A stretch of DNA of 64,000 nt. Origin: Mesorhizobium sp. (GTDB lineage: Bacteria > Pseudomonadota > Alphaproteobacteria > Rhizobiales > Rhizobiaceae). Position numbers and translations under genes: made by a program. Of the stretch, positions 1 through 64,000 are shown piece by piece. A model generated the notes under the pieces. It did no database searches and had not been told where the DNA came from. It saw only the letters and a list, made by a program, of their open reading frames with translations. Location of the stretch: positions 1 through 64,000 of the forward strand of contig SAQE01000013.1 of NCBI GenBank assembly GCA_004020545.1, written 5' to 3'. How positions within the stretch are numbered: the first letter of the stretch is position 1; each line of letters begins with the position of its first letter.

Positions 1-2
1 CC

Positions 3-914
3 AAGGAAAGCCACAAGTGGATCGGCACCGCCAAGGCGGCATGCCAGGCGCTGACCGACGCGCCGCAGATGACGGTGATCGGCGACCGCGAGGCCGACAT
101 CTACGAAGTGTTTGCAAGGCTGCCCGACGAGCGCACCCATGTTCTCATCCGCGCTGTACGGGATCGGGCCTTGGGCACGCGGGGCGAGCGCCTGTTCGGC
201 GCGATCGCCAAGACGCCGGAAGCCGGCCGCATCGCCTTTGAGCTGCAGGCCCGACCCGGCCGGCCGGCCCGCACCGTCGAACTGGCCGTTCGCTTCACCG
301 CGGTGAGCTTGCGCCAGCCCCGCCTTGGCGCCGACAGCCGCGATCCGCGCGAACTCACGCTCAACATGGTGGAAGTGCGTGAGATCGATCCACCTTCGGC
401 CAAGGACGCGGTGATCTGGCGGCTGTTGACCACCCACAGCGTCGAAACGCTCGCCGATGCCTGCCGCATCGTCGACCTCTATCGCTCGCGTTGGAGCGTC
501 GAACAGCTGTTCCGGACCGTGAAGTCGCAGGCCATCGATCTGGAGGAAAGTCTCATCGCCGACGGCGATGCACTCGAACGTCTGGCCGCCACCGCTCTGG
601 TCGTCGCCACCAGGGTCATGCAACTCGTACACGGGCGTGGTTCGCCGGGCCAGAACTTCCAGGCCGCACGCCTCTTCGATCCCACCGAGATCACCGTCCT
701 GGAAGCGCTCATCGCCAAGCTCGAAGGCAAGACCCAAAAGCAGAAGAACCCGCACCCCACGCACACGCTCGCCTGGGCCGCCTGGTGTATCGCAAGGCTC
801 GGAGGCTGGAACGGCTACGAAAAGGAACGCCCGCCAGGGCCCATCACCTTCACCCACGGCCTCAGACGCTTCAACGCCATCACAGACGGCTTCGTTCTGG
901 CCTCGCAAAAATGA
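3..914 (+). CDS. IS4-family (Tn5-like) transposase, 5' end outside window
   Basis: The frame is open from base 3 to a TGA at 912-914, about 303 codons, so the N-terminus lies beyond the left edge. GDREADIYE near the start matches the region around the second catalytic Asp of Tn5-type enzymes. YRSRWSVEQLFRTVKSQ in the middle is the Y-R-E-K signature of IS4-family transposases and carries the catalytic Glu. The C-terminal part is uninterrupted, so this may be an intact transposase seen in part. The terminal inverted repeats were not identified. The protein would catalyse cut-and-paste transposition of its element. Confidence 0.85.
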   Translation, partial: KESHKWIGTAKAACQALTDAPQMTVIGDREADIYEVFARLPDERTHVLIRAVRDRALGTRGERLFGAIAKTPEAGRIAFELQARPGRPARTVELAVRFTAVSLRQPRLGADSRDPRELTLNMVEVREIDPPSAKDAVIWRLLTTHSVETLADACRIVDLYRSRWSVEQLFRTVKSQAIDLEESLIADGDALERLAATALVVATRVMQLVHGRGSPGQNFQAARLFDPTEITVLEALIAKLEGKTQKQKNPHPTHTLAWAAWCIARLGGWNGYEKERPPGPITFTHGLRRFNAITDGFVLASQK

Positions 915-1086
915 CCCGAAGCAAATGTGTGCGCACGCTAGCCCACAAGGGGAGAAGGGCGGGTGCCGCTGGCCCAGTCATTAGTTCAACGAAATTTGAA
1001 CTTTTTTCTTTGACGTGCGCGGAACCGCACCTAAATCTTGCGTCAACCAACTCGCATCCGCCCCCGAACCCACAAGGCCTCCCACG

Positions 1087-1956
1087 ATGAACCAGTACAC
1101 CCCGCCGAAAGTCTGGACCTGGAACAAGCCGAATGGCGGTGCCTTCGCCTCGATCAACCGGCCGGTCGCCGGGCCGACGCATGAGAAGGAACTGCCGGTC
1201 GGCAAGCATCCGCTGCAGCTCTATTCGCTGGCCACCCCCAATGGCCAGAAGGTCACGATCATGCTGGAGGAGCTTCTGGCGCTCGGCCACACGGGCGCCG
1301 AATACGACGCCTGGCTGATCCGCATCAACGAAGGCGACCAGTTCGGCTCAGGCTTCGTCGAGGTCAACCCGAACTCCAAGATCCCGGCGCTGCTGGATCG
1401 CAGCGAGCCGAAGCCGGTACGCGTGTTCGAATCCGGCTCGATCCTCACTTATCTGGCCGAAAAGTTCGGCGAATTCCTGCCTACCGAGCGCGCCGCCCGC
1501 GCCGAAACCTTCTCGTGGCTGTTCTGGCAAATGGGCTCGGCGCCCTATCTCGGCGGCGGCTTCGGCCATTTCTACGCCTATGCTCCGGAAAAGATCGAAT
1601 ACGCCATCGACCGCTTCGCCATGGAGACCAAGCGGCAGATGGACGTGCTCGACCGCAGGCTGGCGCAAAGCGAATACCTTGCCGGCCCCGACTACACGAT
1701 CGCCGACATGGCGGTTTGGCCCTGGTATGGCGGACTCGCCAAGGGCCGCAGCTACAACGATGCCGCGCAGTTCCTCGCCGTGCACGAATACAAGCACGTG
1801 CAGCGCTGGGCCGACGCGATCGACGCCAGGCCCGCGGTCAAGCGCGGCCGCATGGTCAACCGCATCTCCGGCGACCCGGCCTACCAGCTCCACGAGCGCC
1901 ACGACGCCAGCGACTTCGAGACGAAGACGCAGGATAAGCTGGTGGCAGCGGAGTGA
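1087..1956 (+). CDS. yghU: Glutathione-dependent disulfide-bond oxidoreductase, YghU family
   Basis: A 289-residue protein of the glutathione S-transferase superfamily. The start at 1087 (MNQYTPPKVW) gives the usual length; the frame is open further upstream, but that stretch does not look coding. The N-terminal thioredoxin-like domain has LATPNGQKVTIMLEE and NPNSKIPAL, followed by the ESGSILTYLAEK helix that binds glutathione. The all-alpha C-terminal domain contains YTIADMAVWPWYGG. Family members reduce disulfides using two glutathione molecules and act in the cytoplasm. It stands alone; a palindromic intergenic repeat begins just after its stop. The family assignment is firm; the physiological substrate is unknown. 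Confidence 0.9.
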   Translation: MNQYTPPKVWTWNKPNGGAFASINRPVAGPTHEKELPVGKHPLQLYSLATPNGQKVTIMLEELLALGHTGAEYDAWLIRINEGDQFGSGFVEVNPNSKIPALLDRSEPKPVRVFESGSILTYLAEKFGEFLPTERAARAETFSWLFWQMGSAPYLGGGFGHFYAYAPEKIEYAIDRFAMETKRQMDVLDRRLAQSEYLAGPDYTIADMAVWPWYGGLAKGRSYNDAAQFLAVHEYKHVQRWADAIDARPAVKRGRMVNRISGDPAYQLHERHDASDFETKTQDKLVAAE

Positions 1957-1957
1957 T

Positions 1958-2068
1958 GAGCTCTACCCTCCCCCTCGTGGGGAGAGTCGCTGCGAAGCAG
2001 CGGGGCTGGCGCCGCCCCCCACCCGGACCTTCGGTCCGACCTCCCCACAAGGGGGAGGTAGAGCGCTC
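1958..2068. repeat. Palindromic intergenic repeat element (rhizobial mosaic type)
   Basis: A GC-rich block between the convergent yghU and PEBP genes. It begins GAGCTCTACCCTCCCC and ends GGGGAGGTAGAGCGCTC, so the ends are inverted copies, and it has an inner hairpin around CGGACCTTCGGTCCG. Related pieces built on CTCCCC-TTGTGGGGGAG recur at about 2890, 8420, 9215, 9305, 10000 and 10585, and a relative of the 9190 unit lies at 30215. Transcribed, it would form a strong hairpin and could serve as a bidirectional terminator for the two convergent genes. Confidence 0.7.
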
Positions 2069-2070
2069 CG

Positions 2071-2616
2071 CTACCTCCCATACGTATATGTCACACTCGC
2101 CTCGCCGAGGGCGGAGCTCTTGGCCGCCACCGCCACCATCTCCGGTGACGGACTTTCCGGCGTGCGCAACTTCGCCTCGCCCAGCGCGTAGAGCGTGAAC
2201 ACATAATGATGCGCGCCGCTGCCGGGCGGCGGGCATGGGCCGAAATAGCCGGCGCGGCCGACGCCACCCGTGCCGGACACCGTACCCTTGGGCAGGCGCT
2301 TGCCGCCCTTGGAGCCTGCGCCTTCGGCCAGGCCCTTGGCGCTTGCGGGGATGTTCCAGGCGAGCCAGTGCCAGAAACCCTTGCCGCCGTTGGCGTCGGG
2401 GTCGAACATGGTGAGCGCGTAGCTTTTGGTGCCGGCCGGCGGGTCCTTCCAGGCAAGCGCGATCGAAACGCTCTTGCCGCCGCAGCCGGCTTTGTCGCCG
2501 AGATATTTTGCGTCCCATTTGCCGTTGGAGACCGACGGGCTGGAGATCTCGAAGGCCGATGCCTGGGTGGCGAAAGCAGTGAGCGCAAGCAAGGTGAAGC
2601 CAAGGCGTAAGGTCAT
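2071..2616 (-). CDS. YbhB/YbcL-type PEBP (Raf kinase inhibitor-like) protein, secreted
   Basis: A 181-residue protein with a signal peptide (MTLRLGFTLLALTAF, likely cleaved after the ASA motif). The start at 2616 is set by GGGGAGGAAAGC just upstream. The mature part has the PEBP landmarks: ALTMFDPDA, a short HWLAWNIPA segment and YFGPCPPPGSGAHHYVF, the ligand-pocket region of phosphatidylethanolamine-binding proteins. The bacterial family is periplasmic or cytoplasmic with poorly defined ligands. It is convergent with yghU and transcribed alone. The family is clear; the function is not. Confidence 0.88.
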   Translation of the reverse strand: MTLRLGFTLLALTAFATQASAFEISSPSVSNGKWDAKYLGDKAGCGGKSVSIALAWKDPPAGTKSYALTMFDPDANGGKGFWHWLAWNIPASAKGLAEGAGSKGGKRLPKGTVSGTGGVGRAGYFGPCPPPGSGAHHYVFTLYALGEAKLRTPESPSPEMVAVAAKSSALGEASVTYTYGR

Positions 2617-2886
2617 GCTTTCCTCCCCTTCTGGCCAAGGTGTAATGAGTTTAGCGGAAAAGCGGCCCGAAAAAGGGCAGCGCCAACGTCCCAAGAACGA
2701 AAAAAATCCCGCCGGTGGAGGCCGTCGGGGCTCTTTCGTTCGGGCCGCGAAGGTGGGACTTCGCGGCCTGTCGATCCAGGGGGTGTTGGATCGGCCGCGA
2801 CCCTGGCCGAAGAATCGGCCGCGCCGATAATCACGCCTGCGCACCACCAATCACGCCTGCGCGAGAAGGAGGTGATAGCCGGATTG

Positions 2887-2912
2887 CTGATCTCCCCCCT
2901 GGGGGGAGATTA
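2887..2912. repeat. Short palindromic intergenic repeat (CTCCCC...GGGGAG)
   Basis: GATCTCCCCCCTGGGGGGAGAT is an almost perfect inverted repeat at the 3' end of the aminotransferase gene. It is the core unit of the repeat family that punctuates the left 10 kb. The hairpin could end transcription of the gene read leftward across it. Confidence 0.55.
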
Positions 2913-4118
2913 ACCCCTCAACAGTTTCGCCAACCTCGGCACGCCCTCGCCCACCGCGCGATCATCCGCCAGCGTGAACGACATGCGCAGCGTGTTGCGG
3001 GCGGTGCCGTCGGCGAAGAACGCGTTGCCCGGCACGAAGGCGACGCGCGCCTCCTTCACCGAACGCGCCAGGAGTTCGGTGGCGTCGGAGCCTTCCGGAA
3101 GCGTCAGCCAGACGAACATGCCGCCATCCGGACGGTTCCAGGAAATGCCGTCAGGCATGTTGGCTTCGAGCGCGCCAAGCAGCGCGTCGCGGCGCCGGCG
3201 GTAGGCGCCGATCAGCTTTTCCACCTGGCCATCGAAGATGGTCTGGGCGACGCGGTGCATCACCATCTGGTTGATTGAGGGGCTGTGCAGGTCGGAAGCC
3301 TGCTTCATCAGCACCAGCTTTTCCACCACATGGCGCGGCGCGCAGACCCAGCCGACACGCATGCCGGGCGACAGGATCTTCGAGAAGGAACCGCAATAGA
3401 GCGTGCGGGCGTTATCGATGCCGCCGGAGCGTGCGCAGTCCAGCGCCAGGATCGGCGGCACGGCCTCGCCGTCATAGCGCAGCGCGCGGTAGGCGGCGTC
3501 CTCGATGACTGCGATGTCGAGCTCGCCGGCGAGATCGAGCACCGCCTCGCGCTGTTTGGCATCAAGCGTGTTGCCGGTCGGGTTGGCGAAGTCAGGCACC
3601 AGATAGGCGAATTTCACCTTGCCGCCATTAGCGGCGGCTGCCGCGCGATAGGCTTCCGGCGTCATGTTGCCGCCGGCCGTGTTGAGCCTGTCGTAGCGCG
3701 GCTCATAGGCGTTGAAGGCCTGCAGCGCGCCGAGATAGGTCGGCCAGGTGACCAAAGCCGTATCGCCGGGCGACAGGAACAGCTTGCCGAGATAGTCGAG
3801 CGCCTGCTGAGAACCGGACGTGATGAAGATGTTGCCCTCGTCGCACGCCACACCGAGCTTGCCCATCTGGCCGGCCAGCCATTTGCGCAGGGGCAAAAAA
3901 CCTTCGCTGACCTGGTATTGCAGGGCGGCGCCCGCTTCCGCGCCGCCGAGCACGGCCTGATAGGCGTCGCCGATCGCCTCGGCCGGAAACAGCGAGGGGT
4001 CCGGGATGCCGCCGGCAAAGGAGATGATGTCGGGCTGATCGAGCAGCTTCAACAGCTCGCGGATTTCCGAGGCCTTCATGCGCGAGGAGCGCGAGGCCAG
4101 AAGGTTCAACAGGGTCAA
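2910..4118 (-). CDS. PLP-dependent class I/II aminotransferase (LysN/2-aminoadipate aminotransferase-like)
   Basis: A 402-residue fold-type I aminotransferase. Landmarks are IISFAGGIPDPSLFP near the N-terminus, a glycine-rich ITSGSQQALDYLGK segment that binds the cofactor phosphate, NPTGNTL, and SFSKILSPGMRVGW containing the PLP lysine. The C-terminal small domain has RPDGGMFVWL. The subgroup includes 2-aminoadipate, valine-pyruvate and other broad amino-acid aminotransferases, so the substrate cannot be named from sequence. The gene stands alone. It is followed by a CTCCCC palindrome and preceded by an AT-richer intergenic stretch. Confidence 0.88.
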   Translation of the reverse strand: MTLLNLLASRSSRMKASEIRELLKLLDQPDIISFAGGIPDPSLFPAEAIGDAYQAVLGGAEAGAALQYQVSEGFLPLRKWLAGQMGKLGVACDEGNIFITSGSQQALDYLGKLFLSPGDTALVTWPTYLGALQAFNAYEPRYDRLNTAGGNMTPEAYRAAAAANGGKVKFAYLVPDFANPTGNTLDAKQREAVLDLAGELDIAVIEDAAYRALRYDGEAVPPILALDCARSGGIDNARTLYCGSFSKILSPGMRVGWVCAPRHVVEKLVLMKQASDLHSPSINQMVMHRVAQTIFDGQVEKLIGAYRRRRDALLGALEANMPDGISWNRPDGGMFVWLTLPEGSDATELLARSVKEARVAFVPGNAFFADGTARNTLRMSFTLADDRAVGEGVPRLAKLLRG

Positions 4119-4381
4119 GGCGCACCTCCCGCGGGGCGATTTTTGTATTTAGGTCAACCAAGCTGACCTATTATCAGCCTTTGCTTTCGGCGTGAATAGC
4201 CAAAACGGCCACGATGCATCGTCCAGGCGACATTATCGTCACGCATGTCGTCTTCCTGGCCTGCATATTTTCGTCAATGCTAATGGAAAAATGTTGCGGG
4301 TTCAGCGAACTCGGCGCAGCATAAAACGCAGAAGTCGGCAGCCTGAGAGAAAATCAATCCGGCCGAGGGGGGGGGGTACGC

Positions 4382-5127
4382 ATGACACTCGAACTTATCG
4401 GGGCCGGATTCGGCCGCACCGGCACGTGGTCGACTTTCGCCGCGCTGAACAGGCTCGGCTTTCCGAGCTACCACATGCAGGAAGTCATCATAAACAAGGC
4501 CAACAAAGGCCATCTCGACTTCTGGCGCAAGGTGGCGAACAGCCCGCCCGGGAGCCAGCACGATTGGAACCGCGTCTTCGCCAACTACCGGGCGACCGTC
4601 GACAATCCGGGCTGCTGTGTATGGAAGGAATTGATGGCCGCCTATCCCCGCGCCAAGGTGCTTTTGACGCTGCATCCGCGCGGCGCCGAGGCCTGGTACG
4701 AAAGCACCATCGACACGATCTACTTCACCGAGAATGTCTGGCAGTTCAGGGTGCTCGAATGGCTGACGCCGTTCGGCCGCAAGTTCGGCGACATGTCGCG
4801 GAAACTGATCTGGGGCCGCGCGTTGAAAGGCGTGATGAACGACCGCGACAAGGCGGTGGCGTGCTACAACGCCTATATCGACGAGGTGAAGGCAGCGGTG
4901 TCGCGGAAAGGCTCCTGGTCTTCAAGGTGACCGACGGCAGGGGGCCGCTCTGCGATTTCCTCGGCGTTCCGATTCCGAACGAGCCCTTCCCCAACCTCAA
5001 CGACCGCGCCAGCATCAAGAAGATCATCCGCGACATGATCATCGGTTCCTATGTGATGCTGGCCGGCGTGGCGCTTGCGCTTGCGATCGCGGTGGCGGTC
5101 GGCGGGCTGTGGTGGTGGCTGGGGTAG
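4382..5127 (+). pseudogene. Sulfotransferase-family protein, broken by one frameshift
   Basis: Codons 1-175 from ATG 4382 encode an N-terminus typical of the Sulfotransfer_4-type family (GAGFGRTGTWSTFAAL, the 5'-PSB loop, then SYHMQEV). At about 4897-4905 the frame slips. The downstream continuation LLVFKVTDGRGPLCDFLG and a C-terminal transmembrane helix (ASIKKIIRD...VGGLWWWLG) are in the +1 frame up to 5127. One missing base in GTGTCGCGGAAAGG would restore AVSAERLLVF. Everything else looks intact, so this is either a recent null allele or a sequencing error. The predicted activity is PAPS-dependent sulfation at a membrane, substrate unknown. Confidence 0.8.
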
Positions 5128-5357
5128 AGGGTGAAAAAGGGGGGCCGGCGAATTGCCGCCCGGGTTTGCGAGGTACTACGGGATTGTCGGCATATTAGAT
5201 TAAGCGCATATTATCCCAAGCCGAAGCGTTGCTCCGGTCGAACCGCCATTGGCCATGGTACCCAGGCGGTCCGCAGATCAGGTCAAATGTCAGGGAAAGA
5301 AGGCAAGTCCGTGCTGCCCACGGGCAGCCCGAGACATGATATTTGGAGGAGATTCCC

Positions 5358-5672
5358 ATGAAGGTTACCATATTGGCTAATTACGAACCCCAGGCTGCCA
5401 AGGGGCTGATGCAGGGATCGAACCGGGAAGCTGCAGTCCAAGCGCTTTTCGAAAGTGTCGGCGGCAAGATGAACAGCCTGACGTTTACACGCGGCCTCTA
5501 TGACGTCGTCGTCAATGGCGAGGTGCCGGATCAGGTTGCAGGGATGGGCATGACCCTTGCGGTGCGGGCAAGCGGTTCGGTGCGCGACCTCGTCGTCCTC
5601 GAGGAGCTCGACATGAAGGCGGTGATCGCGGCCGCCAACAAGGCTGCCGGCGTCTACAAGCCGGCCGGCTGA
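5358..5672 (+). CDS. GYD domain-containing protein
   Basis: A 104-residue protein starting at ATG 5358, chosen because GGAGGAGA lies just upstream. It has the GYD-domain pattern: ILANYEPQAAKGLMQGSNREAA near the N-terminus, then TRGLYDVVVNGEVPD and a conserved-length C-terminus. This is a small dimeric alpha/beta-barrel family found across proteobacteria without a known biochemical role. It is followed 170 bp later by another small alpha/beta-barrel protein on the same strand. Confidence 0.8.
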   Translation: MKVTILANYEPQAAKGLMQGSNREAAVQALFESVGGKMNSLTFTRGLYDVVVNGEVPDQVAGMGMTLAVRASGSVRDLVVLEELDMKAVIAAANKAAGVYKPAG

Positions 5673-5844
5673 CCCGTTTGACCAGGCGGCATGGGGCGTA
5701 TTGAACGTGCCCGTGCCGCCGGTCCGCACATGAAAGATCGGCATCTGCAACCGAGGATCCGCCAGCACGGCGGGTGCCGCCCAGGAGACACGCGGCGCTC
5801 CATGGCCGGAACAGGATTGCCGCCCAAACCAATCGGAGGAAGCC

Positions 5845-6141
5845 ATGACCGCCTACAATGTGGTCCGCTTTCGCACCAAGCCAGGCAAGGAAGAGGCCTT
5901 TGTCGATGCGCATGCAAACATCTCGCTGAACGCCAAGGGCTTTCGCAAGGGCGCCCTTATCAAGACCGGCGAGCGCACATTCTGCTTTGTCGGTGAATGG
6001 AGCGACATGGACAGCCTCGCCGCGGCGCGCCCGACGATGATCGGCATTCTCGACACGTTCCGCGATATGCTTGAGGATCTCGGCGGCGATCTCGGCGTGA
6101 CGGACCCGGTGTCCGGGACGGTCGTTGCGGAAATAGGCTGA
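5845..6141 (+). CDS. Small ABM-like (dimeric alpha/beta-barrel) protein
   Basis: A 98-residue protein with CGGAGGAAGCC directly before ATG 5845. The opening YNVVRFRTKPGKEEAFVDAH is typical of antibiotic-biosynthesis-monooxygenase-like ferredoxin folds. Later come GALIKTGERTFCFVGEW and a helix ending VSGTVVAEIG. Family members are monooxygenases or heme/quinone-binding proteins, but the signature is too general to assign a reaction. It has the same orientation as the upstream GYD gene, with which it could be co-transcribed. Confidence 0.7.
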   Translation: MTAYNVVRFRTKPGKEEAFVDAHANISLNAKGFRKGALIKTGERTFCFVGEWSDMDSLAAARPTMIGILDTFRDMLEDLGGDLGVTDPVSGTVVAEIG

Positions 6142-6236
6142 GGAAGCCGCCAATCGGCGATGGCCGGGCCGCCAGGCGCGCCCGGCCGACGCCATCGGCT
6201 GTGGTGAGGGGCCACGCATATGCGTCGGCCCTTTAT

Positions 6237-6392
6237 CTAGAACGGCAACCGGATCTCGTTGTCCTGAACGGAGTCAGGCCAGCCGATGTCCTTGCGGATT
6301 TCCGGCGGCAGGCCGTTCAATTCGCGCGTCGTCCTGCGGCGCTCGCTCGCCTGCGCAAAGGCGGCGCGGATGCGGTTAAAGCTCTTAAACAT
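6237..6392 (-). CDS. DUF1127 small protein
   Basis: A 51-residue basic protein starting MFKSFNRIRAAFAQ. TGTGGAGGTCCCG precedes ATG 6392, so this start is preferred to the upstream one at 6440. The motif RTTRELNGLPPEIRKDIGW is the DUF1127 core, an Arg-rich helix followed by LPPEIRKDIG. Alphaproteobacterial DUF1127 proteins have been linked to RNA binding and to phosphate or carbon adaptation, but no role can be given here. Single gene. Confidence 0.82.
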   Translation of the reverse strand: MFKSFNRIRAAFAQASERRRTTRELNGLPPEIRKDIGWPDSVQDNEIRLPF

Positions 6393-6574
6393 CGGGACCT
6401 CCACAAGGCAGCGGCAGAAAGATCGGTGCTGCCCGCTCACCGGGCGCCGCTTTTGAGGTCCGTCTGTAACCAGCCGATTGCGCGCGAACGGTGAAATGCT
6501 TCACGAAGCCTAGGCGACCTGAAACATTTGTGTGCAAACTGATTTGTGGGCTTGGGCGCTAGCCGGCCTCCGTT

Positions 6575-7894
6575 TCAACGTGCCGCCCAATTGCCTTTCA
6601 GCCCGGTCGGCCCGGCCTCCCTTACGATGACCTCGCGGTGCGGATAGGGGATGCCTATTCCGTTCTCCTTGAACGTATCCCACAGCGCCAAGAGCACCTT
6701 GCCGCGCACATTGGTCAGGCCCTGCTGCGGATCGCGGATCCAGAAGCGCAGGACGAAGTTGAGCGAGGAGTCGCCGAACCCCGTCAGCCAGCAGACCGGG
6801 CGCCGGTCGGCTTCGACCCGGCCGACACTGATGGCGGCCTCTATCGCCAGTTCGCTGACCTTATGCGGGTCGGCGTCGTAGGAGACGCCAAAGTCCACGT
6901 CGAGCCGCACGAGATTGTCGCTGAACGACCAGTTGATGACCCTTCGAGTGATGAAGTCTTCGTTAGGAATGAGATATTCGCGGCCGTCGCGCGTCACCAC
7001 CGAGACGAAGCGCGCCCGCAATTCACGTATCCAGCCGAATGTACCTTCAAGCGAAATGGTGTCGCCCGGCTTGATCGACTTGTCGAGCAGGATGATGATG
7101 CCGGAGACGAAGTTCGAAACGACCTTCTGCAGCCCGAAGGCGAGACCGACGCCGATCGCTCCGGAGAAAACCGTCAGCGCCGTCAGGTCGACGCCGACGG
7201 CGGAAAGGGCGACAGCGCCGGCAACCAGCACCAGGCCGATCTTCGCCACCTTGCCGACAAGGACGCGGATCGAGGGTGTCAGTTCCTCGGAGATGCGGAC
7301 ACGCTCATCGACATAGTTGCCGATGACCACCGCAAGCCAGACCGTGGCGACCAGCAGCAGCGCCGCCTTGAGCAGCACGAGAGCCGAAAGGCGGACGGCG
7401 CCCATGGGGATGGCGAGGCTGTCCAGCATCGCTGCGGTCTCGTCACTGACGCCCAGGATGACAAGCGCCGCATAGATCCAGATCAGCCAGCCGAGCAGAC
7501 GGGCGGCGAGGCGGTTGCGGATGACGCGCGACAGAACCGAGGCCAGAAGCCAGGCAAGCGACAGTGAAAGCACGATTTGGACGAGGTAGGTGTGGCTTGG
7601 CCACACGAAAGGGCGCATGACGGTGCGCGCGGCGAACAGGAAGAGCGCGAAAAGAATCCAGTCGGTGCGCCGCAACAGGGCGATCACGACCCTCAGCAGG
7701 CCGGGATGACCCTTGATCTGGCGTGCCCGGTCCTCAACGAGCAACTCGACGCGCCGGCCCGCAAGCCTCGCCGCGAGGAACAGCGCGAGGATGATGACGG
7801 CCTGGTAAAGGAGCCACGGCGTGGCGGCATAATCGAGCCATCCGCTGGACCAGACCAGCGCTCGATCGATGGCGTCGCGAACATCCATTGCCAT
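6575..7894 (-). CDS. MscS-family mechanosensitive ion channel
   Basis: A 439-residue inner-membrane protein. Several N-terminal hydrophobic segments (for example WLLYQAVIILALFLAARLA and IYAALVILGVSD) precede the conserved pore and beta-domain region. The pore-lining helix is around SAVGVDLTALTVFSGAIG and GLQKVVSNFVSGIIILLDKS. The cytosolic part begins PGDTISLEGTFGWI and continues through IPNEDFITRRVINWSFSD. It is longer than E. coli MscS because of extra N-terminal helices, as in YnaI- or MscK-like subgroups. The channel would release solutes on hypo-osmotic shock. It is an isolated gene. Confidence 0.9.
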   Translation of the reverse strand: MAMDVRDAIDRALVWSSGWLDYAATPWLLYQAVIILALFLAARLAGRRVELLVEDRARQIKGHPGLLRVVIALLRRTDWILFALFLFAARTVMRPFVWPSHTYLVQIVLSLSLAWLLASVLSRVIRNRLAARLLGWLIWIYAALVILGVSDETAAMLDSLAIPMGAVRLSALVLLKAALLLVATVWLAVVIGNYVDERVRISEELTPSIRVLVGKVAKIGLVLVAGAVALSAVGVDLTALTVFSGAIGVGLAFGLQKVVSNFVSGIIILLDKSIKPGDTISLEGTFGWIRELRARFVSVVTRDGREYLIPNEDFITRRVINWSFSDNLVRLDVDFGVSYDADPHKVSELAIEAAISVGRVEADRRPVCWLTGFGDSSLNFVLRFWIRDPQQGLTNVRGKVLLALWDTFKENGIGIPYPHREVIVREAGPTGLKGNWAAR

Positions 7895-8078
7895 ACGACC
7901 ATCATGGACGGGCTAAAGCGCGTCGCGATCTTTCAGGTTCGCTCCGTGCGCTTTAGATTCTTGATTTTGCGCATGTCTCCCGAAACCGGTTCCCACTTTC
8001 GGGAGACATGCTCTAGCAAAGCGCAACCCGCCGTTGCGGGGTCTATTTCAAAGCCGCGCGTTCACGCGCTCGGGGCGA

Positions 8079-8255
8079 CTATGCGCCGGCGGCGCGCTGC
8101 CGTTTGCCCGACGAGTTCTTCCGTTCATCCTCTTCGTCGATCTCGTCCATCGCCTGTTCCCAAAAGCGCAAATCGGCGCCCTCGGGCTTTCCTTCCTTTT
8201 CCCAAAGCTCATAGGCGCGCTGGCGGATGCGGTCTTCCCTGGTCTGTTCAGCCAT
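8079..8255 (-). CDS. DUF2934-type small protein
   Basis: A 58-residue ORF read directly from the sequence. ATG at 8255 is preceded by CGGGAGGAATCC, and the stop TAG is at 8079-8081. The product begins MAEQTREDRIRQRAYELWEK and continues EGKPEGADLRFWEQAMDE, the core of the DUF2934 family. The C-terminal tail is acidic then basic (EEDERKNSSGKRQRAAGA). The function of the family is unknown. The good ribosome-binding site and family match make it a real gene despite its size. Confidence 0.78.
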   Translation of the reverse strand: MAEQTREDRIRQRAYELWEKEGKPEGADLRFWEQAMDEIDEEDERKNSSGKRQRAAGA

Positions 8256-8259
8256 GGAT

Positions 8260-8696
8260 TCCTCCCGATCTCTGTTTCACCAGAAGGAACGTCGGCGCAA
8301 GCGAAACGATCCATGCTAAGGCCTGGCGGCGGCCAATTTTCCAGGTGCGACCCCGCCCTCAGCCGATCAATCCGCCATCCTTGGCGGTGCGGGATAGAAA
8401 GTGTTTCGTCGAAGCTGCCGATCTCCCCGCTTGTGGGGGAGATTGCGCGCCCGGTGCAAACCGCCGCCGTTAACCTTAATCTCAAGAGCCGGTGGGGAAG
8501 TCCGTGCTCCCTGCCTATTCCGCTTTCGCGGAAGTTTCCGCGCGAAAAAAATGTGCGATAGTACAGTCTGCGGTATGAGGCCGCCGTGGTCGACGCGGAC
8601 GCCCAAGCACATCCCCAACAATGTCGCCCCCAACGGCCGCGTCGACCATGAACTGAACGGCGATCTGACCCGGGTCGCCGTTTTGTTCTTAAGCAA
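8260..8696. other. Non-coding stretch with one intergenic repeat
   Basis: No convincing gene is seen here on either strand. It contains a CTCCCCGCTTGTGGGGGAG palindrome at about 8423-8441, an AT-richer stretch near 8540-8570, and a TGGTCGACGCGG / CGCGTCGACCA inverted pair around 8587-8650 that could form a hairpin. Confidence 0.45.
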
Positions 8697-9152
8697 TCAG
8701 GCTTCCGTCCTGGCGTATTCCGCGACCAGCCCCTCATATTCCTCGAAGGCCGGCAAGGCCGCATAACTGTGCACGGCTGGCGTCTCGGCCCAGGGCAATT
8801 TCTCGTTGGTCCAGGTCTCGATGAAGGGCGTGAACCAGGCAGGGTCATCGAGCATGGTCGGGCGCAAATTGACGAACCAGTCGAGCCCTTCCGGCCTAGT
8901 AAACATCCAGCTCATGCAGTAGCCGCAGAAATAGTGTTTCGATGCGCCGTGCAGGCCGCCGATCACCGGTTCGCCTTTGGTGATCTCGAAGCCTTGCGCG
9001 GGAATGGCGGCGCTCAACGAATAGGCGCTGGACGACATGCGCTGGCAGCCGGTGCAATGGCAGGCCATGGTGAGCAAGGGGTTTGCCGAAATCTTCAGGC
9101 GCACGCGGCCGCAGCGGCAGCCTCCTTCAGCGGGCAGGGAAAGGTTGGGCAC
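8697..9152 (-). CDS. GFA family (glutathione-dependent formaldehyde-activating enzyme-like) protein
   Basis: A 151-residue zinc-binding protein. The GTG at 9152 is chosen because AAGGAG lies 7 bases upstream and the next residues run straight into the domain; the frame upstream overlaps an intergenic repeat. Cysteine motifs are visible in order: EGGCRCGRVR, CHCTGCQ, and FCGYCMSW, the metal ligands of the GFA/CENP-V fold. Most bacterial members are uncharacterised; the name derives from an enzyme making S-hydroxymethylglutathione. It is followed on the left by an intergenic region and is transcribed alone. Confidence 0.85.
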   Translation of the reverse strand: MPNLSLPAEGGCRCGRVRLKISANPLLTMACHCTGCQRMSSSAYSLSAAIPAQGFEITKGEPVIGGLHGASKHYFCGYCMSWMFTRPEGLDWFVNLRPTMLDDPAWFTPFIETWTNEKLPWAETPAVHSYAALPAFEEYEGLVAEYARTEA

Positions 9153-9182
9153 GGTGGGGCTCCTTGAAGTTTCAACAACAAA

Positions 9183-9353
9183 TGTCGGCGGGACAGCGCC
9201 CCCCTCTGTCCTGCCGGACATCTCCCCACTTGGGGGGAGATCAGACGTCGCCTTGGCTTTCGCCAATCTCCAACGCGGCAGGATAAAGCGGGGCGCCGAG
9301 ACAGCCAATCTCCCCTTGTGGGACCACAAGCGGGAGATGTCCGGCAGGACAGA
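9183..9353. repeat. Two facing intergenic repeat units
   Basis: A unit around CTGTCCTGCCGGACATCTCC (9208-9227) followed by CCCCACTTGGGGGGAGAT recurs in reverse orientation at 9300-9350 (CTCCCCTTGTGGG, then GGGAGATGTCCGGCAGGACAG). The two copies flank about 60 bp of unique DNA and can pair as a large inverted repeat. A related copy of the GGGACAGC...CCGGACATCT part lies at about 30217-30249. Confidence 0.65.
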
Positions 9354-9380
9354 GCGCGACGGAATGCGACGTTCGGGTTC

Positions 9381-9932
9381 TCAGCCCCCCACCAACCCCG
9401 CCGTCGTCGTCATCCGCGCGCCCTGCTTGGCAAAGGCGTCGTTGTGCCTCGCAATGATCTCCGGGGCCTTCTCCTCTTGCGAATCCAGCGTCGAATGCGC
9501 GTCGGAGACCACGGTGACGCCGAGCCCTTCGGCAAAGGCGCCTTTGACGGTGGCGGCGACGCAGAAATCGGTCTGGGCGCCGATGAGCACGACGTCGCGG
9601 GCGCCCTGCCCCGCCACCCATTTGGCAAGCGCTGCGTTGGAGAAAGCATTGCCGACCGTCTTGCCGAAGGTCGGCTCGTCGGCGGCCTGGCCGAGTTGCG
9701 GCCACACCGGCCAGCCGGAAGCGCCCGGAGCCAGCGGATCGCCCGCCGGCCCGTCATGGCGGATGAAGGCCACCTTGCGGCCGGAGCGGCGCGCCCAGTC
9801 GATCAGCGCGCGTGCGCGCTCGGCGATTGCGTCGGCGTCATGGATCGGCGGATCGAAACGGCCGTCGAACATGCCGGTCTGGAGGTCGATGACGATGAGC
9901 GGAGCGGCGGCGGAGGGAGCGGTGTCTGGCAT
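9381..9932 (-). CDS. Isochorismatase-like cysteine hydrolase
   Basis: A 183-residue hydrolase. The start at 9932 (MPDTAPSAAAPL) places the catalytic Asp of LIVIDLQTGMFDG near the N-terminus, as is usual. FGKTVGNAFSN supplies the Lys and GAQTDFCVAATVKGA the nucleophilic Cys, completing the Asp-Lys-Cys triad. VVSDAHSTLDSQEE follows, as in nicotinamidase/isochorismatase relatives. The substrate cannot be specified; many members hydrolyse amides or vinyl ethers. The longer frame to 10028 overlaps repeat-like DNA and is not favoured. Confidence 0.86.
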   Translation of the reverse strand: MPDTAPSAAAPLIVIDLQTGMFDGRFDPPIHDADAIAERARALIDWARRSGRKVAFIRHDGPAGDPLAPGASGWPVWPQLGQAADEPTFGKTVGNAFSNAALAKWVAGQGARDVVLIGAQTDFCVAATVKGAFAEGLGVTVVSDAHSTLDSQEEKAPEIIARHNDAFAKQGARMTTTAGLVGG

Positions 9933-10029
9933 GACGGCGAGGATAGCGTGGGACGTGGGTGGGTCAAGGCGGGCGGAGTGTGATCCTCTTATGGTCTCTT
10001 GTGGGGAGATCGGCTGTTTCAGCGCCACC

Positions 10030-10482
10030 CTATCCCGCCTTAGCGGCTCTCAGAAAATAGGCACCGCCAAGAAGGAGACCCACCGCCGTCACGAACAACA
10101 AGAGCGCAACAGCGACCCGCCAGGCGGCAGCCATTGAGCGGTCACCCTGCAGTGGTCTGCTGGCTTCGCGGATTGTTCTGCCAGCTACCTTAAGAATCTC
10201 GATAGCAAGAATAACCGCAATCGCCGACGCAACGAACGCCAGCAGTATCTTCGGTTTCGGCGGACGATCGTATAAGCCGACGATTGCCTCACCGAACTGG
10301 TAAAGGGCGATGGGCGCATATCCGATGGCTGCGAAAAGGCCACCGCCCACAGCAAAGTACATGGCCAGGCGCCAGGGCCAGTCTGAAAGCCATCGCTTGC
10401 CGGCCAGCTTTCGGACTCGATAATCGAGCGCCGCAAAACAAAGGCTGCCCAAAACCCAGCAGAAACCGATCCACCAATTCAT
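10030..10482 (-). CDS. Hypothetical integral membrane protein
   Basis: A 150-residue protein with about four hydrophobic helices: WWIGFCWVLGSLCFAAL at the N-terminus, LAMYFAVGGGLFAAIGYAPI, ILLAFVASAIAVILAIEIL, and VAVALLLFVTAVGLLLGGAYF near the end. Short charged loops separate them. No family is recognised. It ends just inside a repeat-containing intergenic region and is followed on the left by the isochorismatase-like gene, about 100 bp away on the same strand. Confidence 0.6.
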   Translation of the reverse strand: MNWWIGFCWVLGSLCFAALDYRVRKLAGKRWLSDWPWRLAMYFAVGGGLFAAIGYAPIALYQFGEAIVGLYDRPPKPKILLAFVASAIAVILAIEILKVAGRTIREASRPLQGDRSMAAAWRVAVALLLFVTAVGLLLGGAYFLRAAKAG

Positions 10483-10582
10483 CCAAGCGTTCTATCGCTT
10501 CGCTGGTTAGCTGGGGATTAAGCGCTCGCTGATCGGCCTCTTTTCTCCCTAGCAGGAGGTAGGGCGCCGGCGCCGGAGCGCA

Positions 10583-10610
10583 CGATCTCCCCCTTGTGGG
10601 GGAAATGCCC
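10583..10610. repeat. Intergenic repeat at the IS256 left flank
   Basis: GATCTCCCCCTTGTGGGGGAAAT is a member of the palindromic repeat family. It is the last copy before the IS256 element, and none is seen through the T3SS region that follows. Confidence 0.5.
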
Positions 10611-10617
10611 GGCGGTT

Positions 10618-11949
10618 GTGTGCGTCAAGTTCTGCAAAAAGGGGCGGCCATATTGCTGGTCATGCGGCTTGGCGTAGAGCGAGCTTCTTGTGCTCGCGCA
10701 GGTCGTCCATGTTGATGTAGCGGTTGGCCTCCATCCAGTTCTCGTTGGTCTCGACGGCGAGCGCCCTGACAAGGCGCAGGCAGCTTTCGGCGTTGGGGAA
10801 GATGCGTACGACATAGGTGCGGCGGCGGATTTCCTCATTGAGGCGTTCGAGCATGTTGGTGGACTTGAGATGCTTGTGGTGCTGGCGTGGCAGGCAAAAG
10901 AAGGTCAGCGTGCGCTCGATGGTCTCCTCCACCCACGTCGTCAGCCTTGGATAGCGGCCCGACCATTTGGCCAGCCATGCGGCGAGATCGGCTTTGGCCT
11001 CGGCGAGATCGCGCCGGTCGTAGAGCCAGCGCAGCTCCTGCAGGCAATCGTCGCCGTGCTTCCTCGGCAGGTGATCGAGCGCGTTCCTGAGGAAGTGCAC
11101 GTAGCAGCGCTGCCAGGCAGCTTCTGGGATCACTTCGCCGATTGCCGCTACGAGACCGGCATGGTCGTCGGACACGACCAACTCGACGCCCTTGAGGCCG
11201 CGCGCCTTCAGCGCGACGAGGAAGTCCTTCCAGGCCGAGCGGCTCTCGCGATTGGCCATCTCCACAGCCAGGATCTGGCGCCGCCCATCCCAGTCGATGC
11301 CGACCGCGATCAGCACCGCCTGGCTCGTGACAATGCCGGCCTCACGCACCTTCTCGTAGCGAGCGTCGAGGATGAGATAGGCAAAGGGCTCCTGAAGCGG
11401 CCGCTCGGCAAAGGCCTTCAGGCTCTCGTCCAGCCGCTTGTTGATGGCCGAGATCGACGAGGCGGAGAAGGCATGACCGCACAGCTCCTCGGTGATCGCC
11501 TTCACCTTGCGGGTCGACACGCCCTGCACATACATCTCCGCAAGGGTGGCCACCAAGGCGCGCTCGGAACGCTGGTAACGCTCGAACAGCTCGGTGGAGA
11601 AGCGACCAGCCCGGTCCTGCGGAACCCGCAGTTCGAGCTTGCCGACACGGGTGACAAGGGTGCGGCCGTAATAGCCAGAGCGATAGCCGAGCCGCTCCGG
11701 CGTTCGCTCGCTCTTCGAAGCACCCAGCGCCTCGTCCATCTCGGCCTCGAGCACCTCCTGCATCACCGCACGGATCACCTCGTGCAATCCATCCGGGTTC
11801 GAAAGCAGAATGTCTTTGACGGCGGCTATGGCGGATTTATCTTCAGTCTTGGTCATGGTGGCGTTCCTTCGCGGGAATCGGTGACGTGAACAATCACCAG
11901 CCTGCCATGACCGCCCTCTCGCAGCGAATTTGCAGAACTCTCAGCACAC
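10618..11949 (-). mobile_element. IS256-family insertion sequence
   Basis: The transposase gene is bracketed by imperfect inverted repeats. The left end reads GTGTGCGTCAAGTTCTGCAA inward from 10618. The right end, read on the opposite strand from 11949, is GTGTGCTGAGAGTTCTGCAA. They match at about 15 of 20 positions. The total length of about 1.33 kb is normal for the family. I see no 8-9 bp target duplication outside the ends, so the element may have recombined with its flanks. It separates chromosome-like DNA on the left from the T3SS cluster on the right. Confidence 0.82.
10660..11856 (-). CDS. IS256-family transposase (mutator type)
   Basis: A full-length 398-residue transposase. The N-terminus runs through EVLEAEMDEALGASKSERT and YRSGYYGRTLVTRVGKLELRVPQDR. 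The catalytic core has ILDARYEKVREAG (first Asp), LVVSDDHAGLVAAIGEVIP (second Asp region) and LERLNEEIRRRTYVVRIFPN (Glu region). WQRCYVHFLRNALDHLP is the classic conserved IS256 block. No frameshift is apparent, so it is probably active. It is flanked by recognisable terminal repeats. Confidence 0.95.
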   Translation of the reverse strand: MTKTEDKSAIAAVKDILLSNPDGLHEVIRAVMQEVLEAEMDEALGASKSERTPERLGYRSGYYGRTLVTRVGKLELRVPQDRAGRFSTELFERYQRSERALVATLAEMYVQGVSTRKVKAITEELCGHAFSASSISAINKRLDESLKAFAERPLQEPFAYLILDARYEKVREAGIVTSQAVLIAVGIDWDGRRQILAVEMANRESRSAWKDFLVALKARGLKGVELVVSDDHAGLVAAIGEVIPEAAWQRCYVHFLRNALDHLPRKHGDDCLQELRWLYDRRDLAEAKADLAAWLAKWSGRYPRLTTWVEETIERTLTFFCLPRQHHKHLKSTNMLERLNEEIRRRTYVVRIFPNAESCLRLVRALAVETNENWMEANRYINMDDLREHKKLALRQAA

Positions 11950-12434
11950 TACCCCGATCCGGATAAGTGCATTCGGGCAAATGTGTCCGCGAACCCTTCG
12001 CTTCCTGCATCCGATTGCTCGCCGGCATTATGCGCGCGGTAACTATCGGATGAGCCACCAATTCGACCATACATGACGATTCGTACTCCTATGTTTCGCA
12101 ACCGAGCTCAAGTTAGCACGGCTGTTCAACATAGGTCGCTTAGTTGACGACTAGCTGACGAGGGCATTCCAACGGCTGCACGAATCAAATCCGCACTGCC
12201 GGCCTCAAAACCTCGGACTGCGCCACGCACCGGCCAGCAGAGGCTGCAAGGTCATGCCCGGAGGACTTGCCGTAGTTGCTGGGTGGCAGATCCGAGGGGA
12301 GTGATTGCCCCAGGCCCGCGGTTGCGCGGTTGGCCTGACAGAGACACTGGGGCACGGATGGCCAGCCGACATTTGCCACTAGCTAGCATGGAGCCAGGTC
12401 AGTTTTGAACTGGGCAGTCGTGGACTTCCAATGA
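11950..12434. other. Non-coding stretch between IS256 and rhcU
   Basis: About 485 bp without a gene I can support. It is AT-richer than the left flank. Other rhizobial T3SS clusters continue past rhcU with further genes, but no homologous fragment was recognised here. The two short ORFs seen have no family resemblance or ribosome-binding site. Confidence 0.45.
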
Positions 12435-13472
12435 CTAGGCCAAGCCTGCGGCAAAGAGTGCTTTCGCGACAGGCTGGAAATATTGCATAGGAACGGCGTT
12501 GCCGAGTTTTGTAGTGCTTATCAGCTGACGTGCTAAGACATGGTCATGGACGATCGTCAGGCGTAGTGCCCGCGCCTCACTCAACACATGTGAAACGCGC
12601 TCACCTTCGGCACGGCAAACTAAGAACGGCACCCCGGTTTCACCGCGAACGTAACGCAGACCGATCAGGACCGCCCTTCCTGTTAAGACCAGCGTGGCGC
12701 GATGCACGCCAAGCGCAGGCTCGTCGGCCGCCTCCTCGCGGATGCGACGCTGTTCACCTTTCAACTCTGGCGCTCCTTGCTGATCCTTCGACTCGCGCGT
12801 CACTTCGGTATTGGTCATGCGCATTTCGCGCAGATACAACGCGCGCTGGAGCAGGAGATCGATCAGTCCGCCGACCAGCAGTGCGCCGGCGCCAATTCCC
12901 ATCAGCAATTTTGTCTCCATAAAGATGAGGCCAACACAGCCCATGCCGCAGATCGGCAGAGGGACCATTGTCTTCCACATCCCGAGAAGGACAATGGAAA
13001 AGGTTGCGCTGAGAACCAATACCTTGAACATGGTCTTGCAGACTTCGACCATGGAACGAGCAGACCCCAAGCGCTTCAGCCCTTCAAAGGGGTCAATTTT
13101 CTTAAAGCTGAGCTTCATCGGCTCCAGAGAGAAGACAAATCCACCATTGGCTAGCAGGCTGGCCAAAATCACCGCGGCGACGAGGGTTCCAAGCAGCGGG
13201 CCAACAGCCGCGACGGTGAGTTGGACGAGCACAACCAATGCCTGCGGCACCGCGGTATCGAAAGGTAGGCTCTGCAACTTGGTGGCTAATAGGAGCGCTT
13301 CCCGGCATTTGTCCTCGATCACGCTGCCTCTTAGCCAAAGGTAGCCGAGCCCAGCGCAAGTCCCGACCGCGCGGACGAAATCGGAGCTACGTGGCAGCTG
13401 TCCTTTTTTGCGCGCTTCACTTAACTTCTTCGGGCTGGCGGCGTGTGTCTTCTCTTCACTTGTGTCGCTCAT
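12435..13472 (-). CDS. rhcU: T3SS export-gate switch protein RhcU (SctU/FlhB family)
   Basis: 345 residues. ATG 13472 overlaps the rhcT stop by 4 bases (ATGA). The N-terminal [18 protein letters not shown] and four membrane segments are typical of SctU, followed by a cytoplasmic domain starting near [17 protein letters not shown]. In most SctU/FlhB proteins the cytoplasmic domain carries NPTH, the autocleavage site. Here the aligned place reads [18 protein letters not shown], so Asn-Pro is absent and one residue is lost. The protein is otherwise complete. It forms part of the inner-membrane export apparatus and normally sets substrate specificity. Last gene of the nolB-rhcU operon. Confidence 0.92.
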
Positions 13473-14287
13473 GGCAGCAATTTGTCGAACCACTCCAGCG
13501 CGCCGTTGGCTTGTGTGACCTCCAGTTTCATGCTCTCCACCAGATAGGCAGCGTAGGTGACCATGAGAACTGGAAAGACAATGTTCTTGATTGCCGGAGA
13601 CAGTTGGCTCGCCTTAAATTGCGGGGCAAAGCGACGCAGCAGCATCATCGATATATCAATCAGTATCAGGAAGAACACGACAGGCCCCGATACCAATAAT
13701 GCCGTGCGCATTATGCGGTCGAGAAGCCCCAACAACTCCATTGCTCCTGGCCCGCTCAGTGTCGGGTGAAACTGATACACCGGCCAGATCAAGTAGCTGC
13801 GGTACAGGACACTGATCAAAGTTTCCAGGCCTCCTGATCCGACGAATATGGCAATCGCAGTGATCCCCAGAAAAACGCCCATCGCGGAAGCCTGACTGTT
13901 CGTCGCGGGATCGGCCGAAGCGGTCGGGCTGCTGATGCCGCGTTGGTTGTCGATAAGCTCCCCGGCAGCCTGAAGGCCCCAAAGCGGAATGCCAAGAAAA
14001 GTGCCAAGGAGTACACCGACAAAAACTTCCTTGAATCCGAGCAGGGTTAGCTGGATCAGGCGTGTATCAGAATCCAGCGCCGGCAATCCGCCGCTGACGT
14101 GTGCCAGGCATGGTAGTGCGAAGCCAACAGCCAAACAGCCCCGGATCAGCCCACTGATCTGCGAGCGTGTGAATACGGGAAAGATCAGCATGATGCCCAT
14201 CGCGCGGGCTGCCCCAAGACCTGCCGCAACGACGAGTTCGAGAGCCGTCTGGATCAGAATTTGAATATCGGCCGATGGCGCGTCCAT
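13469..14287 (-). CDS. rhcT: T3SS export apparatus protein RhcT (SctT/FliR family)
   Basis: A 272-residue polytopic inner-membrane protein. Features include [21 protein letters not shown] in the first third, [31 protein letters not shown] (the family's most conserved block) and helices such as [21 protein letters not shown]. It forms the R-S-T export gate with RhcR and RhcS. It starts 8 bases after the rhcS stop and overlaps rhcU by 4 bases, so translation is probably coupled. Length is normal for the family. Confidence 0.93.
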
Positions 14288-14295
14288 GGGGCGGA

Positions 14296-14571
14296 CTAGT
14301 AGCTAAGTGTCATTGCGGGAAACTCGGTGAAGATCTGATCGGCTAGCTCTATGAGCGGGGCGCTTAGCACAGGAGCAAACAGCCCAATCACCGCGACAAC
14401 GACCAGAAGCTTCACGGTGAGCGGCAAGCTTTCATCCTGGATCTGCGTCGCCGCCTGGAGGATGCCGATGACGAGGCCGACAACCACTGATGCAATGAGC
14501 GGCGGTAGAATCCAGATCATGAAAACCACCAGTGATTGGCTCATAAGAGTAATGATGCTGGATTCAGTGAT
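14296..14571 (-). CDS. rhcS: T3SS export apparatus protein RhcS (SctS/FliQ family), non-canonical ATC start inferred
   Basis: A two-helix protein: [20 protein letters not shown], then [21 protein letters not shown]. Alignment with YscS-type proteins puts the first residue about 10 positions before SQSL, giving 91 residues. At that codon (14571) the sequence is ATC, not ATG, yet GGGAGG sits at the ideal spacing, 6 bases upstream. No ATG, GTG or TTG lies nearby in frame; CTG at 14577 is too close to the GGGAGG. The first in-frame ATG (14544) would give only 82 residues and remove the conserved N-terminus. The gene overlaps neither neighbour but sits within 8 bases of both. Confidence 0.82.
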
Positions 14572-14573
14572 GA

Positions 14574-15239
14574 TCAGCCTCCCGGTAACGTATAACTCAG
14601 CACAAGCCCATGCATCAATTTTGACCAACCATCAATGGCAACAAACAAAAAGATCTTGAACGGGACAGATATAACAGTTGGTGAGACCATCGACATACCC
14701 ATTGCCATCAAGATAGTTGTCACTATCAGATCTATAACAATAAAAGGCAGATAAAGTAGAAATCCCATCTCAAATCCGCGCTTCAATTCTGATAGCAAGA
14801 AAGATGGCACAAGTATTGCAAAGTCATCAGGCGTGGCTGCAGCGTGCATTTCCTCTGGCCAGACCTTTTCTGTCGAAGATAGGAAAAATCGCCGCTGCTC
14901 TTCATTTGTGAATTTCTTGAGATGCTCGCGCAAGGGCTCACTTCCGGCTTTAGCGGCGCTTACCCAGTCGTCGAATGTCTGATAGTGGAGCTTGGGATCC
15001 GACATGCGGTCATAGGTCTGCTCAGCAACGGGCGCACTAACGAACATAGTGAGGATCATCGCCGCGGCGTACAGCACCACATTGGGTGGTATGGTCTGGG
15101 TCCCGAGCGCATTGCGGACGAGGAAAAGAACAATTGATACCTTTACAAAGGCCGTTGTCGTGGCAACTGCTAAAACCAGCAGACCGAGTCCGGCGGTAAC
15201 CGCAAGAAGCGCCAGGATTGTCGGCTGAGCTTCACTCAT
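14574..15239 (-). CDS. rhcR: T3SS export apparatus protein RhcR (SctR/FliP family)
   Basis: 221 residues starting at MSEAQPTILALLAV (15239), 8 bases inside the end of rhcQ. Landmarks are LATTTAFVKVSIVLFLVRNALG-type sequence after the first helix, ALGTQTIPPNVVLYAAAMILT, a long soluble loop, and FLLYLPFIVIDLIVTTILMAMGMSMV near the C-terminus, the FliP/SctR signature. It is the central component of the export gate. The longer open frame to 15320 is coding for rhcQ in another frame and is rejected. Confidence 0.94.
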   Translation of the reverse strand: MSEAQPTILALLAVTAGLGLLVLAVATTTAFVKVSIVLFLVRNALGTQTIPPNVVLYAAAMILTMFVSAPVAEQTYDRMSDPKLHYQTFDDWVSAAKAGSEPLREHLKKFTNEEQRRFFLSSTEKVWPEEMHAAATPDDFAILVPSFLLSELKRGFEMGFLLYLPFIVIDLIVTTILMAMGMSMVSPTVISVPFKIFLFVAIDGWSKLMHGLVLSYTLPGG

Positions 15240-16296
15240 TGCATGCAAACCCGCCACGGAGCCTGATGCCCAGCTCTTCTCCGATGCGGACAATGTCGCC
15301 ACGCCCGATACGCTGACCATTGGCCACTATGTCGATCGGGCCGTCGATCGGCCATCCAAGTTCAAAAATATGCCCTTCGCCGGCACTTCTTAATTCCCCA
15401 AGAGAAATAGGCCAGCGGCCGCATTCAAAGACAAGCACGATCTCGACATCGTCGAGATCCTTAGTAAGCTCCAGTTGCGATCCGGGTTGTGTCATATGCG
15501 CATTCTCCAAAGGACACGGTCGCGGGCGGAAAGGCCCCCGCAAGATTAATTCATCGCCGTCAAGATCCGCCCCGGCGCACAACTGGCCGACAGCTAGGGT
15601 GATCTGGCCGCGGCCGAACGGCGCAATATCGGGCAACAATGCATCACCGACACATGCGCTTCGAAGAAGCGCCGCAGGAAGGCGAAGCGTGCCGACCTCT
15701 CCTGCAACAATGAGCGAGAGCTCTGGAGGCAGCCCGCCCAGCTGCCGCGGCAACTGGGCAAGCAGTTCGCCTAGCGCGCGAAACGCAGGCGGTACTAAGC
15801 CGTCAAGAGGCGTGAACAGGAATAGACGGCCCTTGCCCTTGACCGCGCCGAAAATGATGTCGAGTTCAAGATGAGGAGCCAGCATCGTGGCTTCGCATAC
15901 GCGCACGAGTTGCACGTTCAGACGCGTCGTCTCCTCCAGTCGAGTGACAAGCGGCTCAAGAGCGAGTTCGAGAATAAGCGAAGCAGTTGGCTCGGAAGGG
16001 AAGGCCAAGCCGTTCTGCACTGTCGTGATGAACTCCTCTACGAGCGGGCGCGACAGCGACAAGATGACCGTTTCGGCTCCCACTCTCCAGACGCAGTCAA
16101 GCATCGGAATGGCAGCAGGTTCCTGCTGCCAGACAAGCCCTGCCGTTCGCACCGATAGCGGCACCTCGTTGATCCGGCTTTGAAACGGCGTGCGGGGCGC
16201 TGCTGTATCATTGAGCCACGAGACAACCGTGCGGGACAGTTTCAGAACTGGTTCGAACATGGCGGGTGTGACCGCAGCGGCTATCAAAGACTGCAC
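15232..16296 (-). CDS. rhcQ: T3SS C-ring protein RhcQ (SctQ/FliN-FliM family)
   Basis: About 354 residues with the GTG at 16296. The C-terminal SPOA/FliN domain is clear: LDDVEIVLVFECGRWPISLGEL, IFELGWPIDGPIDIVANGQ, then GRGDIVRIGEELGIRL. The middle part carries LFTPLDGLVPPAFRALGELL. It forms the cytoplasmic sorting platform with NolV, NolU and RhcN. The start is uncertain: the frame is open to 16497 but that extension lies within y4yJ, and ATG 16260 is another candidate. The gene overlaps rhcR by 8 bases. Confidence 0.88.
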   Translation of the reverse strand: MQSLIAAAVTPAMFEPVLKLSRTVVSWLNDTAAPRTPFQSRINEVPLSVRTAGLVWQQEPAAIPMLDCVWRVGAETVILSLSRPLVEEFITTVQNGLAFPSEPTASLILELALEPLVTRLEETTRLNVQLVRVCEATMLAPHLELDIIFGAVKGKGRLFLFTPLDGLVPPAFRALGELLAQLPRQLGGLPPELSLIVAGEVGTLRLPAALLRSACVGDALLPDIAPFGRGQITLAVGQLCAGADLDGDELILRGPFRPRPCPLENAHMTQPGSQLELTKDLDDVEIVLVFECGRWPISLGELRSAGEGHIFELGWPIDGPIDIVANGQRIGRGDIVRIGEELGIRLRGGFACNE

Positions 16297-16349
16297 GGTC
16301 GTGTCATTCGGACGACCTCTTGCGACTGTCGGATCCGGTTGCGCGGCAT

Positions 16350-16862
16350 TTAGGCAAGCGACCCCCTCGCATATTTCAGCAGTATCTCGTCGTCGGCCTC
16401 GATCTCGGCTGCGGCCTCCGAATGAGTCTCGACGGCGCGCCGCACGTCGTCCTCGATTTGTTGCCATTTGTCCCTTGCCGCCGAACATATGACCCATAGC
16501 TCCCTCGTCCTGGACGCCGCCATCTCAGCCTCCTCTTGAGCGATTTGGGCATCATCAAGCATCTGCCGTCTGGAAGTGATCTCAGCGGCAAGCTGTTCAG
16601 TGTGAAGGCGGTGACGGTCGAGCGCTGCGCTAGACAAGTTGTCGAGTGACATCAGATGCTGATAGAGCGCTGCTTCTGTTCTTGAACAATGTTGCTGTAC
16701 CATTGCAAGCTCCCTAGCGGCATTTTGTACGGCTGAGGCGGCCACATCGCGCTGGGCTTCCTTCTTGGACAGCTCGCCAAGGGCACGACGCTCTTGCATT
16801 TCCTTCAGAAGCCGTAACCTCGAAGACTGAACCCAGTTCACGCGGTCAGACGCGACATCCAT
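16350..16862 (-). CDS. y4yJ: T3SS stalk-like coiled-coil protein Y4yJ (SctO/YscO type)
   Basis: A 170-residue, highly charged and almost entirely helical protein with long heptad stretches (LLKEMQERRALGELSKKEA; EEAEMAASRTRELWVIC). This composition, size and position between rhcN and rhcQ match rhizobial Y4yJ, the presumed SctO/FliJ-like stalk that couples the ATPase to the export gate. Recognition rests mainly on context and architecture since this family diverges quickly. The start at 16862 overlaps the end of rhcN by 25 bases. Confidence 0.8.
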   Translation of the reverse strand: MDVASDRVNWVQSSRLRLLKEMQERRALGELSKKEAQRDVAASAVQNAARELAMVQQHCSRTEAALYQHLMSLDNLSSAALDRHRLHTEQLAAEITSRRQMLDDAQIAQEEAEMAASRTRELWVICSAARDKWQQIEDDVRRAVETHSEAAAEIEADDEILLKYARGSLA

Positions 16863-18196
16863 GCGACCGTCTCCTCGAAATCTGACGCGTCATCTTCGCT
16901 CTGGCGCAGAAACTCCCTCAGTTCGTCGATTGACGCGACGGCCCGGTCAGTCAGGGGATCTCCACCTGGCTTGTATTCGCCAACATTGATCAAGAACTCG
17001 GTCTCGGCATAGCGCGATAGGAGCTCGCGGAAAATGGATGCTGCCTTGCGATGTGTCCCCGAAACGACTGCATCCATGACGCGGCTGCGACTCTGCAGCA
17101 CATCAATAGCGGGGAAATGCGATCGCGCCGCAATAGCGCGTGAGAGGATGACATGGCCATCGAGAATACCACGCGATTCCTCGGCGATTGGATCACCTGT
17201 GCCATCACCCTCTACAAGCACCGTATAGAAGGCCGTGATTGAGCCCCGCTCACCCATGCCGGCGCGCTCGAGCAGGCCTGGCAGCATGCCAAAAACGGAA
17301 GGAGGAAAGCCCCGTCGCGTCGGCGGCTCACCCGCAGCAAGGCCTATTTCGCGCATAGCGCGGCAGAAGCGCGTCAGCGAATCCAGCATGAGAGCAACGC
17401 GTAGGCCCTGATCGCGAAAATATTCCGCGAGCGCAGTCGCCATTGGAGCGCATTGCGCACGCTCCACCGCCGAGCGGTCGGAGGTTTCAACCACGACGAC
17501 CGTACGGAGAAGGCCCTCTTCACCAAGATTCCTTTCGATGAATTCACGAACTTCCCGTCCACGTTCGCCTATGAGCGCCACTATGACGACGTCAGCGGCG
17601 GCACCCTTTACGATCTGTGACAACAGCGTCGACTTGCCACCACCTGGCTCGCCATAAATCCCGATCCGCTGGCCCTCGCCGCACGTCAGCAGACCATCGA
17701 GGACACGGACCCCAAGCGGGAATGGCCGCTCAATCATGCGCCTCGTCATCGGATTGGGGGCTCTGCCATGCAGTGGCCGAGTTTCGACGGTCTTGATTTC
17801 GCCTTTGCCGTCCAATGGGCGGCAACGACTGTCGATCACGCGACCGAGCAAATCGCCGCCGACGGGCACCTCACGCATTCGGCCAGTGGCCACGACCTCT
17901 GCGCGGCTGGATAGGCCCACCAAGTCCCCGATCGGTGTCAGCAATACACCATCACCCGACAGGCCGATCACCTCGGCCTCGAGCGACAGCCCGGTTCGCG
18001 GGTCCTCTAGGAGGCAAAGTTCCCCAATACGAGTGTCTGGCAAGACGGCATGAACCAGTGTGCCGATAGCCCGCGTGATCCGACCCCGCACCGCACGCGT
18101 GTCAATTCGCTTGGCCGCAGCCCTCAACGACGAGATTGCTGGAACGAGAGCTCGAGTGTCGGCGTCAGCGTTATGTTCTGGGACGGGCTTTCTCAT
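16838..18196 (-). CDS. rhcN: T3SS ATPase RhcN (SctN)
   Basis: A 452-residue F1-like ATPase. It has a beta-barrel N-terminal domain, the P-loop GEPGGGKSTLLSQ, the Walker B region VALMLDSLTRFCRAM and GSITAFYTVLVEGDG. EYKPGGDPLTDRAV near the C-terminus is typical for SctN. It unfolds and detaches effectors from chaperones at the cytoplasmic face. It overlaps the nolV stop by 4 bases. All catalytic motifs are present. Confidence 0.97.
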   Translation of the reverse strand: MRKPVPEHNADADTRALVPAISSLRAAAKRIDTRAVRGRITRAIGTLVHAVLPDTRIGELCLLEDPRTGLSLEAEVIGLSGDGVLLTPIGDLVGLSSRAEVVATGRMREVPVGGDLLGRVIDSRCRPLDGKGEIKTVETRPLHGRAPNPMTRRMIERPFPLGVRVLDGLLTCGEGQRIGIYGEPGGGKSTLLSQIVKGAAADVVIVALIGERGREVREFIERNLGEEGLLRTVVVVETSDRSAVERAQCAPMATALAEYFRDQGLRVALMLDSLTRFCRAMREIGLAAGEPPTRRGFPPSVFGMLPGLLERAGMGERGSITAFYTVLVEGDGTGDPIAEESRGILDGHVILSRAIAARSHFPAIDVLQSRSRVMDAVVSGTHRKAASIFRELLSRYAETEFLINVGEYKPGGDPLTDRAVASIDELREFLRQSEDDASDFEETVAWMSRLTA

Positions 18197-18816
18197 AGCT
18201 CGCCTTTTTCACAGAGCGTCCCGAAACCAAGGCGCAGCGCGCGCATCTGGGCGTCAAGTCCCAGGTCGACATTGCCGTACTCGCTCCACAGCACGCACCG
18301 TTGCGGCGACAACGTCGGGTCGGGCTCGATCCGCACCCTTGGTCGACCATCCTGGCCGTCGCATCGAGCAAACTCTCGTGCAAGCATGTCGACTTGCATG
18401 GGAGAAACATGAAGGCAAACTTCGGCGCCGCTGTATTGACACTCTATGGCGTGACGAACAGCCCTCACCAATAGCTCGCCCGGATCGAAAGCGCCGATAA
18501 GATCGCTCAATATTTCCATCACGAGCTGCGGCAATTCCTGCTCCAGAGCCGCCTTTCGTCGCGCGATTTCGGAGATTGTCTCCGCAATCAGCCCTGCCAT
18601 CTCCTCGGTGCCTGCATTCGAGCCCTCCATGTGGCCGCGCGCCCACGCCCGCTGGTAAACGGCGCGTGCCCAGTTTCGAACGCGCTGCCGATGCCGTTCT
18701 GCCGCGGCAAGCGCTTGCGCGGCGCTGTGCCAGGTTTCGAGCTCGCTCGCGGGTATCAGTGGTCCGACTGGACGCATCTGCGGCGCTATTGGCCCCTCGG
18801 AAAGTTCGGCTGTCAT
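18193..18816 (-). CDS. nolV: T3SS stator protein NolV (RhcL/SctL)
   Basis: A 207-residue protein in the SctL/FliH family. The N-terminal half is helical (AAQALAAAERHRQRVRNWAR). The C-terminal half has the family pattern LLVRAVRHAIECQYSGAEV, LHVSPMQVDML and a final YGNVDLGLDAQMRALRLGF motif. SctL binds and regulates the SctN ATPase and links it to SctQ. It overlaps nolU and rhcN by 4 bases each, a tightly coupled arrangement. The start gives the normal length. Confidence 0.92.
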   Translation of the reverse strand: MTAELSEGPIAPQMRPVGPLIPASELETWHSAAQALAAAERHRQRVRNWARAVYQRAWARGHMEGSNAGTEEMAGLIAETISEIARRKAALEQELPQLVMEILSDLIGAFDPGELLVRAVRHAIECQYSGAEVCLHVSPMQVDMLAREFARCDGQDGRPRVRIEPDPTLSPQRCVLWSEYGNVDLGLDAQMRALRLGFGTLCEKGEL

Positions 18817-19439
18817 TTCACCGGGGTCTCTGTCTCAAAATGAGCTAGTACAAGTGAAAGCAATTGGCCGGCGGCGGTCCAATGCTCAGGTGCTGGAGTC
18901 TCCGCGGCAGTCCCCTCGGGCAACCGAAGAAGCACGCGGTTACGCTCGGTCGCTGAACTGTCCTGGAGCCAAGCCCCAAGACATGCATGTCCATCGTATT
19001 CGATTTGCTGAGCGAGTTTTTCTGGGTCCGCGATCAGTCTGTTCTCAACGGCATGCAGCAGGTGTCGGATTCCGAATGCGTGTGCATCCACGCCGATGCG
19101 TTTAACAAGGATGGCAAGCTCAGGCTGAGAGACAAACGCGACCAGCGAACGGGCATGCCAGATACTACCAGCAAGAAGGGCAGCTCGATATGGATCGTGC
19201 CCGCGTAGAAGGTCCGGCCTGCAGCCGATGTGGTTCAGATCCACGTCATAGTTGCCCAGCAATTCTGCCAGCCTTGGATGCAGTCTGGAACACTTCTGCA
19301 ACTTCACTAACGTTTCTGCCGATAACGCTGGATCAAGACGCGCCGCTAGACGGGTCGGATGGGCCGAAGCCGCAAGCTCGCTCGCGCCCGGAAAACGCAA
19401 TTGGTGCGGACCATCAGGTCGGGCGGTCTGTATAGGCAT
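18813..19439 (-). CDS. nolU: T3SS accessory/sorting platform protein NolU (SctK-like)
   Basis: 208 residues when started at MPIQTARPDG (19439), 13 bases after the nolT stop. Longer in-frame starts exist at 19508 and 19610, but they overlap nolT. Recognisable features are QLRFPGASELAASAHPTRL and LNHIGCRPDLLRGHDPYRAA. Rhizobial NolU occupies the SctK position between SctJ and SctL genes and probably links the sorting platform to the inner ring. The sequence is poorly conserved outside rhizobia, so the name relies on synteny plus length. Confidence 0.85.
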   Translation of the reverse strand: MPIQTARPDGPHQLRFPGASELAASAHPTRLAARLDPALSAETLVKLQKCSRLHPRLAELLGNYDVDLNHIGCRPDLLRGHDPYRAALLAGSIWHARSLVAFVSQPELAILVKRIGVDAHAFGIRHLLHAVENRLIADPEKLAQQIEYDGHACLGAWLQDSSATERNRVLLRLPEGTAAETPAPEHWTAAGQLLSLVLAHFETETPVK

Positions 19440-19452
19440 TTGCAATGAGATG

Positions 19453-20316
19453 TCACCCACGTCCAATTGCAGGCATTCTTTTGCGAATGGCCTCGACAGC
19501 AGAAGCATCCCGGCGCCCCTCGACCTTGGAAACGCCGGTTGATTGCTTGCGCCGACGCGTAACAACGCTGACCAAGAGATAACAGGCCACGGCGAATACG
19601 GCTGCGGCAAAACCTGTCACGGTCGCCAGAATTGGCGCAGGAAGAGGTATTGATGCTTGTGGCAAAACAGCAGTCGGATCGGGCCGTTGCTCGTGTGCGG
19701 ACCGTTCTACCGGCACCAAAACCACTTCCACCTTATCGTAGGACAAGCCTTCGATGCTGTCGGCTACGAGCATCTTTATCTTTGGCAGCAGAGCCGCGAC
19801 ATTTGTTTTGGCGTCGTGCCTGATAAACACCGAGGCCGAGGATGGCGTGGCGCCGGCTCGCACAAGGTCGTTATGCGGCAGCACGACGTGAACACGTACA
19901 GAAAAAACGCCATCGATATCGCTGATCGTCCGCGACAACTCTTCGCTCAGGGCATACACGTAACGGGCACGCTCTTCGGTCGGCGAGGCAATCAGGCCTG
20001 ATCCTTGGAATATCTCACCGAGGTTCTTGAAGGATTGGCGCGGCAACCCCTTGGCGTTCAGAAGGTTGATTGAGAAGGCGAGCAGCTTTTCGTCAACCTG
20101 GATCGTGCTGGTCCCATCCTTGGCGACCACCCGGATCGCGGCGACCCCGTTGTCTTCAAGAAGTGCGAGCATTTCATTTGCCTCACGCTCTTGCAATTGC
20201 GTGTAGAGGTCGGTTTTGCAAGCACTGAGGGCGACGAGAACTGGCAGCATGACAAGTCTAATCGACCGCCACCCTGACAGGCCACGCATGATTTCGCCCT
20301 TGGCCAAGCCAATCAT
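19453..20316 (-). CDS. nolT: T3SS inner-membrane ring lipoprotein NolT (RhcJ/SctJ)
   Basis: A 287-residue lipoprotein with the lipobox LVALSACKTDLYTQL, so the mature protein starts at Cys33. The periplasmic ring-building domain contains EREANEMLALLEDNGVAA, LNAKGLPRQSF and EELSRTISDIDGVFSVRVHVV. A C-terminal transmembrane helix follows (ILATVTGFAAAVFAVACYLL) and a basic cytoplasmic tail. This is the complete SctJ plan. It starts 9 bases after nolB. Confidence 0.95.
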   Translation of the reverse strand: MIGLAKGEIMRGLSGWRSIRLVMLPVLVALSACKTDLYTQLQEREANEMLALLEDNGVAAIRVVAKDGTSTIQVDEKLLAFSINLLNAKGLPRQSFKNLGEIFQGSGLIASPTEERARYVYALSEELSRTISDIDGVFSVRVHVVLPHNDLVRAGATPSSASVFIRHDAKTNVAALLPKIKMLVADSIEGLSYDKVEVVLVPVERSAHEQRPDPTAVLPQASIPLPAPILATVTGFAAAVFAVACYLLVSVVTRRRKQSTGVSKVEGRRDASAVEAIRKRMPAIGRG

Positions 20317-20325
20317 GCGCCCGGT

Positions 20326-20835
20326 TCAGCCTTCCTTCAAAAGTTTATTCACGGATGATGTGATGCCGCTGACGCCTTTGGAGATAAGCGCCACCTGGGT
20401 GACGCCGTTGTAAACATCCCGAAGACCAGCCATCATCGTTTCGAAGTCTTGCCCTTGTTGAGGAATGCCCGAGATTCCGGTTCCCGCCTCACCTGCGACG
20501 GGAAGCTTCTGCGCCGGTCCCGGTAGAGCGCCCTTCGAAAGGGCTATGTCATGGTCGAGCGCGGGGAAGGAAACAGTGTTGTGTGGATATAGGGAGGAAA
20601 TCGTCTGCAACACGCGATCGCCCATGCCGCTCGTCGGCGCAGCCGCGCGCTGAACATCCATCGCCGCAGCAACTGGCGCCGCACTCGCTGGCCCCGCGGC
20701 GGCATCGTTTTTCAGCGAGTCGGCTGCATGCCCTAAGGCGCGCTCAAACTGGGCCTGCTCGACAATCGACGGTGATCCGACCCTGGGGAGGCCAGCCGTT
20801 AGAGTGGCAGAGATCGACGTAACAGGCATCATCAT
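20326..20835 (-). CDS. nolB: T3SS protein NolB (inner-rod-like, SctI position)
   Basis: About 169 residues starting at MMMPVTSISATL. The upstream open frame runs into the tts box and is rejected. The C-terminal LRDVYNGVTQVALISKGVSGITSSVNKLLKEG region has the amphipathic helix seen in inner-rod and needle proteins. NolB heads the operon that continues through nolT, nolU, nolV, rhcN, y4yJ and rhcQRSTU. Three consecutive ATG codons make the precise start uncertain by 3-6 bases. Confidence 0.87.
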   Translation of the reverse strand: MMMPVTSISATLTAGLPRVGSPSIVEQAQFERALGHAADSLKNDAAAGPASAAPVAAAMDVQRAAAPTSGMGDRVLQTISSLYPHNTVSFPALDHDIALSKGALPGPAQKLPVAGEAGTGISGIPQQGQDFETMMAGLRDVYNGVTQVALISKGVSGITSSVNKLLKEG

Positions 20836-20903
20836 GTAAGGACTCGGTTGCTCTCTCTGACCGGGCGAGCCCCGCCCATTCATCACCCGGTGTCGGCGCA
20901 ACA

Positions 20904-20935
20904 CTCCTAGGGGGGCAAGCTGACAACAAGCTGAC
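20904..20935 (-). promoter_or_regulatory. tts box upstream of the nolB operon
   Basis: On the minus strand the sequence reads GTCAGCTTGTTGTCAGCTTG followed by CCCCCCTAGGAG. It matches the published tts box plan (GTCAGCTT-GTCGAAAGCT-N-CCCTA) in the first half, the second half-site and the CCCTA end. It lies about 70 bases upstream of the nolB start, a normal distance. TtsI is expected to bind here and activate the T3SS structural operon. Confidence 0.8.
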
Positions 20936-21021
20936 TAACGGCGGCGTCATTTCGACATCTAAAATCTCTTCGGCAATTTAGTCACTTGTGATGATTTCAG
21001 CGTTTGGTTTATCAGTGCGAC

Positions 21022-21720
21022 ATGCCGAGAACGCTTATCCAACCCGTCACCCTGCATGTTTTGAGACTTCTCTGTGCCGGGTTTTTTCTGTCCACCGGGA
21101 TTCACCCGGCGCACGCAGTCCCGCTGTCCCTTCCGGCGACACCCTATAGATACACGGTTCTGGATCAGGAACTCGCTGCAGCGTTGCAGGAATTCGGCAA
21201 CAACCTGAATATCAGGGTCAACATCAGTCCTGCGGTGAAGGGGCGAATTCGCGGACGTATGCCTGATTTGCCACCGCGCGCGTTCCTCGACCGCTTGACG
21301 AACCTTTACGGTCTCCAATGGTACTATGACGGCCTTGTGCTCTATGTGTCTGCTGCACAAGAATCGCAAACTCGAATGCTTTTGATGACGTCGATTCGCT
21401 TCGATGCGTTCAAGGGGGCTCTCGACAAGCTTGATATCTCCGACGAGCGCTATGTGGTCAAACCCGTGCCAGGCAATGGCCTCGTCTTCGTTTCCGGTCC
21501 ACCGCGCTTCGTCGCACTCGTGGAGCAGACCTTTAACGGCTTGGTGGCGGAGGCGCAGGCGCAGACTCACATAGCGGCCACGCCAAAGGAATCAGTGCTG
21601 ATCTTGTTTCGCGGCTCCTCCACTACGGTCGTTCGCGACGGACGACCGGATGCTTCTTATTCTTCTGACATCCCACAACAGGATAGCGTTGGCGGGAAGC
21701 CTGAGCTGGGCAAGAAATGA
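21022..21720 (+). CDS. rhcC1: T3SS outer-membrane secretin, N-terminal half: RhcC1 (NolW)
   Basis: A 232-residue protein starting MPRTLIQPVTLHVLRLL, with a signal peptide ending near PAHAVPL. The N0/N1-like secretin domains are visible: YRYTVLDQELAAALQEFGNN, NISPAVKGRIRGRMPDLPP, AFLDRLTNLYGLQWYYDG, and VVKPVPGNGLVFVSGPPRFV. It stops before the membrane-embedded secretin domain, which is encoded separately by rhcC2 about 11 kb away. This split is characteristic of rhizobial T3SS. It is divergent from nolB and precedes nolX. Confidence 0.92.
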   Translation: MPRTLIQPVTLHVLRLLCAGFFLSTGIHPAHAVPLSLPATPYRYTVLDQELAAALQEFGNNLNIRVNISPAVKGRIRGRMPDLPPRAFLDRLTNLYGLQWYYDGLVLYVSAAQESQTRMLLMTSIRFDAFKGALDKLDISDERYVVKPVPGNGLVFVSGPPRFVALVEQTFNGLVAEAQAQTHIAATPKESVLILFRGSSTTVVRDGRPDASYSSDIPQQDSVGGKPELGKK

Positions 21721-21787
21721 ACATTGAGGATTTGCCGCAGCTCTGAAGAACATGACTGCGGCTACCCTTTGTGAACTCTTCGCAAAC

Positions 21788-21819
21788 TCGTCAGTTTCTC
21801 GAAAGCTAATCCGCTCATG
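21788..21819 (+). promoter_or_regulatory. tts box upstream of nolX
   Basis: TCGTCAGTTTCTCGAAAGCT followed by AATCCGCTCA matches the tts box consensus closely: both half-sites are present, with one change in the first. It lies 200 bases before the nolX ATG. The 19-base core TCAGTTTCTCGAAAGCTAA is repeated exactly at 31549-31567, in front of ttsI. Confidence 0.85.
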
Positions 21820-22020
21820 ATGAGTCCCGGCAGCTCTCGCGGTGACTCCGGCCATTGTGTTGGACCGAACCTTGGAGCCGGCCCGGAACACAGCAATTGA
21901 AGGCAGGGCAGGCGCATTCGTGACCTGCCGACGCTTGGAATTGTCGAATTTTGTGAAACGCAAGGGATCTTCTGTCGGGGTCTCTTGTGGGGATTTCAAC
22001 GTCACGTCTGAGGATGCACA

Positions 22021-23958
22021 ATGTCGGCCAGCAATCTTTCAACTTTCTACCGCTCAAATTCGCTACAGTCCGCAAGGGGTTGGCCGGGCCTGAAAGTTTC
22101 CCATTTTGCGACCCAGCATCAGCAAAGTGCATCGTGCTTCGAAGCGATGCTGTCCACTTGTGTGCTGGCAAACAAGCCCGGCTCTTTCGCGCAAGGGGAT
22201 CTGCCAACGTCGAATCTTGATTCGACAATGGATAAATTGCGGCAGGACCCTTTGGGCCATCTGGCACCGGATGTCGAATCGACATTGAAGGGCTTGGAGC
22301 AACACCCACTGGATCTGCTGCCGCCACATATGAGGGCGGCTCTCAAGGAGGACCAATCGCAACGCTCCAAGGCGACTGAAGCCCAACATCTGCTCCGCGT
22401 CACCCCGAAGATCGAGCCGGCTCCCAGGCCGAGCCCCGGAATCACGTGGAACGGTGGGTCGCTGACCACGGCTGAGTTGCAGATTGTTGCGGTACTCAAC
22501 CGTCACAAGGACCAATGCCCGCTTAGTTGGAAGTCGTTGACCGAGAAAGCCAATGATCCCTCTACGCCACCGGATCTGAAAGCGGCGATCAAGGGACTGC
22601 AGCAGGATTCGGGACTTTTTTATGCGATTGGCTCGCAGGGCGACGGCCGCTGTGGAGGCAAGATCAACGCCAAGGACTTGGCCGGATTTTCAAACCACCA
22701 CCCACAAGTTGCTGCATTTCAGGAAGCCCAAGCGCAAAGCTACGAGCAGAACTACATACCATCCGACGGCAGCGGAGGTTTGCAGCCTTCGGTCATGACC
22801 TTGAGCGATGCCTTGCGGGAGTTTTACCGGTACTCCGAAAATCTGTCCAAGGACCTGAGTCTGGATGAGTTCAAGAAAATGGTCGGCGGCGAATCGAAAA
22901 ACGGCAAATTTCCGCCCCAGGTCATTGCGGCGGCGCAATATTTCCTCGATCACCCCGATGCTTGGAACCAGTTGTGCGGTGGCTCGAAAGGGAAGATGCA
23001 CAAAGAGGATTTCCTGCAAGTCGCCTCATCGTCGATGAGCCTCACGCAAACTGAGCTGAATACGGTCGAGATGATCAAGGACCATCAGGACACGTTCTTT
23101 GGAAGCGGTGTTCTGACTCGCGACAAACTGGCGAAAATGAAAGACGACAAGAGCCTTGATCCGAAAGTGCGGGAAGCAGCCTCTCAGCTCCTTTCAGATC
23201 CTCTTTTGTTTGGCCTCCTGAACAATTCGATCACGGGCTATAAGACCCATCATAAATTCTTCGACTTTGGCGGCGGGCATACGGTTGATTCCGGCAATAT
23301 CAGCAAAAAAGACTTTGCCCATTTTTGCACAAACATGTCGTCTGCGAACCGCAACGTTCAGCAGCCAATCACCCACGGCGCCCAAACCGCAGAAGAGCAG
23401 AATGCCGTCGCGGACATGAAGATGGGCCTGATGGACCAGCCTGACATTAAGTCAGCCAAAAAGAACGGCGGGGCCGTCATGCACGTCGTCGACTCCGTGC
23501 TCAAAATCGAGACGAAAGTGCTCGACTTGGCGGCAACGGCGGTGGGACTGCTCAGCTTCATTCCGGGCCTCGGACAAGTAGCCGATCTTGCCTCGATGGT
23601 TCTCGAGGCTGAGTCGCAAGCAGCCAATCTCCTGCGTACGGCCATTAACGGAGGCGATATGAAGCGAGCGCTGGAGGAAGCTGGCCTCAATATGGCCGCG
23701 CAGGCGATCGGCCTTATCGCAGGCCCCGAGGTCAAGCTGGCCATTCGAAATGGGCTCGTAAAGCACCTGATGGAAGAGGCCTTGGCGGCAGGCATTGATC
23801 TTTCGGTCTCGACGGCGCAGGACTACGCAGAAGGCTATGTGAATAACCTCCAAGCGCGCCTTGCAGGCGGCCCTGAGCAAAACCTAGGCCTTCCGAGCAT
23901 GCCATCATTCCAGAGTGTGGCAAGCAATGTGCCCTTCGTCGGCATTGCCTTATCCTAG
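22021..23958 (+). CDS. nolX: T3SS translocon/secreted protein NolX (NopX, HrpF family)
   Basis: 645 residues. At least three related segments follow one another, each with a T-x-x-EL helix, a hydrophobic L--DP/HP segment and an acidic DF motif (around LTTAELQIVAVLNRHKD, LSDALREFYRYSENL, LTQTELNTVEMIKDHQD), as in the HrpF/NolX repeats. The C-terminus has hydrophobic stretches (LAATAVGLLSFIPGLGQVA; AAQAIGLIAGPEVKLAI) suited to membrane insertion. There is no Sec signal, as expected for a T3SS substrate. It is somewhat longer than NolX of other rhizobia as I recall it. A tts box lies 200 bases upstream. Confidence 0.93.
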   Translation: MSASNLSTFYRSNSLQSARGWPGLKVSHFATQHQQSASCFEAMLSTCVLANKPGSFAQGDLPTSNLDSTMDKLRQDPLGHLAPDVESTLKGLEQHPLDLLPPHMRAALKEDQSQRSKATEAQHLLRVTPKIEPAPRPSPGITWNGGSLTTAELQIVAVLNRHKDQCPLSWKSLTEKANDPSTPPDLKAAIKGLQQDSGLFYAIGSQGDGRCGGKINAKDLAGFSNHHPQVAAFQEAQAQSYEQNYIPSDGSGGLQPSVMTLSDALREFYRYSENLSKDLSLDEFKKMVGGESKNGKFPPQVIAAAQYFLDHPDAWNQLCGGSKGKMHKEDFLQVASSSMSLTQTELNTVEMIKDHQDTFFGSGVLTRDKLAKMKDDKSLDPKVREAASQLLSDPLLFGLLNNSITGYKTHHKFFDFGGGHTVDSGNISKKDFAHFCTNMSSANRNVQQPITHGAQTAEEQNAVADMKMGLMDQPDIKSAKKNGGAVMHVVDSVLKIETKVLDLAATAVGLLSFIPGLGQVADLASMVLEAESQAANLLRTAINGGDMKRALEEAGLNMAAQAIGLIAGPEVKLAIRNGLVKHLMEEALAAGIDLSVSTAQDYAEGYVNNLQARLAGGPEQNLGLPSMPSFQSVASNVPFVGIALS

Positions 23959-24138
23959 CCGTCGCCTTGCGCGGAAGCTTTGGCTCGCGCGCTGAGATAA
24001 GGGTCATTGTGGCACAAGCAGGGGTTCATCCGCATCAACGCAAGCGGTGTTCCTGACGCCATCTTGATCGGACTGTGAGGGAGATGTCCGAAGTCTGTGA
24101 AGGCTTCGGTATATGACGACTTCAGAGTTACGCTGAGC

Positions 24139-24300
24139 CCAGCCATCTCGAGCCGGTGCGCCGGGTCGAGGTTTTCACGGGCGCCGGCCGGCAGCGGGAA
24201 TGGTCTCCGGAAGGCACGGCGCGGATGGTGGCGGAGCTGGCGCAGCCGAAGGAACGGCTGTCGCGCGCCCAGGGCGGCCTCCCGAACAGCCAGACGATGA
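24139..24300 (+). pseudogene. IS66-family TnpA (orf1) remnant
   Basis: A single frame around 24145-24290 reads VRRVEVFTGAGRQREWSPEG and then ARMVAELAQPKE. This resembles the N-terminus of IS66-type TnpA proteins. It lacks a start and soon diverges into unrelated sequence. No partner tnpB or tnpC gene is present. It is debris on the right side of the T3SS genes. Confidence 0.6.
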
Positions 24301-24432
24301 TCTCCTGCGGCCTATATCCTTGTGCCCACGCTCAAGGCAGTCGGCTGAAAACAGCGCTGATTTAAAACAGCATTATCCTGCACTGCACCCTCGATCCTTG
24401 CGCTCACCGATCGCTCGTCGACACGCACGCGG

Positions 24433-24740
24433 TCAAGTCGTTATCGGCGCTATGCCGATGGGCTTCGAGAGCAAGGTGGACGCTGAGCGGTGCGTCAGCC
24501 TCAGGGCGCGGCTGGCCAGCTTTGGGTCTCACGCTCTATGACGGCAACACCCGGCTGATCCACTTGGCCTGTTCGGGGGCTCCCGGCAGCGGCGCGGAAG
24601 CCACGGTCCGCCTTCCTCGGCTTCAGGCCAAAGACACCGCAGCATGCTCCAGAGCTATGTCTGCCGCCTTCGCCCCATCGTCGCTGGTCATGTGGAAAGG
24701 ACAAGCAGGCTACGCACCCCATAATCCCGTCGGGCAGGAT
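24433..24740 (+). pseudogene. Group II intron reverse transcriptase/maturase remnant
   Basis: Two neighbouring frames give VVIGAMPMGFESKVDAERC, then FGLTLYDGNTRLIHLA after a frameshift near 24525. This parallels the reverse transcriptase stretch with V-GFE--DA-RF and L-L--EKTRLIEF found in group II intron proteins. The catalytic YADD part and the C-terminus are absent. Presumed decayed retroelement. Confidence 0.45.
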
Positions 24741-25014
24741 TCGACAGTCGACGGCGAGACATTCGCCAAACCTCACCCTTGATTCTCAGCAACGTTAAAA
24801 AAAATTCACATAATGTTCGTGAGCGTAGTCTCCTGTCAGGTGGTACATTAGCCCCAATATCTGGCGTCTTAGTCGTAGAAAGGACTGTGATCCATCTTCC
24901 ATTAGCATCCATACCAGCGGATTTACAGCAAATGACGAGAAGAGATCTCATGCGGATTGATGGGGATAGAAGGGCTAGCGGCTTGCTGCATCCCGTCCGG
25001 GTTGATGCCAACCA

Positions 25015-25359
25015 ATGTTGACACTGGTAAATCGCGTAAGGACGGCAGCGCATCTTGATCGCCTTCGAATCCTGGGCCTTTGCGCGCATGCGGATCTAAC
25101 CGTCGGCGAGCTGGCCGATATTACCAGTCTGCCTCGCGAGCAGGTTCGACGCCACCTCCGGCGGCTGGTCAGAGCCAACTTTCTTTGCTGCAACGAACAA
25201 CGTCCGCAGTCTTCGTACCATATGCAAGCAGGAGGCAAGGATGGCGGGCTGGCTCAATTGGTGGTCGATCTCCTGCCCCACGATGATGGTCATCATAAAA
25301 GAGACCTACAACGCCTGGAAGCAATACAAGACGCGCGGTTGAAGGGACCGCCTGCTTGA
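25015..25359 (+). CDS. ArsR/SmtB-type winged-helix regulator
   Basis: 114 residues. The helix-turn-helix is clear: AHLDRLRILGLCAHADLTVG, ELADITSLPREQVRRHLRRL, then RANFLCCNEQRPQSSYHM as the wing. No metal-binding cysteine pair like that of ArsR is evident, except CC in the wing. ArsR-type regulators often sit before SAM-cycle genes in alphaproteobacteria, where SAM or SAH may be the signal. Here glyA starts 37 bases downstream, so this is probably the regulator of the glyA-metK cassette. The ligand is unknown. Confidence 0.75.
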   Translation: MLTLVNRVRTAAHLDRLRILGLCAHADLTVGELADITSLPREQVRRHLRRLVRANFLCCNEQRPQSSYHMQAGGKDGGLAQLVVDLLPHDDGHHKRDLQRLEAIQDARLKGPPA

Positions 25360-25396
25360 TCGTGAAATAGATCAGTCCAAATGGAGCGCGACTACC

Positions 25397-26734
25397 ATGG
25401 ATAACTCCGCCGGCGGCGCCATCGCGCAGCCCGACACTTACGGGCGGCCTCACTTAGCCGCCGTCGACTCCCGCGTTCGCGAACTGCTTCTAAGACAGGA
25501 GCGCCAGGAGCGGACAACTCTCAAACTGATCGCCTCCGAGAACTTTGCCTCCTCGGCGGTGTTGGAAGCGACCGGGTCGATTTTCACCAACAAGTATGCC
25601 GAGGGATACCCCGGTGCGCGCTACTACGCCGGAAACGAGATCGTCGATGAGCTTGAGACCCTCGCGATCGAGCGCCTGAAAGCGCTATTTGGCAGTGAAC
25701 ACGCCAACGTCCAGCCTTATTCAGGCTCGCCAGCCAACCAGGCTGTCTATCGCGCGCTTTTGAGCCCCCGTGACAAAGTGATGGGCTTGCCTTTACCCGA
25801 AGGCGGCCATCTGACTCACGGTTGGTCCGTCAATTTTTCCGGCAGCGATTATCAGCGCGTCCCGTACAGGCTGCACGAAAAGACACAGCAAATTGACTAT
25901 GACCACTTGCGCGAGACCGCCAAGCGGGAACGCCCGAAGCTAATTTGGGTCGGCGGAACTGCTTATCCGCGTATTTTTGACTACGCGGCAATGGCCGAAA
26001 TTGCTTCGGAGGTGAACTCGTATCTGGTGGCTGACATCGCCCACATCAGCGGCCTGGTTGTCGCAGGAGTGCATCCGAACCCCGTGCCCCATTGCGATGT
26101 GGTCACCAGCACCTCTCACAAGTCGATCCGCGGTCCCCGGGGTGGCTTCATTTTATCAAGGAATGAAGACCGTTATCAGCCCCTCCATCATCCGAAGAGC
26201 AAACACAATCTGGCCAAACGTATAGACCGCGCCGTGTTCCCTCTTCTGCAAGGCGGACCGCATATGAATACTATCGCCGCGCTTGCCGTCGCTTTGCAGG
26301 AAGCAGCGAACTCGTCCTTTCGTGTCTACGGTCAGCAGATCGTCCACAACGCCAAGGCTCTGGCCCAGGCGCTTCTGGAGCGAGGTTATGAACTCGTCAC
26401 CGGGGGCACTGACAATCACATGCTGATCCTTGATCTTCGGGACCGGCCGCTGTCAGGCAAAGCCTATGCGGAGCGCTTATCGCGTGCAGGCATCATTGCG
26501 AATTTCAATATGGTCCCGGGCGACCGGCGGCATCCGGCGCTGACAAGCGGCATCCGCTTAGGGACGCCAGCGGTGACGTCCATGGGCATGCGCGAAACGG
26601 AGATGGTGCAGATCGCCGCTTTCATCGACTCGGTCTGCCGCCAGCCCGATGACCAGGAAGTTCATGCGAGCGTACGAAGAGACGTTGCCGACTTCTGCAC
26701 TGCGTTCGATGTTCCCGGCATCCCCGACCGATAA
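25397..26734 (+). CDS. glyA: Serine hydroxymethyltransferase (island copy)
   Basis: 445 residues. It interconverts serine and glycine, transferring the one-carbon unit to tetrahydrofolate. Landmarks: LKLIASENFASSAVLEATGS, NKYAEGYPGARYYAGNE, VQPYSGSPANQAVY, and the PLP lysine in TSTSHKSIRGPRGG. Most SHMTs have TTTTHKTLRGPRGG there, so this copy is slightly divergent around the cofactor lysine, and LLQGGPHMNTIAA replaces the usual Q-GGP-MH-IAA. Length is normal. The gene lies 37 bases after the ArsR gene and 57 bases before metK, so the three likely form an operon. Confidence 0.93.
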   Translation: MDNSAGGAIAQPDTYGRPHLAAVDSRVRELLLRQERQERTTLKLIASENFASSAVLEATGSIFTNKYAEGYPGARYYAGNEIVDELETLAIERLKALFGSEHANVQPYSGSPANQAVYRALLSPRDKVMGLPLPEGGHLTHGWSVNFSGSDYQRVPYRLHEKTQQIDYDHLRETAKRERPKLIWVGGTAYPRIFDYAAMAEIASEVNSYLVADIAHISGLVVAGVHPNPVPHCDVVTSTSHKSIRGPRGGFILSRNEDRYQPLHHPKSKHNLAKRIDRAVFPLLQGGPHMNTIAALAVALQEAANSSFRVYGQQIVHNAKALAQALLERGYELVTGGTDNHMLILDLRDRPLSGKAYAERLSRAGIIANFNMVPGDRRHPALTSGIRLGTPAVTSMGMRETEMVQIAAFIDSVCRQPDDQEVHASVRRDVADFCTAFDVPGIPDR

Positions 26735-26791
26735 GCCACCCCAATCCAGAAACTCCTCACTAACTCCAGCACTTGAAGCGAGGGCATTTTT

Positions 26792-27967
26792 ATGACCAGG
26801 CAGTTCGTGTTCTCTTCCGAATCCGTCGGCGCGGGACACCCCGATAAGATGGCAGACAACATCTCCGATGCCATTCTCGATGCGGTCCTGCGCACCGATC
26901 CGAAGGCGCGCGTCGCCTGTGAAGTGTTGGTGAAGACGGGGATGGTCGTTGTGGCTGGCGAGATCACCAGCCATGCCCACATCGATTACAGCCAAGTCGC
27001 CCGCGATACGATACTCGATATTGGCTACGACGATGATGCGATTGGCTTTGATGGTCGACGTTGCGCCGTCGTTCTGGCCCTCACCGAGCAGTCGCCCGAC
27101 ATAAGCCAGGGCGTTGATGAAGGACGAGGGCAGGATCTCGGGCAGGGGGCAGGGGATCAGGGCATCATGTTTGGATTCGCATGCAACGAGACGGATACAT
27201 TGATGCCCCTGCCGATCCAACTCGCTCACCATTTGACGAAAAGACAGGCCGAGGTCCGGAAAGCGGGACAGCTTGGCTGGCTGCGTCCGGACGTGAAATC
27301 TCAAGTGTCCGTACGCTACGAAGGGCTCCGCCCGGTGGCGCTGGATACCATAGTCCTGTCGACGCAGCATGACGAAGCGGTCTCACAAGCCACGGTCCGC
27401 GAAGGCGTCATTGAGGAGATCATAAAACCGGTCCTGCCGGCCCACCTGGATACTTCGGGGATCAGATTTCTGGTCAACCCAACAGGGCGGTTCGTGGTCG
27501 GTGGGCCTGCCGGCGACTGCGGCCTCACAGGACGGAAGATCATCGTCGATTCCTACGGTGGGACCGGGCGTCACGGCGGCGGTGCCTTTTCGGGCAAGGA
27601 CCCATCCAAGGTTGACCGCTCGGCGGCCTATGCCGCCCGGTATGTCGCGAAGAACATCGTTGCCAGCGGCCTTGCGGAGGTCTGCGAGGTTCAGCTTGCC
27701 TACGCGATCGGCGTGGCCAGTCCGGTTTCTGTCATGGTCAATACTTTCGGAACCGCAAGGATCGAGGAAAAAAGGATCGAGCGCCTTGTTCTCGAGGTTT
27801 TCAATCTCCGACCGAAAGGCATCATCAAGATGCTTGATCTCTTACGCCCGATATACCGCAAGACGGCGACATACGGACACTTCGGGCGTGAAGAGCCTGA
27901 GTTCACCTGGGAGAAGACGGACAAAGCTGACGATTTGCTGCGTGAAGCAGGACCGGCAGCTGCGTGA
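26792..27967 (+). CDS. metK: S-adenosylmethionine synthetase (island copy)
   Basis: 391 residues. It makes SAM from methionine and ATP. Motifs: [20 protein letters not shown] (usual form SVSEGHPDK, so Ser-Glu is replaced by Gly-Ala), [36 protein letters not shown] and [16 protein letters not shown] (phosphate-binding loop). [20 protein letters not shown] is also conserved. The protein is full length, so it is probably functional; the substitution next to GHPDK deserves a check. It is followed within 20 bases by an adenosine kinase-like frame. Confidence 0.93.
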
Positions 27968-27986
27968 GGGCGGCTGGATCAAGCGC

Positions 27987-29081
27987 ATGCGGCAACCCAT
28001 TTCAACTCGCGAGACCACGCCCGGCCGGCATGGCAAGAAGCCGGCTCGGGTTTTTGGCGGAGATTTTGATGCGGATTATGACGTGCTCTGCATCGGTAAT
28101 GCCATTGTCGACATCATCGCCCAGTGCGACGAGGCATTCCTCGAGACCAACGGCATCATCAAGGGAGCGATGAACCTCATCGACACAAGGCGCGCCGAGC
28201 TGCTCTACAGCCGCATGGGTCCGGCGATCGAGGCCTCCGGCGGCAGCGCCGGCAACACGGCGGCCGGCGTCGCCAGCTTTGGCGGCCGCGCCGCCTTCTT
28301 CGGCAAGGTCTCCAACGATGCGCTGGGCGAAATCTACGCCCACGACATCCATGCGCAAGGCGTCGCCTTCGACACCACGCCGCTCAAGGGTGAACCGCCG
28401 ACGGCGCGCTCGATGATCTTCGTCACGCCCGACGGCGAGCGCTCGATGAACACCTATCTCGGCGCCTGCGTCGAGCTCGGGCCTGAGGATGTCGAGGCGG
28501 ACAAGGCCTCTGGCGCCAAGGTCACCTATTTCGAAGGCTATCTGTGGGATCCGCCGCGCGCCAAGGAAGCAATCCGCCAGACGGCGATGCTGGCGCACGC
28601 GGCAGGCCGCGAAGTGTCGATGACCCTGTCGGATTCGTTCTGCGTCGACCGCTACCGCGACGAGTTCCTCGAGCTGATGCGTTCGGGTACCGTCGACATC
28701 GTCTTTGCCAACAGCCACGAGATCAAATCGCTTTACCAGACGGCGTCGTTCGACGAAGCGCTGGCGCAGATTCGCAAGGATTGCCGCATCGCCGCCGTGA
28801 CCCGATCGGAAAAAGGCTCGGTGATCGTGCGCGGCGACGAGACCGTGGTGATCAAGGCGACCGCCATCAAGGAGCTGATCGACACGACGGGCGCCGGCGA
28901 TCTCTATGCCGCCGGCTTCCTGCATGGCTACACGCAAGGCCGTGACTTGCAGACCTGCGGCGACCTTGGCTCACTGGCAGCCGGATTGGTGATCCAGCAG
29001 ATCGGCCCCAGGCCCCGTCAGAATTTGCGCCGCGAGGCCGAGCAGGCGGGGCTGACCATTCCGGACGTTCAAACGAGTTAG
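27987..29081 (+). CDS. PfkB-family kinase, probable adenosine kinase, with atypical N-terminal leader
   Basis: 364 residues from ATG 27987. The kinase domain starts at [20 protein letters not shown] and has both PfkB signatures: [19 protein letters not shown] and [16 protein letters not shown]. It resembles the alphaproteobacterial adenosine kinases that recycle adenosine from SAH turnover. The first 30 or so residues ([20 protein letters not shown]) are not part of the family and look like a junction sequence. The high-GC style is chromosomal and differs from glyA-metK. It starts 19 bases after metK. Confidence 0.82.
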
Positions 29082-29146
29082 TGGCCTACCTTCCCGTTGT
29101 GCAGGCTATCTCGCCAGAAGCGCAATCACGGAATAGGGAAATCCTG

Positions 29147-30181
29147 ATGTCGAACATGATGAAGGCGCTTGTGAAGGCCAAGGCCGAACCGGGCATCTGG
29201 ATGGAAGAGGTGCCGGTGCCGGAAATCGGCCCCAACGACGTGCTGATCAAGATCAAGAAGACGGCGATCTGCGGCACCGACGTGCACATCTACAATTGGG
29301 ACCAGTGGGCGCAGAAGACGGTGCCGGTGCCGATGGTGACGGGCCATGAATTCGTCGGCACCGTTGCCGATTTCGGCGCAGCGGTCACCGAATACAAGGT
29401 CGGCCAGCGTGTATCGGGCGAAGGCCACATCGTCTGCGGCCATTGCCGCAACTGTCGCGCCGGGCGAGGGCATCTGTGCCGCAACACACTCGGCGTCGGC
29501 GTCAACCGTCCGGGCGCGTTCGGCGAGTATCTGGCGATCCCGCAGCACAATGTCGTGCCGATCCCCGACGATGTGCCCGATGAGATTGCCGCGATCTTCG
29601 ATCCCTTGGGCAATGCCGTCCACACCGCATTGTCCTTCGATCTGGTCGGCGAGGACGTGCTGGTGACTGGCGCCGGGCCGATCGGCATCATGGGCGCGCT
29701 CGTCGCCCAATGCGTCGGTGCGCGCAAAGTGGTCATCACTGACATCAACCCGGTGCGGCTGGCACTGGCGAAAAAGCTCGGCGTCCAGCATGTCGTCGAC
29801 GCCTCGAAGGAAAAGCTGCGCGACGTCATGCCGGCGCTCGGCATGACCGAGGGGTTTGACGTCGGCCTCGAAATGTCGGGCGCAGCCCCCGCCTTCCGCG
29901 ACATGATCGATACCATGAACAATGGCGGCAAGATCGCCATTCTGGGCATTGCGCCGACCGGCTTCGAGATCGACTGGAACAAGGTCATCTTCAAGATGCT
30001 GCATCTCAAGGGCATCTACGGCCGCGAGATGTTCGAGACCTGGTACAAGATGATCGCGCTGGTGCAGGGTCCTCTCGACGTGTCGGGCCTGATCACACAC
30101 CGCATCGGGGTCGATGACTACCTCGACGGTTTCGAGGCGATGAAGAGCGGCAATTCGGGGAAGGTGGTGATGGATTGGTAG
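29147..30181 (+). CDS. tdh: L-threonine 3-dehydrogenase
   Basis: 344 residues of the zinc-dependent medium-chain dehydrogenase family. ATG 29147 ([10 protein letters not shown]) is chosen over the open frame to 29081. Catalytic zinc region: [17 protein letters not shown] and [10 protein letters not shown]. Structural zinc loop: [17 protein letters not shown]. Nucleotide-binding motif: [14 protein letters not shown]. It oxidises threonine to 2-amino-3-ketobutyrate, which Kbl splits to glycine and acetyl-CoA. No kbl is in the window. Downstream of the kinase gene by 65 bases, same strand. Confidence 0.94.
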
Positions 30182-30204
30182 GGATTGCCTTGGCCGCTCT
30201 TCAG

Positions 30205-30260
30205 GAAAAGCTGACGGGACAGCACCCCTCTGGTCCGCCGGACATCTTCCAACGAGGGGA
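30205..30260. repeat. Intergenic repeat copy after tdh
   Basis: GACGGGACAGCACCCCTCTG and the following CCGCCGGACATCTTCC closely match the repeat at about 9189-9227. It is the only copy I see to the right of the IS256 element, and it sits directly after tdh. Confidence 0.55.
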
Positions 30261-30564
30261 ACATGGCTGGGTGGAGAGCTATGGCTCCGCTAGGTGCGCC
30301 CCCTAATCATGATACGGCGACGTATCGCGGCCCATCCGATAACGGTCGATGGTGGCAATTCGCCTCAGCCGATGACGGAAATCCGGTGAACGGATGCTCA
30401 CAGGCCCCCACGCGATCGTCTATTTCCTAAGATCTGCGATTGAGGTCGAGGTGTTGCCGCCGTTTCAGCGGGTAAGATGCGTTAGACGACTTCCGGTACC
30501 TTTCCGGTCAGCGAATTAACGAAGGCAACGAGCCGCATTGGACAGGTCGTGCCATTCCGGTTCG

Positions 30565-31092
30565 GGGGAAGTATGGCGCGGCTCAGCATGGCGACACGGT
30601 CGGAACTGAAGCGGCGATCGTGGAGCGTTATCGCGGCGTTGACAAGCGGCGCATTCTGAATGAGTTCGGGGCGGTAATCGGCTATTATCGCAAGCGCGCG
30701 CGATCCGTCTTATGAACCGTCGTGAGCAGAGGCCGTCTGCGAGCAAGAGCCGCAGCCGCTGTTACGGCAGCGATGTCCGCGAGGCGCTCATCGTGTTGTG
30801 GGAGGCTTCGGAGCGGCTGAGGTCCGCATCGTCGCTCGCGGCGGCCAGCGCCGCCGGGCAGGAATGAGTTCGGCAGTTCGCCGCTCGGTGCAAGCCCGCA
30901 CCTCGGCGATTGGAAAGATCCGCCGCCCGGCTTTGTTGAGCGCATTCGGGCACGTCTTGGTCGGGGAGCTTCGTGCAGACGATGGTGCTGACCGAAATTG
31001 CCACCGGCTGGACCGAATGCATTCCGGTCCGCACGCGCAACAGCGGCAATGTGATCATGGCGATCAAGCAGGCCCGCTCGCGGTTTCCCTGA
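30565..31092 (+). pseudogene. Decayed DDE transposase/integrase-like gene
   Basis: Fragments in different frames line up with one transposase type. They are AAIVERYRGVDKRRILNEFG, YYRKRARSV, DVREALIVLWEASERL, and, after several shifts, QTMVLTEIATGWTECIPVRT followed by SGNVIMAIKQARSRFP and a stop at 31090. The IATGWTECIPV stretch resembles the second-Asp region of integrase-core transposases, with Glu where Asp would be. At least three frameshifts or stops separate the parts, so it is dead. Confidence 0.6.
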
Positions 31093-31503
31093 CCCTGTGC
31101 TGCTGTTTGCCGGCATCCGCCCGCACAGGAAGAGCTTGGAAAGCGGTCGATCGTCGTGGCCTGAATGCGGAAATCGAGGAGCCGTTGGTCGTCGATCTCC
31201 AGCCTGAACGCGGTCGTTTCCTGGTGCCGCAAATCGGCTGTTGCATACACATCCCTGTCAGACGTCAGTTTTCCTCGCCCATTTTGGTGTCGAGATGCGA
31301 AGTGCTCTTTTGGACCAGCAAGGCTTTTTGGAAATCTGAGAGCGGCTTTCCGCGGGGCGCTCCATTTTTGAGCATCAAGCTACCACAGCCAATGACGCGC
31401 AGGTTCCACCAGACTCGCCAGCCTTGAAGGACAGCGAAATAGCAGAGCACGACAGACACAACAATCCATCAGGAAGCCGCAGTCGTTGAAGATGCGGCGC
31501 TGC
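31093..31503. other. Non-coding stretch before the nod box
   Basis: No gene is supported here. A frame around 31163-31270 (NAEIEEPLVVDLQPERGRF) could be a short remnant but has no recognised family. The GC content drops towards the nod box. Confidence 0.4.
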
Positions 31504-31550
31504 ATCCATACCGTGGATGCATTCGATCCAAATAATCGATTTGTTCAATC
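31504..31550 (+). promoter_or_regulatory. nod box (NodD binding site) upstream of ttsI
   Basis: The 47-base site begins ATCCATACCGTGGATG, continues CATTCGATCCAAATAATCGA and ends TTTGTTCAATC. It matches the classical nod box throughout: ATCCA-N-N-GTGGATG, GATCCA-A-AATCGATTT and CAATC. It lies 308 bases before ttsI on the same strand, with no other gene between. NodD with a flavonoid would activate ttsI here, as known in other T3SS-bearing rhizobia. Confidence 0.93.
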
Positions 31551-31577
31551 AGTTTCTCGAAAGCTAACCCTACCCTC
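31545..31577 (+). promoter_or_regulatory. tts box abutting the nod box, upstream of ttsI
   Basis: TTCAATCAGTTTCTCGAAAG continues CTAACCCTACCC. Its 19-base core TCAGTTTCTCGAAAGCTAA is identical to the nolX tts box. Its first bases overlap the last CAATC of the nod box. The CCC-TA end is also present. It is oriented toward ttsI and suggests TtsI acts on its own gene. Confidence 0.72.
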
Positions 31578-31857
31578 TGTGGGAATCGGGCTCTGGGCCG
31601 CGACGCTGCCTTGCGAGCGCAGGGGCTGCACGTAGGAGAGATGATGCAACGAGAAATCGCACGCGGGTTGCTGGCGTCGTGGGTTCGCCGACCGGCGTAT
31701 TTGAGCCCGTCAGTTGGTCCTCACCCGCGCCTATTGCCACCGAGCGACTTGCATGTCCCTCCAACTCGGACCTGTTCCGAGAGATGCGACGAGTTGTGCG
31801 CCGTGTGCTCCGATCAGATGGCCGCCGGTGACGCGTCTCTCTTCGATAGGAGATGAA

Positions 31858-32544
31858 ATGCGAACGCTGCTCGTGGATCATCATGCGGATCTTGCGCGCG
31901 CCATGCGACTTGCGCTCGGGGATGGCGGCTTCGTCGTTGATGTCGTTGGTACTCTGGAACTGGCCTCGAGTGCATTTTCTTGCGCCAGCTATGAAATTCT
32001 CCTGCTGGAATTGGCTCTGCCAGATGGCGATGGCTTGGGTTGGCTGAGGCAGTTGAGGACCCACGGGCATTCAGTTCCTGCCGTCATTATGAGCAGCCTT
32101 AACGATCTCGATAAGCGAATTGCGATCTTCAACGGTGGTGCGGACGACTTTCTGCTCAAACCCGTCTCTACCGATGAGCTTATCGCCAGAATGAGAGCCA
32201 TTCTGCGCCGGGCGTCACAGATGACCGACCTGAGGCTCGTATTTGGCAATCTCAACTTCGATCCGGTCGCCCGGCAGGTTTTCGTTGCTGGGCACCCAAT
32301 GATGATCGCACGTCGCGAACTCTGTATTCTAGAGCATCTGCTTAACCGGGCAGGCCGCATCGTGCCCCGTGCGCAGTTGGAAGATCACCTCTATTCGTTC
32401 AACGACGACGTGTCTGCCAACGCGCTTGAAGTCGGAATCTATCGTTTACGTGGACATCTGACCAGATCAGGTGCAACGCCACGGATCAAGACCATCCGTG
32501 GCATTGGCTACATTCTAGAATTGACTGACGCGTCATCCGCATAG
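31858..32544 (+). CDS. ttsI: T3SS transcriptional activator TtsI (OmpR-type response regulator)
   Basis: 228 residues. TAGGAGATGAA precedes ATG 31858; the longer frame is not needed. The receiver domain has VDHHADLARAM and EILLLELALPDGDG. The normal phosphoacceptor Asp is Glu (about residue 51), and the second acidic-pocket residue is His, as known for TtsI, which acts without phosphorylation. The KPVSTDELIARMRAIL segment ends the receiver. The winged-helix output domain has LCILEHLLNRAGRIVPRAQL and RIKTIRGIGYILEL. It binds tts boxes. rhcC2 and y4xK follow and probably form an operon with it. Confidence 0.95.
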   Translation: MRTLLVDHHADLARAMRLALGDGGFVVDVVGTLELASSAFSCASYEILLLELALPDGDGLGWLRQLRTHGHSVPAVIMSSLNDLDKRIAIFNGGADDFLLKPVSTDELIARMRAILRRASQMTDLRLVFGNLNFDPVARQVFVAGHPMMIARRELCILEHLLNRAGRIVPRAQLEDHLYSFNDDVSANALEVGIYRLRGHLTRSGATPRIKTIRGIGYILELTDASSA

Positions 32545-32570
32545 TTTGTCGAATCGAAAGAAGATCTATT

Positions 32571-34037
32571 TTGCTGATCCTTCAACATCCTTGCCCTGCG
32601 CTCAATTGGCGGGCGATCGCCATCAAGGTTCCGAGACCTGCAGTGCCCCGTTACCTGGGCCATCTCCTCTGCGCGCTTATTGTGACTTTCCCACTTGGTG
32701 TCGCGGCGCAAAACAAGCAGGACAAAGGCGCGCCGCGTGCGGCTTCGAATAGCATCAATGCCACGCTGACCCTTTCCTCTTCGCTCGGGGAGACCGTTCA
32801 TCTGCCCGCGCCAGCCACGACCATCTTTGTTGCTGACCCGACGATCGCGGATTTTCAGGCACCATCGAGCAAAACAATCTTCGTCTTTGGCAAGAAATCG
32901 GGGCGGACCAGCCTATTCGCCTTGGACGGCAACGGCGAGCCTCTCGCCGAATTGCGTATCGTTGTCACGCAACCGATCGGGGATTTACGCGCCATGTTGC
33001 GGGAGCAGGTCGGCGACTATCCCATCCGCGTCAACTATACGCCGCGCGGCGCAATCCTTAGCGGGACGGCGCCCGACGCAGAGGTCGCCGACACCGCAAA
33101 AAGAGTCACTGAGCAATATCTGGGCGACGGAGCGCAAGTCGTCAACAACATCAAGGTCGCTGGATCCCTGCAAGTTAACCTCAGCGTGCGCGTAGCCGAA
33201 GTCTCACGCAGCGCCATGAAGTCACTTGGCGTCAACCTGTCCGCCTTCGGTCAAATCGGCAATTTCAAAGTGGGCGTTCTAAGCGGAAGCGGTGCAAGCG
33301 CTGGATCTGGTTCAACCCAGGGTGGCGGTACAGCAGAAATCGGATTCGACAACGGTGTCGTCAACGTCAGCGCGGTTCTCGACGCGCTCGCCAAGGAGCA
33401 TATAGCTTCCGTCCTGGCTGAGCCGAACCTCACCGCTATGTCGGGTGAAAAAGCCAGCTTTCTAGCTGGCGGCGAATTTCCCATTCCTGTCCTGCAGGAA
33501 AACAGGCAGGTATCGGTTGAATTCCGTCACTTCGGCGTCAGTCTGGAATTTGTGCCGACAGTTCTCAGCAACAATCAAATCAACATTCACGTAACGCCCG
33601 AAGTCAGTGAACTGTCGACGCAAGGTGCCGTGCAAATCAACGGAATTTCCGTGCCGGCAGTTTCCACGCGCCGAGCCGATACGGTCGTCGAACTCGCCAG
33701 TGGGCAGAGCTTCGCAATCGGCGGTCTAATCAGGCGGAACGTCAACAATGATGTCAGGGCCTTTCCCTGGCTCGGAGAAATGCCGATCCTGGGACCGCTT
33801 TTTCGCTCGTCCTCGTTTCAAAAAGAGGAGTCAGAACTGGTCATTCTAGTTACGCCTTACATTGTAAGACCAGGCTCCAACCCAAACCAGATGAGCGCAC
33901 CTACGGAGCGGGCGGCACCGGCTTTGAACGGAGGGGGCGCTCCGACGAATTCCGTGGCAAGTCCCCCGCGAGACCGCGCTGCTATCCGTGCGGGCGCGCC
34001 AAGCGCCCAGGGCGGTCTCGGCTTCATCATCGAATAG
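32571..34037 (+). CDS. rhcC2: T3SS secretin, membrane-embedded half: RhcC2 (CpaC-like)
   Basis: 488 residues from the TTG/ATG-type start at 32571; the true start may be at MLCALIV-like positions further in, since a signal peptide (GHLLCALIVTFPLGVAAQ) begins near residue 30. Features are a pilus-secretin N-domain (LPAPATTIFVADPTIADFQ), a BON-like segment and the secretin core VLAEPNLTAMSGEKASFLAG, GEFPIPVL, and VELASGQSFAIGGLIRR. PWLGEMPILGPLFRS is the secretin signature. The closest relatives by pattern are CpaC secretins of Flp pili. It pairs with RhcC1 to form the outer ring. Confidence 0.93.
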   Translation: MLILQHPCPALNWRAIAIKVPRPAVPRYLGHLLCALIVTFPLGVAAQNKQDKGAPRAASNSINATLTLSSSLGETVHLPAPATTIFVADPTIADFQAPSSKTIFVFGKKSGRTSLFALDGNGEPLAELRIVVTQPIGDLRAMLREQVGDYPIRVNYTPRGAILSGTAPDAEVADTAKRVTEQYLGDGAQVVNNIKVAGSLQVNLSVRVAEVSRSAMKSLGVNLSAFGQIGNFKVGVLSGSGASAGSGSTQGGGTAEIGFDNGVVNVSAVLDALAKEHIASVLAEPNLTAMSGEKASFLAGGEFPIPVLQENRQVSVEFRHFGVSLEFVPTVLSNNQINIHVTPEVSELSTQGAVQINGISVPAVSTRRADTVVELASGQSFAIGGLIRRNVNNDVRAFPWLGEMPILGPLFRSSSFQKEESELVILVTPYIVRPGSNPNQMSAPTERAAPALNGGGAPTNSVASPPRDRAAIRAGAPSAQGGLGFIIE

Positions 34038-34046
34038 TGTCGTCCA

Positions 34047-34610
34047 ATGATGTTGCGTTTTATAGTCCTCTTTGTCGCTCTGGCACCAAGCGTAAGTGGC
34101 TGCACAAGCACTACGCCAGTTGATGTCGAACCATCGGCATCAATGCTTGTCCGAGAGGAGACCACCCTCCTGACGTTGCAAAGCCTGCGCGCTTCCGAAC
34201 GGCAGCGTTTGCGTGATTTCCTAAACAAGGCCAGTCGCGGCCGATTCGATGCCCTCCACCTCCTCATCAGCGGTTCGCCCCAGCTCAGCGCAGGGGTAGC
34301 CCATCAGGCCAGGCAGTTGGCAATCGAAGCAGACAACATTCAATTGCTCGATCAACACGACGCCGGCTCAGTGCGAATTGAGGCGATTGTCTATCACGCC
34401 CGTCCGCCGGTCTGTCCCTCATATGGTGCCTTACCCAATGAAGAATCCTTCAAACAGCCGCTTGGTTGTTCGACAGGATTTAACCTGGCCGTGATGGTCA
34501 ACGATCCGCGCGATCTGCTCGACAATCAGGCCGTCAAGTCCGGCGATGGCGATCGTGCTTCTGTACCAGTTGCCACTTACAGAACGTTCGGGACGGATAA
34601 AGGTGGCTGA
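34047..34610 (+). CDS. y4xK: Lipoprotein Y4xK (CpaD-like)
   Basis: 187 residues. A lipoprotein signal peptide is seen: MMLRFIVLFVALAPSVSGCT, with the lipobox VSGC. The rest resembles CpaD-type pilus assembly lipoproteins (ERQRLRDFLNKASRGRFDAL; then a Cys-containing stretch and FNLAVMVNDPRDLLDNQ, which is characteristic). It starts 9 bases after rhcC2. Together with the CpaC-like RhcC2 it suggests a pilus-type outer-membrane channel recruited to the T3SS. It probably assists secretin assembly. Confidence 0.88.
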   Translation: MMLRFIVLFVALAPSVSGCTSTTPVDVEPSASMLVREETTLLTLQSLRASERQRLRDFLNKASRGRFDALHLLISGSPQLSAGVAHQARQLAIEADNIQLLDQHDAGSVRIEAIVYHARPPVCPSYGALPNEESFKQPLGCSTGFNLAVMVNDPRDLLDNQAVKSGDGDRASVPVATYRTFGTDKGG

Positions 34611-34694
34611 TACCGGCCCTTATCTTGGCAGCACTCCTACCGGAGATTGAAAGCTTCCAATCTCGTCCTGATCTAAAATCAAAGGAACCGCTGG

Positions 34695-36566
34695 ATGCAA
34701 TATAGGCGCGATATCGCGGGCCTTAGGGCTGTTGCTGTACTTCCGGTCGTACTCTTTCATTTCGGAATTTCGGCGATCCCGGGTGGCTTTAGCGGGGTTG
34801 ATATCTTCTTCGTCATCTCCGGCTACCTTATCAGCGGAAGCCTCTTGGATGACCTTGAACGCGGCCAATTTTCGATCGTCAACTTCTACTGGCGCCGTGC
34901 CCGGCGCATTCTGCCGGCTCTCGTCTTTGTGATGCTTCTCACCTGCATTGCCGCATTGTTCATTCTTCTGCCATCGGATCTGCGCGAATTCGGTCTTAGC
35001 ATCATAGCTGCCTCGACCTTCTGGTCGAACGTTTTTTTCTGGAAAACGTCAAGTTACTTCTCGATCGATGCCGCGCTTCGACCACTGTTGCACACCTGGT
35101 CGCTTTCCGTAGAGGAGCAGTACTACATCTTCGCCCCAATCCTGATGTTCCTAATCTATCGCTACATCGGGAAGCGCTGGCTGACGACACTTCTTCCGAT
35201 AATTCTCTGCAGCTTCGTAATGGCGGTGATGGCGACATCGCTGGCGCCCACCGCCGGATTCTATCTGCTGCCGACCCGAATCTGGGAACTCATGTTGGGC
35301 GCCCTGCTCATGCTCAAACGCCCCCCGCCGTTGGGCAACAGATTCCTGATGGAGTCGGTGGGGTTGGCCGGATTTGGCCTTCTCGCCATCGGGTTCTTCG
35401 CGCTTTCGGAGAGCGACCCGTTCCCAGGCTACAACGCCTTGTATCCATGCATCGGAACGGCCCTTCTGATCTATGTTGGCCAAAATTCCCCCTCGACGGT
35501 CGCCAGCCGCATGCTCGAAGTCCGGCCGCTGGTCTGGATTGGGCTCATCTCGTATTCTTTGTATCTTGTTCACTGGCCGCTCAATGCGTTCGCGCATTAT
35601 CTTTCGTTCCAAAAACTCGATCCTTTGATGACCGGTGCGATGTTGGTAGCAAGCCTCGCATTGGCTGCATTCTCCTGGAAGTTTGTAGAGCAGCCGTTTC
35701 GACAGAAGAGGGCCTTCACCGCCCCGGGGCCTATCTTTGCCTTTTCAGCGCTCGCGATCGTTGTTCTTTGTGCCGGCGGAGCGGCGGGGGCGCTCGGCAA
35801 CGGCTTTCCGCAACGGTTTCCGGACTATGTCCAGCGGCGCATTTCCGTCGGGGACTGGAGGAATGGCATCTGTTTCAACGAGGGCACCAGCCGGATCGAA
35901 AGCTGGAATATGGAGGATTGCACGCGCACTCGCGGTTTTCCAACAACGGTTTTTTTGTGGGGCGACTCCTTCGCCGCGCACTATGTTTCCGGCCTGGGTG
36001 CTAACATAAATCGGTTGCAGGCGAACATCGTGAAATATACGTACGCCGGCTGCCCGCCGATACTCTCTTACTACTCTTACGCTCGTCTTGATTGTGTCCG
36101 GTTCAATCGCAAGGCCTTGGACATCATCTTGGAAGCGGACATCAAGACGGTTATCCTCAGCGGTAAATGGAGTGACTATGAGGTCAGAGGCTTCGACGGT
36201 CTTCAGCAAACAATCGATACGCTTCGTGCCCTGGGCGTGCGCGTGTTTGTCATCGGCCAGTCTCCGCAGTTCCCAACTGACGTCCGGAAAATTGCGTTCT
36301 TCGCCAAGCGCCAAAATCTGGACGATACGTCCTGGCCGATGGCGATGGACCCCGGCATCAACGAACGTGTGCGCTCATTTACCAAAGGCGCCACATTCAT
36401 CGATCCGCTGAAATTCCTGTGCAGCGCAGGACGCTGCCCCTATTCCGACAGAGGAGAGTTTATGTATTTCGACTATGGTCATTTCTCTTCAGCCGGCGCC
36501 ACACTGGCAATCTCGAAATACTGGCCGGCTTTTGGCAAAGACAATGCTCTTCCTAAGACGAAGTAG
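34695..36566 (+). CDS. Acyltransferase 3 with C-terminal SGNH domain (OafA/YrhL type)
   Basis: 623 residues. The N-terminal acyltransferase-3 domain has about ten helices and begins YRRDIAGLRAVAVLPVVLFH, with FSGVDIFFVISGYLIS, YWRRARRILPAL and HTWSLSVEEQYYIF. The second half is a SGNH hydrolase-like domain with the block I motif FLWGDSFAAHYVSGL and the C-terminal DYGHFSSAGA. Such proteins O-acetylate surface polysaccharides or Nod factors. The gene follows y4xK by 84 bases on the same strand, with AAAGGAACC upstream. Its target is unknown. Confidence 0.9.
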   Translation: MQYRRDIAGLRAVAVLPVVLFHFGISAIPGGFSGVDIFFVISGYLISGSLLDDLERGQFSIVNFYWRRARRILPALVFVMLLTCIAALFILLPSDLREFGLSIIAASTFWSNVFFWKTSSYFSIDAALRPLLHTWSLSVEEQYYIFAPILMFLIYRYIGKRWLTTLLPIILCSFVMAVMATSLAPTAGFYLLPTRIWELMLGALLMLKRPPPLGNRFLMESVGLAGFGLLAIGFFALSESDPFPGYNALYPCIGTALLIYVGQNSPSTVASRMLEVRPLVWIGLISYSLYLVHWPLNAFAHYLSFQKLDPLMTGAMLVASLALAAFSWKFVEQPFRQKRAFTAPGPIFAFSALAIVVLCAGGAAGALGNGFPQRFPDYVQRRISVGDWRNGICFNEGTSRIESWNMEDCTRTRGFPTTVFLWGDSFAAHYVSGLGANINRLQANIVKYTYAGCPPILSYYSYARLDCVRFNRKALDIILEADIKTVILSGKWSDYEVRGFDGLQQTIDTLRALGVRVFVIGQSPQFPTDVRKIAFFAKRQNLDDTSWPMAMDPGINERVRSFTKGATFIDPLKFLCSAGRCPYSDRGEFMYFDYGHFSSAGATLAISKYWPAFGKDNALPKTK

Positions 36567-37055
36567 CGGGTCAGACGGCTGACAAGCACCAGTGCGGGTC
36601 CCTGTGATTGCTCCTGCTTCGGCAGCAGCCGCGACGATGGAGCTGTTCAGGTTTAAGGCCACCCGATAGCGACCTAGGATGGGTGCTGCCACGCGGATCG
36701 GACTAAGCGTGCATTATCACGTAAATGTTGAGAGAATGAATGGCGCCGCGAAGGGCAATTCCAGCCATCCACAGCGACAGGCGTGTCGCGGTCCCGACAT
36801 AGCAGTGGCACTTACCTGACACGGCCTCACACTGCCCTCTAAACGGCCCCGAATTTGAACTGACCACCCCTGGCCGGTTCATTGGGCAGGTCAAGGGCTA
36901 GGCTGTATTACACAGGGCTCACCCCTTTCAGTCTCAAGTTGGTACGATGGGCCGTGGACGGTCGATGCAGACTTCAAGGATGGCGAAAGAAGCTCTCTAT
37001 GCGTGCGTTGTCGAGGCAAGTGCCTTTGCCAGAGATGCTCGCGGCTGGAGAGATT
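36567..37055. other. Non-coding stretch with insertion-sequence debris
   Basis: No intact gene. GAATTTGAACTGACCACCCC near 36851 resembles the end sequence of an IS21-like element. A transposase fragment lies at the right side (next entry). The rest shows nothing recognisable. Confidence 0.4.
36974..37044 (-). pseudogene. IS3-family transposase OrfB fragment
   Basis: The minus strand reads AASISGKGTCLDNARIESFF and then a stop after RHP. This matches the conserved C-terminal part of IS3-type transposases (KG-C-DNA--ESFF), where the Glu is the last catalytic residue. Only about 20 residues survive, next to the 3' end of the porin gene. It is a remnant. Confidence 0.6.
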
Positions 37056-38195
37056 TCAAAATGAGCGTTGGAAGCGGAGAATGCCGCCGACGCTGTTCGG
37101 CTTGCTCGTGCCCTTGACGGTGGTAGGGTCGGCAGGGCCGACGCCAAAGTTGCCGTAGCGGTCGTAATCGACCTCGGCTGTGACCGTGAAGCCAGGAACG
37201 ACCATATAGACGACGTTTGCAGCCAAACCAGAATTCTTGAGCTGATCACTCGAGACCTGAAAGTTGAACGAAGTTTTCTCGTCAAACTCGTAGGTGGCGC
37301 CCGCCCAGAAAGCCCACTGGCCGTTCCAGATTTTGTACGAGCCGCGCACATGATTGGCGATTGCGCCGTTTGAGTCCTCGTTGAGACTGCCATTGGAACC
37401 GTAGCCGAACAGTCCAAACAGCGACAGCTGGTTTGTGACAGCGACGTCGACACGGATCTTGCCGGCCAAAGCTTCGTAGTTGCTGTCATAAGCCGCGACG
37501 CCGGTGATCGAGCCCCAGCCTTGCGTGTATTTCAAGCCGGCGACAACGTGCGGAATATAGCTGTCGATAGTACCGGCTGAGCCCGATCCTTGTTCGAGCG
37601 AAATCACGGTCGAAATGCCGTTGCCGGCGTCGAAGTAGTACTGAGCCACGTTGGTGTCGAAGCCGGCCGACCGAACGAGCATACTATCGAGAACGTTGCC
37701 AGCGTAGCTTACAAACGTATCGAAGGCCGACCCGTCCTTGCCAACTCGCAGGCCCCCCAGCTCGACCCAGGCAGAAGCCAGTGCGAGGCCGCTGTTGAAA
37801 CCATAGTTCTGAGGACTGTCACGCGAGTTAGCGCTATTGCCAAAATTCACGTGGGTTTCGGTATAGGTCGTCAACGCGCCGAGCTCGGTCTGCTGGCCGC
37901 TCCAAGTTTTGAACGTGAAGCGTGTGTTGTTTCGCCAAGTGCCTTGGTCCTCGCCAGTTCTCACATCCGAGGTTCTTGCGCTGTCATACGATCGGACATC
38001 ACCCAGGCCGATATCATAACGGACATAGCCGCCGATGCGCAGGCAGGTCTCGGTGTTGGGAATATAGAAATACCCCGAGCCGAGGACGTCGCAGATCTTG
38101 ATGTACTCAGCCGGTTCCCGCTCGGCGCCAGCTGCTCGAACGACGGAGGCGGCGATCAGAGCAGTTAAGCCGAGAAGACGAATCTTGATGTACAT
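37056..38195 (-). CDS. Outer-membrane porin (alphaproteobacterial Porin_2 type)
   Basis: 379 residues. The start at 38195 (MYIKIRLLGLTALIA) has GGAGATCTAGAC upstream; the longer frame to 38528 is rejected. The signal peptide ends near VVRAAGAE. The mature protein opens AEYIKICDVLGSGYFYIP and CLRIGGYVRYDIGLGDV, the two-cysteine N-terminus of rhizobial porins. Alternating beta strands fill the rest, and it ends NSVGGILRFQRSF with the C-terminal Phe of outer-membrane barrels. It forms trimeric diffusion pores. It is possibly an island-specific paralogue. Isolated gene. Confidence 0.93.
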   Translation of the reverse strand: MYIKIRLLGLTALIAASVVRAAGAEREPAEYIKICDVLGSGYFYIPNTETCLRIGGYVRYDIGLGDVRSYDSARTSDVRTGEDQGTWRNNTRFTFKTWSGQQTELGALTTYTETHVNFGNSANSRDSPQNYGFNSGLALASAWVELGGLRVGKDGSAFDTFVSYAGNVLDSMLVRSAGFDTNVAQYYFDAGNGISTVISLEQGSGSAGTIDSYIPHVVAGLKYTQGWGSITGVAAYDSNYEALAGKIRVDVAVTNQLSLFGLFGYGSNGSLNEDSNGAIANHVRGSYKIWNGQWAFWAGATYEFDEKTSFNFQVSSDQLKNSGLAANVVYMVVPGFTVTAEVDYDRYGNFGVGPADPTTVKGTSKPNSVGGILRFQRSF

Positions 38196-38814
38196 GTCTA
38201 GATCTCCATGAAGGAATAAAAAGGATAGAGGCGTAAGAGCAAGCTTTACTCTAAATTTTGTGCGTGTTGTCTCCAATTTGTGGACGTAAAAGCGCTTGAC
38301 ATGGGAGGTTATCCAGCGTAAAAGCCACATGTACTTAGAATAGTGTTTTCTGCTAGGAGATTCATTATCGTTTATATGTGAAACACTCCGGTCAGACCGC
38401 TGCAGCCTCGGAATAGAGCAGCAAGCGACATGCCAACCTGAAGCGTAGATGCGGCCGACACCAAAATTGGGCCGACGCGCCTTCGTCTCGCTGGAATCAC
38501 TTTTTTTGAGGGTCACTGCGAAAAGCAATGTGCGACACGGTTCGCCATGTTCGATATGTGACAGTCTCGTTTAACAGCGACGGCTTCCCGTCTGACCGCA
38601 ACGGAGGCCGCTTCATGCGCTACCGAGAAGGATTACTGCGCGCGTGCGGTCCGCAAGGGCTGCGCCAGGAACAGAGGGCGTCCACGTCCGATGTGTCGCA
38701 TGGTGGCCGAAGCACCTTTTCGCCGCTGTAAGTTCGCCGTGCAGGTACATTGCGCGGCCGATAGCGAGAAGGGATCGCACCCTGAAACGGTTGCCTAGGG
38801 CTCGCCTCGAGTAA
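38196..38814. other. Intergenic region between porin and membrane protein
   Basis: The first 150 bases (38196-38345) are AT-rich and probably hold the porin promoter on the minus strand. From 38520 on, several short ORFs appear but none has a family match or ribosome-binding site. No gene is supported. Confidence 0.4.
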
Positions 38815-38820
38815 TTGGCG

Positions 38821-39234
38821 ATGAACAGCATTCTCGAGAACTTAGTCTCGACGGAAAGAGCAACGAAAGGAAGCCGCTTGGACGAGCACGATCCGAAGGA
38901 AGAACTGATCGAGACCATTTTCCGCAACGGCACAATCACTGCCGTGGGTATCCTGCTTGCCTTTTCGCTCGGCTTCCTCACTCATTGGGCGGCGAACCCC
39001 TTGCCATGGCAACTCTACGATCTGTTCGCCGTAGTGCCGATCCTGCTCGGCATCGCACTGCAGATGAGAGCGCTGTCCATGCTGCTCGACATGAGTTCCT
39101 TGCGCCGCCCCATCTACGAACGCGCCAATCGCATTTTCATGGTCGGCCTCATCCAGACCGCGTGTGGCGTCGGGATGGCGATCTTGGTCGATCTTTTCGG
39201 GATATCGGTAGGGGGCACGCTGCCCGGCGCTTGA
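38821..39234 (+). CDS. Hypothetical membrane protein with three helices
   Basis: 137 residues starting at MNSILENLVSTERATKG (38821); an ATG two codons earlier is also possible. An N-terminal charged segment (EHDPKEELIETIFRNG) precedes three hydrophobic helices: TAVGILLAFSLGFLTHWA, LYDLFAVVPILLGIALQM and GLIQTACGVGMAILVDLF. The layout resembles small uncharacterised inner-membrane proteins of rhizobia. No function can be assigned. Flanked by non-coding DNA on both sides. Confidence 0.65.
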   Translation: MNSILENLVSTERATKGSRLDEHDPKEELIETIFRNGTITAVGILLAFSLGFLTHWAANPLPWQLYDLFAVVPILLGIALQMRALSMLLDMSSLRRPIYERANRIFMVGLIQTACGVGMAILVDLFGISVGGTLPGA

Positions 39235-39729
39235 CGACAAGCCACACCGCCGCTCATCGCTCGAAGCGACGTCAAGCTGGGGAGCCTTGTGCACCCCCTA
39301 GCGGCGCCTTCCTTTCATCAAATGAGCGGACGTCAGCTTTAGAGCGTCTCGGTGGCTAAAGCCGGTATGGTTTTTCGGCCGGCAGGGAAGGCCGCTGGCT
39401 GGACCTGGATGGCGTCTGACCGAGGCTTGACAGGTGCGTTGCGACGTTTGGCGTCGGACATGAATTTCGCATTGCAAAGTTCTTCCGCAGACGCCTCAAG
39501 CACACTGCATCGGCGTCACGTACTCAAACGTTGAATGCGGCACCGCACCATCACCTCAGGCGGACCATGGCACGCGCGCTCGGTTGATACCGTCCTGTCC
39601 AAGCGAGACTGCGACATCGCCGCCTCCGCCTTGAAAACGCGGAGAAAGCGGGACGCACTGACTTAGGTCAGAGACAGGACGAGCGCGCAACGAAACAATG
39701 ATGGATCAGCGACGTGGGACGACAGCTCC
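39235..39729. other. Non-coding stretch before the hemN-like gene
   Basis: A 60-codon ORF (39352-39534) is present but has no recognisable family and is judged spurious. No FNR/FixK-type TTGAT-N4-ATCAA site was found; TTGATACCGTCC at 39584 matches only the left half. Confidence 0.4.
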
Positions 39730-41057
39730 TTGCACACCTCAATCCTGACAAAGTACCGGGACCCCCGGCCGCCTTGGTATACCATCTATCCGACTGTGCC
39801 AGACTTCTCTGCGGCGGTTGGTGCTGACGATTATGAGGAATGGCTGGGGGGCCTCCCGGCCGACGAATCGGTGTCGCTCTATTTCCACATTCCGTTTTGC
39901 CGATCCATGTGCTGGTATTGCGGCTTCCCTACCGCCGTCACCCGTCGCAACGGCCCGATCCTTAATTATTTGGCGTGCTGCGTCAGGAGATCAGTTTGGT
40001 GTCGGAGCAAGTTCGGCAAGGGCTGCCGGTGAGCGATGTGCATTTCGGCGGCGGAACGCCTCACCTTATCGGGCCAGCCGAGCACTTGGCGCTGATGGAA
40101 TTTCTACGCCGCCACTTCGCTTTCAGCAAAACTGCTGCGATCGCCGTGGAGATCGATCCCCGAACGTTCACACCGGAAATGGCCGAACCCTTGGCAGCTA
40201 CCGGTGTCAACCGCGCGAGCATCGGCGTGCAGAGCTTTGATCCCGATGTGCAAAAGGCGATCAATCGGATCCAGAGTAAGGTGCAGACGGCCGCTGCCGT
40301 CGAAAATCTCCGCCGGCATGGCGTTGGCCATATCAACTTCGATCTCATCTTCGGTCTCCCGAAACAGACTGTGCAGTCCTGCATCCAGACCGCGATGGCT
40401 GCGGTCGCCATGCGCCCCAACCGGTTTGCGGTGTTCGGCTACGCGCATATTCCTTCCGTGATAAAGAATCAGCGCCTAATCGAGCAGGCAGGTCTACCGG
40501 ACGGCGATGTTCGCGCCGAACAGGCTGCAGCTGTCGCCGAGACACTGGTTGGCGCCGGCTACCGGGAGATCGGGCTCGATCATTTCGCTCTGCCGGACGA
40601 CGAACTCGCGCTAGCGCAGAAGACCGGGCGCCTGCGGCGTAATTCGCTGGGATACTCGGCCGATACTTGCAAAACCGTGATCGGCTTCGGCGCGTCGGCT
40701 ATTGGCCGAGTCGGCGAGGGGTACGTTCAGAACGAAGTAACACGGGATTCTTACGCCCGGCACATCGCAAGTGGACGTCTGGCGACATCAAAGGGCCACC
40801 GGCTGACCGACGATGACCGGGTGCGCGCAGCAATCATCGAGCGACTGATGTGCGATTTGGAGGCCGACGTGCCGACCATCTGTGCCGCCCACGAAATCGA
40901 ACCAGCTCGTTTTCTCGATTCAGTTGAGCGTTTGGTGACGCTGGCTGAGGAGGGGATCGTGGACGTCGAAAACGGCTTCATCCGCGTGCGGCCGGAGCAC
41001 CGCTTTGTTGTTCGCGCCGTTGCTGCTGCATTCGATGCTTTTCTCGCGAATCGATGA
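39730..41057 (+). pseudogene. hemN: HemN-like oxygen-independent coproporphyrinogen III oxidase, one frameshift
   Basis: The first part starts at TTG 39730 (HTSILTKYRDPRPPWYTIYP) and carries the radical SAM cluster motif YFHIPFCRSMCWYCGFP (CX3CX2C). At about 39974 the frame slips. The rest, from LRQEISLVSEQVRQGLPV to 41057, is intact and includes VHFGGGTPHLIG, RASIGVQSFDPDVQKAINR and INFDLIFGLPKQT. One missing base in TTGGCGTGCTGCG would restore LAVLRQEIS. The enzyme would make protoporphyrinogen without oxygen, useful in microaerobic nodules. A null allele or a sequencing error; the C-terminal ORF alone lacks the cluster cysteines. Confidence 0.85.
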
Positions 41058-41287
41058 GTTGAGGCCACGACTCCGAAGGCATCAGACCTTGTTTGGCGCT
41101 CGTCGGCATGGGCTCTCGCAGAAGACTCCGCAAGCGCATGCAGGGGACTCCACTTGACGCCGCGTTCATCATCATCTCGCCTGGGTGCGCTCGATCGCAC
41201 AACTCGGAGCACGCTGCTCTCGGCGTGAGGCTGTGCTCTGCAAAGCACCGGTGATCCACCCTGTCCCTGGATAGCAGCTTGATGGCG

Positions 41288-42931
41288 TCATCTTGGAGGA
41301 CGAGAAAAGATTGTCGAGGTACGGGTACGAATTGCCTCGGTCGTTCGTTCAATCGAAAGCACTGTCTGCGGAGGCACCTCTCCTTCATGCAGTGACAGGA
41401 GATGCTGGCCGACTTCCTTATCTGCTGCGGTGAGTCGATGATTTAGGCGGAGAAAGTCCATCCAGGTGGGGGTGCGGAATGTCTCCGTCCAAAGTGACGG
41501 TGTTTGCAGATTTCGCTGGAGCGTCCAGTTTCGTGCACCGGCACGGCTCTGGACGTGTCGCCGCGTGCGCATGTAGCCCAGAAAGGCCTCGATATTTTCC
41601 TCCGATATCAAATACTCGACCTTGGCCACGATAGGGCCACTTCTGGGTTTCAGATCGAGAGCCACGTCCGGCGGATGAAAAACTGAACTTTCTTGATCCG
41701 TTTCTTCCCAGGGACGGACCGGCAACACGATCCCCGCTGCTGCAACCAGCAACAGAGCGCCCGCGGCGCCCTCCAATGCTGAGGTCAAGGAATAGTTTTG
41801 CGCGACAGAACCCCAGATCCAGCTGCCAGCAGCCATACCGCCTGCGCTCAAGGCGTAGTAAATGGAGAGCGTGCGGCCTACAACCCACCTTGGGCTTGCC
41901 AACTGCACCGACACGTCAATGCCCGTCCAGGTGATAAGCCAACCCGCTCCGCCGAGCGCCAGCGAAATGGCCGCCACAGGAACCGACGATGTCAGGGCAA
42001 GGGAGAGGCAACAGACTGCACAAGCCACAGAGGCGAAGGCCACCAGCCTGTTTTGAGACGTGACCTTCCTCAAGAAGCCGTTGCCCATGCCCGCGATGAA
42101 AGCACCCATGCCGAAGCCGGCCAATAAGATACCGTAGACAATTGGCCCACTCTTCAACTGATCCCGGACGACGAGAGGGAGCAACGCCAGAATGGAGATG
42201 CTTGCCAATCCGAAAAGAGCTGCTCGGGCGGTCGCTGCCCTGATCTCCAAAGACATCGCCGTAAAGCGCACTCCGTCATGAATTGCCGTCGTCATTCTCT
42301 CACGAGGGAGAGGCGAAGAGCGGACCTCCCATTTGGTGCGCCATATCGCGCTTATAGGCGCCAGATCACTCACCGCAGCCAAGGCGAAAGCGGCCAGCGG
42401 CCCAAAGACGGCCAGGATCACGCCCCCTAAGGCCGGACCAACGCTGCGCACAATGTTGTATCCGACGGACATAAGCGTCACTGCGGCCGGAATGTCGCGT
42501 TTGTGAAGGATATCGCCGACCGAAGCGTGCCAGGCCGGATCATTCAAGGCAAAGCCGCAGCCGGCCAGGAAACCTAACCCGAGAATCAGCCAAGGACTGA
42601 CAAATCCCAGACCCACAGAAATCATCAGCGTCATCGACGCCGATGCTATCAGGCAGTGTCCCGCAAACATCACCCACCGGCGGCTGAAGTTGTCGGCAAT
42701 GGCTCCGGCGAAAACTGAGAGGAAGAACACCGGCAGTGTGGATGCGGCCTGGACGAGAGCCACCATAAGGTCGGACGCTGAAATCGTTGCCATAAGCCAA
42801 CTGATGGCGACCGTTTGCACTAGCCAACCGAGGCTGGAAATCTGGGTGGCCGTCCAAATTGAGCGAAACACCTTGTTTCGAAATGGGGCGAGCGTCTTTG
42901 AAACGGGCGGTTGAGGATTTTCGCTCTGCAT
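41288..42931 (-). CDS. MFS exporter with C-terminal ABM-like domain (MFS_3/EntS type)
   Basis: 547 residues. About twelve transmembrane helices, with motifs such as SLGWLVQTVAISWLMATIS and FAGAIADNFSRRWVMFAG (the MFS loop 2-3 motif). The last 140 residues, after VRPWEETDQES, form a soluble ferredoxin-like domain (IVAKVEYLISEENIEAFLGYM...) that resembles monooxygenase-type ABM barrels. This fusion is the normal MFS_3 layout of this subfamily, related to enterobactin exporters. The substrate is unknown. It reads away from hemN, which lies 230 bases to its left. Confidence 0.86.
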   Translation of the reverse strand: MQSENPQPPVSKTLAPFRNKVFRSIWTATQISSLGWLVQTVAISWLMATISASDLMVALVQAASTLPVFFLSVFAGAIADNFSRRWVMFAGHCLIASASMTLMISVGLGFVSPWLILGLGFLAGCGFALNDPAWHASVGDILHKRDIPAAVTLMSVGYNIVRSVGPALGGVILAVFGPLAAFALAAVSDLAPISAIWRTKWEVRSSPLPRERMTTAIHDGVRFTAMSLEIRAATARAALFGLASISILALLPLVVRDQLKSGPIVYGILLAGFGMGAFIAGMGNGFLRKVTSQNRLVAFASVACAVCCLSLALTSSVPVAAISLALGGAGWLITWTGIDVSVQLASPRWVVGRTLSIYYALSAGGMAAGSWIWGSVAQNYSLTSALEGAAGALLLVAAAGIVLPVRPWEETDQESSVFHPPDVALDLKPRSGPIVAKVEYLISEENIEAFLGYMRTRRHVQSRAGARNWTLQRNLQTPSLWTETFRTPTWMDFLRLNHRLTAADKEVGQHLLSLHEGEVPPQTVLSIERTTEAIRTRTSTIFSRPPR

Positions 42932-43104
42932 GAGGTTTTGCTGGCCTTCGATGAGCGCTGCGATTTGAGCAAGTGGGTCGATACTTAGACATCGCGGAGC
43001 ACCGCACGGAACCCAGCTCTATGGAGCTTGCCGGCGACTATTTGCGTATTGAGCCATTCTCATAGTCTCATTCATGAGCAGTCCTATGCGCAAGCGTTGC
43101 TTTG

Positions 43105-44088
43105 CTAAATTCCCACGACAAGCGCGCCGCCGCTGAGACCCGCACCCGCTGCCGCCAAGAGGACTTTCTCGCCAGGCCGAAACGGCTGCGCCCGATGGGC
43201 GAGCGACAACGAGAGCGGGATCGTCGCGGCGGAAGAGTTGCCATATTCGGCGATCGTCTTGACCATCGAGTGATCTGTGATGCCGAGGTTCCTGCCGACC
43301 GCGTCGAAAATGCGAGCATTGGCCTGATGCGGCACGAAACGATCGAGGTCTTGCGGCCTCAGTCGGGCAGCAGTGAGCGCATCTCTCGAGCAGGCGGTCA
43401 TCATCTCCACGGCCTTGGCGAACACTTCGCGGCCATCGGTGATCGTCATCCGGGTCTGCTCGAGGTCGAGGCCGCCATGGAACGGATTGTTGCTTCCACC
43501 GGCAGGAATCTGGATCAGCCCGTAACGCGAGCCGTCCGAATCCACCGAAGCGCCGAGAATGCCTCGATCCGGGTCATCGCACGGACCGATCACCACCGCG
43601 CCGGCGGCATCGGCAAACAGCACGGCGCTGGCGCGCTCGGCCGGATTGATGCGGCGGCTGAGGATGTTGGCGGCAATGACAAGGCTCGCTTTGCCATGCA
43701 GGCGAATGAACCCGTCGGCGAACATCAGCGCATAGATGAAGCCGGCGCAAGCGCCGGTCAGGTCGATCGCGCCGGCGCGACCTAGTCCCAGCCGATGTGC
43801 GACCAGGGGCGCGCTTGGCGGCAGAAGATGATCGGGTGTGGAGGTAGCGAGCAACAGCAGGCCGATGTCGCCGCGGTCGATACCGGCATTGGTCAGCGCC
43901 ATGTCGCCGGCGTGCGCGGCAAGGGCCGACAGCGTGTCTTCGTCCGCTGCCCAGAAGCGCGACCGTATCCCGGTGCGCCGCTCGATCCAGCCGGGTTCAA
44001 GCCCGAGACGATCTTCGATTTCCGGATTCTCCACCTTGCGCGCGGGCGCATGATGGCCAAGCCCGAGAATGCGCGATGATCGGCTCAT
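43105..44088 (-). CDS. bioZ: BioZ, KAS III-like enzyme of biotin synthesis
   Basis: 327 residues of the FabH family. Catalytic triad: Cys in [20 protein letters not shown], His in [13 protein letters not shown], and Asn in [14 protein letters not shown]. As last gene of a bioB-F-D-A cluster it is BioZ rather than FabH. BioZ enzymes condense glutaryl-CoA with malonyl-ACP to make the pimeloyl-ACP precursor, bypassing BioC-BioH. It overlaps bioA by 4 bases. The assignment rests on the operon position plus the intact active site. Confidence 0.92.
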
Positions 44089-45350
44089 GGCTTTGAGCCG
44101 AAGCGTTCGCCGGCCTCCTCGATGGCGTCATAGAGCCCATCCAACTCGTTGCCGGTAATGCAATAGGGCGGCAGAAGGTACAGGACATTGCCGAGCGGGC
44201 GCACGAGCAGGCCGCGCTCAAGAAAAAAAGCGCGCAGTTTTGGCCCGATCTCGGCCAGATAACCGGCTGAGCCGGTGCGTAGGTCGAGTGCCGCGATGGT
44301 GCCGGTTGTCCGGCAATCGGTGAAGCGAGGGTTGTCGCGAAAGCGTCGAAGCCCGGCGGCCTGTCGCTCGCTCAAGGCCGCGATCCGATCGGCCACCGGC
44401 TCGTCGTGCCAGATCTCGACATTGGCAAGTGCCGCCGCGCATGCAATCGGATTGGCGGTGTAGGAGCTCGAATGGAAAAACGTCTTCTTGCGATCCTCGG
44501 AATAGTGAGCCTGGAAGATGGCATCGGTGGCGATCGTGGCGGCCAGCGGGATGGTACCACCGGTCAGACCTTTCGAGGTGCACAGGATGTCCGGCGAGAC
44601 GGACGCCTGTTCGCAGGCGAACATGGTTCCGGTGCGCCCCCAGCCGGTCATCACTTCATCGGCGATCAGCAGCGTGCCGGCGGCCTCAGTGATCCTCTTC
44701 AATTCGGTCAGAACCCAGGCCGGATACATGAGCATGCCGCCGGCGCCGAGCACGAGCGGCTCGACGATCAGCGCGGCGGCGCGCCGGTCGCGGGAGAGTG
44801 CCTCGAACCGATCCAGCGTTTCCTGCTCGCGCCCGGCGGCCGGGAAGGGGATGGTGTCGACCTCGAACAGCAAGGGCTCGTAGGCGGCGTTGAACACGCC
44901 ACGGGCGCCGACGCTCATCGCCCCGATCGTGTCACCATGATAGCTGTGCTCCATGACGACGATGCGCGAACGCGGCGCGCCGATGTTGCGGAAATAGCCG
45001 AGCGCCATCTTCAGCGCGACTTCGATTGAGGTCGAGCCACTGTCGGAATAGAACACCCGGTCAAGGCCGGCGGGTGCGAGGCCGACAAGCGCCTCGGCCA
45101 GGCGCTCGGCCGGCTCGTGGGTAAAGCCCGCGAAGATGATCTGGTCGAGGTTCGACGCGGTCGTCTCGATGGCCTTCATGATGCGGGGGTGGCGGTGGCC
45201 ATGAGTGACGACCCACCAGGAAGAAATCGCATCCAGGATGCGGGAGCCGTCGGCCTTGTGGAGATAGGCGCCTTCAGTCAGCACGATTTCAGGGATCGAG
45301 GGCTCTAGCGCGTGCTGCGTGAACGGATGCCAGACTCGAGACTGCGCCAT
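44085..45350 (-). CDS. bioA: Adenosylmethionine-8-amino-7-oxononanoate aminotransferase BioA
   Basis: 421 residues of the class III aminotransferase family. It converts 8-amino-7-oxononanoate (KAPA) to DAPA with SAM as amino donor. Landmarks: [53 protein letters not shown], the PLP Asp in [19 protein letters not shown], and the Schiff-base Lys in [15 protein letters not shown]. It overlaps bioD by 1 base and bioZ by 4. Complete. Confidence 0.96.
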
Positions 45351-45985
45351 CAGTCGCCTCCGGCAATCATGGCCAGGTCGAAGCCGGAAATCATTGCATC
45401 TCTCAACGTTTCACCCGTCAGCGGACCGAGGTGCGGCAGCCTGCCGAGCTGCGGCACGCCGCCGAATTCCACGATTGTCCTTTGCGTATCGGCCACCTCT
45501 TCGCCCATGAAGGCAATGCCGATGAGCGGGATGGAGCGGGCTCTCAGGGCCTCGATCGACAACAGCGTATGATTGATGGTGCCGAGCGCGGTGCGGGCGC
45601 ACAGTATTACCGGCAGCCGCCATTGTTCGAATATGTCAATGAACCTTGTCTGTCGATTGAGCGGCACCATCAGCCCGCCGGCGCCTTCGATGACGAGCGG
45701 TGTCGGCAGGACCGGAAATGAAAGATCGTCGGCCTCGATCGCGACGCCGTCGATTTCGGCTGATCGATGCGGCGACAGCGGCATCGTCAGTCGATAGACT
45801 TCGGGCAGCACGCGTCCGTCGGGCAAGCCGGAAAGCCGGGCGACGACCTCGCTGTCAGTCTCCTCGTCGAGGCCCGATTGCACCGGCTTCCAGTAGAAGC
45901 CGTCGAGCAGCCCGGCAAGTCCGGCCGAAAATACTGTCTTGCCAATTCCGGTGTCTGTTCCGGTGACGACGATGCGTTTGGTCAT
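45350..45985 (-). CDS. bioD: Dethiobiotin synthetase BioD
   Basis: 211 residues. It closes the ureido ring of dethiobiotin from DAPA, CO2 and ATP. The P-loop is [40 protein letters not shown] follows, and [15 protein letters not shown] is the conserved EGAGG block. It overlaps bioF by 4 bases and bioA by 1, typical of tight coupling. All family motifs are present. Confidence 0.95.
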
Positions 45986-47121
45986 GCTGTGGCCAACACC
46001 TCAACGAGAGCCTCGACCATGGCGGAAATGTCGGTCTCGTCGACGTTGAGCGTCAGCGAAATGCGCAGGCGCGATGTGCCCTCGGGCACCGTCGGCGGAC
46101 GTATGCCGCGTATGTCGAAGCCGCGTGCCTGCAGGGCCGCCGCCACCGCCATGGTGCGCCCAACGTCGCCGATGACAAATGGCTGGATCTGCGAGCCGCT
46201 GGGTACGACGCCGCAGCGCTCGGCCAATTGGCGGCCGGCGCAGGCAACGCGTTCCTGCAGCTGAGCGCGGCGCATGGGCTCGTCGGACAGAATAGTCAGC
46301 GCTTCGCGCGCCGCGACCGCCATCAGCGGCGAGGGCGCGGTGGCGTAGATGAACGGCCGGCACCGGTTGACGAGATAATCGCACAGTGTCCTCGGCCCGG
46401 TGACGAGTGCACCGGATGCGCCGAGCGCCTTGCCGCATGAGTGGAGCGTGACGATGTTGTCGCGGCCTTGGCACGCGGCGGCCAGTCCCCGGCCGTCCGG
46501 TCCCCAGATGCCGGTGGCATGCGCTTCATCGACGACGATGAATGCCTGGTGCCGATCGGCCATCGCGACCAGGCTCTCCATCGGCGCGCGGTCGCCATCC
46601 ATGCTGTAAAGGCTTTCGACGGCGATCCACACGCGCCCCGTGCCGCCTTCGGCGCGCCAGCGGGTGATTGCGTCCTCGACAGCGTCGACGTCGTTGTGCG
46701 CGGCCAGCTTGAACTCGGCGCGCCCGGCCTGCGCGCCCTCATGCATGCTGGCATGGGCGAGTTCGTCGAGGACCAGCAGGTCGCCTTTCTGCGGCAGCGC
46801 GGTCAACAGGGCGAAGTTGGCGATGTAGCCGCTGCCAAAGAACAGCGCACGGTCGGCGCCGAAGAATGCCGCGGCGTCCGCCTCCAGTTGCTCATGTTCC
46901 GGTGCGTTGCCGCGCAACAGCCGCGACCCGGTGGCGCCAACCGGCGTGCCCCGCGCAATCGCCGCCGCAACCGCTTCGCCAAGTCTTTTGGAGGCGGCAA
47001 GTCCGAGATAGTCGTTCGACGAGAAGTCGAGACCGGCGCGCGGTGCGAGCGTCCGCAACCGGTCCTTGCGCGCCAGTCCGCGCAAGGATGCGTCATAGCG
47101 GGCAAGAATTGCCTCGTTCAT
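45982..47121 (-). CDS. bioF: 8-amino-7-oxononanoate synthase BioF
   Basis: 379 residues of the alpha-oxoamine synthase family. It condenses pimeloyl-ACP/CoA and alanine to KAPA. Landmarks: [55 protein letters not shown], and the PLP lysine in [16 protein letters not shown]. It overlaps bioB by 4 bases and bioD by 4. The usual length is preserved. Confidence 0.96.
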
Positions 47122-48128
47122 TGCGTGGCGAGTTCCATCGGCTCGATGCCGAGACGCTGGAACAGAAGGCTATCCTTGTCCTCGCCGGGATTGTCCGCCG
47201 TCAGCAGCGTGTCGCCGACAAAGATCGAGTTAGCGCCGGCAAAGAAGCACAACGCCTGCGTTTCGTCGCTCATCGCCGTCCTGCCGGCGGACAGCCTTAC
47301 ACAGGATTTCGGCATCATCACCCGCGCGAGCGCAACGATGCGGACGAAATCGATCGGATCGATGGCGTCGGCCGCGGCAAGCGGCGTGCCTTCGATGGGA
47401 ATAAGCATGTTGATCGGCACGCTTTCCGGCGGCTCGGGCAGGTTCGCGAGCGTGACCAGCATGTCGATGCGATCGGTCTTTTCTTCCCCCATCCCGACGA
47501 TGCCGCCGCAGCAGACTTTCATCCCAACCGCGCGCACGTGCCCAAGCGTTTCCAGCCGGTCGGCAAAAGTCCTGGTTGAAATAACCTCGCCATAGTAGCG
47601 CTCAGAGGTATCGATGTTGTGGTTATAGTAGTCGAGACCGGCCTGCTTCAGGCGAGCAGCTTGCTCAAGATCGAGCATGCCGAGCGTCATGCAGGTCTCC
47701 ATGCCGAGCGCCTTGACGCCCTCGATCATGGCGACCACAACGTCCATGTCGCGCTCCTTGGGACTTCGCCACGCTGCGCCCATGCAATAGCGCGTTGCGC
47801 CGCCATCACGCGCCTTGGCCGCTTCGTCGATGACATGCTTGACGTTCATCAGCTTCGACGCCTTCACCCCGGTTTCGTAATGCGCAGACTGGCTGCAATA
47901 GCCGCAATCTTCGGGGCAGCCGCCGGTCTTGATGCTAAGGAGCCGCGACAGCTGCACTCGGTTTCGATCGAAGTTCTGGCGGTGGATCGTCTGAGCTAGG
48001 AACAGCAGATCGTTGAATGGCATGCCGTAGATGGCCTCAGCCTCTTTGCGGTTCCATCGCGGAGGCGTTCCATCGACCGATTGCATGGTCTGGTTCACGT
48101 CGAACTCCGAGTTCATTCCAACCGTCAT
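47118..48128 (-). CDS. bioB: Biotin synthase BioB
   Basis: 336 residues from ATG 48128 ([16 protein letters not shown]), with AAAGGTTTGACG upstream; the frame to 48245 is not needed. Radical SAM cysteines: [20 protein letters not shown] (CX3CX2C). Other conserved parts: [23 protein letters not shown] and the C-terminal [11 protein letters not shown]. It inserts sulfur into dethiobiotin. It is the first gene of bioBFDAZ and lies 165 bases after nadC on the same strand, so an internal promoter is possible. No BioR-type TTATNNATAA site was found. Confidence 0.97.
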
Positions 48129-48293
48129 CGTCAAACCTTTGTTGCTAGTCCGGTACGCCTTCAGGAGTCTGTCGACCGGCAAGCTCGGTCCGACTTGGCT
48201 TTGGAGCGCACTCGCTAAAAGGCGAGCTGCGGCACGTCTTTCCACCGCCTTCCTACGCCTGCCGAGCTGATGTTGCTCCTCATGCCGTAATCC

Positions 48294-49175
48294 TCAGTTC
48301 AAATGCTTGCAGATGTTCTGGTGGTCCGGCATGTCCAGGCCGATGTCGAGGATCGGGGCGCTGTGCGTCAGCCATCCCATGGAGATGAGATCGACACCGG
48401 TCGCCGCAATCGCCGCCGCCGTTTTCGGCGTCACCCGACCGGAAGCCTCGGTGATCGTACGGCCACCCACTATAGAAACCGCGCGGGCAAGATCCTCGAC
48501 CGACATATTGTCGAGCAGCACCGCGTCAACACCAATCGCGAGCGCTGCATCGAGCTGCTTCAGCGTGTCGACCTCAACCTCGACCTTCACCATATGCCCT
48601 GCGGCGGCGCGCGCCCGCTCTATTGCTGTGCGGATATCGCCGGCGATCGCGATGTGATTGTCCTTTATGAGCACGCCGTCATCGAGGCCGAAGCGGTGAT
48701 TGGCACCGCCGCCGACGCGCACGGCGTATTTTTCCAATACCCGCAGGCCGGGCGTCGTCTTTCGCGTCGATACGATCCTCGCCTTGTGACCGCGCACGGC
48801 CTCAACCATCGCCGCTGTGGCAGTGGCAATGCCGCTCAGCCGGCATAAGAAATTGAGGGCAGTGCGTTCGGCCGTGAGCAGGCCTCGCGCGGGTCCGGAC
48901 AATCTTGCAATGGTTTCCCCGGCCCCGACATCGCTGCCATCAGGGCGCCAGATCTGGATGTTGATCGCCGGTTCCACGAGCAGGAAGGCGTACGAGACCA
49001 GATCGAGCCCGGCAACGACGCCCGCCTGCCTCGATCTGAGCACCAACGTGGCAGTGCAATCATGCGGGATAACCGCATCGCTGGTCAGGTCGCCGCATCT
49101 GCCCAGGTCTTCGAGGAGCGCACCGCGCACAATCGGTTCGATCAGGGTCGCGGGGAGGGGGGAGAATGAAATCAC
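48294..49175 (-). CDS. nadC: Nicotinate-nucleotide pyrophosphorylase NadC
   Basis: 293 residues. It converts quinolinate and PRPP to nicotinate mononucleotide. Conserved parts: LLEDLGRCGDLTSDAVIP, LTAERTALNFLCRLSGIAT, VSTRKTTPGLRVLEKYAV, VGGGANHRFGLDDGVLIKDN (active-site His/Arg/Lys residues), and VEVEVDTLKQL. It starts 1 base after nadB and lies upstream of bioB. Full length. Confidence 0.96.
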   Translation of the reverse strand: MISFSPLPATLIEPIVRGALLEDLGRCGDLTSDAVIPHDCTATLVLRSRQAGVVAGLDLVSYAFLLVEPAINIQIWRPDGSDVGAGETIARLSGPARGLLTAERTALNFLCRLSGIATATAAMVEAVRGHKARIVSTRKTTPGLRVLEKYAVRVGGGANHRFGLDDGVLIKDNHIAIAGDIRTAIERARAAAGHMVKVEVEVDTLKQLDAALAIGVDAVLLDNMSVEDLARAVSIVGGRTITEASGRVTPKTAAAIAATGVDLISMGWLTHSAPILDIGLDMPDHQNICKHLN

Positions 49176-49176
49176 A

Positions 49177-50718
49177 TCAGGTGCTCCGTATGGTAGCCCG
49201 GCAATCGAGTGCGGCCGCGGCCCGCATTGCGCTGTGCAGTGTCAGCCGTGATGGGCGCGCGTCGGCATCGTGGAGCGGGAAATCGGACCGACAGTGCGCG
49301 CCTCGACTCTCTTCCCGCCCCAGGGCCGCCACGGCGATCATCAGTGAGACCAAAGCCGGACCAGAGGCAGCGACATTGTCAGCTGCGATCGGCAGCAGGG
49401 TCGCCACCGCTTCGCGCATTGCCTCGCCGTCGCGGATGATACCCAGGGCGGCGGAGACAATTGGGCGGACCGCGGAAGCGTCTGGTCGTGGAGGGACGAA
49501 TGTGGAGCATCTGCGCGGTCGCCGGGTATACGACGTGCCGGCAACGCTTTCGGCAACCCAGCTCGCGGTGACCGCCGCTTCGGTGAGCGAGTTGCTGGCC
49601 AGGCGGTTGGCGCCGTGCAGGCCGGTACAGGCGACCTCACCGCAGGCCCACAATCCCTCGATGGAGCTGCGGCCGGCGCTGTCTACGGCGACGCCGCCCA
49701 TGTGATAATGTGCCGCCGGGCGCACCGGGATCGGGTCGGTCGCGGGGTCGACCCCTGCGCTCCGGCACAATTCGGCGATGCCTGGAAAACGCTTGCCAAA
49801 TCTCGGGCCGAGACTTTGCCGTGCATCCAGGAATACGCGGCGTCCAACGGCAAGCTGGTGCCAAATGGCGCGCGCTACGACGTCGCGAGGCGCAAGTTCA
49901 CCGCCAGGTGTGTCAGCGAGGAAGCGCTCTCCTCGCTCATCGATGAGCACCGCGCCTTCGCCACGCACGGCTTCGCTCACCAGCGGCATCGGCCGGCGCG
50001 GACCGTCGAGCGCAGTTGGATGGAACTGTATGAATTCCAAGTCGGCGAGTTCCGCCCCCGCCCATGCGGCGAGCGCCAGCCCGTGACCCCATGAGCCAGC
50101 GGGGTTTGTCGTGTCGCAAAACAGCCCGCCGACGCCGCCGGTCGCCAGCACCGCGCGACGCGTGGGCAGAGCGAGCGCGCCGGCTCGTCCTGCGGCGACC
50201 ACGGCGATGACCGACCCGTCCTGCACGACCAGCCGGCGGACCTCCACATTTTCGATAGTGGTGATCGAGGCTGTACGCCGAACCGCGGCGATGAGCACGC
50301 GCACCAACTCGCGACCGGTGGCGTCGCCGGCTGCATGCACAATCCGCCGTCGCGAGTGTGCCGCCTCGAGCCCAAGTCGCAACGCGCGGTCAGGGTGCTG
50401 GTCGAAGGCGACGCCGAACCTTTGGATCGTCCTAATCGCTTCGGGTGCAGCTCGGACCACTCGCCGCACCGTGGCCTCGTCGCAGAGTCCGTCGCCGGCA
50501 GCTATCGTGTCGCAAAGGTGAAAATCCGGGCCGTCGTCGCCGCCGAGACTTGCCGCAAGACCGCCCTGGGCAAGCTCACTGCAGGCTCCGGTTCCAAGCG
50601 GCGCGTTGGTCAAAAGCACGACCGGTTCCGGCGCCAGATGAAGCGCCGTCATCAGGCCGGCAATGCCGCCACCGATGACGACCGGCGCCCCGGCGATGTC
50701 GCGAACCTCCAGGCTCAT
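49177..50718 (-). CDS. nadB: L-aspartate oxidase NadB
   Basis: 513 residues of the succinate dehydrogenase/fumarate reductase flavoprotein family. It oxidises aspartate to iminoaspartate. FAD-binding: [20 protein letters not shown]. Flavin and substrate regions: [49 protein letters not shown] and [16 protein letters not shown]. It overlaps nadA by 4 bases and is 1 base from nadC. All motifs are present. Confidence 0.96.
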
Positions 50719-51689
50719 AGGGAAAGCATGCGCTCGACCGCGCGGCGGGCGGGGCCGGCAATTTCGGGATCAATCCGGACCTCATGCCGGTTCTGCTCGA
50801 GCGCGGCGCGAATGTTGGCCAGGTTGATGCGCTTCATGTGCGGGCACAGGTTGCATGCGCGAACGAACTCGACGTCGGGATGCGCGACCGCGACGTTGTC
50901 GCTCATCGAACATTCGGTCAGAAGGACGACACGCGTCGGTTTCTCCCGCTCGACATAATCCGACATCGCTGCGGTCGAGCCGGAGAACTCCGCCTCCGCG
51001 ACAACGTCTGGTGGGCATTCTGGATGGGCCAGCACGATGACGCCTGGATGGGCATCGCGCAGTTCCCGAATGTCTGCTGCGGTGAAGCGCTCATGCACCT
51101 CGCAATGGCCTTTCCAGGCGATGATCTCGACGTCTGTATCGGCTGCCACGTTCCTCGCCAGATATTCGTCCGGCAGCATCAGCACACGCGCCACGCCAAG
51201 CGATTCCACCACCGCCTTCGCGTTGCCGGACGTGCAGCAGATGTCGGACTCCGCTTTTACGGCGGCCGAAGTGTTGACGTAAGTAACAACGGGGACCCCC
51301 GGATACCGCAGCCGCATTAGCCGCACGTCGTCTGCCGTGATCGATTCGGCCAGCGAGCAGCCGGCGCTGAGATCCGGGATGAGCACGGTCTTGTTCGGAT
51401 TGAGCAGTTTTGCCGTCTCGGCCATGAAATGAACGCCGGCAACCACGATGATGTCGGCGTCGACCGTCACCGCCTTGTGGGCCAACGCCAGGCTGTCGCC
51501 GACGATGTCTGCCACGCAATGAAAAATTTCGGGCGTCTGGTAATTGTGCGCCAGCACCACCGCATTGCGCTCACGCTTCAGCGCTAAGATGGCTTCAATA
51601 TCGCCGGCGAACGCGAGCCATTCAACGGGAGGGATCACCCGCCGGACACGCTCATACAGGGACGCAGCCATAGGTAACGCCCCAGCCAT
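50715..51689 (-). CDS. nadA: Quinolinate synthase NadA
   Basis: 324 residues. It condenses iminoaspartate with dihydroxyacetone phosphate to quinolinate, using a 4Fe-4S cluster. The three cluster cysteines are visible: [32 protein letters not shown] and [36 protein letters not shown] is the N-terminal repeat motif. A second possible start lies 6 codons downstream (51671). The promoter region between it and nrtR is only about 60 bases and carries palindromic sites. Confidence 0.95.
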
Positions 51690-51736
51690 TGGCGCCTCGA
51701 TTATATTCGGTTTGACAATAAGGGAATATGTCTACC

Positions 51737-51755
51737 TTGACTATAAGTATGTCAA
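51737..51755. promoter_or_regulatory. Candidate NrtR operator in the nrtR-nadA gap
   Basis: TTGACTATAAGTATGTCAA is an inverted repeat with TTGAC/GTCAA arms. It overlaps the stop of nrtR and lies 48 bases before nadA. A looser relative (GACAATAAGGGAATATGTC) occurs at 51714-51732. Both have GAC arms and AT-rich centres. The position between a NrtR gene and its expected target supports an operator role; the exact motif for this species is not known to me. Confidence 0.5.
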
Positions 51756-52714
51756 GCCCGCGCCAGCGGTAATTTTGTCCCGGCGATAGCCCTGTCGTCG
51801 AGAACGGCATGGCGGAAGCGATAAAGCTTCGCCGGTCGGCCGCCCGTGTCGAGGGAGGTCTCCCCAGTCTCCTCAACAAGATCCTGCTGCTCGACCAGTC
51901 TCCGGAAGTTGGGCTTGTTGATGAGCCTGCCAGCCAGAGCTTCCACGGTTCGCTGCAGTTGCAGCAGCGTGAAGGAAGGCCGCATAAGCTCGAACACGAC
52001 CGGCCGGTATTTGATCTTCGAACGCAGCCGCGCAATCCCGGTTGCCAGAATACGACGGTGGTCAGCGACCATTGGTTTGCCAGCCGCGGCCGCAATCGCG
52101 TCCCTGCCGCCACCGGCCTCTTCAATCAGAGCAGCTTCATAGAGCAACTCGTAGCGTTGGAGCGTGAGTTCCTCGTTCCAATGGCGGTCGTCGAAGCCGA
52201 AGGCTATCGCAGCGCGCTGCCGGCGCTCGCGTTGAGTGGTCGGCTCGCTGGCGCCGCCGGCCCACTCAATCAGGCGGGGCCGCAATCTATCGAGCAGCAC
52301 AGGCGGCGTGCCGAAGCGGTGGTCCTCCCAGGGAAAATATTCGTACCAACTTTGCCAGCCGCACGCGGCCGAGTTCGTTGCCTGTTCCTTCCTGGTCAAT
52401 GCGAGATAGCTGATTGAGATGACGCGCTGGTGGCGCTCAGTGCCGATGCGATCGCGATCGGCGAAGGTGTAGAGTTGCTCGATGTATCCCAGTGCATGGC
52501 CGGTCTGCTGCTCCACCCACCCCCTCAAACCCGACTGCAGCGATCGATGCTCAAGCGCAAAAGGTCCAGAAGGGAGGGTGTCCGCATGACCGACGGTGAG
52601 GACACAGGGCTCACTGTCGTTTACGGCGACCACGACGGCAGTCAGGTCCACTTTGGCTTCGTCAGCTTTGACGGCGGCTTTGCCTTTCTTGGTTCTTCTT
52701 GTCTGAGGATCCAT
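51752..52714 (-). CDS. nrtR: NrtR-type transcriptional regulator of NAD synthesis (Nudix + winged helix)
   Basis: 320 residues starting MDPQTRRTKKGKAAVKADEA (52714). The N-terminal half is a Nudix-like domain without the full catalytic Nudix box: VVVAVNDSEPCVLTVGHADT, LPSGPFALEHRSLQSGLRGW, then TGHALGYIEQLYTFADRDR. The C-terminal half is a winged helix: VVFELMRPSFTLLQLQRTVE, NKPNFRRLVEQQDLVEETG and RPAKLYRFRHAVLDD. NrtR proteins sense ADP-ribose and repress NAD genes. The gene sits right before nadABC, on the same strand, and is divergent from panBC. Confidence 0.87.
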   Translation of the reverse strand: MDPQTRRTKKGKAAVKADEAKVDLTAVVVAVNDSEPCVLTVGHADTLPSGPFALEHRSLQSGLRGWVEQQTGHALGYIEQLYTFADRDRIGTERHQRVISISYLALTRKEQATNSAACGWQSWYEYFPWEDHRFGTPPVLLDRLRPRLIEWAGGASEPTTQRERRQRAAIAFGFDDRHWNEELTLQRYELLYEAALIEEAGGGRDAIAAAAGKPMVADHRRILATGIARLRSKIKYRPVVFELMRPSFTLLQLQRTVEALAGRLINKPNFRRLVEQQDLVEETGETSLDTGGRPAKLYRFRHAVLDDRAIAGTKLPLARA

Positions 52715-52886
52715 GTTTGCGAAAGTGGGTTGGCCCAACGGAGCGCCTTAATCGATTGAATGTAACCTTGGCAGCCAGCACGTCAACACCGTACTACTCA
52801 AGCACTGTTTTTAGCTCTTCGCAGTCGCACAAAAATATGCCAAACGCGACACCCGCTGTTGGTAACGTAAGGGAAGGGGGCGTCGG

Positions 52887-53722
52887 TTGAGCGCGGCTGG
52901 TGAGATAAAAGGGATTAACCCTCCAGATATTCGATTGCGAAAAGGCCAAACGCCACTTGTATGCTTGACGGCCTACACCACGCCGGTCGCGAGGCTACTC
53001 GATCGCCACTGCGACATCGTTCTTGTCGGCGACAGCGTCGGCATGGTGGGCACGGCCTGTCGTCGACGCTGGGCGTCACGCTCGACATGATGATCATGCA
53101 CGGACAGGCCGTTCGCCGCGGCCTTGAACACGCGCTGATGGTCGTCGACCTGCCCTTCGGTTCCTACGAGGAAAGCCCAGAGCACGCTTTCGGCAACGCT
53201 GCGCGCGTGATGGGTGAGACCGGTTGTTCAGCGGTGAAGCTCGAGGGCGGCGAGACCATCGCGGAAACCATCCGCTTCCTTACCGCGCGCGGCGTACCTG
53301 TCATGGCCCATGTGGGGCTGACGCCGCAGGCGGTAAACACGTTCGGAGGCTATCGTGTGCAGGGCCGGGGAGCCGATGCAGAGCGGATCAGGCGCGACGC
53401 CAGGGCGGTAACCGAGGCGGGCGCCTTCTCCTTGGTGCTCGAAAAGATACCGGAGCAGCTTGCACGGCAGATAACCGCCGATATCGACATACCCACCATC
53501 GGCATCGGTGCCTCGCCAGCTTGCGACGGCCAGATTCTGGTGAGCGACGATATGCTCGGGCTCTTCACCTCATTTCGGCCGAAGTTCGTCAAACGCTATG
53601 CCGAGCTCGGTGAGCAGGCTGAGGCGGCAATCGCCGCTTACGCCACCGATGTGCGGAACCGGCACTTTCCGGCGGTCGAACATCTCTATGTCAACGCCTT
53701 GAAGGCCGGAGACTTCACATGA
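52887..53722 (+). pseudogene. panB: Ketopantoate hydroxymethyltransferase PanB, one frameshift
   Basis: The first 54 codons from TTG 52887 (with GGAAGGGGG upstream) encode [20 protein letters not shown] and [13 protein letters not shown], the PanB N-terminus. At about 53047 the frame changes: ATGGTGGGCACGGCC would be ATGGTGGTGCACGGCC with one added T. In the second frame the protein continues [51 protein letters not shown] and [14 protein letters not shown] to 53722. The gene overlaps panC by 4 bases, so translation of panC may also suffer. Null allele or sequencing error. Confidence 0.88.
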
Positions 53723-54627
53723 GCGTGCCGATCGCTCGAACTGTGAGCGAGCTGCGCGCCGTCGTTGCGCAATGGCGTCGCTCGGGTGCCACGATCGGTA
53801 TTGTGCCGACCATGGGAGCCTTGCACGACGGGCATCTGAGCCTTGTGCGGAAGGCGCTTGAAAGGGCCGAGCGGGTGATCGTGACGCTGTTCGTAAACCC
53901 CAAGCAGTTCAACAGCCCCGCCGACCTGATTGCCTATCCTCGGACGGAAAGCGAAGATGCTGCCAAGCTCGCGCCGCTGGGCACGCATCTGCTCTATGTG
54001 CCGGACGCAGAGGAAATGTACCCGGCGGGCTTCGCCACGGTCGTTTCAGTGTCCGGCATCAGCGAATGCCTGTGCGGCGCATTCCGGCCCGGCCATTTCA
54101 ATGGCGTGGCGACGGTCGTGGCCAAGCTCTTCCTGCAGGCCGGCGCTGACTTCGCCTTTTTTGGCGAAAAGGATTTTCAGCAACTTCAGCTTGTCAGGCG
54201 CTTGGTCCGGGACCTCGACATTCCGATCACTATTGTGCCCTGTCCGACAGTCCGCGAAGCCGATGGTCTTGCGCTATCGTCGCATAACGTGCGGCTCTCC
54301 CCAGCCCAACGCGCCATTGCCCCAAAACTAGCATCGGTCCTGCTCGATACGGCCGAGCGGCTTGCACGCGGCTCTCCCATCCTGCCTACGCTTGATGAAG
54401 CGCGTGCAACAATTCTGGCTGCCGGCTATCGCGAGCTCGAATACCTGGAGCTTCGCGGAGAAACAGACCTGCAATCGTTAGCAAGCCTTGACCGACCGGC
54501 ACGCTTGCTTGCTGCGGCTTGGCTTGGCGACACGCGGCTCATCGATAACGTCGCAATATCACCCATCGGTAGTTGGTCAGGTGCGCGGAGCTCTCTCCAA
54601 TCGGAAGCAGCACAGCAATTGCGGTGA
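53719..54627 (+). CDS. panC: Pantothenate synthetase PanC
   Basis: 302 residues. It joins pantoate and beta-alanine with ATP. Landmarks: [20 protein letters not shown] (the HIGH-like site), [60 protein letters not shown] and [14 protein letters not shown] (KMSK-like region). It overlaps panB by 4 bases. The C-terminus has about 20 extra residues ([19 protein letters not shown]) compared with shorter family members. Confidence 0.95.
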
Positions 54628-54726
54628 TGACGGCGGCGCGTCGTACGCCCTGCAGGGACAGGCCATCATTTAGAACCACGTCTCCGCCCGGCTTCCAGCA
54701 ACCTCCGCGAGGTAGGCAAAGCGCAG

Positions 54727-55446
54727 ATGCATCGCGTATTTGAAACCTTGGTCGAGCAACTCTCTGCAAGCGTCGATGCCGTCGATCTCCATGAGGCAAT
54801 GGCGTCCGCCGCAGCCGGGTTCGACTTTCCGTTCTTCGCTTATTTCACCTACCCATCCGCTTCCGGCGACACGCCGCGATTGATCTCGAATTATCCATCA
54901 TCATGGACATCACATTACCTGCAACTGCGCTACCACAGCGTGGATCCCGTGATCCTGCGGGGACTGCGAGGCTGGGATACCTTCGACTGGGGTGTGGACC
55001 GCGATCACCGTTATTTGCCGACCTCGCAGCAGGAAGTCCTGGAAAAAGCAGCTGAGTTCGGCATTCGCGGCGGACTGACCATGTCGATGCATGATCATCG
55101 CGGCCGGTTCGCCGCACTGACCTTCGCCTCCAACGAGGCGCATCCGCCACTTTTGAGGTCGCTGACGCGCTACGAAAAAGCAATGCAGTTGGTTGCGATC
55201 AACGTTCATATCCATGCCCGGCGCAGGCTCGCCGAAGATTGCGTGGTAGATGGCATAACGCTCACCCCGCGGGAGTTCGAGTGCCTGAAATGGGCGGCGT
55301 GCGGCAAGTCGGCCTGGGATATCAGCCAGATTCTCGGTGTCTCGAAACGCACCGTGACCTTCCATCAGGAAAACGCCAAGGCGAAGCTTGGCGTGCGAAC
55401 CATCAACCAGGCCATAGTGCGGATGGCTGCTCGGGCGAGATCCTGA
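54727..55446 (+). CDS. LuxR-family quorum-sensing regulator (TraR-like)
   Basis: 239 residues. The N-terminal autoinducer-binding domain contains the conserved aromatic and acidic residues: SNYPSSWTSHYLQLRYHSVD (Trp, Tyr, Asp) and GWDTFDWGVDRD (Trp). The C-terminal LuxR helix-turn-helix is LTPREFECLKWAACGKSAWD and ISQILGVSKRTVTFHQENAK. It should bind an acyl-homoserine lactone and DNA as a dimer. luxI follows 93 bases downstream with a lux box between. The pair resembles TraR/TraI-type systems that control transfer of symbiosis islands, but the specific member cannot be named from sequence. Confidence 0.92.
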   Translation: MHRVFETLVEQLSASVDAVDLHEAMASAAAGFDFPFFAYFTYPSASGDTPRLISNYPSSWTSHYLQLRYHSVDPVILRGLRGWDTFDWGVDRDHRYLPTSQQEVLEKAAEFGIRGGLTMSMHDHRGRFAALTFASNEAHPPLLRSLTRYEKAMQLVAINVHIHARRRLAEDCVVDGITLTPREFECLKWAACGKSAWDISQILGVSKRTVTFHQENAKAKLGVRTINQAIVRMAARARS

Positions 55447-55462
55447 TCCTCTCCAAGGCTAG

Positions 55463-55478
55463 CTGTAAAGGTCTACAG
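55463..55478 (+). promoter_or_regulatory. lux box upstream of luxI
   Basis: CTGTA-AAGGTC-TACAG is a perfect 5-base inverted repeat with a 6-base spacer. The half-sites are identical to those of the classical lux box. It lies 61 bases before the preferred luxI start, a suitable distance for a -42 site, and indicates positive autoinduction. Confidence 0.8.
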
Positions 55479-55538
55479 GCTGCATTCATGACGGCTTTGC
55501 CCTTCGATTGCGTGGACACATCCCGCACGGAGACGACA

Positions 55539-56171
55539 ATGATGCAGCTGATAACACCCGACTGCTACGCCGAGTTCGCGAGCGAACTCAGGGAAATGCA
55601 CGGGCTTAGGTATCGGGTTTTCAAGAAGCGGCTCGATTGGGAAGTGCAGACCGAAGGCGAAATGGAAACGGACCCGTTTGACAGCCTGAACCCCGTCTAC
55701 CTACTTCTCAAGGGGTCCGATTGGCGAACTTGCGGCTGCGTCCGCCTTTTGCCGACCACCGGACCGACTATGTTGCGCGATACGTTTCCGGCGCTGCTGG
55801 ATGAGATGGTGGTCCCTGCGAGTGCCGATATCTGGGAGAGTAGTCGTTTCGCGCTCGATCTCCCTGCGACAGCGCCGAAGGCTGCTGGCGGCCTGGCACA
55901 AGCAACCTACGAGCTCTTCGCGGGCATCATCGAATTCGGCTTGGCCAACAATCTCTCCGGGATCGTAACGGTGACAGATACGCGCATCGAAAGGATCCTT
56001 CGTCTCGCGACCTGGCCGTTGTCACGTATCGGACAGCCCCAGCAGGTCGGCAACACCGAGGCAGTCGCCGGCTTCCTCGAGATTTCCTACGCCAGTCTCT
56101 TGCGCATCCGCTGGAGGGGACGCCTGAACGGGCCGGTGTTGTGGCAACCAGTTCTCGTCCAATCGGCATAG
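55539..56171 (+). CDS. LuxI-family acyl-homoserine lactone synthase
   Basis: 210 residues starting MMQLITPDCYAEFASELREM (55539), with ACGGAGACGACA upstream. An alternative start at 55488 would put the lux box only 10 bases away and is not favoured. Invariant LuxI residues are present: RYRVFKKRLDWEV (Arg, Phe, Trp), EMETDPFDSLNPVYLL (Asp-x-x-Asp), and WESSRFALD (Glu, Arg). It makes an AHL from SAM and an acyl-ACP. Its chain length specificity is unknown. It is downstream of its cognate luxR. Confidence 0.94.
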   Translation: MMQLITPDCYAEFASELREMHGLRYRVFKKRLDWEVQTEGEMETDPFDSLNPVYLLLKGSDWRTCGCVRLLPTTGPTMLRDTFPALLDEMVVPASADIWESSRFALDLPATAPKAAGGLAQATYELFAGIIEFGLANNLSGIVTVTDTRIERILRLATWPLSRIGQPQQVGNTEAVAGFLEISYASLLRIRWRGRLNGPVLWQPVLVQSA

Positions 56172-56535
56172 CGCCTGCGGATGGTCAGCCGTGACCTGGG
56201 TTAAGTCTGCTCACGGCCGCCACCGCCCGCCGTCAAGCTGAGCGGACCCGGCCCCACGAGCATTCGACTGTTCCGGTCGATCGACTCGCGCGGCCGGACT
56301 TCGGATTTCCGTAGGCGCAACCCGCAGTCCAGCGTGAGCACGCCAAAGTGGCGCCCGTCCGCTTGGAAAGAAGCCAATGTGGCTTCTGAGATCGCCTTGG
56401 AATATTGGACCGGCCGCCGTGAGCGATCCCAACCTCAAACCTTTGCCGGTATGCCGGTTTGGCCGGACCGTCGGCCAGTCGGAGCAGTCCCCCGATAAGG
56501 ACCCGAGCTGACGCGCGATCCAACAGCGCCCAAGC
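56172..56535. other. Non-coding or degraded stretch after luxI
   Basis: About 360 bp in which I see no gene. In the island of R7A, traI1 is followed by the excision regulator genes, but no remnant of these is recognised here. Confidence 0.4.
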
Positions 56536-56787
56536 CTATGCTATGTGCATTACCGTTCGGTTGGCCATATCGTCCAAGACCGCATGAAGAAGCCTTCCAA
56601 CCTCCTGCGCAGCGAACTCTGGCGCAATTCCTACATCGGACAATTGAATGAGCATTTTCTTGGCAGCACAGCGCCAGAACGCACTCGCCGCCTCGCCGTT
56701 CTTGGTCTCGAGGGCCTGGGCGATACTTTCGACCAATGTGCGTCGCCGATGCAGCGGAAATACGCAAATGTTTGAGTCATGCATCAA
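56536..56787 (-). CDS. DUF6074-like small protein
   Basis: About 82-83 residues. Two adjacent ATGs (56787, 56784) are possible. The pattern is ICVFPLHRRRTLVESIAQAL, ETKNGEAASAFWRCAAKKML, IQLSDVGIAPEFAAQEVGRL, a short Leu-rich helical protein with the FP-H/P-R opening, K-G-A--FWR and the LLHAV-DEM-type end found in DUF6074 proteins common in rhizobia. Function is unknown. It stands alone between non-coding regions. Confidence 0.55.
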   Translation of the reverse strand: MMHDSNICVFPLHRRRTLVESIAQALETKNGEAASAFWRCAAKKMLIQLSDVGIAPEFAAQEVGRLLHAVLDDMANRTVMHIA

Positions 56788-57318
56788 TCACCTCACAGTT
56801 TCAGTTCCACAAAGAAAACACCGGCGTCTTCAAAAGCGCCGCTTAGCGCGGTGACGGTTCGCGGCGACATGACGAGTTCCACTTCCCCTCGACAAGCCAT
56901 TGGGCGATGAGCCGCCGGACCGCACATCCGGACCGCACATAAGGTGAACCACCATTGCTGATCCGGCTGCGTTTCCTGTGCCGTTCCGCGACGAGGCGTT
57001 CCAGCCCGAATTGACGTCCAATGACTTGATTTCTGAAAGGGCAGGGCGGCACGAATCACCCGACTGTTCCGCCGCTTACATTCCTGCGAGCTTGTGTATG
57101 AATGATTAAAGCGTGCCCGAGCCGTTCTTGGTGGCCGCAGAAGGGAATCATGTCATCCGCGCCTATCGTAAGGCCGCGCGACTTCTAGCATGGCTGCACT
57201 GCCCCGACAGGGCTTTGCAATCGCGCGTTTCGAAGCCTATGCTTGGCATCGGCCGTCAGTTACTTCGGATGCAGCCGACAGTAAGAGGTACGCGCTCTTG
57301 CCCGCATGAGAGAGAGCC
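56788..57318. other. Non-coding stretch before the Crp/Fnr gene
   Basis: About 530 bp with no supported gene. The last 200 bases likely carry the promoter of the Crp/Fnr gene. The tandem GGACCGCACATCCGGACCGCACAT around 56919 is a short direct repeat. Confidence 0.4.
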
Positions 57319-58023
57319 TTGCCCGAATCCCTTTTTCGCAACCGGGTGCTGAAATCCCTTTCGCCGGAGGACTTCGCGCTGTTGCGACCATCGCTGCATC
57401 GCGTCGAACTGGACATCAAGGCTCAGTTGGAGATCGCGCATCAGCCGATCAGGAATGGATATTTTCCCGAGAGGGGCATCGCCTCGGTGGTCGCCACCAT
57501 GACCGGCGGACGGCAATGTGAAGTCGGCATTATCGGATATGACGGGATGACAGGAATTGCCCTCATTCTCGGACAGGACAGCTCTTCCAACGAGACCTAT
57601 ATCCAGGTCGCAGGCAATGGCTGGCGCCTGCCGGTTGAAATCATTCGTCCTGCGGTTGCGGAAAGCCCGTCGCTGCGCACGTCAGTGCTGGACTATGCCC
57701 ACGCGTTCCTTGTCCAGTCGTCCCGGACGGCACTGGTCAATGGCCACTCCAAAATCGAGGAACGGCTGGCCCGCTGGTTGCTGATGATCCATGACCGCTC
57801 TGACGGAGACAAGATCTACCTGACGCATGAATTTCTGGCGACCATGCTCGGCGCCCGCCGTCCCGGGGTCACCACGGCCCTGCAAATGCTTGAATATCGA
57901 GGACTTGTCCGTGCCAAGCGCGGCGAGGTCACGATTATCGACCGCGTCGGATTGATGGAACTCACGCATGGCGCTTACGGCGAGGAGGAGCAACGTTATT
58001 TCGGCCTGGCCACCGCTGCCTGA
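57319..58023 (+). CDS. Crp/Fnr-family transcriptional regulator
   Basis: 234 residues from TTG 57319 (GAGAGAGCC just before). The cyclic-nucleotide-binding-like fold runs through EIAHQPIRNGYFPERGIASV and CEVGIIGYDGMTGIALILGQ. The effector domain lacks both the Fnr cysteines and the cAMP residues. The helix-turn-helix is LTHEFLATMLGARRPGVTTA, then MLEYRGLVRAKRGEVTIIDR. The subgroup is frequent in rhizobia and its signal is unknown. Confidence 0.9.
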   Translation: MPESLFRNRVLKSLSPEDFALLRPSLHRVELDIKAQLEIAHQPIRNGYFPERGIASVVATMTGGRQCEVGIIGYDGMTGIALILGQDSSSNETYIQVAGNGWRLPVEIIRPAVAESPSLRTSVLDYAHAFLVQSSRTALVNGHSKIEERLARWLLMIHDRSDGDKIYLTHEFLATMLGARRPGVTTALQMLEYRGLVRAKRGEVTIIDRVGLMELTHGAYGEEEQRYFGLATAA

Positions 58024-58319
58024 TTGTCCGGTATCGGACATAGGCTTGAAGGCTGCCGAACTCCCGTCCTAGATCGTGTCAGTCAGAGTTTCAGGGAGGC
58101 GGGTGAAAAAGCCGCCGAAGCCTATGTTCTGTCCAGAGGCAAGGCCCGGTTCCTCTCCACCGCCCAGGCGATCCGCGCCATTCGAACGCTTATGCCGGCG
58201 TGCAAAGCGACCGATCGCGAGTTGAGGAATTGGTGGCGGCGACGTCCATCGTTCACGGTGTGCCCGTCGCCTTCGACGCAAAAACAGCCGAGGGAGTAGA
58301 ACCACGGCTGCATTCCTAG
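58024..58319 (+). pseudogene. Hypothetical rhizobial protein, frameshifted near the end
   Basis: One frame gives YVLSRGKARFLSTAQAIRAI, RTLMPACKATDRELR, and another, from about 58220, gives EELVAATSIVHGVPVAFDAK, TAEGVEPRLHS and a TAG at 58317. Joined, they form a plausible small protein of about 95 residues with no known function, broken by one frameshift. The N-terminus is uncertain because the start of the ORF overlaps the Crp/Fnr stop region. Confidence 0.45.
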
Positions 58320-58511
58320 GAGGGCATGCCGCGCCGTCCAGACTGTCAGATCGGGCATTCGTCAGATGGTTGTCCGCTAACTTAACTGGCAGAGTCTACA
58401 GGACGTGTCCAGCATTGCGAACTCACCGATCGCTTGGCGGCCAAAGCTGCCGGCAAGCGATCGCCTCATCCAGCCGTCTGCACCATCTCATCACAGACAT
58501 CATCGGTGATG

Positions 58512-58901
58512 CTACCTGCCCAGCATATGTCCAGCATTTCGCAGGGCGGCCAGAAGGAGCCTCGCATAGCCTGTGACATCGATCTGGGCCTGCATGGACA
58601 GGGGCATGCTGGTCCAGTTCTCCAATGGTGCAATGAAAGGTGAGAAGGTGCCATTGACAAGGCAACAGCAGCTAACAAGGCCCTCTCGGTCCAATGCCAC
58701 CACACCGATCTTGTCGCCTGGATATCCAATGGCTGCGACTCGCTGGACCTCCAGGTCACCGTCAACCCGCACGTCGAAAAGAAGGCTACCACGGCTCCTC
58801 GTGGCTATCTCAGCCGCCTTCTCATCAAAGCTTGAAGAGAGCAAGCGGACGCTTTCCACCGCCATCTGGAAAATCACCAAATCCAGTTCATTCACGGCCA
58901 T
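58512..58901 (-). CDS. Hypothetical protein
   Basis: About 129 residues starting at MAVNELDLVIFQMAVESVRL (58901); longer starts exist. Composition is protein-like (GSLLFDVRVDGDLEVQRVAA, GYPGDKIGVVALDREGLVSC) and no interrupted motif is seen. I do not recognise a family. The strand opposite shows no better ORF. It could be real, but codon evidence is limited. Confidence 0.4.
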   Translation of the reverse strand: MAVNELDLVIFQMAVESVRLLSSSFDEKAAEIATRSRGSLLFDVRVDGDLEVQRVAAIGYPGDKIGVVALDREGLVSCCCLVNGTFSPFIAPLENWTSMPLSMQAQIDVTGYARLLLAALRNAGHMLGR

Positions 58902-59511
58902 ATGGGCAATTGCGCGCAATGGGTGGTGATTGCAATGACACACACTGCTTGTTCACAGATGTCGGTCACGAACGATCATTCGTCGGGTTCCGGTTCCGAC
59001 CAACGGTGTGGCCACCTGATCGTGCTGCGGTTCGAACATTCCTAACGCGAGCCGAGCGCTGTTGATGAGGATGGAGTCTAGGTCTCGGGCCCTGCCTCGC
59101 GGCTTGCTCATCCTTGGCAGACCCCTTGCAACGCCGCCGCGATGGCGCAAACGCCAGATGACGCTGATCCATCGCTTAATCGTGAACTGAGCTTCTGAAC
59201 ACCCTTGGTGGGACAGCAGGGTGGAAGGGCTTGACCAACGCTGCCGCCGTTTTCGAAGAGGGCCCGTCCTCGATTGAATCTTTGGAGCCCCGTGCGGCGC
59301 GCAGGAAAATGTTGACCATCTGGACGCAGGTCCCAGACCCCAAGGCAAACAGGGAACCTTCCAGCCAGCCAAGCTGCGCCGAAGCAAAGAGCGACCTTTG
59401 GAATTCCCAAGAACGGACCCTTCCATAGTTGACTGGCAACCGCAGCGCGAGTGCGGGAGAGCGAACAAGCACTGCGTGAGAGGTCCTGCGCGTTTTCCCC
59501 TCTTTGCTATT
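58902..59511. other. Degraded stretch upstream of dctA remnant
   Basis: No intact gene. The minus strand has RGRARDLDSILINSARLALG at 59095-59036, which looks protein-like but has no start or recognised family. The rest shows overlapping low-quality frames only. Confidence 0.4.
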
Positions 59512-59526
59512 TGGCACATCGCTTGC
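59512..59526 (+). promoter_or_regulatory. Sigma-54 (-24/-12) promoter before dctA remnant
   Basis: TGGCACATCGCTTGC has GG and GC elements exactly 12 bases apart, matching TGGCAC-N5-TTGC. It lies 83 bases before the GTG start of the dctA remnant. dctA genes of rhizobia are transcribed from such promoters under DctD (or NifA) control, so this is the expected element. Confidence 0.85.
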
Positions 59527-59608
59527 GCCGAAGTGGGCGCAGCGTTCGACCGGAGCACTGCATGGGAGAAGGAGGAGCCCCACCCCGATCCGGTCAAGGA
59601 GAGAAACG

Positions 59609-60560
59609 GTGTTGGTTCCACAAGTCCCCATAGCGAACGCAGCGGCCCGCAAGCGCCATTTTGCCCGGGCCTACGTGCAGATGCTTGCCGCCATAATCCT
59701 GGGTGCTGCAATCGGCTATTTCCATTTGGAGACCGGCCAGAGCCTGAAGCCGCTCGGCGATGCCTTCGATCTTCCTGACAATAGCGACCGGCATTGCCGG
59801 CATGAGCGATCTGCAGAAGGTCGGCCGAGTTGCCGCCAAGGCGATGGTTTATTTCCTCACCTTCTCGACACTTGCACTCGTTGTCGGACTGATTGTCGCG
59901 AATATCGTTCAGCCTGGCGCCGGCCTCAACATCGATCCGGCCTCGCTCGATGTCCAAGCCGTTAAGGGCTATGTGGCCACGGCTCACGAGCAGTCCGTGA
60001 CCAGCTTCCTGATGAACATCATCCCATCAACCATTGCCAGTGCCTTCGCGGAAGGCGACATCCTGCAAGTCTTGTTCTTCTCGGTCCTGTTCGGCGCGGT
60101 CTGCCGCTACAACGGCCGCTCGATCTTCTCTCTCGTCCGATACATCAAGGACGAGCTGCTGCTCGCAACGTCCTCCTCGGAGGCCGCGCTGCCCTCGCTC
60201 ATGGAGAAGATGGAAAAGGCCGGCGCCACGCATTCGGTCGTGGGTCTCATTCCATTCAATCTGGACGGCACGAATATGATGCTCGCCGCCCTCTTCATCG
60301 CCCAGACCACGAAAACTGATCTGCCGATCGGCTGCCGGATCCTCATGCTGTTCGTCGCATTGTTCCCTTCGAACGGAACAACCCGCATTACCGGTGCAGG
60401 CCTCGTCACAATGGCTGCAACGCTCTTTCTTGTTCCGGCCGCACCGGTCACCTCCGTGGGTCTTATTCTTGGCGTCGATCAGCTTATGTCCGAATGCCAC
60501 GCGCTGACGATATTTCTCCGCAGCGTAGCGGCAACGCTGGCTGTCGCCCGGTCTGGGGCG
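59609..60560 (+). pseudogene. dctA: C4-dicarboxylate transporter DctA, degenerate
   Basis: AAGGAGAGAAACG precedes a GTG at 59609, and the N-terminus is intact ([40 protein letters not shown]). At about 59765 a deletion with frameshift removes the IKLVKMIIAPV region. Reading resumes [20 protein letters not shown] and [21 protein letters not shown] large in-frame loss follows between LFFSVLFGA and [20 protein letters not shown], then smaller losses ([27 protein letters not shown] lacks the usual PTGYS). The gene cannot make a transporter. It would have imported succinate, malate and fumarate for nitrogen-fixing bacteroids. Confidence 0.88.
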
Positions 60561-60604
60561 AGCGGGATAAACGACGATTCGGGGAGCGCCTCACTAGCGG
60601 ACCG

Positions 60605-61485
60605 TTCAGCGCTCTGGCGGTGGACGGTCAAGTCGCCCGGCGTGGTGAACGCAGTTCCCCGCGCGAACGACGCTCAGCTATTGGGGTGGGCCCGATGGCG
60701 CAAAGCCGTATTTGAGAAACCGCCAGATCGCACCCGCACCTGTGCGCCTGTAGCAACTGCGGGGCACGATCAAAAGCGACCCATTTTACACCGAAAAGGC
60801 GGGCCGTTGCTGCCACGCCGTCCATGGATTGGAGCCTCATGTCTAAGACAACGGCCACCACTCTCGCGGTTCTCCTTTTTCTCCTCGCCGTGCTGCTTTC
60901 CGTGCTGGCGAGCCATAATAGCGCGCACCCGCCGCGGGAAAGGCCGCCCCCGCCCATGCAGTCGTGCCAATGGACAGTCAAAAGTGGAGCGGCGCACTCG
61001 TCAACGACCCCGCTTCGCCAAATCGCCGGCAACCCGGAAGGTCCGGGGACCCTTCAGCGCTCTGCCGGGCGGACGGTCAGTCGCCCGGCGTGGTGAATGG
61101 CGGTCGCGGTTGCCCGGCCCGCGCGAACGACGCTCAGCTGGGTGGGGTGGGCCCGATGGCGCAAGGCCATCTTTCCAGAAACCGCCAGAGCGCACCGGCA
61201 TCTATAGCTGTGCGCCCTCGCGACTGCGCCCTGTGGCAAGTGCGGGGCTCGATCAAAAGCATTTTACACCAAAAGGCGGGCCGTTGCTGCCACGCCGTCC
61301 ATGGATTGGAGACTCATGTCTAAGCCGACTGCCATCACTGTCGCAGCTCTTCTTTTACTCCTCGCCGTGCTGGCGAGCCAATATAGCGCGAACCTGCACC
61401 GGCAGGCGTGGTCGATCGACAGGCAAAAGTGGAGCGGCGCATTCGACAACGACCCCCTTCGCCAATCGCCGGCAACCCGCAAGGC
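60605..61485 (+). repeat. Diverged tandem direct repeat, about 435 bp per copy
   Basis: Copy A covers 60605 to about 61040 and copy B 61053 to about 61485. Both start TTCAGCGCTCTG, share GTCGCCCGGCGTGGTGAA, GCGCGAACGACGCTCAGCT, GGTGGGCCCGATGGCGCAA and GCGGGCCGTTGCTGCCACGC, and end AATCGCCGGCAACCCG. Small insertions shift the spacing from 448 bases at the start to 477 at the internal ATGs (60839 and 61316). Each copy carries the 5' part of the same DsbA-like gene. Confidence 0.8.
60839..61075 (+). pseudogene. Truncated first copy of the DsbA-like gene
   Basis: ATG 60839 opens [20 protein letters not shown], a membrane anchor, then [15 protein letters not shown]. After IAGNPEGPG the sequence leaves the gene and enters copy B of the tandem repeat, so no thioredoxin domain follows. 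It parallels the N-terminus of the second copy. A relic of a tandem duplication. Confidence 0.65.
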
Positions 61486-61963
61486 GATGCCGTTCTGGTC
61501 ATATTCAATGACTACCACAACTGTCCGCATTGCAGACTGGCAGATCTCAACTACCAAAAAGCCTTCAAGAATGATCCCAATCTGAAGCTTGTGATCAGAC
61601 GGTTCCCGGTCCTGGGACCGGATTCCCAATCGCACTCGCCTCGAGAAAACAGGGAAAGTTCGACGAATTCCACCGCGCCCTTATGACTTCCCCCAGTTGG
61701 ATCATTGAAAGGATCACTCTCAAGATCGCAGCGCGTGTGGGCCTTGACGTGGAGCAGCTCAAGCGGGAATGCAAGATCCGGCCATCGCAGATGAACTTGC
61801 GCGCGTCCGCGCACTCGCGAAAGGTCTGCACATCGACCGTACGCCCGCGTTGGTGGTCGGCGATATAGTGATCGCCCACCTGGTCGACATGGCCAGCTTG
61901 CAACGCTTGCTCGCCGATGCGCGCTCAAAGCGTGCAGGCTCTCGTGCGGGGCAGCATCTGTAG
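61316..61963 (+). pseudogene. DsbA-family thiol-disulfide oxidoreductase, frameshifted
   Basis: ATG 61316 opens with a membrane anchor ([20 protein letters not shown]). The thioredoxin-fold part is split among frames: [20 protein letters not shown] (active site CPHC) and LKLVIRRFPVLGPDSQ in one; ITLKIAARVGLDVEQLKREC in another; then DPAIADELARVRALAKGLHI and DRTPALVVGDIVIAHLVD to a stop at 61963. At least three frameshifts separate them. It would have been a periplasmic disulfide exchange protein of the DsbA/Com1 type. Confidence 0.75.
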
Positions 61964-62439
61964 ATCGGCCACGCTGTTGTTGCCGGAGCGTGCCGTTTGT
62001 GGCAGCTGGCTTTGCTGTTGCTCCTCGGCATCTTGTTGCGGTCATCCAGCTGCCGTGGGCGCCAACAACAATCCTGAGCGCCCGCGCCTGAAGGCGCTGG
62101 CCGGGTGCTCGTGAACCGAGCCCGCTTATCTTCGCCATGCTCAGGCGGTCTTGGCCCTGCGGCTTCGCCCCCTGGCGCGGGGCAGCCTTCGGCTGCTGAC
62201 GGTCGCCGGCCTGTCGGCCGGCGTCGTTTTTATCGTGGCCTTCCCCGGTGGCGCAGGGCGGGCAGCACTCCCTTCTAGGCCCGCCGCGGCGTCCCGCAAC
62301 CCTTCGCTTTCGCTTCGGGTCCTCCACTCCGTTCCGGTCCTGCGGATGCAGTCCGCCTCCGACGTCGGGCCTTTCCGGTCGCTTTCGCCGCCCACCCCGC
62401 TTCCGGGGAGGGCGCGATTGAAGAGCGGAGGACATCACG
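61964..62439. other. GC-rich leader before ardC
   Basis: No gene is supported. From 62140 to 62430 the DNA is very GC-rich, with repeated short palindromes (GGGGCAGCCTTCGGCTGC; GCCGGCCTGTCGGCCGGC) that would form RNA hairpins. It leads into ardC. I see no promoter I can name. Confidence 0.45.
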
Positions 62440-63204
62440 ATGCGTGCAAACAACAAACGTTGCGGCAGCCGACAGGCTGGCGCAGAGAGTGGCGGGCGCA
62501 CCGGCGCCAGCCTTTATCAGGAAATCACCGACCGCATCATTGCCGAACTGGAGCGCGGCACCGTGCCATGGGTCAAGCCGTGGGGCAGGGCAAGGACAGG
62601 CCTCGGCCTGCCGCGGAATGCGGCCACCCAGCGCCGATATTCCGGCATCAATATCCTGATCCTGTGGGGCGGGGTCATCGATCGCGGTTTCCCCAGCCAG
62701 AACTGGCTCACCTTCCGGCAGGCGCTTTCCCTAGGTGGCAATGTCAGGAAGGGTGAGCACGGCACCACCATCGTTCACGCTGACCGCTTTGTTCCCAAGA
62801 ACGAAAAGCAACGCGCCGACACCGATGGCGACGAACCGCAGGCGGTGCCCTTCCTGAAGCGCTTTACCGTCTTCAATGTCGCGCAGTGCGATAATCTGCC
62901 CGAACATCTTTATGCCGCCGGCGAGCCTCTGCCTGAGCGCGAGATGGTCCCGCAGGCCGAGGCGCTCATTCATGCAACCGGCGCTGATTTTCGCATCGGC
63001 GGCGAGCGCGCCTTCTACATGCCCGGCAGCGACACCATACAGGTGCCGCCGCAGCCGGCTTTCTTCCACCAGATCGACTATTACCGGACCTGCTTTCACG
63101 AGCTTGGCCACTGGACCGGCCACCCGACGCGACTCGCGCGCGACCTGTCCGGCTCCTTCGGGTCCAACACCTATGCGCGCGAGGAACTGGTCGCCTTATC
63201 TTGA
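62440..63204 (+). CDS. ArdC-like antirestriction/ssDNA-binding protein, C-terminally truncated
   Basis: 254 residues. GAGCGGAGGACATCACG precedes ATG 62440. The N-terminal ssDNA-binding part reads SLYQEITDRIIAELERGTVP, WVKPWG and RRYSGINILILWG. The C-terminal zincin-like metallopeptidase part has YYRTCFHELGHWTGHPTRL with the HExxH zinc motif. ArdC proteins protect incoming single-stranded DNA during conjugation. The frame ends at SNTYAREELVALS, about 40-60 residues short of relatives, where unrelated sequence begins at about 63194. The truncation probably marks an insertion junction. Confidence 0.85.
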   Translation: MRANNKRCGSRQAGAESGGRTGASLYQEITDRIIAELERGTVPWVKPWGRARTGLGLPRNAATQRRYSGINILILWGGVIDRGFPSQNWLTFRQALSLGGNVRKGEHGTTIVHADRFVPKNEKQRADTDGDEPQAVPFLKRFTVFNVAQCDNLPEHLYAAGEPLPEREMVPQAEALIHATGADFRIGGERAFYMPGSDTIQVPPQPAFFHQIDYYRTCFHELGHWTGHPTRLARDLSGSFGSNTYAREELVALS

Positions 63205-63267
63205 CAGTCTGCACCGACTCTCCGTGTCTTGCTGGCGTCGATGCAACAGGACTGACGGAGGCGTTGT

Positions 63268-63314
63268 CCAGGCCGGCCGCAGCGCTCCCACATAGCTGGC
63301 GGAGGCCGGCCTGG
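63268..63314. repeat. Perfect 11-base inverted repeat near recombinase
   Basis: CCAGGCCGGCC at 63268-63278 pairs perfectly with GGCCGGCCTGG at 63304-63314, with 25 bases between. It lies between the truncated ardC and the recombinase gene. It could be a transcription terminator, a recombinase binding site or the end of the inserted element. Confidence 0.5.
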
Positions 63315-63388
63315 ATAGCGCCGGGCAAGTTGAACTCCTTCGTTGATGCTGGCTCCCGGATGGGGGTCCGGGGGAGGTTGAACAACTT

Positions 63389-64000
63389 GTGGACAATGTA
63401 GCGCCGGTTTCGAACATCACCATTCAGGAGCGCCGATCGGCTGACGGGCTTGATGCACACGTTCCCATGATCCTTAGGGATGGGGCACTCTACGATCCTG
63501 ATCTGGATCGCTTCTTCCGCGACCTGCCTCTCAACGGCGTTCGTTCCCACCATTCTCTTCGTGCCTATGGCTATGACGTTCTTGTCTGGGTCCGTTTTCT
63601 TTCGGAAGCCTGCGCCAAGACGGTATGGCAGGCGGGTCGGCATGACGTCCTTGCCTATCACCGAGTTCGGCGCCGTGCGGAGGCCGGCCAACGCATCTCT
63701 GCTGCTTCCTGGAATCGTGCCGTCGCCTGCCTCGACCGTGTGTATCGATGGGGCGCCCAGGAGGGTCTCATTGCGGAAGCGCCGTTCACGCATCGGTCCG
63801 TGTGGAGGCAAGGGTATACTGGCCGGCGAGCGCGGATCTCGGCTCGCAACGATGCGTATGAACCTGCCGCGCGCCGCGCGGATGTCAGCTTCGTCACACT
63901 CGACGACTACCGGAGATTTCGGGATCTTGGCTTGAGAGGGCTACTGCCTGGTGGCGGAACGCGCCCTGGCGCCCGAGATCGCAACGGCATTCGCAATGCG
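63389..64000 (+). CDS. Tyrosine-type recombinase/integrase, N-terminal part (continues past window)
   Basis: The frame from GTG 63389, preceded by GGGGGAGG, runs to base 64000 without a stop (204 codons). It opens VDNVAPVSNITIQERRSADG. The N-terminal core-binding domain is recognisable: DPDLDRFFRDLPLNGVRSHH, SLRAYGYDVLVWVRFLSEAC, and SWNRAVACLDRVYRWGAQEG. The catalytic domain would lie beyond the edge. Such integrases occur in sets of two or three on rhizobial elements. It starts about 185 bases after the broken ardC. Confidence 0.82.
   Translation, partial: MDNVAPVSNITIQERRSADGLDAHVPMILRDGALYDPDLDRFFRDLPLNGVRSHHSLRAYGYDVLVWVRFLSEACAKTVWQAGRHDVLAYHRVRRRAEAGQRISAASWNRAVACLDRVYRWGAQEGLIAEAPFTHRSVWRQGYTGRRARISARNDAYEPAARRADVSFVTLDDYRRFRDLGLRGLLPGGGTRPGARDRNGIRNA

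Follow-up and report, generated by a model that had tools for sequence, protein, structure and literature searches.

A nod box that runs straight into a tts core in the ttsI promoter of a Mesorhizobium strain suggests possible feedback of TtsI on its own transcription

Introduction

In the standard model, the protein-injection system of rhizobia is controlled by a one-way cascade that leads from flavonoid over NodD to ttsI and from there to the tts boxes. In autoregulated promoters of the OmpR/PhoB family, the site of the regulator lies within its own promoter.

The presence of a nod box before ttsI is described in the retrieved passages of several papers (PMC3973906, PMC4311626, PMC4990936, PMC5793154). 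For ttsI of S. fredii HH103, the passages retrieved from PMC10771577 mention a NolR box besides the nod box, and no tts box. The same passages report that extra ttsI copies cut the expression of ttsI::lacZ under genistein in this strain, and the authors of this 2023 study write that they cannot say how TtsI represses ttsI (PMC10771577). A ttsI::lacZ strain of MAFF303099 exists according to the excerpts of PMC8958295. Within the retrieved open-licence text (figures, in which box positions are drawn, lay outside its scope), neither a tts box in the ttsI promoter nor TtsI autoregulation was seen, save for one ambiguous sentence in PMC4311626.

In the ttsI promoter of S. fredii NGR234 and HH103 (NB18), the distance from the nod box to ttsI is about 290 bases, and a tts-like sequence (TCAGTTTCTCTTAAGGCAA, locus L005:4049, three mismatches) comes after the nod box in the position that the core has in the strain studied here. 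In contrast to the present site, the tts part of NB18 is degenerate and scores 8.5 bits. A second related class is formed by the tts-box promoters of rhizobial type III secretion genes (nopX, nopB and others), with which the present site shares its core sequence, whereas it lacks their fixed A at position 28 with the associated putative -10 element and overlaps a nod box. Like the autoregulated OmpR/PhoB-family promoters, ttsI appears to have a putative site for its own product in its promoter; unlike in that class, this site is joined to that of a LysR-type activator acting upstream, and a glutamate occupies the phospho-acceptor place of TtsI.

Here we analyse the ttsI promoter in a stretch of 64,000 nucleotides from Mesorhizobium sp. 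(contig SAQE01000013.1, positions 1 to 64,000), referred to as the window.

Materials and Methods

Reference tts boxes were taken from outside ttsI promoters and chosen by the core consensus, so that conservation of the core among them is given by construction; position 28, counted from the G of GTCAG as position 1, was not used for the choice. Collapsing at 85% reduced the 51 sites to 40, and removal of one ttsI site of M. amorphae left 39, several of which represent the promoter of one gene across species. Four sites (L097, L172, L147 and L051:19914), all without A28 as judged by eye, were left out by judgement after the listing had been viewed.

As controls, 36 other nod boxes were used, including two beside nodA in the present genome. 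The 1.1 kb in front of ttsI contains none of them; two Bradyrhizobium controls (L076 and L081) are located about 1.6 kb before this gene and may nevertheless act on it.

A scan of genome contigs gave at least 398 TtsI relatives, and 80 loci were kept. The TtsI protein tree contains 43 rows and was midpoint-rooted for drawing only; its promoter labels FULL, WEAK, HALF and NODonly were set by hand. Conservation was calculated as mean pairwise identity in an alignment of ten ttsI lineages.

Results and Discussion

The ttsI promoter is a composite of a nod box and a tts core

The ttsI gene (31858..32544, plus strand) encodes a response regulator with a receiver and an OmpR-type DNA-binding domain that is 80% identical to TtsI of NGR234. 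It is followed by a secretin-like gene at the position of rhcC2 (32571..34037, plus strand), and nolB and nolX (22021..23958, plus strand) lie upstream. The genome also encodes a NodA homologue and one close NodD homologue (68% to NodD2 of NGR234).

Upstream of ttsI, a 47-base nod box (ATCCATACCGTGGATGCATTCGATCCAAATAATCGATTTGTTCAATC) occupies positions 31504..31550 of the plus strand. It shows five mismatches over the 39 constrained positions of what we take to be the strict 47-base nod-box consensus. Compared to a looser form of the nod box it has a single mismatch, and it is the only match to this form with up to three mismatches in the 7-Mb genome. The tts core TCAGTTTCTCGAAAGCTAA begins at 31549 on the same strand and extends to 31567 (the 18 positions used for scoring are 31548-31565), so that the two elements share two bases. 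The promoter of ttsI is a composite in which the nod box runs straight into a tts core; this confirms both the arrangement and the coordinates that an earlier note on this DNA had given. The same note had called the core identical to that before nolX, and indeed TCAGTTTCTCGAAAGCTAA is present exactly twice in the window, at 31549 and at 21791 (21791-21809).

In 100 shuffles of the window no match to TCAGTTTCTCGAAAGCTAA with up to three mismatches was obtained. Scored on an identical copy (L011) against the 39 tts boxes, the ttsI core reaches 25.0 bits, while the boxes themselves give 20.3-32.6 bits in a leave-one-out analysis. The empty shuffles together with this score rule out a chance match. 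The best tts-core score near the end of the 36 other nod boxes is at most 0.5 bits; therefore, the core is no general part of nod-box promoters, a possibility that is ruled out by its absence from all 36 controls including the two beside nodA.

The ttsI site differs from the core consensus GTCAGNTTNTCGNAAGCT by one mismatch, an A instead of G at position 1. The published tts pattern (tcGTCAGcTT-tcGaaAGct), as given in the passage retrieved from PMC6689892, extends further to the left, and by this wider pattern the overlap with the nod box amounts to five bases. The invariant G of GTCAG in this pattern is replaced by A at 31548, and therefore a search with the pattern in that passage would miss the ttsI site (PMC6689892).

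The fused promoter is found in several lineages of TtsI

The exact core of the window was found at the same place in 27 of the 80 loci kept. These are near-copies, and therefore lineages and not loci were counted. In the TtsI tree, a branch with a support of 100/99 sets off a side of 30 rows, comprising Mesorhizobium, Sinorhizobium/Ensifer and Microvirga, to which the fused or decayed-fused promoters belong. This side contains 16 of the 17 FULL rows, all four WEAK rows (S. fredii type), all seven HALF rows and three ungrouped rows, two of which are without the region while the third, M. huakuii 7653R, has the form of M. qingshengii. The 17th FULL row, M. amorphae, lies outside this side, and its nod box and tts box are apart. 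The right arm of the core is damaged in the HALF rows, which comprise Microvirga, Sesbania symbionts and others as well as M. ciceri WSM4083. Since the sister of the HALF rows, M. caraganae, belongs to the FULL rows, the HALF form looks like a decay product of the fused site. A nod box without tts core is present in the M. plurifarium/M. loti UFLA group (four tree rows). In three related loci (L038-L040) the nod/tts region has been lost, and homology to a relative begins only about 250 bases before ttsI.

Of the rhizobia whose ttsI promoters the earlier note had proposed for comparison, Mesorhizobium and Sinorhizobium/Ensifer carry the fusion or decayed forms of it. In the Bradyrhizobium loci examined, no tts core adjoining a nod box was found in the 900 bases nearest to ttsI. 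As several lineages of the TtsI tree carry the fusion, an oddity private to the present strain is ruled out.

At the level of the genus, a sequence with at most one mismatch to CTTNTCGAAAGCTAACC is present in 80 of 146 genomes, compared to 22 of 146 for a reversed control pattern. Among 30 listed loci of this type, the sequence immediately follows a nod box in 23 (by eye); 15 of these 23 are accompanied by ttsI as detected by tblastn, seven have a CTTCTTG form without a ttsI match and one lies at a contig edge. The CTTCTTG form as such is found in 11 of the 146 genus genomes.

Some individual loci deviate from these arrangements. In L208-L212, a fused nod-tts promoter with a C to T exchange in the core has been kept before mere remnants of ttsI and rhcC2. 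In M. amorphae (L071:8834-9394), a nod box and a perfect tts box precede ttsI about 500 bases apart, unfused and outside the main group. At L259:1501, a perfect tts box whose positions 27-28 read TA lies about 1.35 kb before another ttsI relative, of which 57 residues were seen; no nod box adjoins it.

The ttsI site lacks the putative -10 element of tts-box promoters

Position 28, ten bases past the core, is an A in all 39 reference tts boxes, and in 39 of 43 when the four left-out sites are restored (by eye). The preceding position 27 is T in 27 and C in nine of the 39 boxes, and position 32 favours T among the 40 tts boxes. The pattern of positions 27-32 fits TAnnnT, as would be expected of a -10 element at a fixed distance from the core. 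At the ttsI site the corresponding segment (31574..31579, plus strand) reads CCTCTG. With CC at positions 27-28 the site lacks the A28 by which, in the present analysis, a TtsI-activated promoter was recognized, and a putative TtsI-dependent -10 is missing here. A TA at positions 24-25 may represent a badly spaced -10 element of this kind. A28 is present at the three other tts-like sites of the window, that is in the box before nolX (21790..21807, plus strand; CA at positions 27-28), in the box before nolB (20918..20935, minus strand; TA) and in a weak tts-like core outside of the reference set (12142..12159, minus strand; TA). The weak site adjoins a gene for a Mutator-type transposase (10660-11856) and is possibly a tts promoter severed from its gene.

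Nod-box promoters show a different layout. A TA starting +12 to +18 after the nod box, a range derived in the present analysis, is found in 29 of the 36 controls, against an average of 6.3 of 36 for windows at greater distances downstream. The ttsI nod box has a TA at +15, and we infer that this is the position of the -10 of the NodD-driven ttsI promoter (31564..31569, plus strand), inside or beside the right half of the tts core.

Both layouts bear on the feedback that the earlier note had envisaged, in which TtsI either locks the system on or competes with NodD or RNA polymerase. If the system were locked on, TtsI bound at the core would activate ttsI from an additional start that depends on TtsI, and ttsI would stay on after the flavonoid has faded. 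The normal orientation of the core and its score within the range of tts boxes are in line with this, as are the T27-A28 found in M. camelthorni, M. alhagi, M. carmichaelinearum, M. caraganae and M. amorphae and the full tts box that M. amorphae possesses about 620 bases before ttsI, apart from the nod box. The ambiguous passage in PMC4311626 ties expression of RhcC2 to an upstream tts box, the promoter being unspecified there; it would fit activation. Nevertheless, we regard such positive feedback as unlikely in the present strain. A28, found in 39 of 39 reference boxes, is missing here and in 13 of the 17 FULL rows, so that with its presence in just four of them most ttsI sites are without the activating layout. 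M. loti 582 has a TAG that is displaced by one base to the right, which brings back the spacing if the count starts from the shifted GTCA (by eye). In addition, NB18 is listed in the retrieved passages of PMC4990936 among the nod boxes induced in an S. fredii ttsI mutant, so induction of ttsI does not need TtsI in this species, and extra ttsI lowers expression in S. fredii according to the excerpts of PMC10771577, an experiment that is confounded as discussed below. In the relatives with T27-A28, locking on is possible.

A possible self-limiting switch

Since the element resembling a -10 at fixed distance is missing, the other half of the proposal, competition with NodD or RNA polymerase, fits the present strain better than locking on. 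We tentatively favour the explanation that TtsI limits its own NodD-driven transcription by means of the composite promoter, and consider this the most plausible reading of the data, with odds a little below even. Flavonoid-activated NodD on the nod box would recruit RNA polymerase to the -10 about 15 bases downstream. Once made, TtsI would occupy the tts core that lies over this spacer and -10 and exclude the polymerase from the NodD-driven promoter, which would amount to negative feedback and, in net effect, to repression of ttsI. With the core positioned over the predicted nod-type -10 and without a -10 of its own, bound TtsI would lie across the predicted -10 used with NodD, and in the present lineage it could not readily take over the transcription of ttsI. 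Both sites, their overlap, their conservation and their placement relative to the two predicted -10 elements are apparent from the sequences compared here.

Residue 51 of TtsI, the phospho-acceptor place of the receiver, is Glu in all 92 loci, many of which are near-copies. The amount of TtsI may therefore be the main control. With a TtsI site joined to the nod box, the master regulator of the protein-injection system would become subject to feedback.

The reporter data from S. fredii HH103 agree with self-limitation, but are confounded by the nod box of the plasmid: the table in PMC10771577 indicates that the plasmid with extra ttsI also carries the ttsI nod box. According to the retrieved text, extra ttsI also lowered syrM, another nod-box gene, while expression of nodD1 was not lowered (PMC10771577). 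Given the plasmid-borne nod box and the lowered syrM in these passages, titration of NodD explains the drop equally well. The fused site is nevertheless a concrete candidate for how TtsI lowers its own expression, the puzzle raised in the retrieved part of that study (PMC10771577). The low score of the S. fredii site (8.5 bits), the induction of NB18 in a ttsI mutant (PMC4990936) and, in the present strain, the TA at positions 24-25 speak against self-limitation.

Some relatives keep a putative TtsI -10, and in these the control of ttsI may pass from NodD to TtsI at the fused site. More generally, the promoter might work as a handover switch in which NodD fires ttsI and TtsI then evicts the polymerase, and the retention or loss of the TtsI -10 decides between a self-sustaining and a self-limiting system; we regard this wider scheme as doubtful. 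If it were true, evolution would have toggled the sign of the feedback on a host-interaction system by a few bases with the fused sites left unmoved. Natural variants that carry or lack the TtsI -10 would be predicted to show opposite feedback signs.

The geometry could also suggest that NodD on the nod box and the adjoining TtsI act jointly and give a stronger promoter when both are bound, as no base separates the two sites and NodD would be bound immediately before a TtsI-driven promoter. Such cooperation requires the TtsI -10 that is missing here, and the spacing is not constant, the core of M. waimense lying four bases further from its nod box (by eye). We therefore consider it quite improbable.

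Conservation of the tts core

Among the ten lineages, the segment 31554-31567 has a mean identity of 0.898, compared to 0.762, 0.738 and 0.735 for segments of the nod box and to 0.504 (31551-31553) and 0.596 (31568-31583) for its flanks; the median over 391 windows of twelve columns is 0.565. It is not the best-conserved piece of the region, as a leader segment near 31785-31800 is higher. The proposal that TtsI could bind its own promoter gains support from this conservation, the 25.0-bit core and the absence of such a core from the 36 nod boxes, all of which is evidence from sequence comparison.

The ungapped core scores at least 20 bits in eight of the 17 FULL rows and only 0.2-7.8 bits in the other nine, because GTCAG in their left half is displaced by one base or altered. 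The right half in these nine rows still reaches 15.6-21.9 bits. For the nine low-scoring lineages, binding of TtsI is uncertain, and an additional function of the right half has to be considered. The right half (TTCTCGAAAGCTAACC) might have been kept for the -10 of the ttsI nod-box promoter, the site being a relic on which TtsI does not act. Loss or shift of the left half in nine of 17 FULL rows would be explained in this way, and AACC after the core, which is variable in other tts boxes, is kept in 14 of 17 (by eye). Moreover, the TAAC part persists in Microvirga and Sesbania symbionts despite a damaged AAAGCT arm, and a core with one changed base persists upstream of ttsI remnants in five genomes of the genus. 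However, a NodD promoter can do without such a sequence, since it is absent from all 36 of the other nod boxes. Conservation also extends to TTCTCG, which lies outside the -10, and the ungapped core is intact at 20 bits or more in the eight remaining FULL rows. We therefore consider the relic explanation rather doubtful and retain self-limitation by TtsI as the favoured one.

The leader of ttsI

The best-conserved segment of the ttsI leader, at about 31784-31801, reaches a mean pairwise identity of up to 0.95 among the ten lineages. An uncertain leader ORF of 70 codons (31644..31856, plus strand) ends one base before the ttsI start codon and has a good ribosome-binding site. A C-terminal stretch like YEYCDELRDFCC is common to this ORF and several relatives, the upstream frames of which differ.
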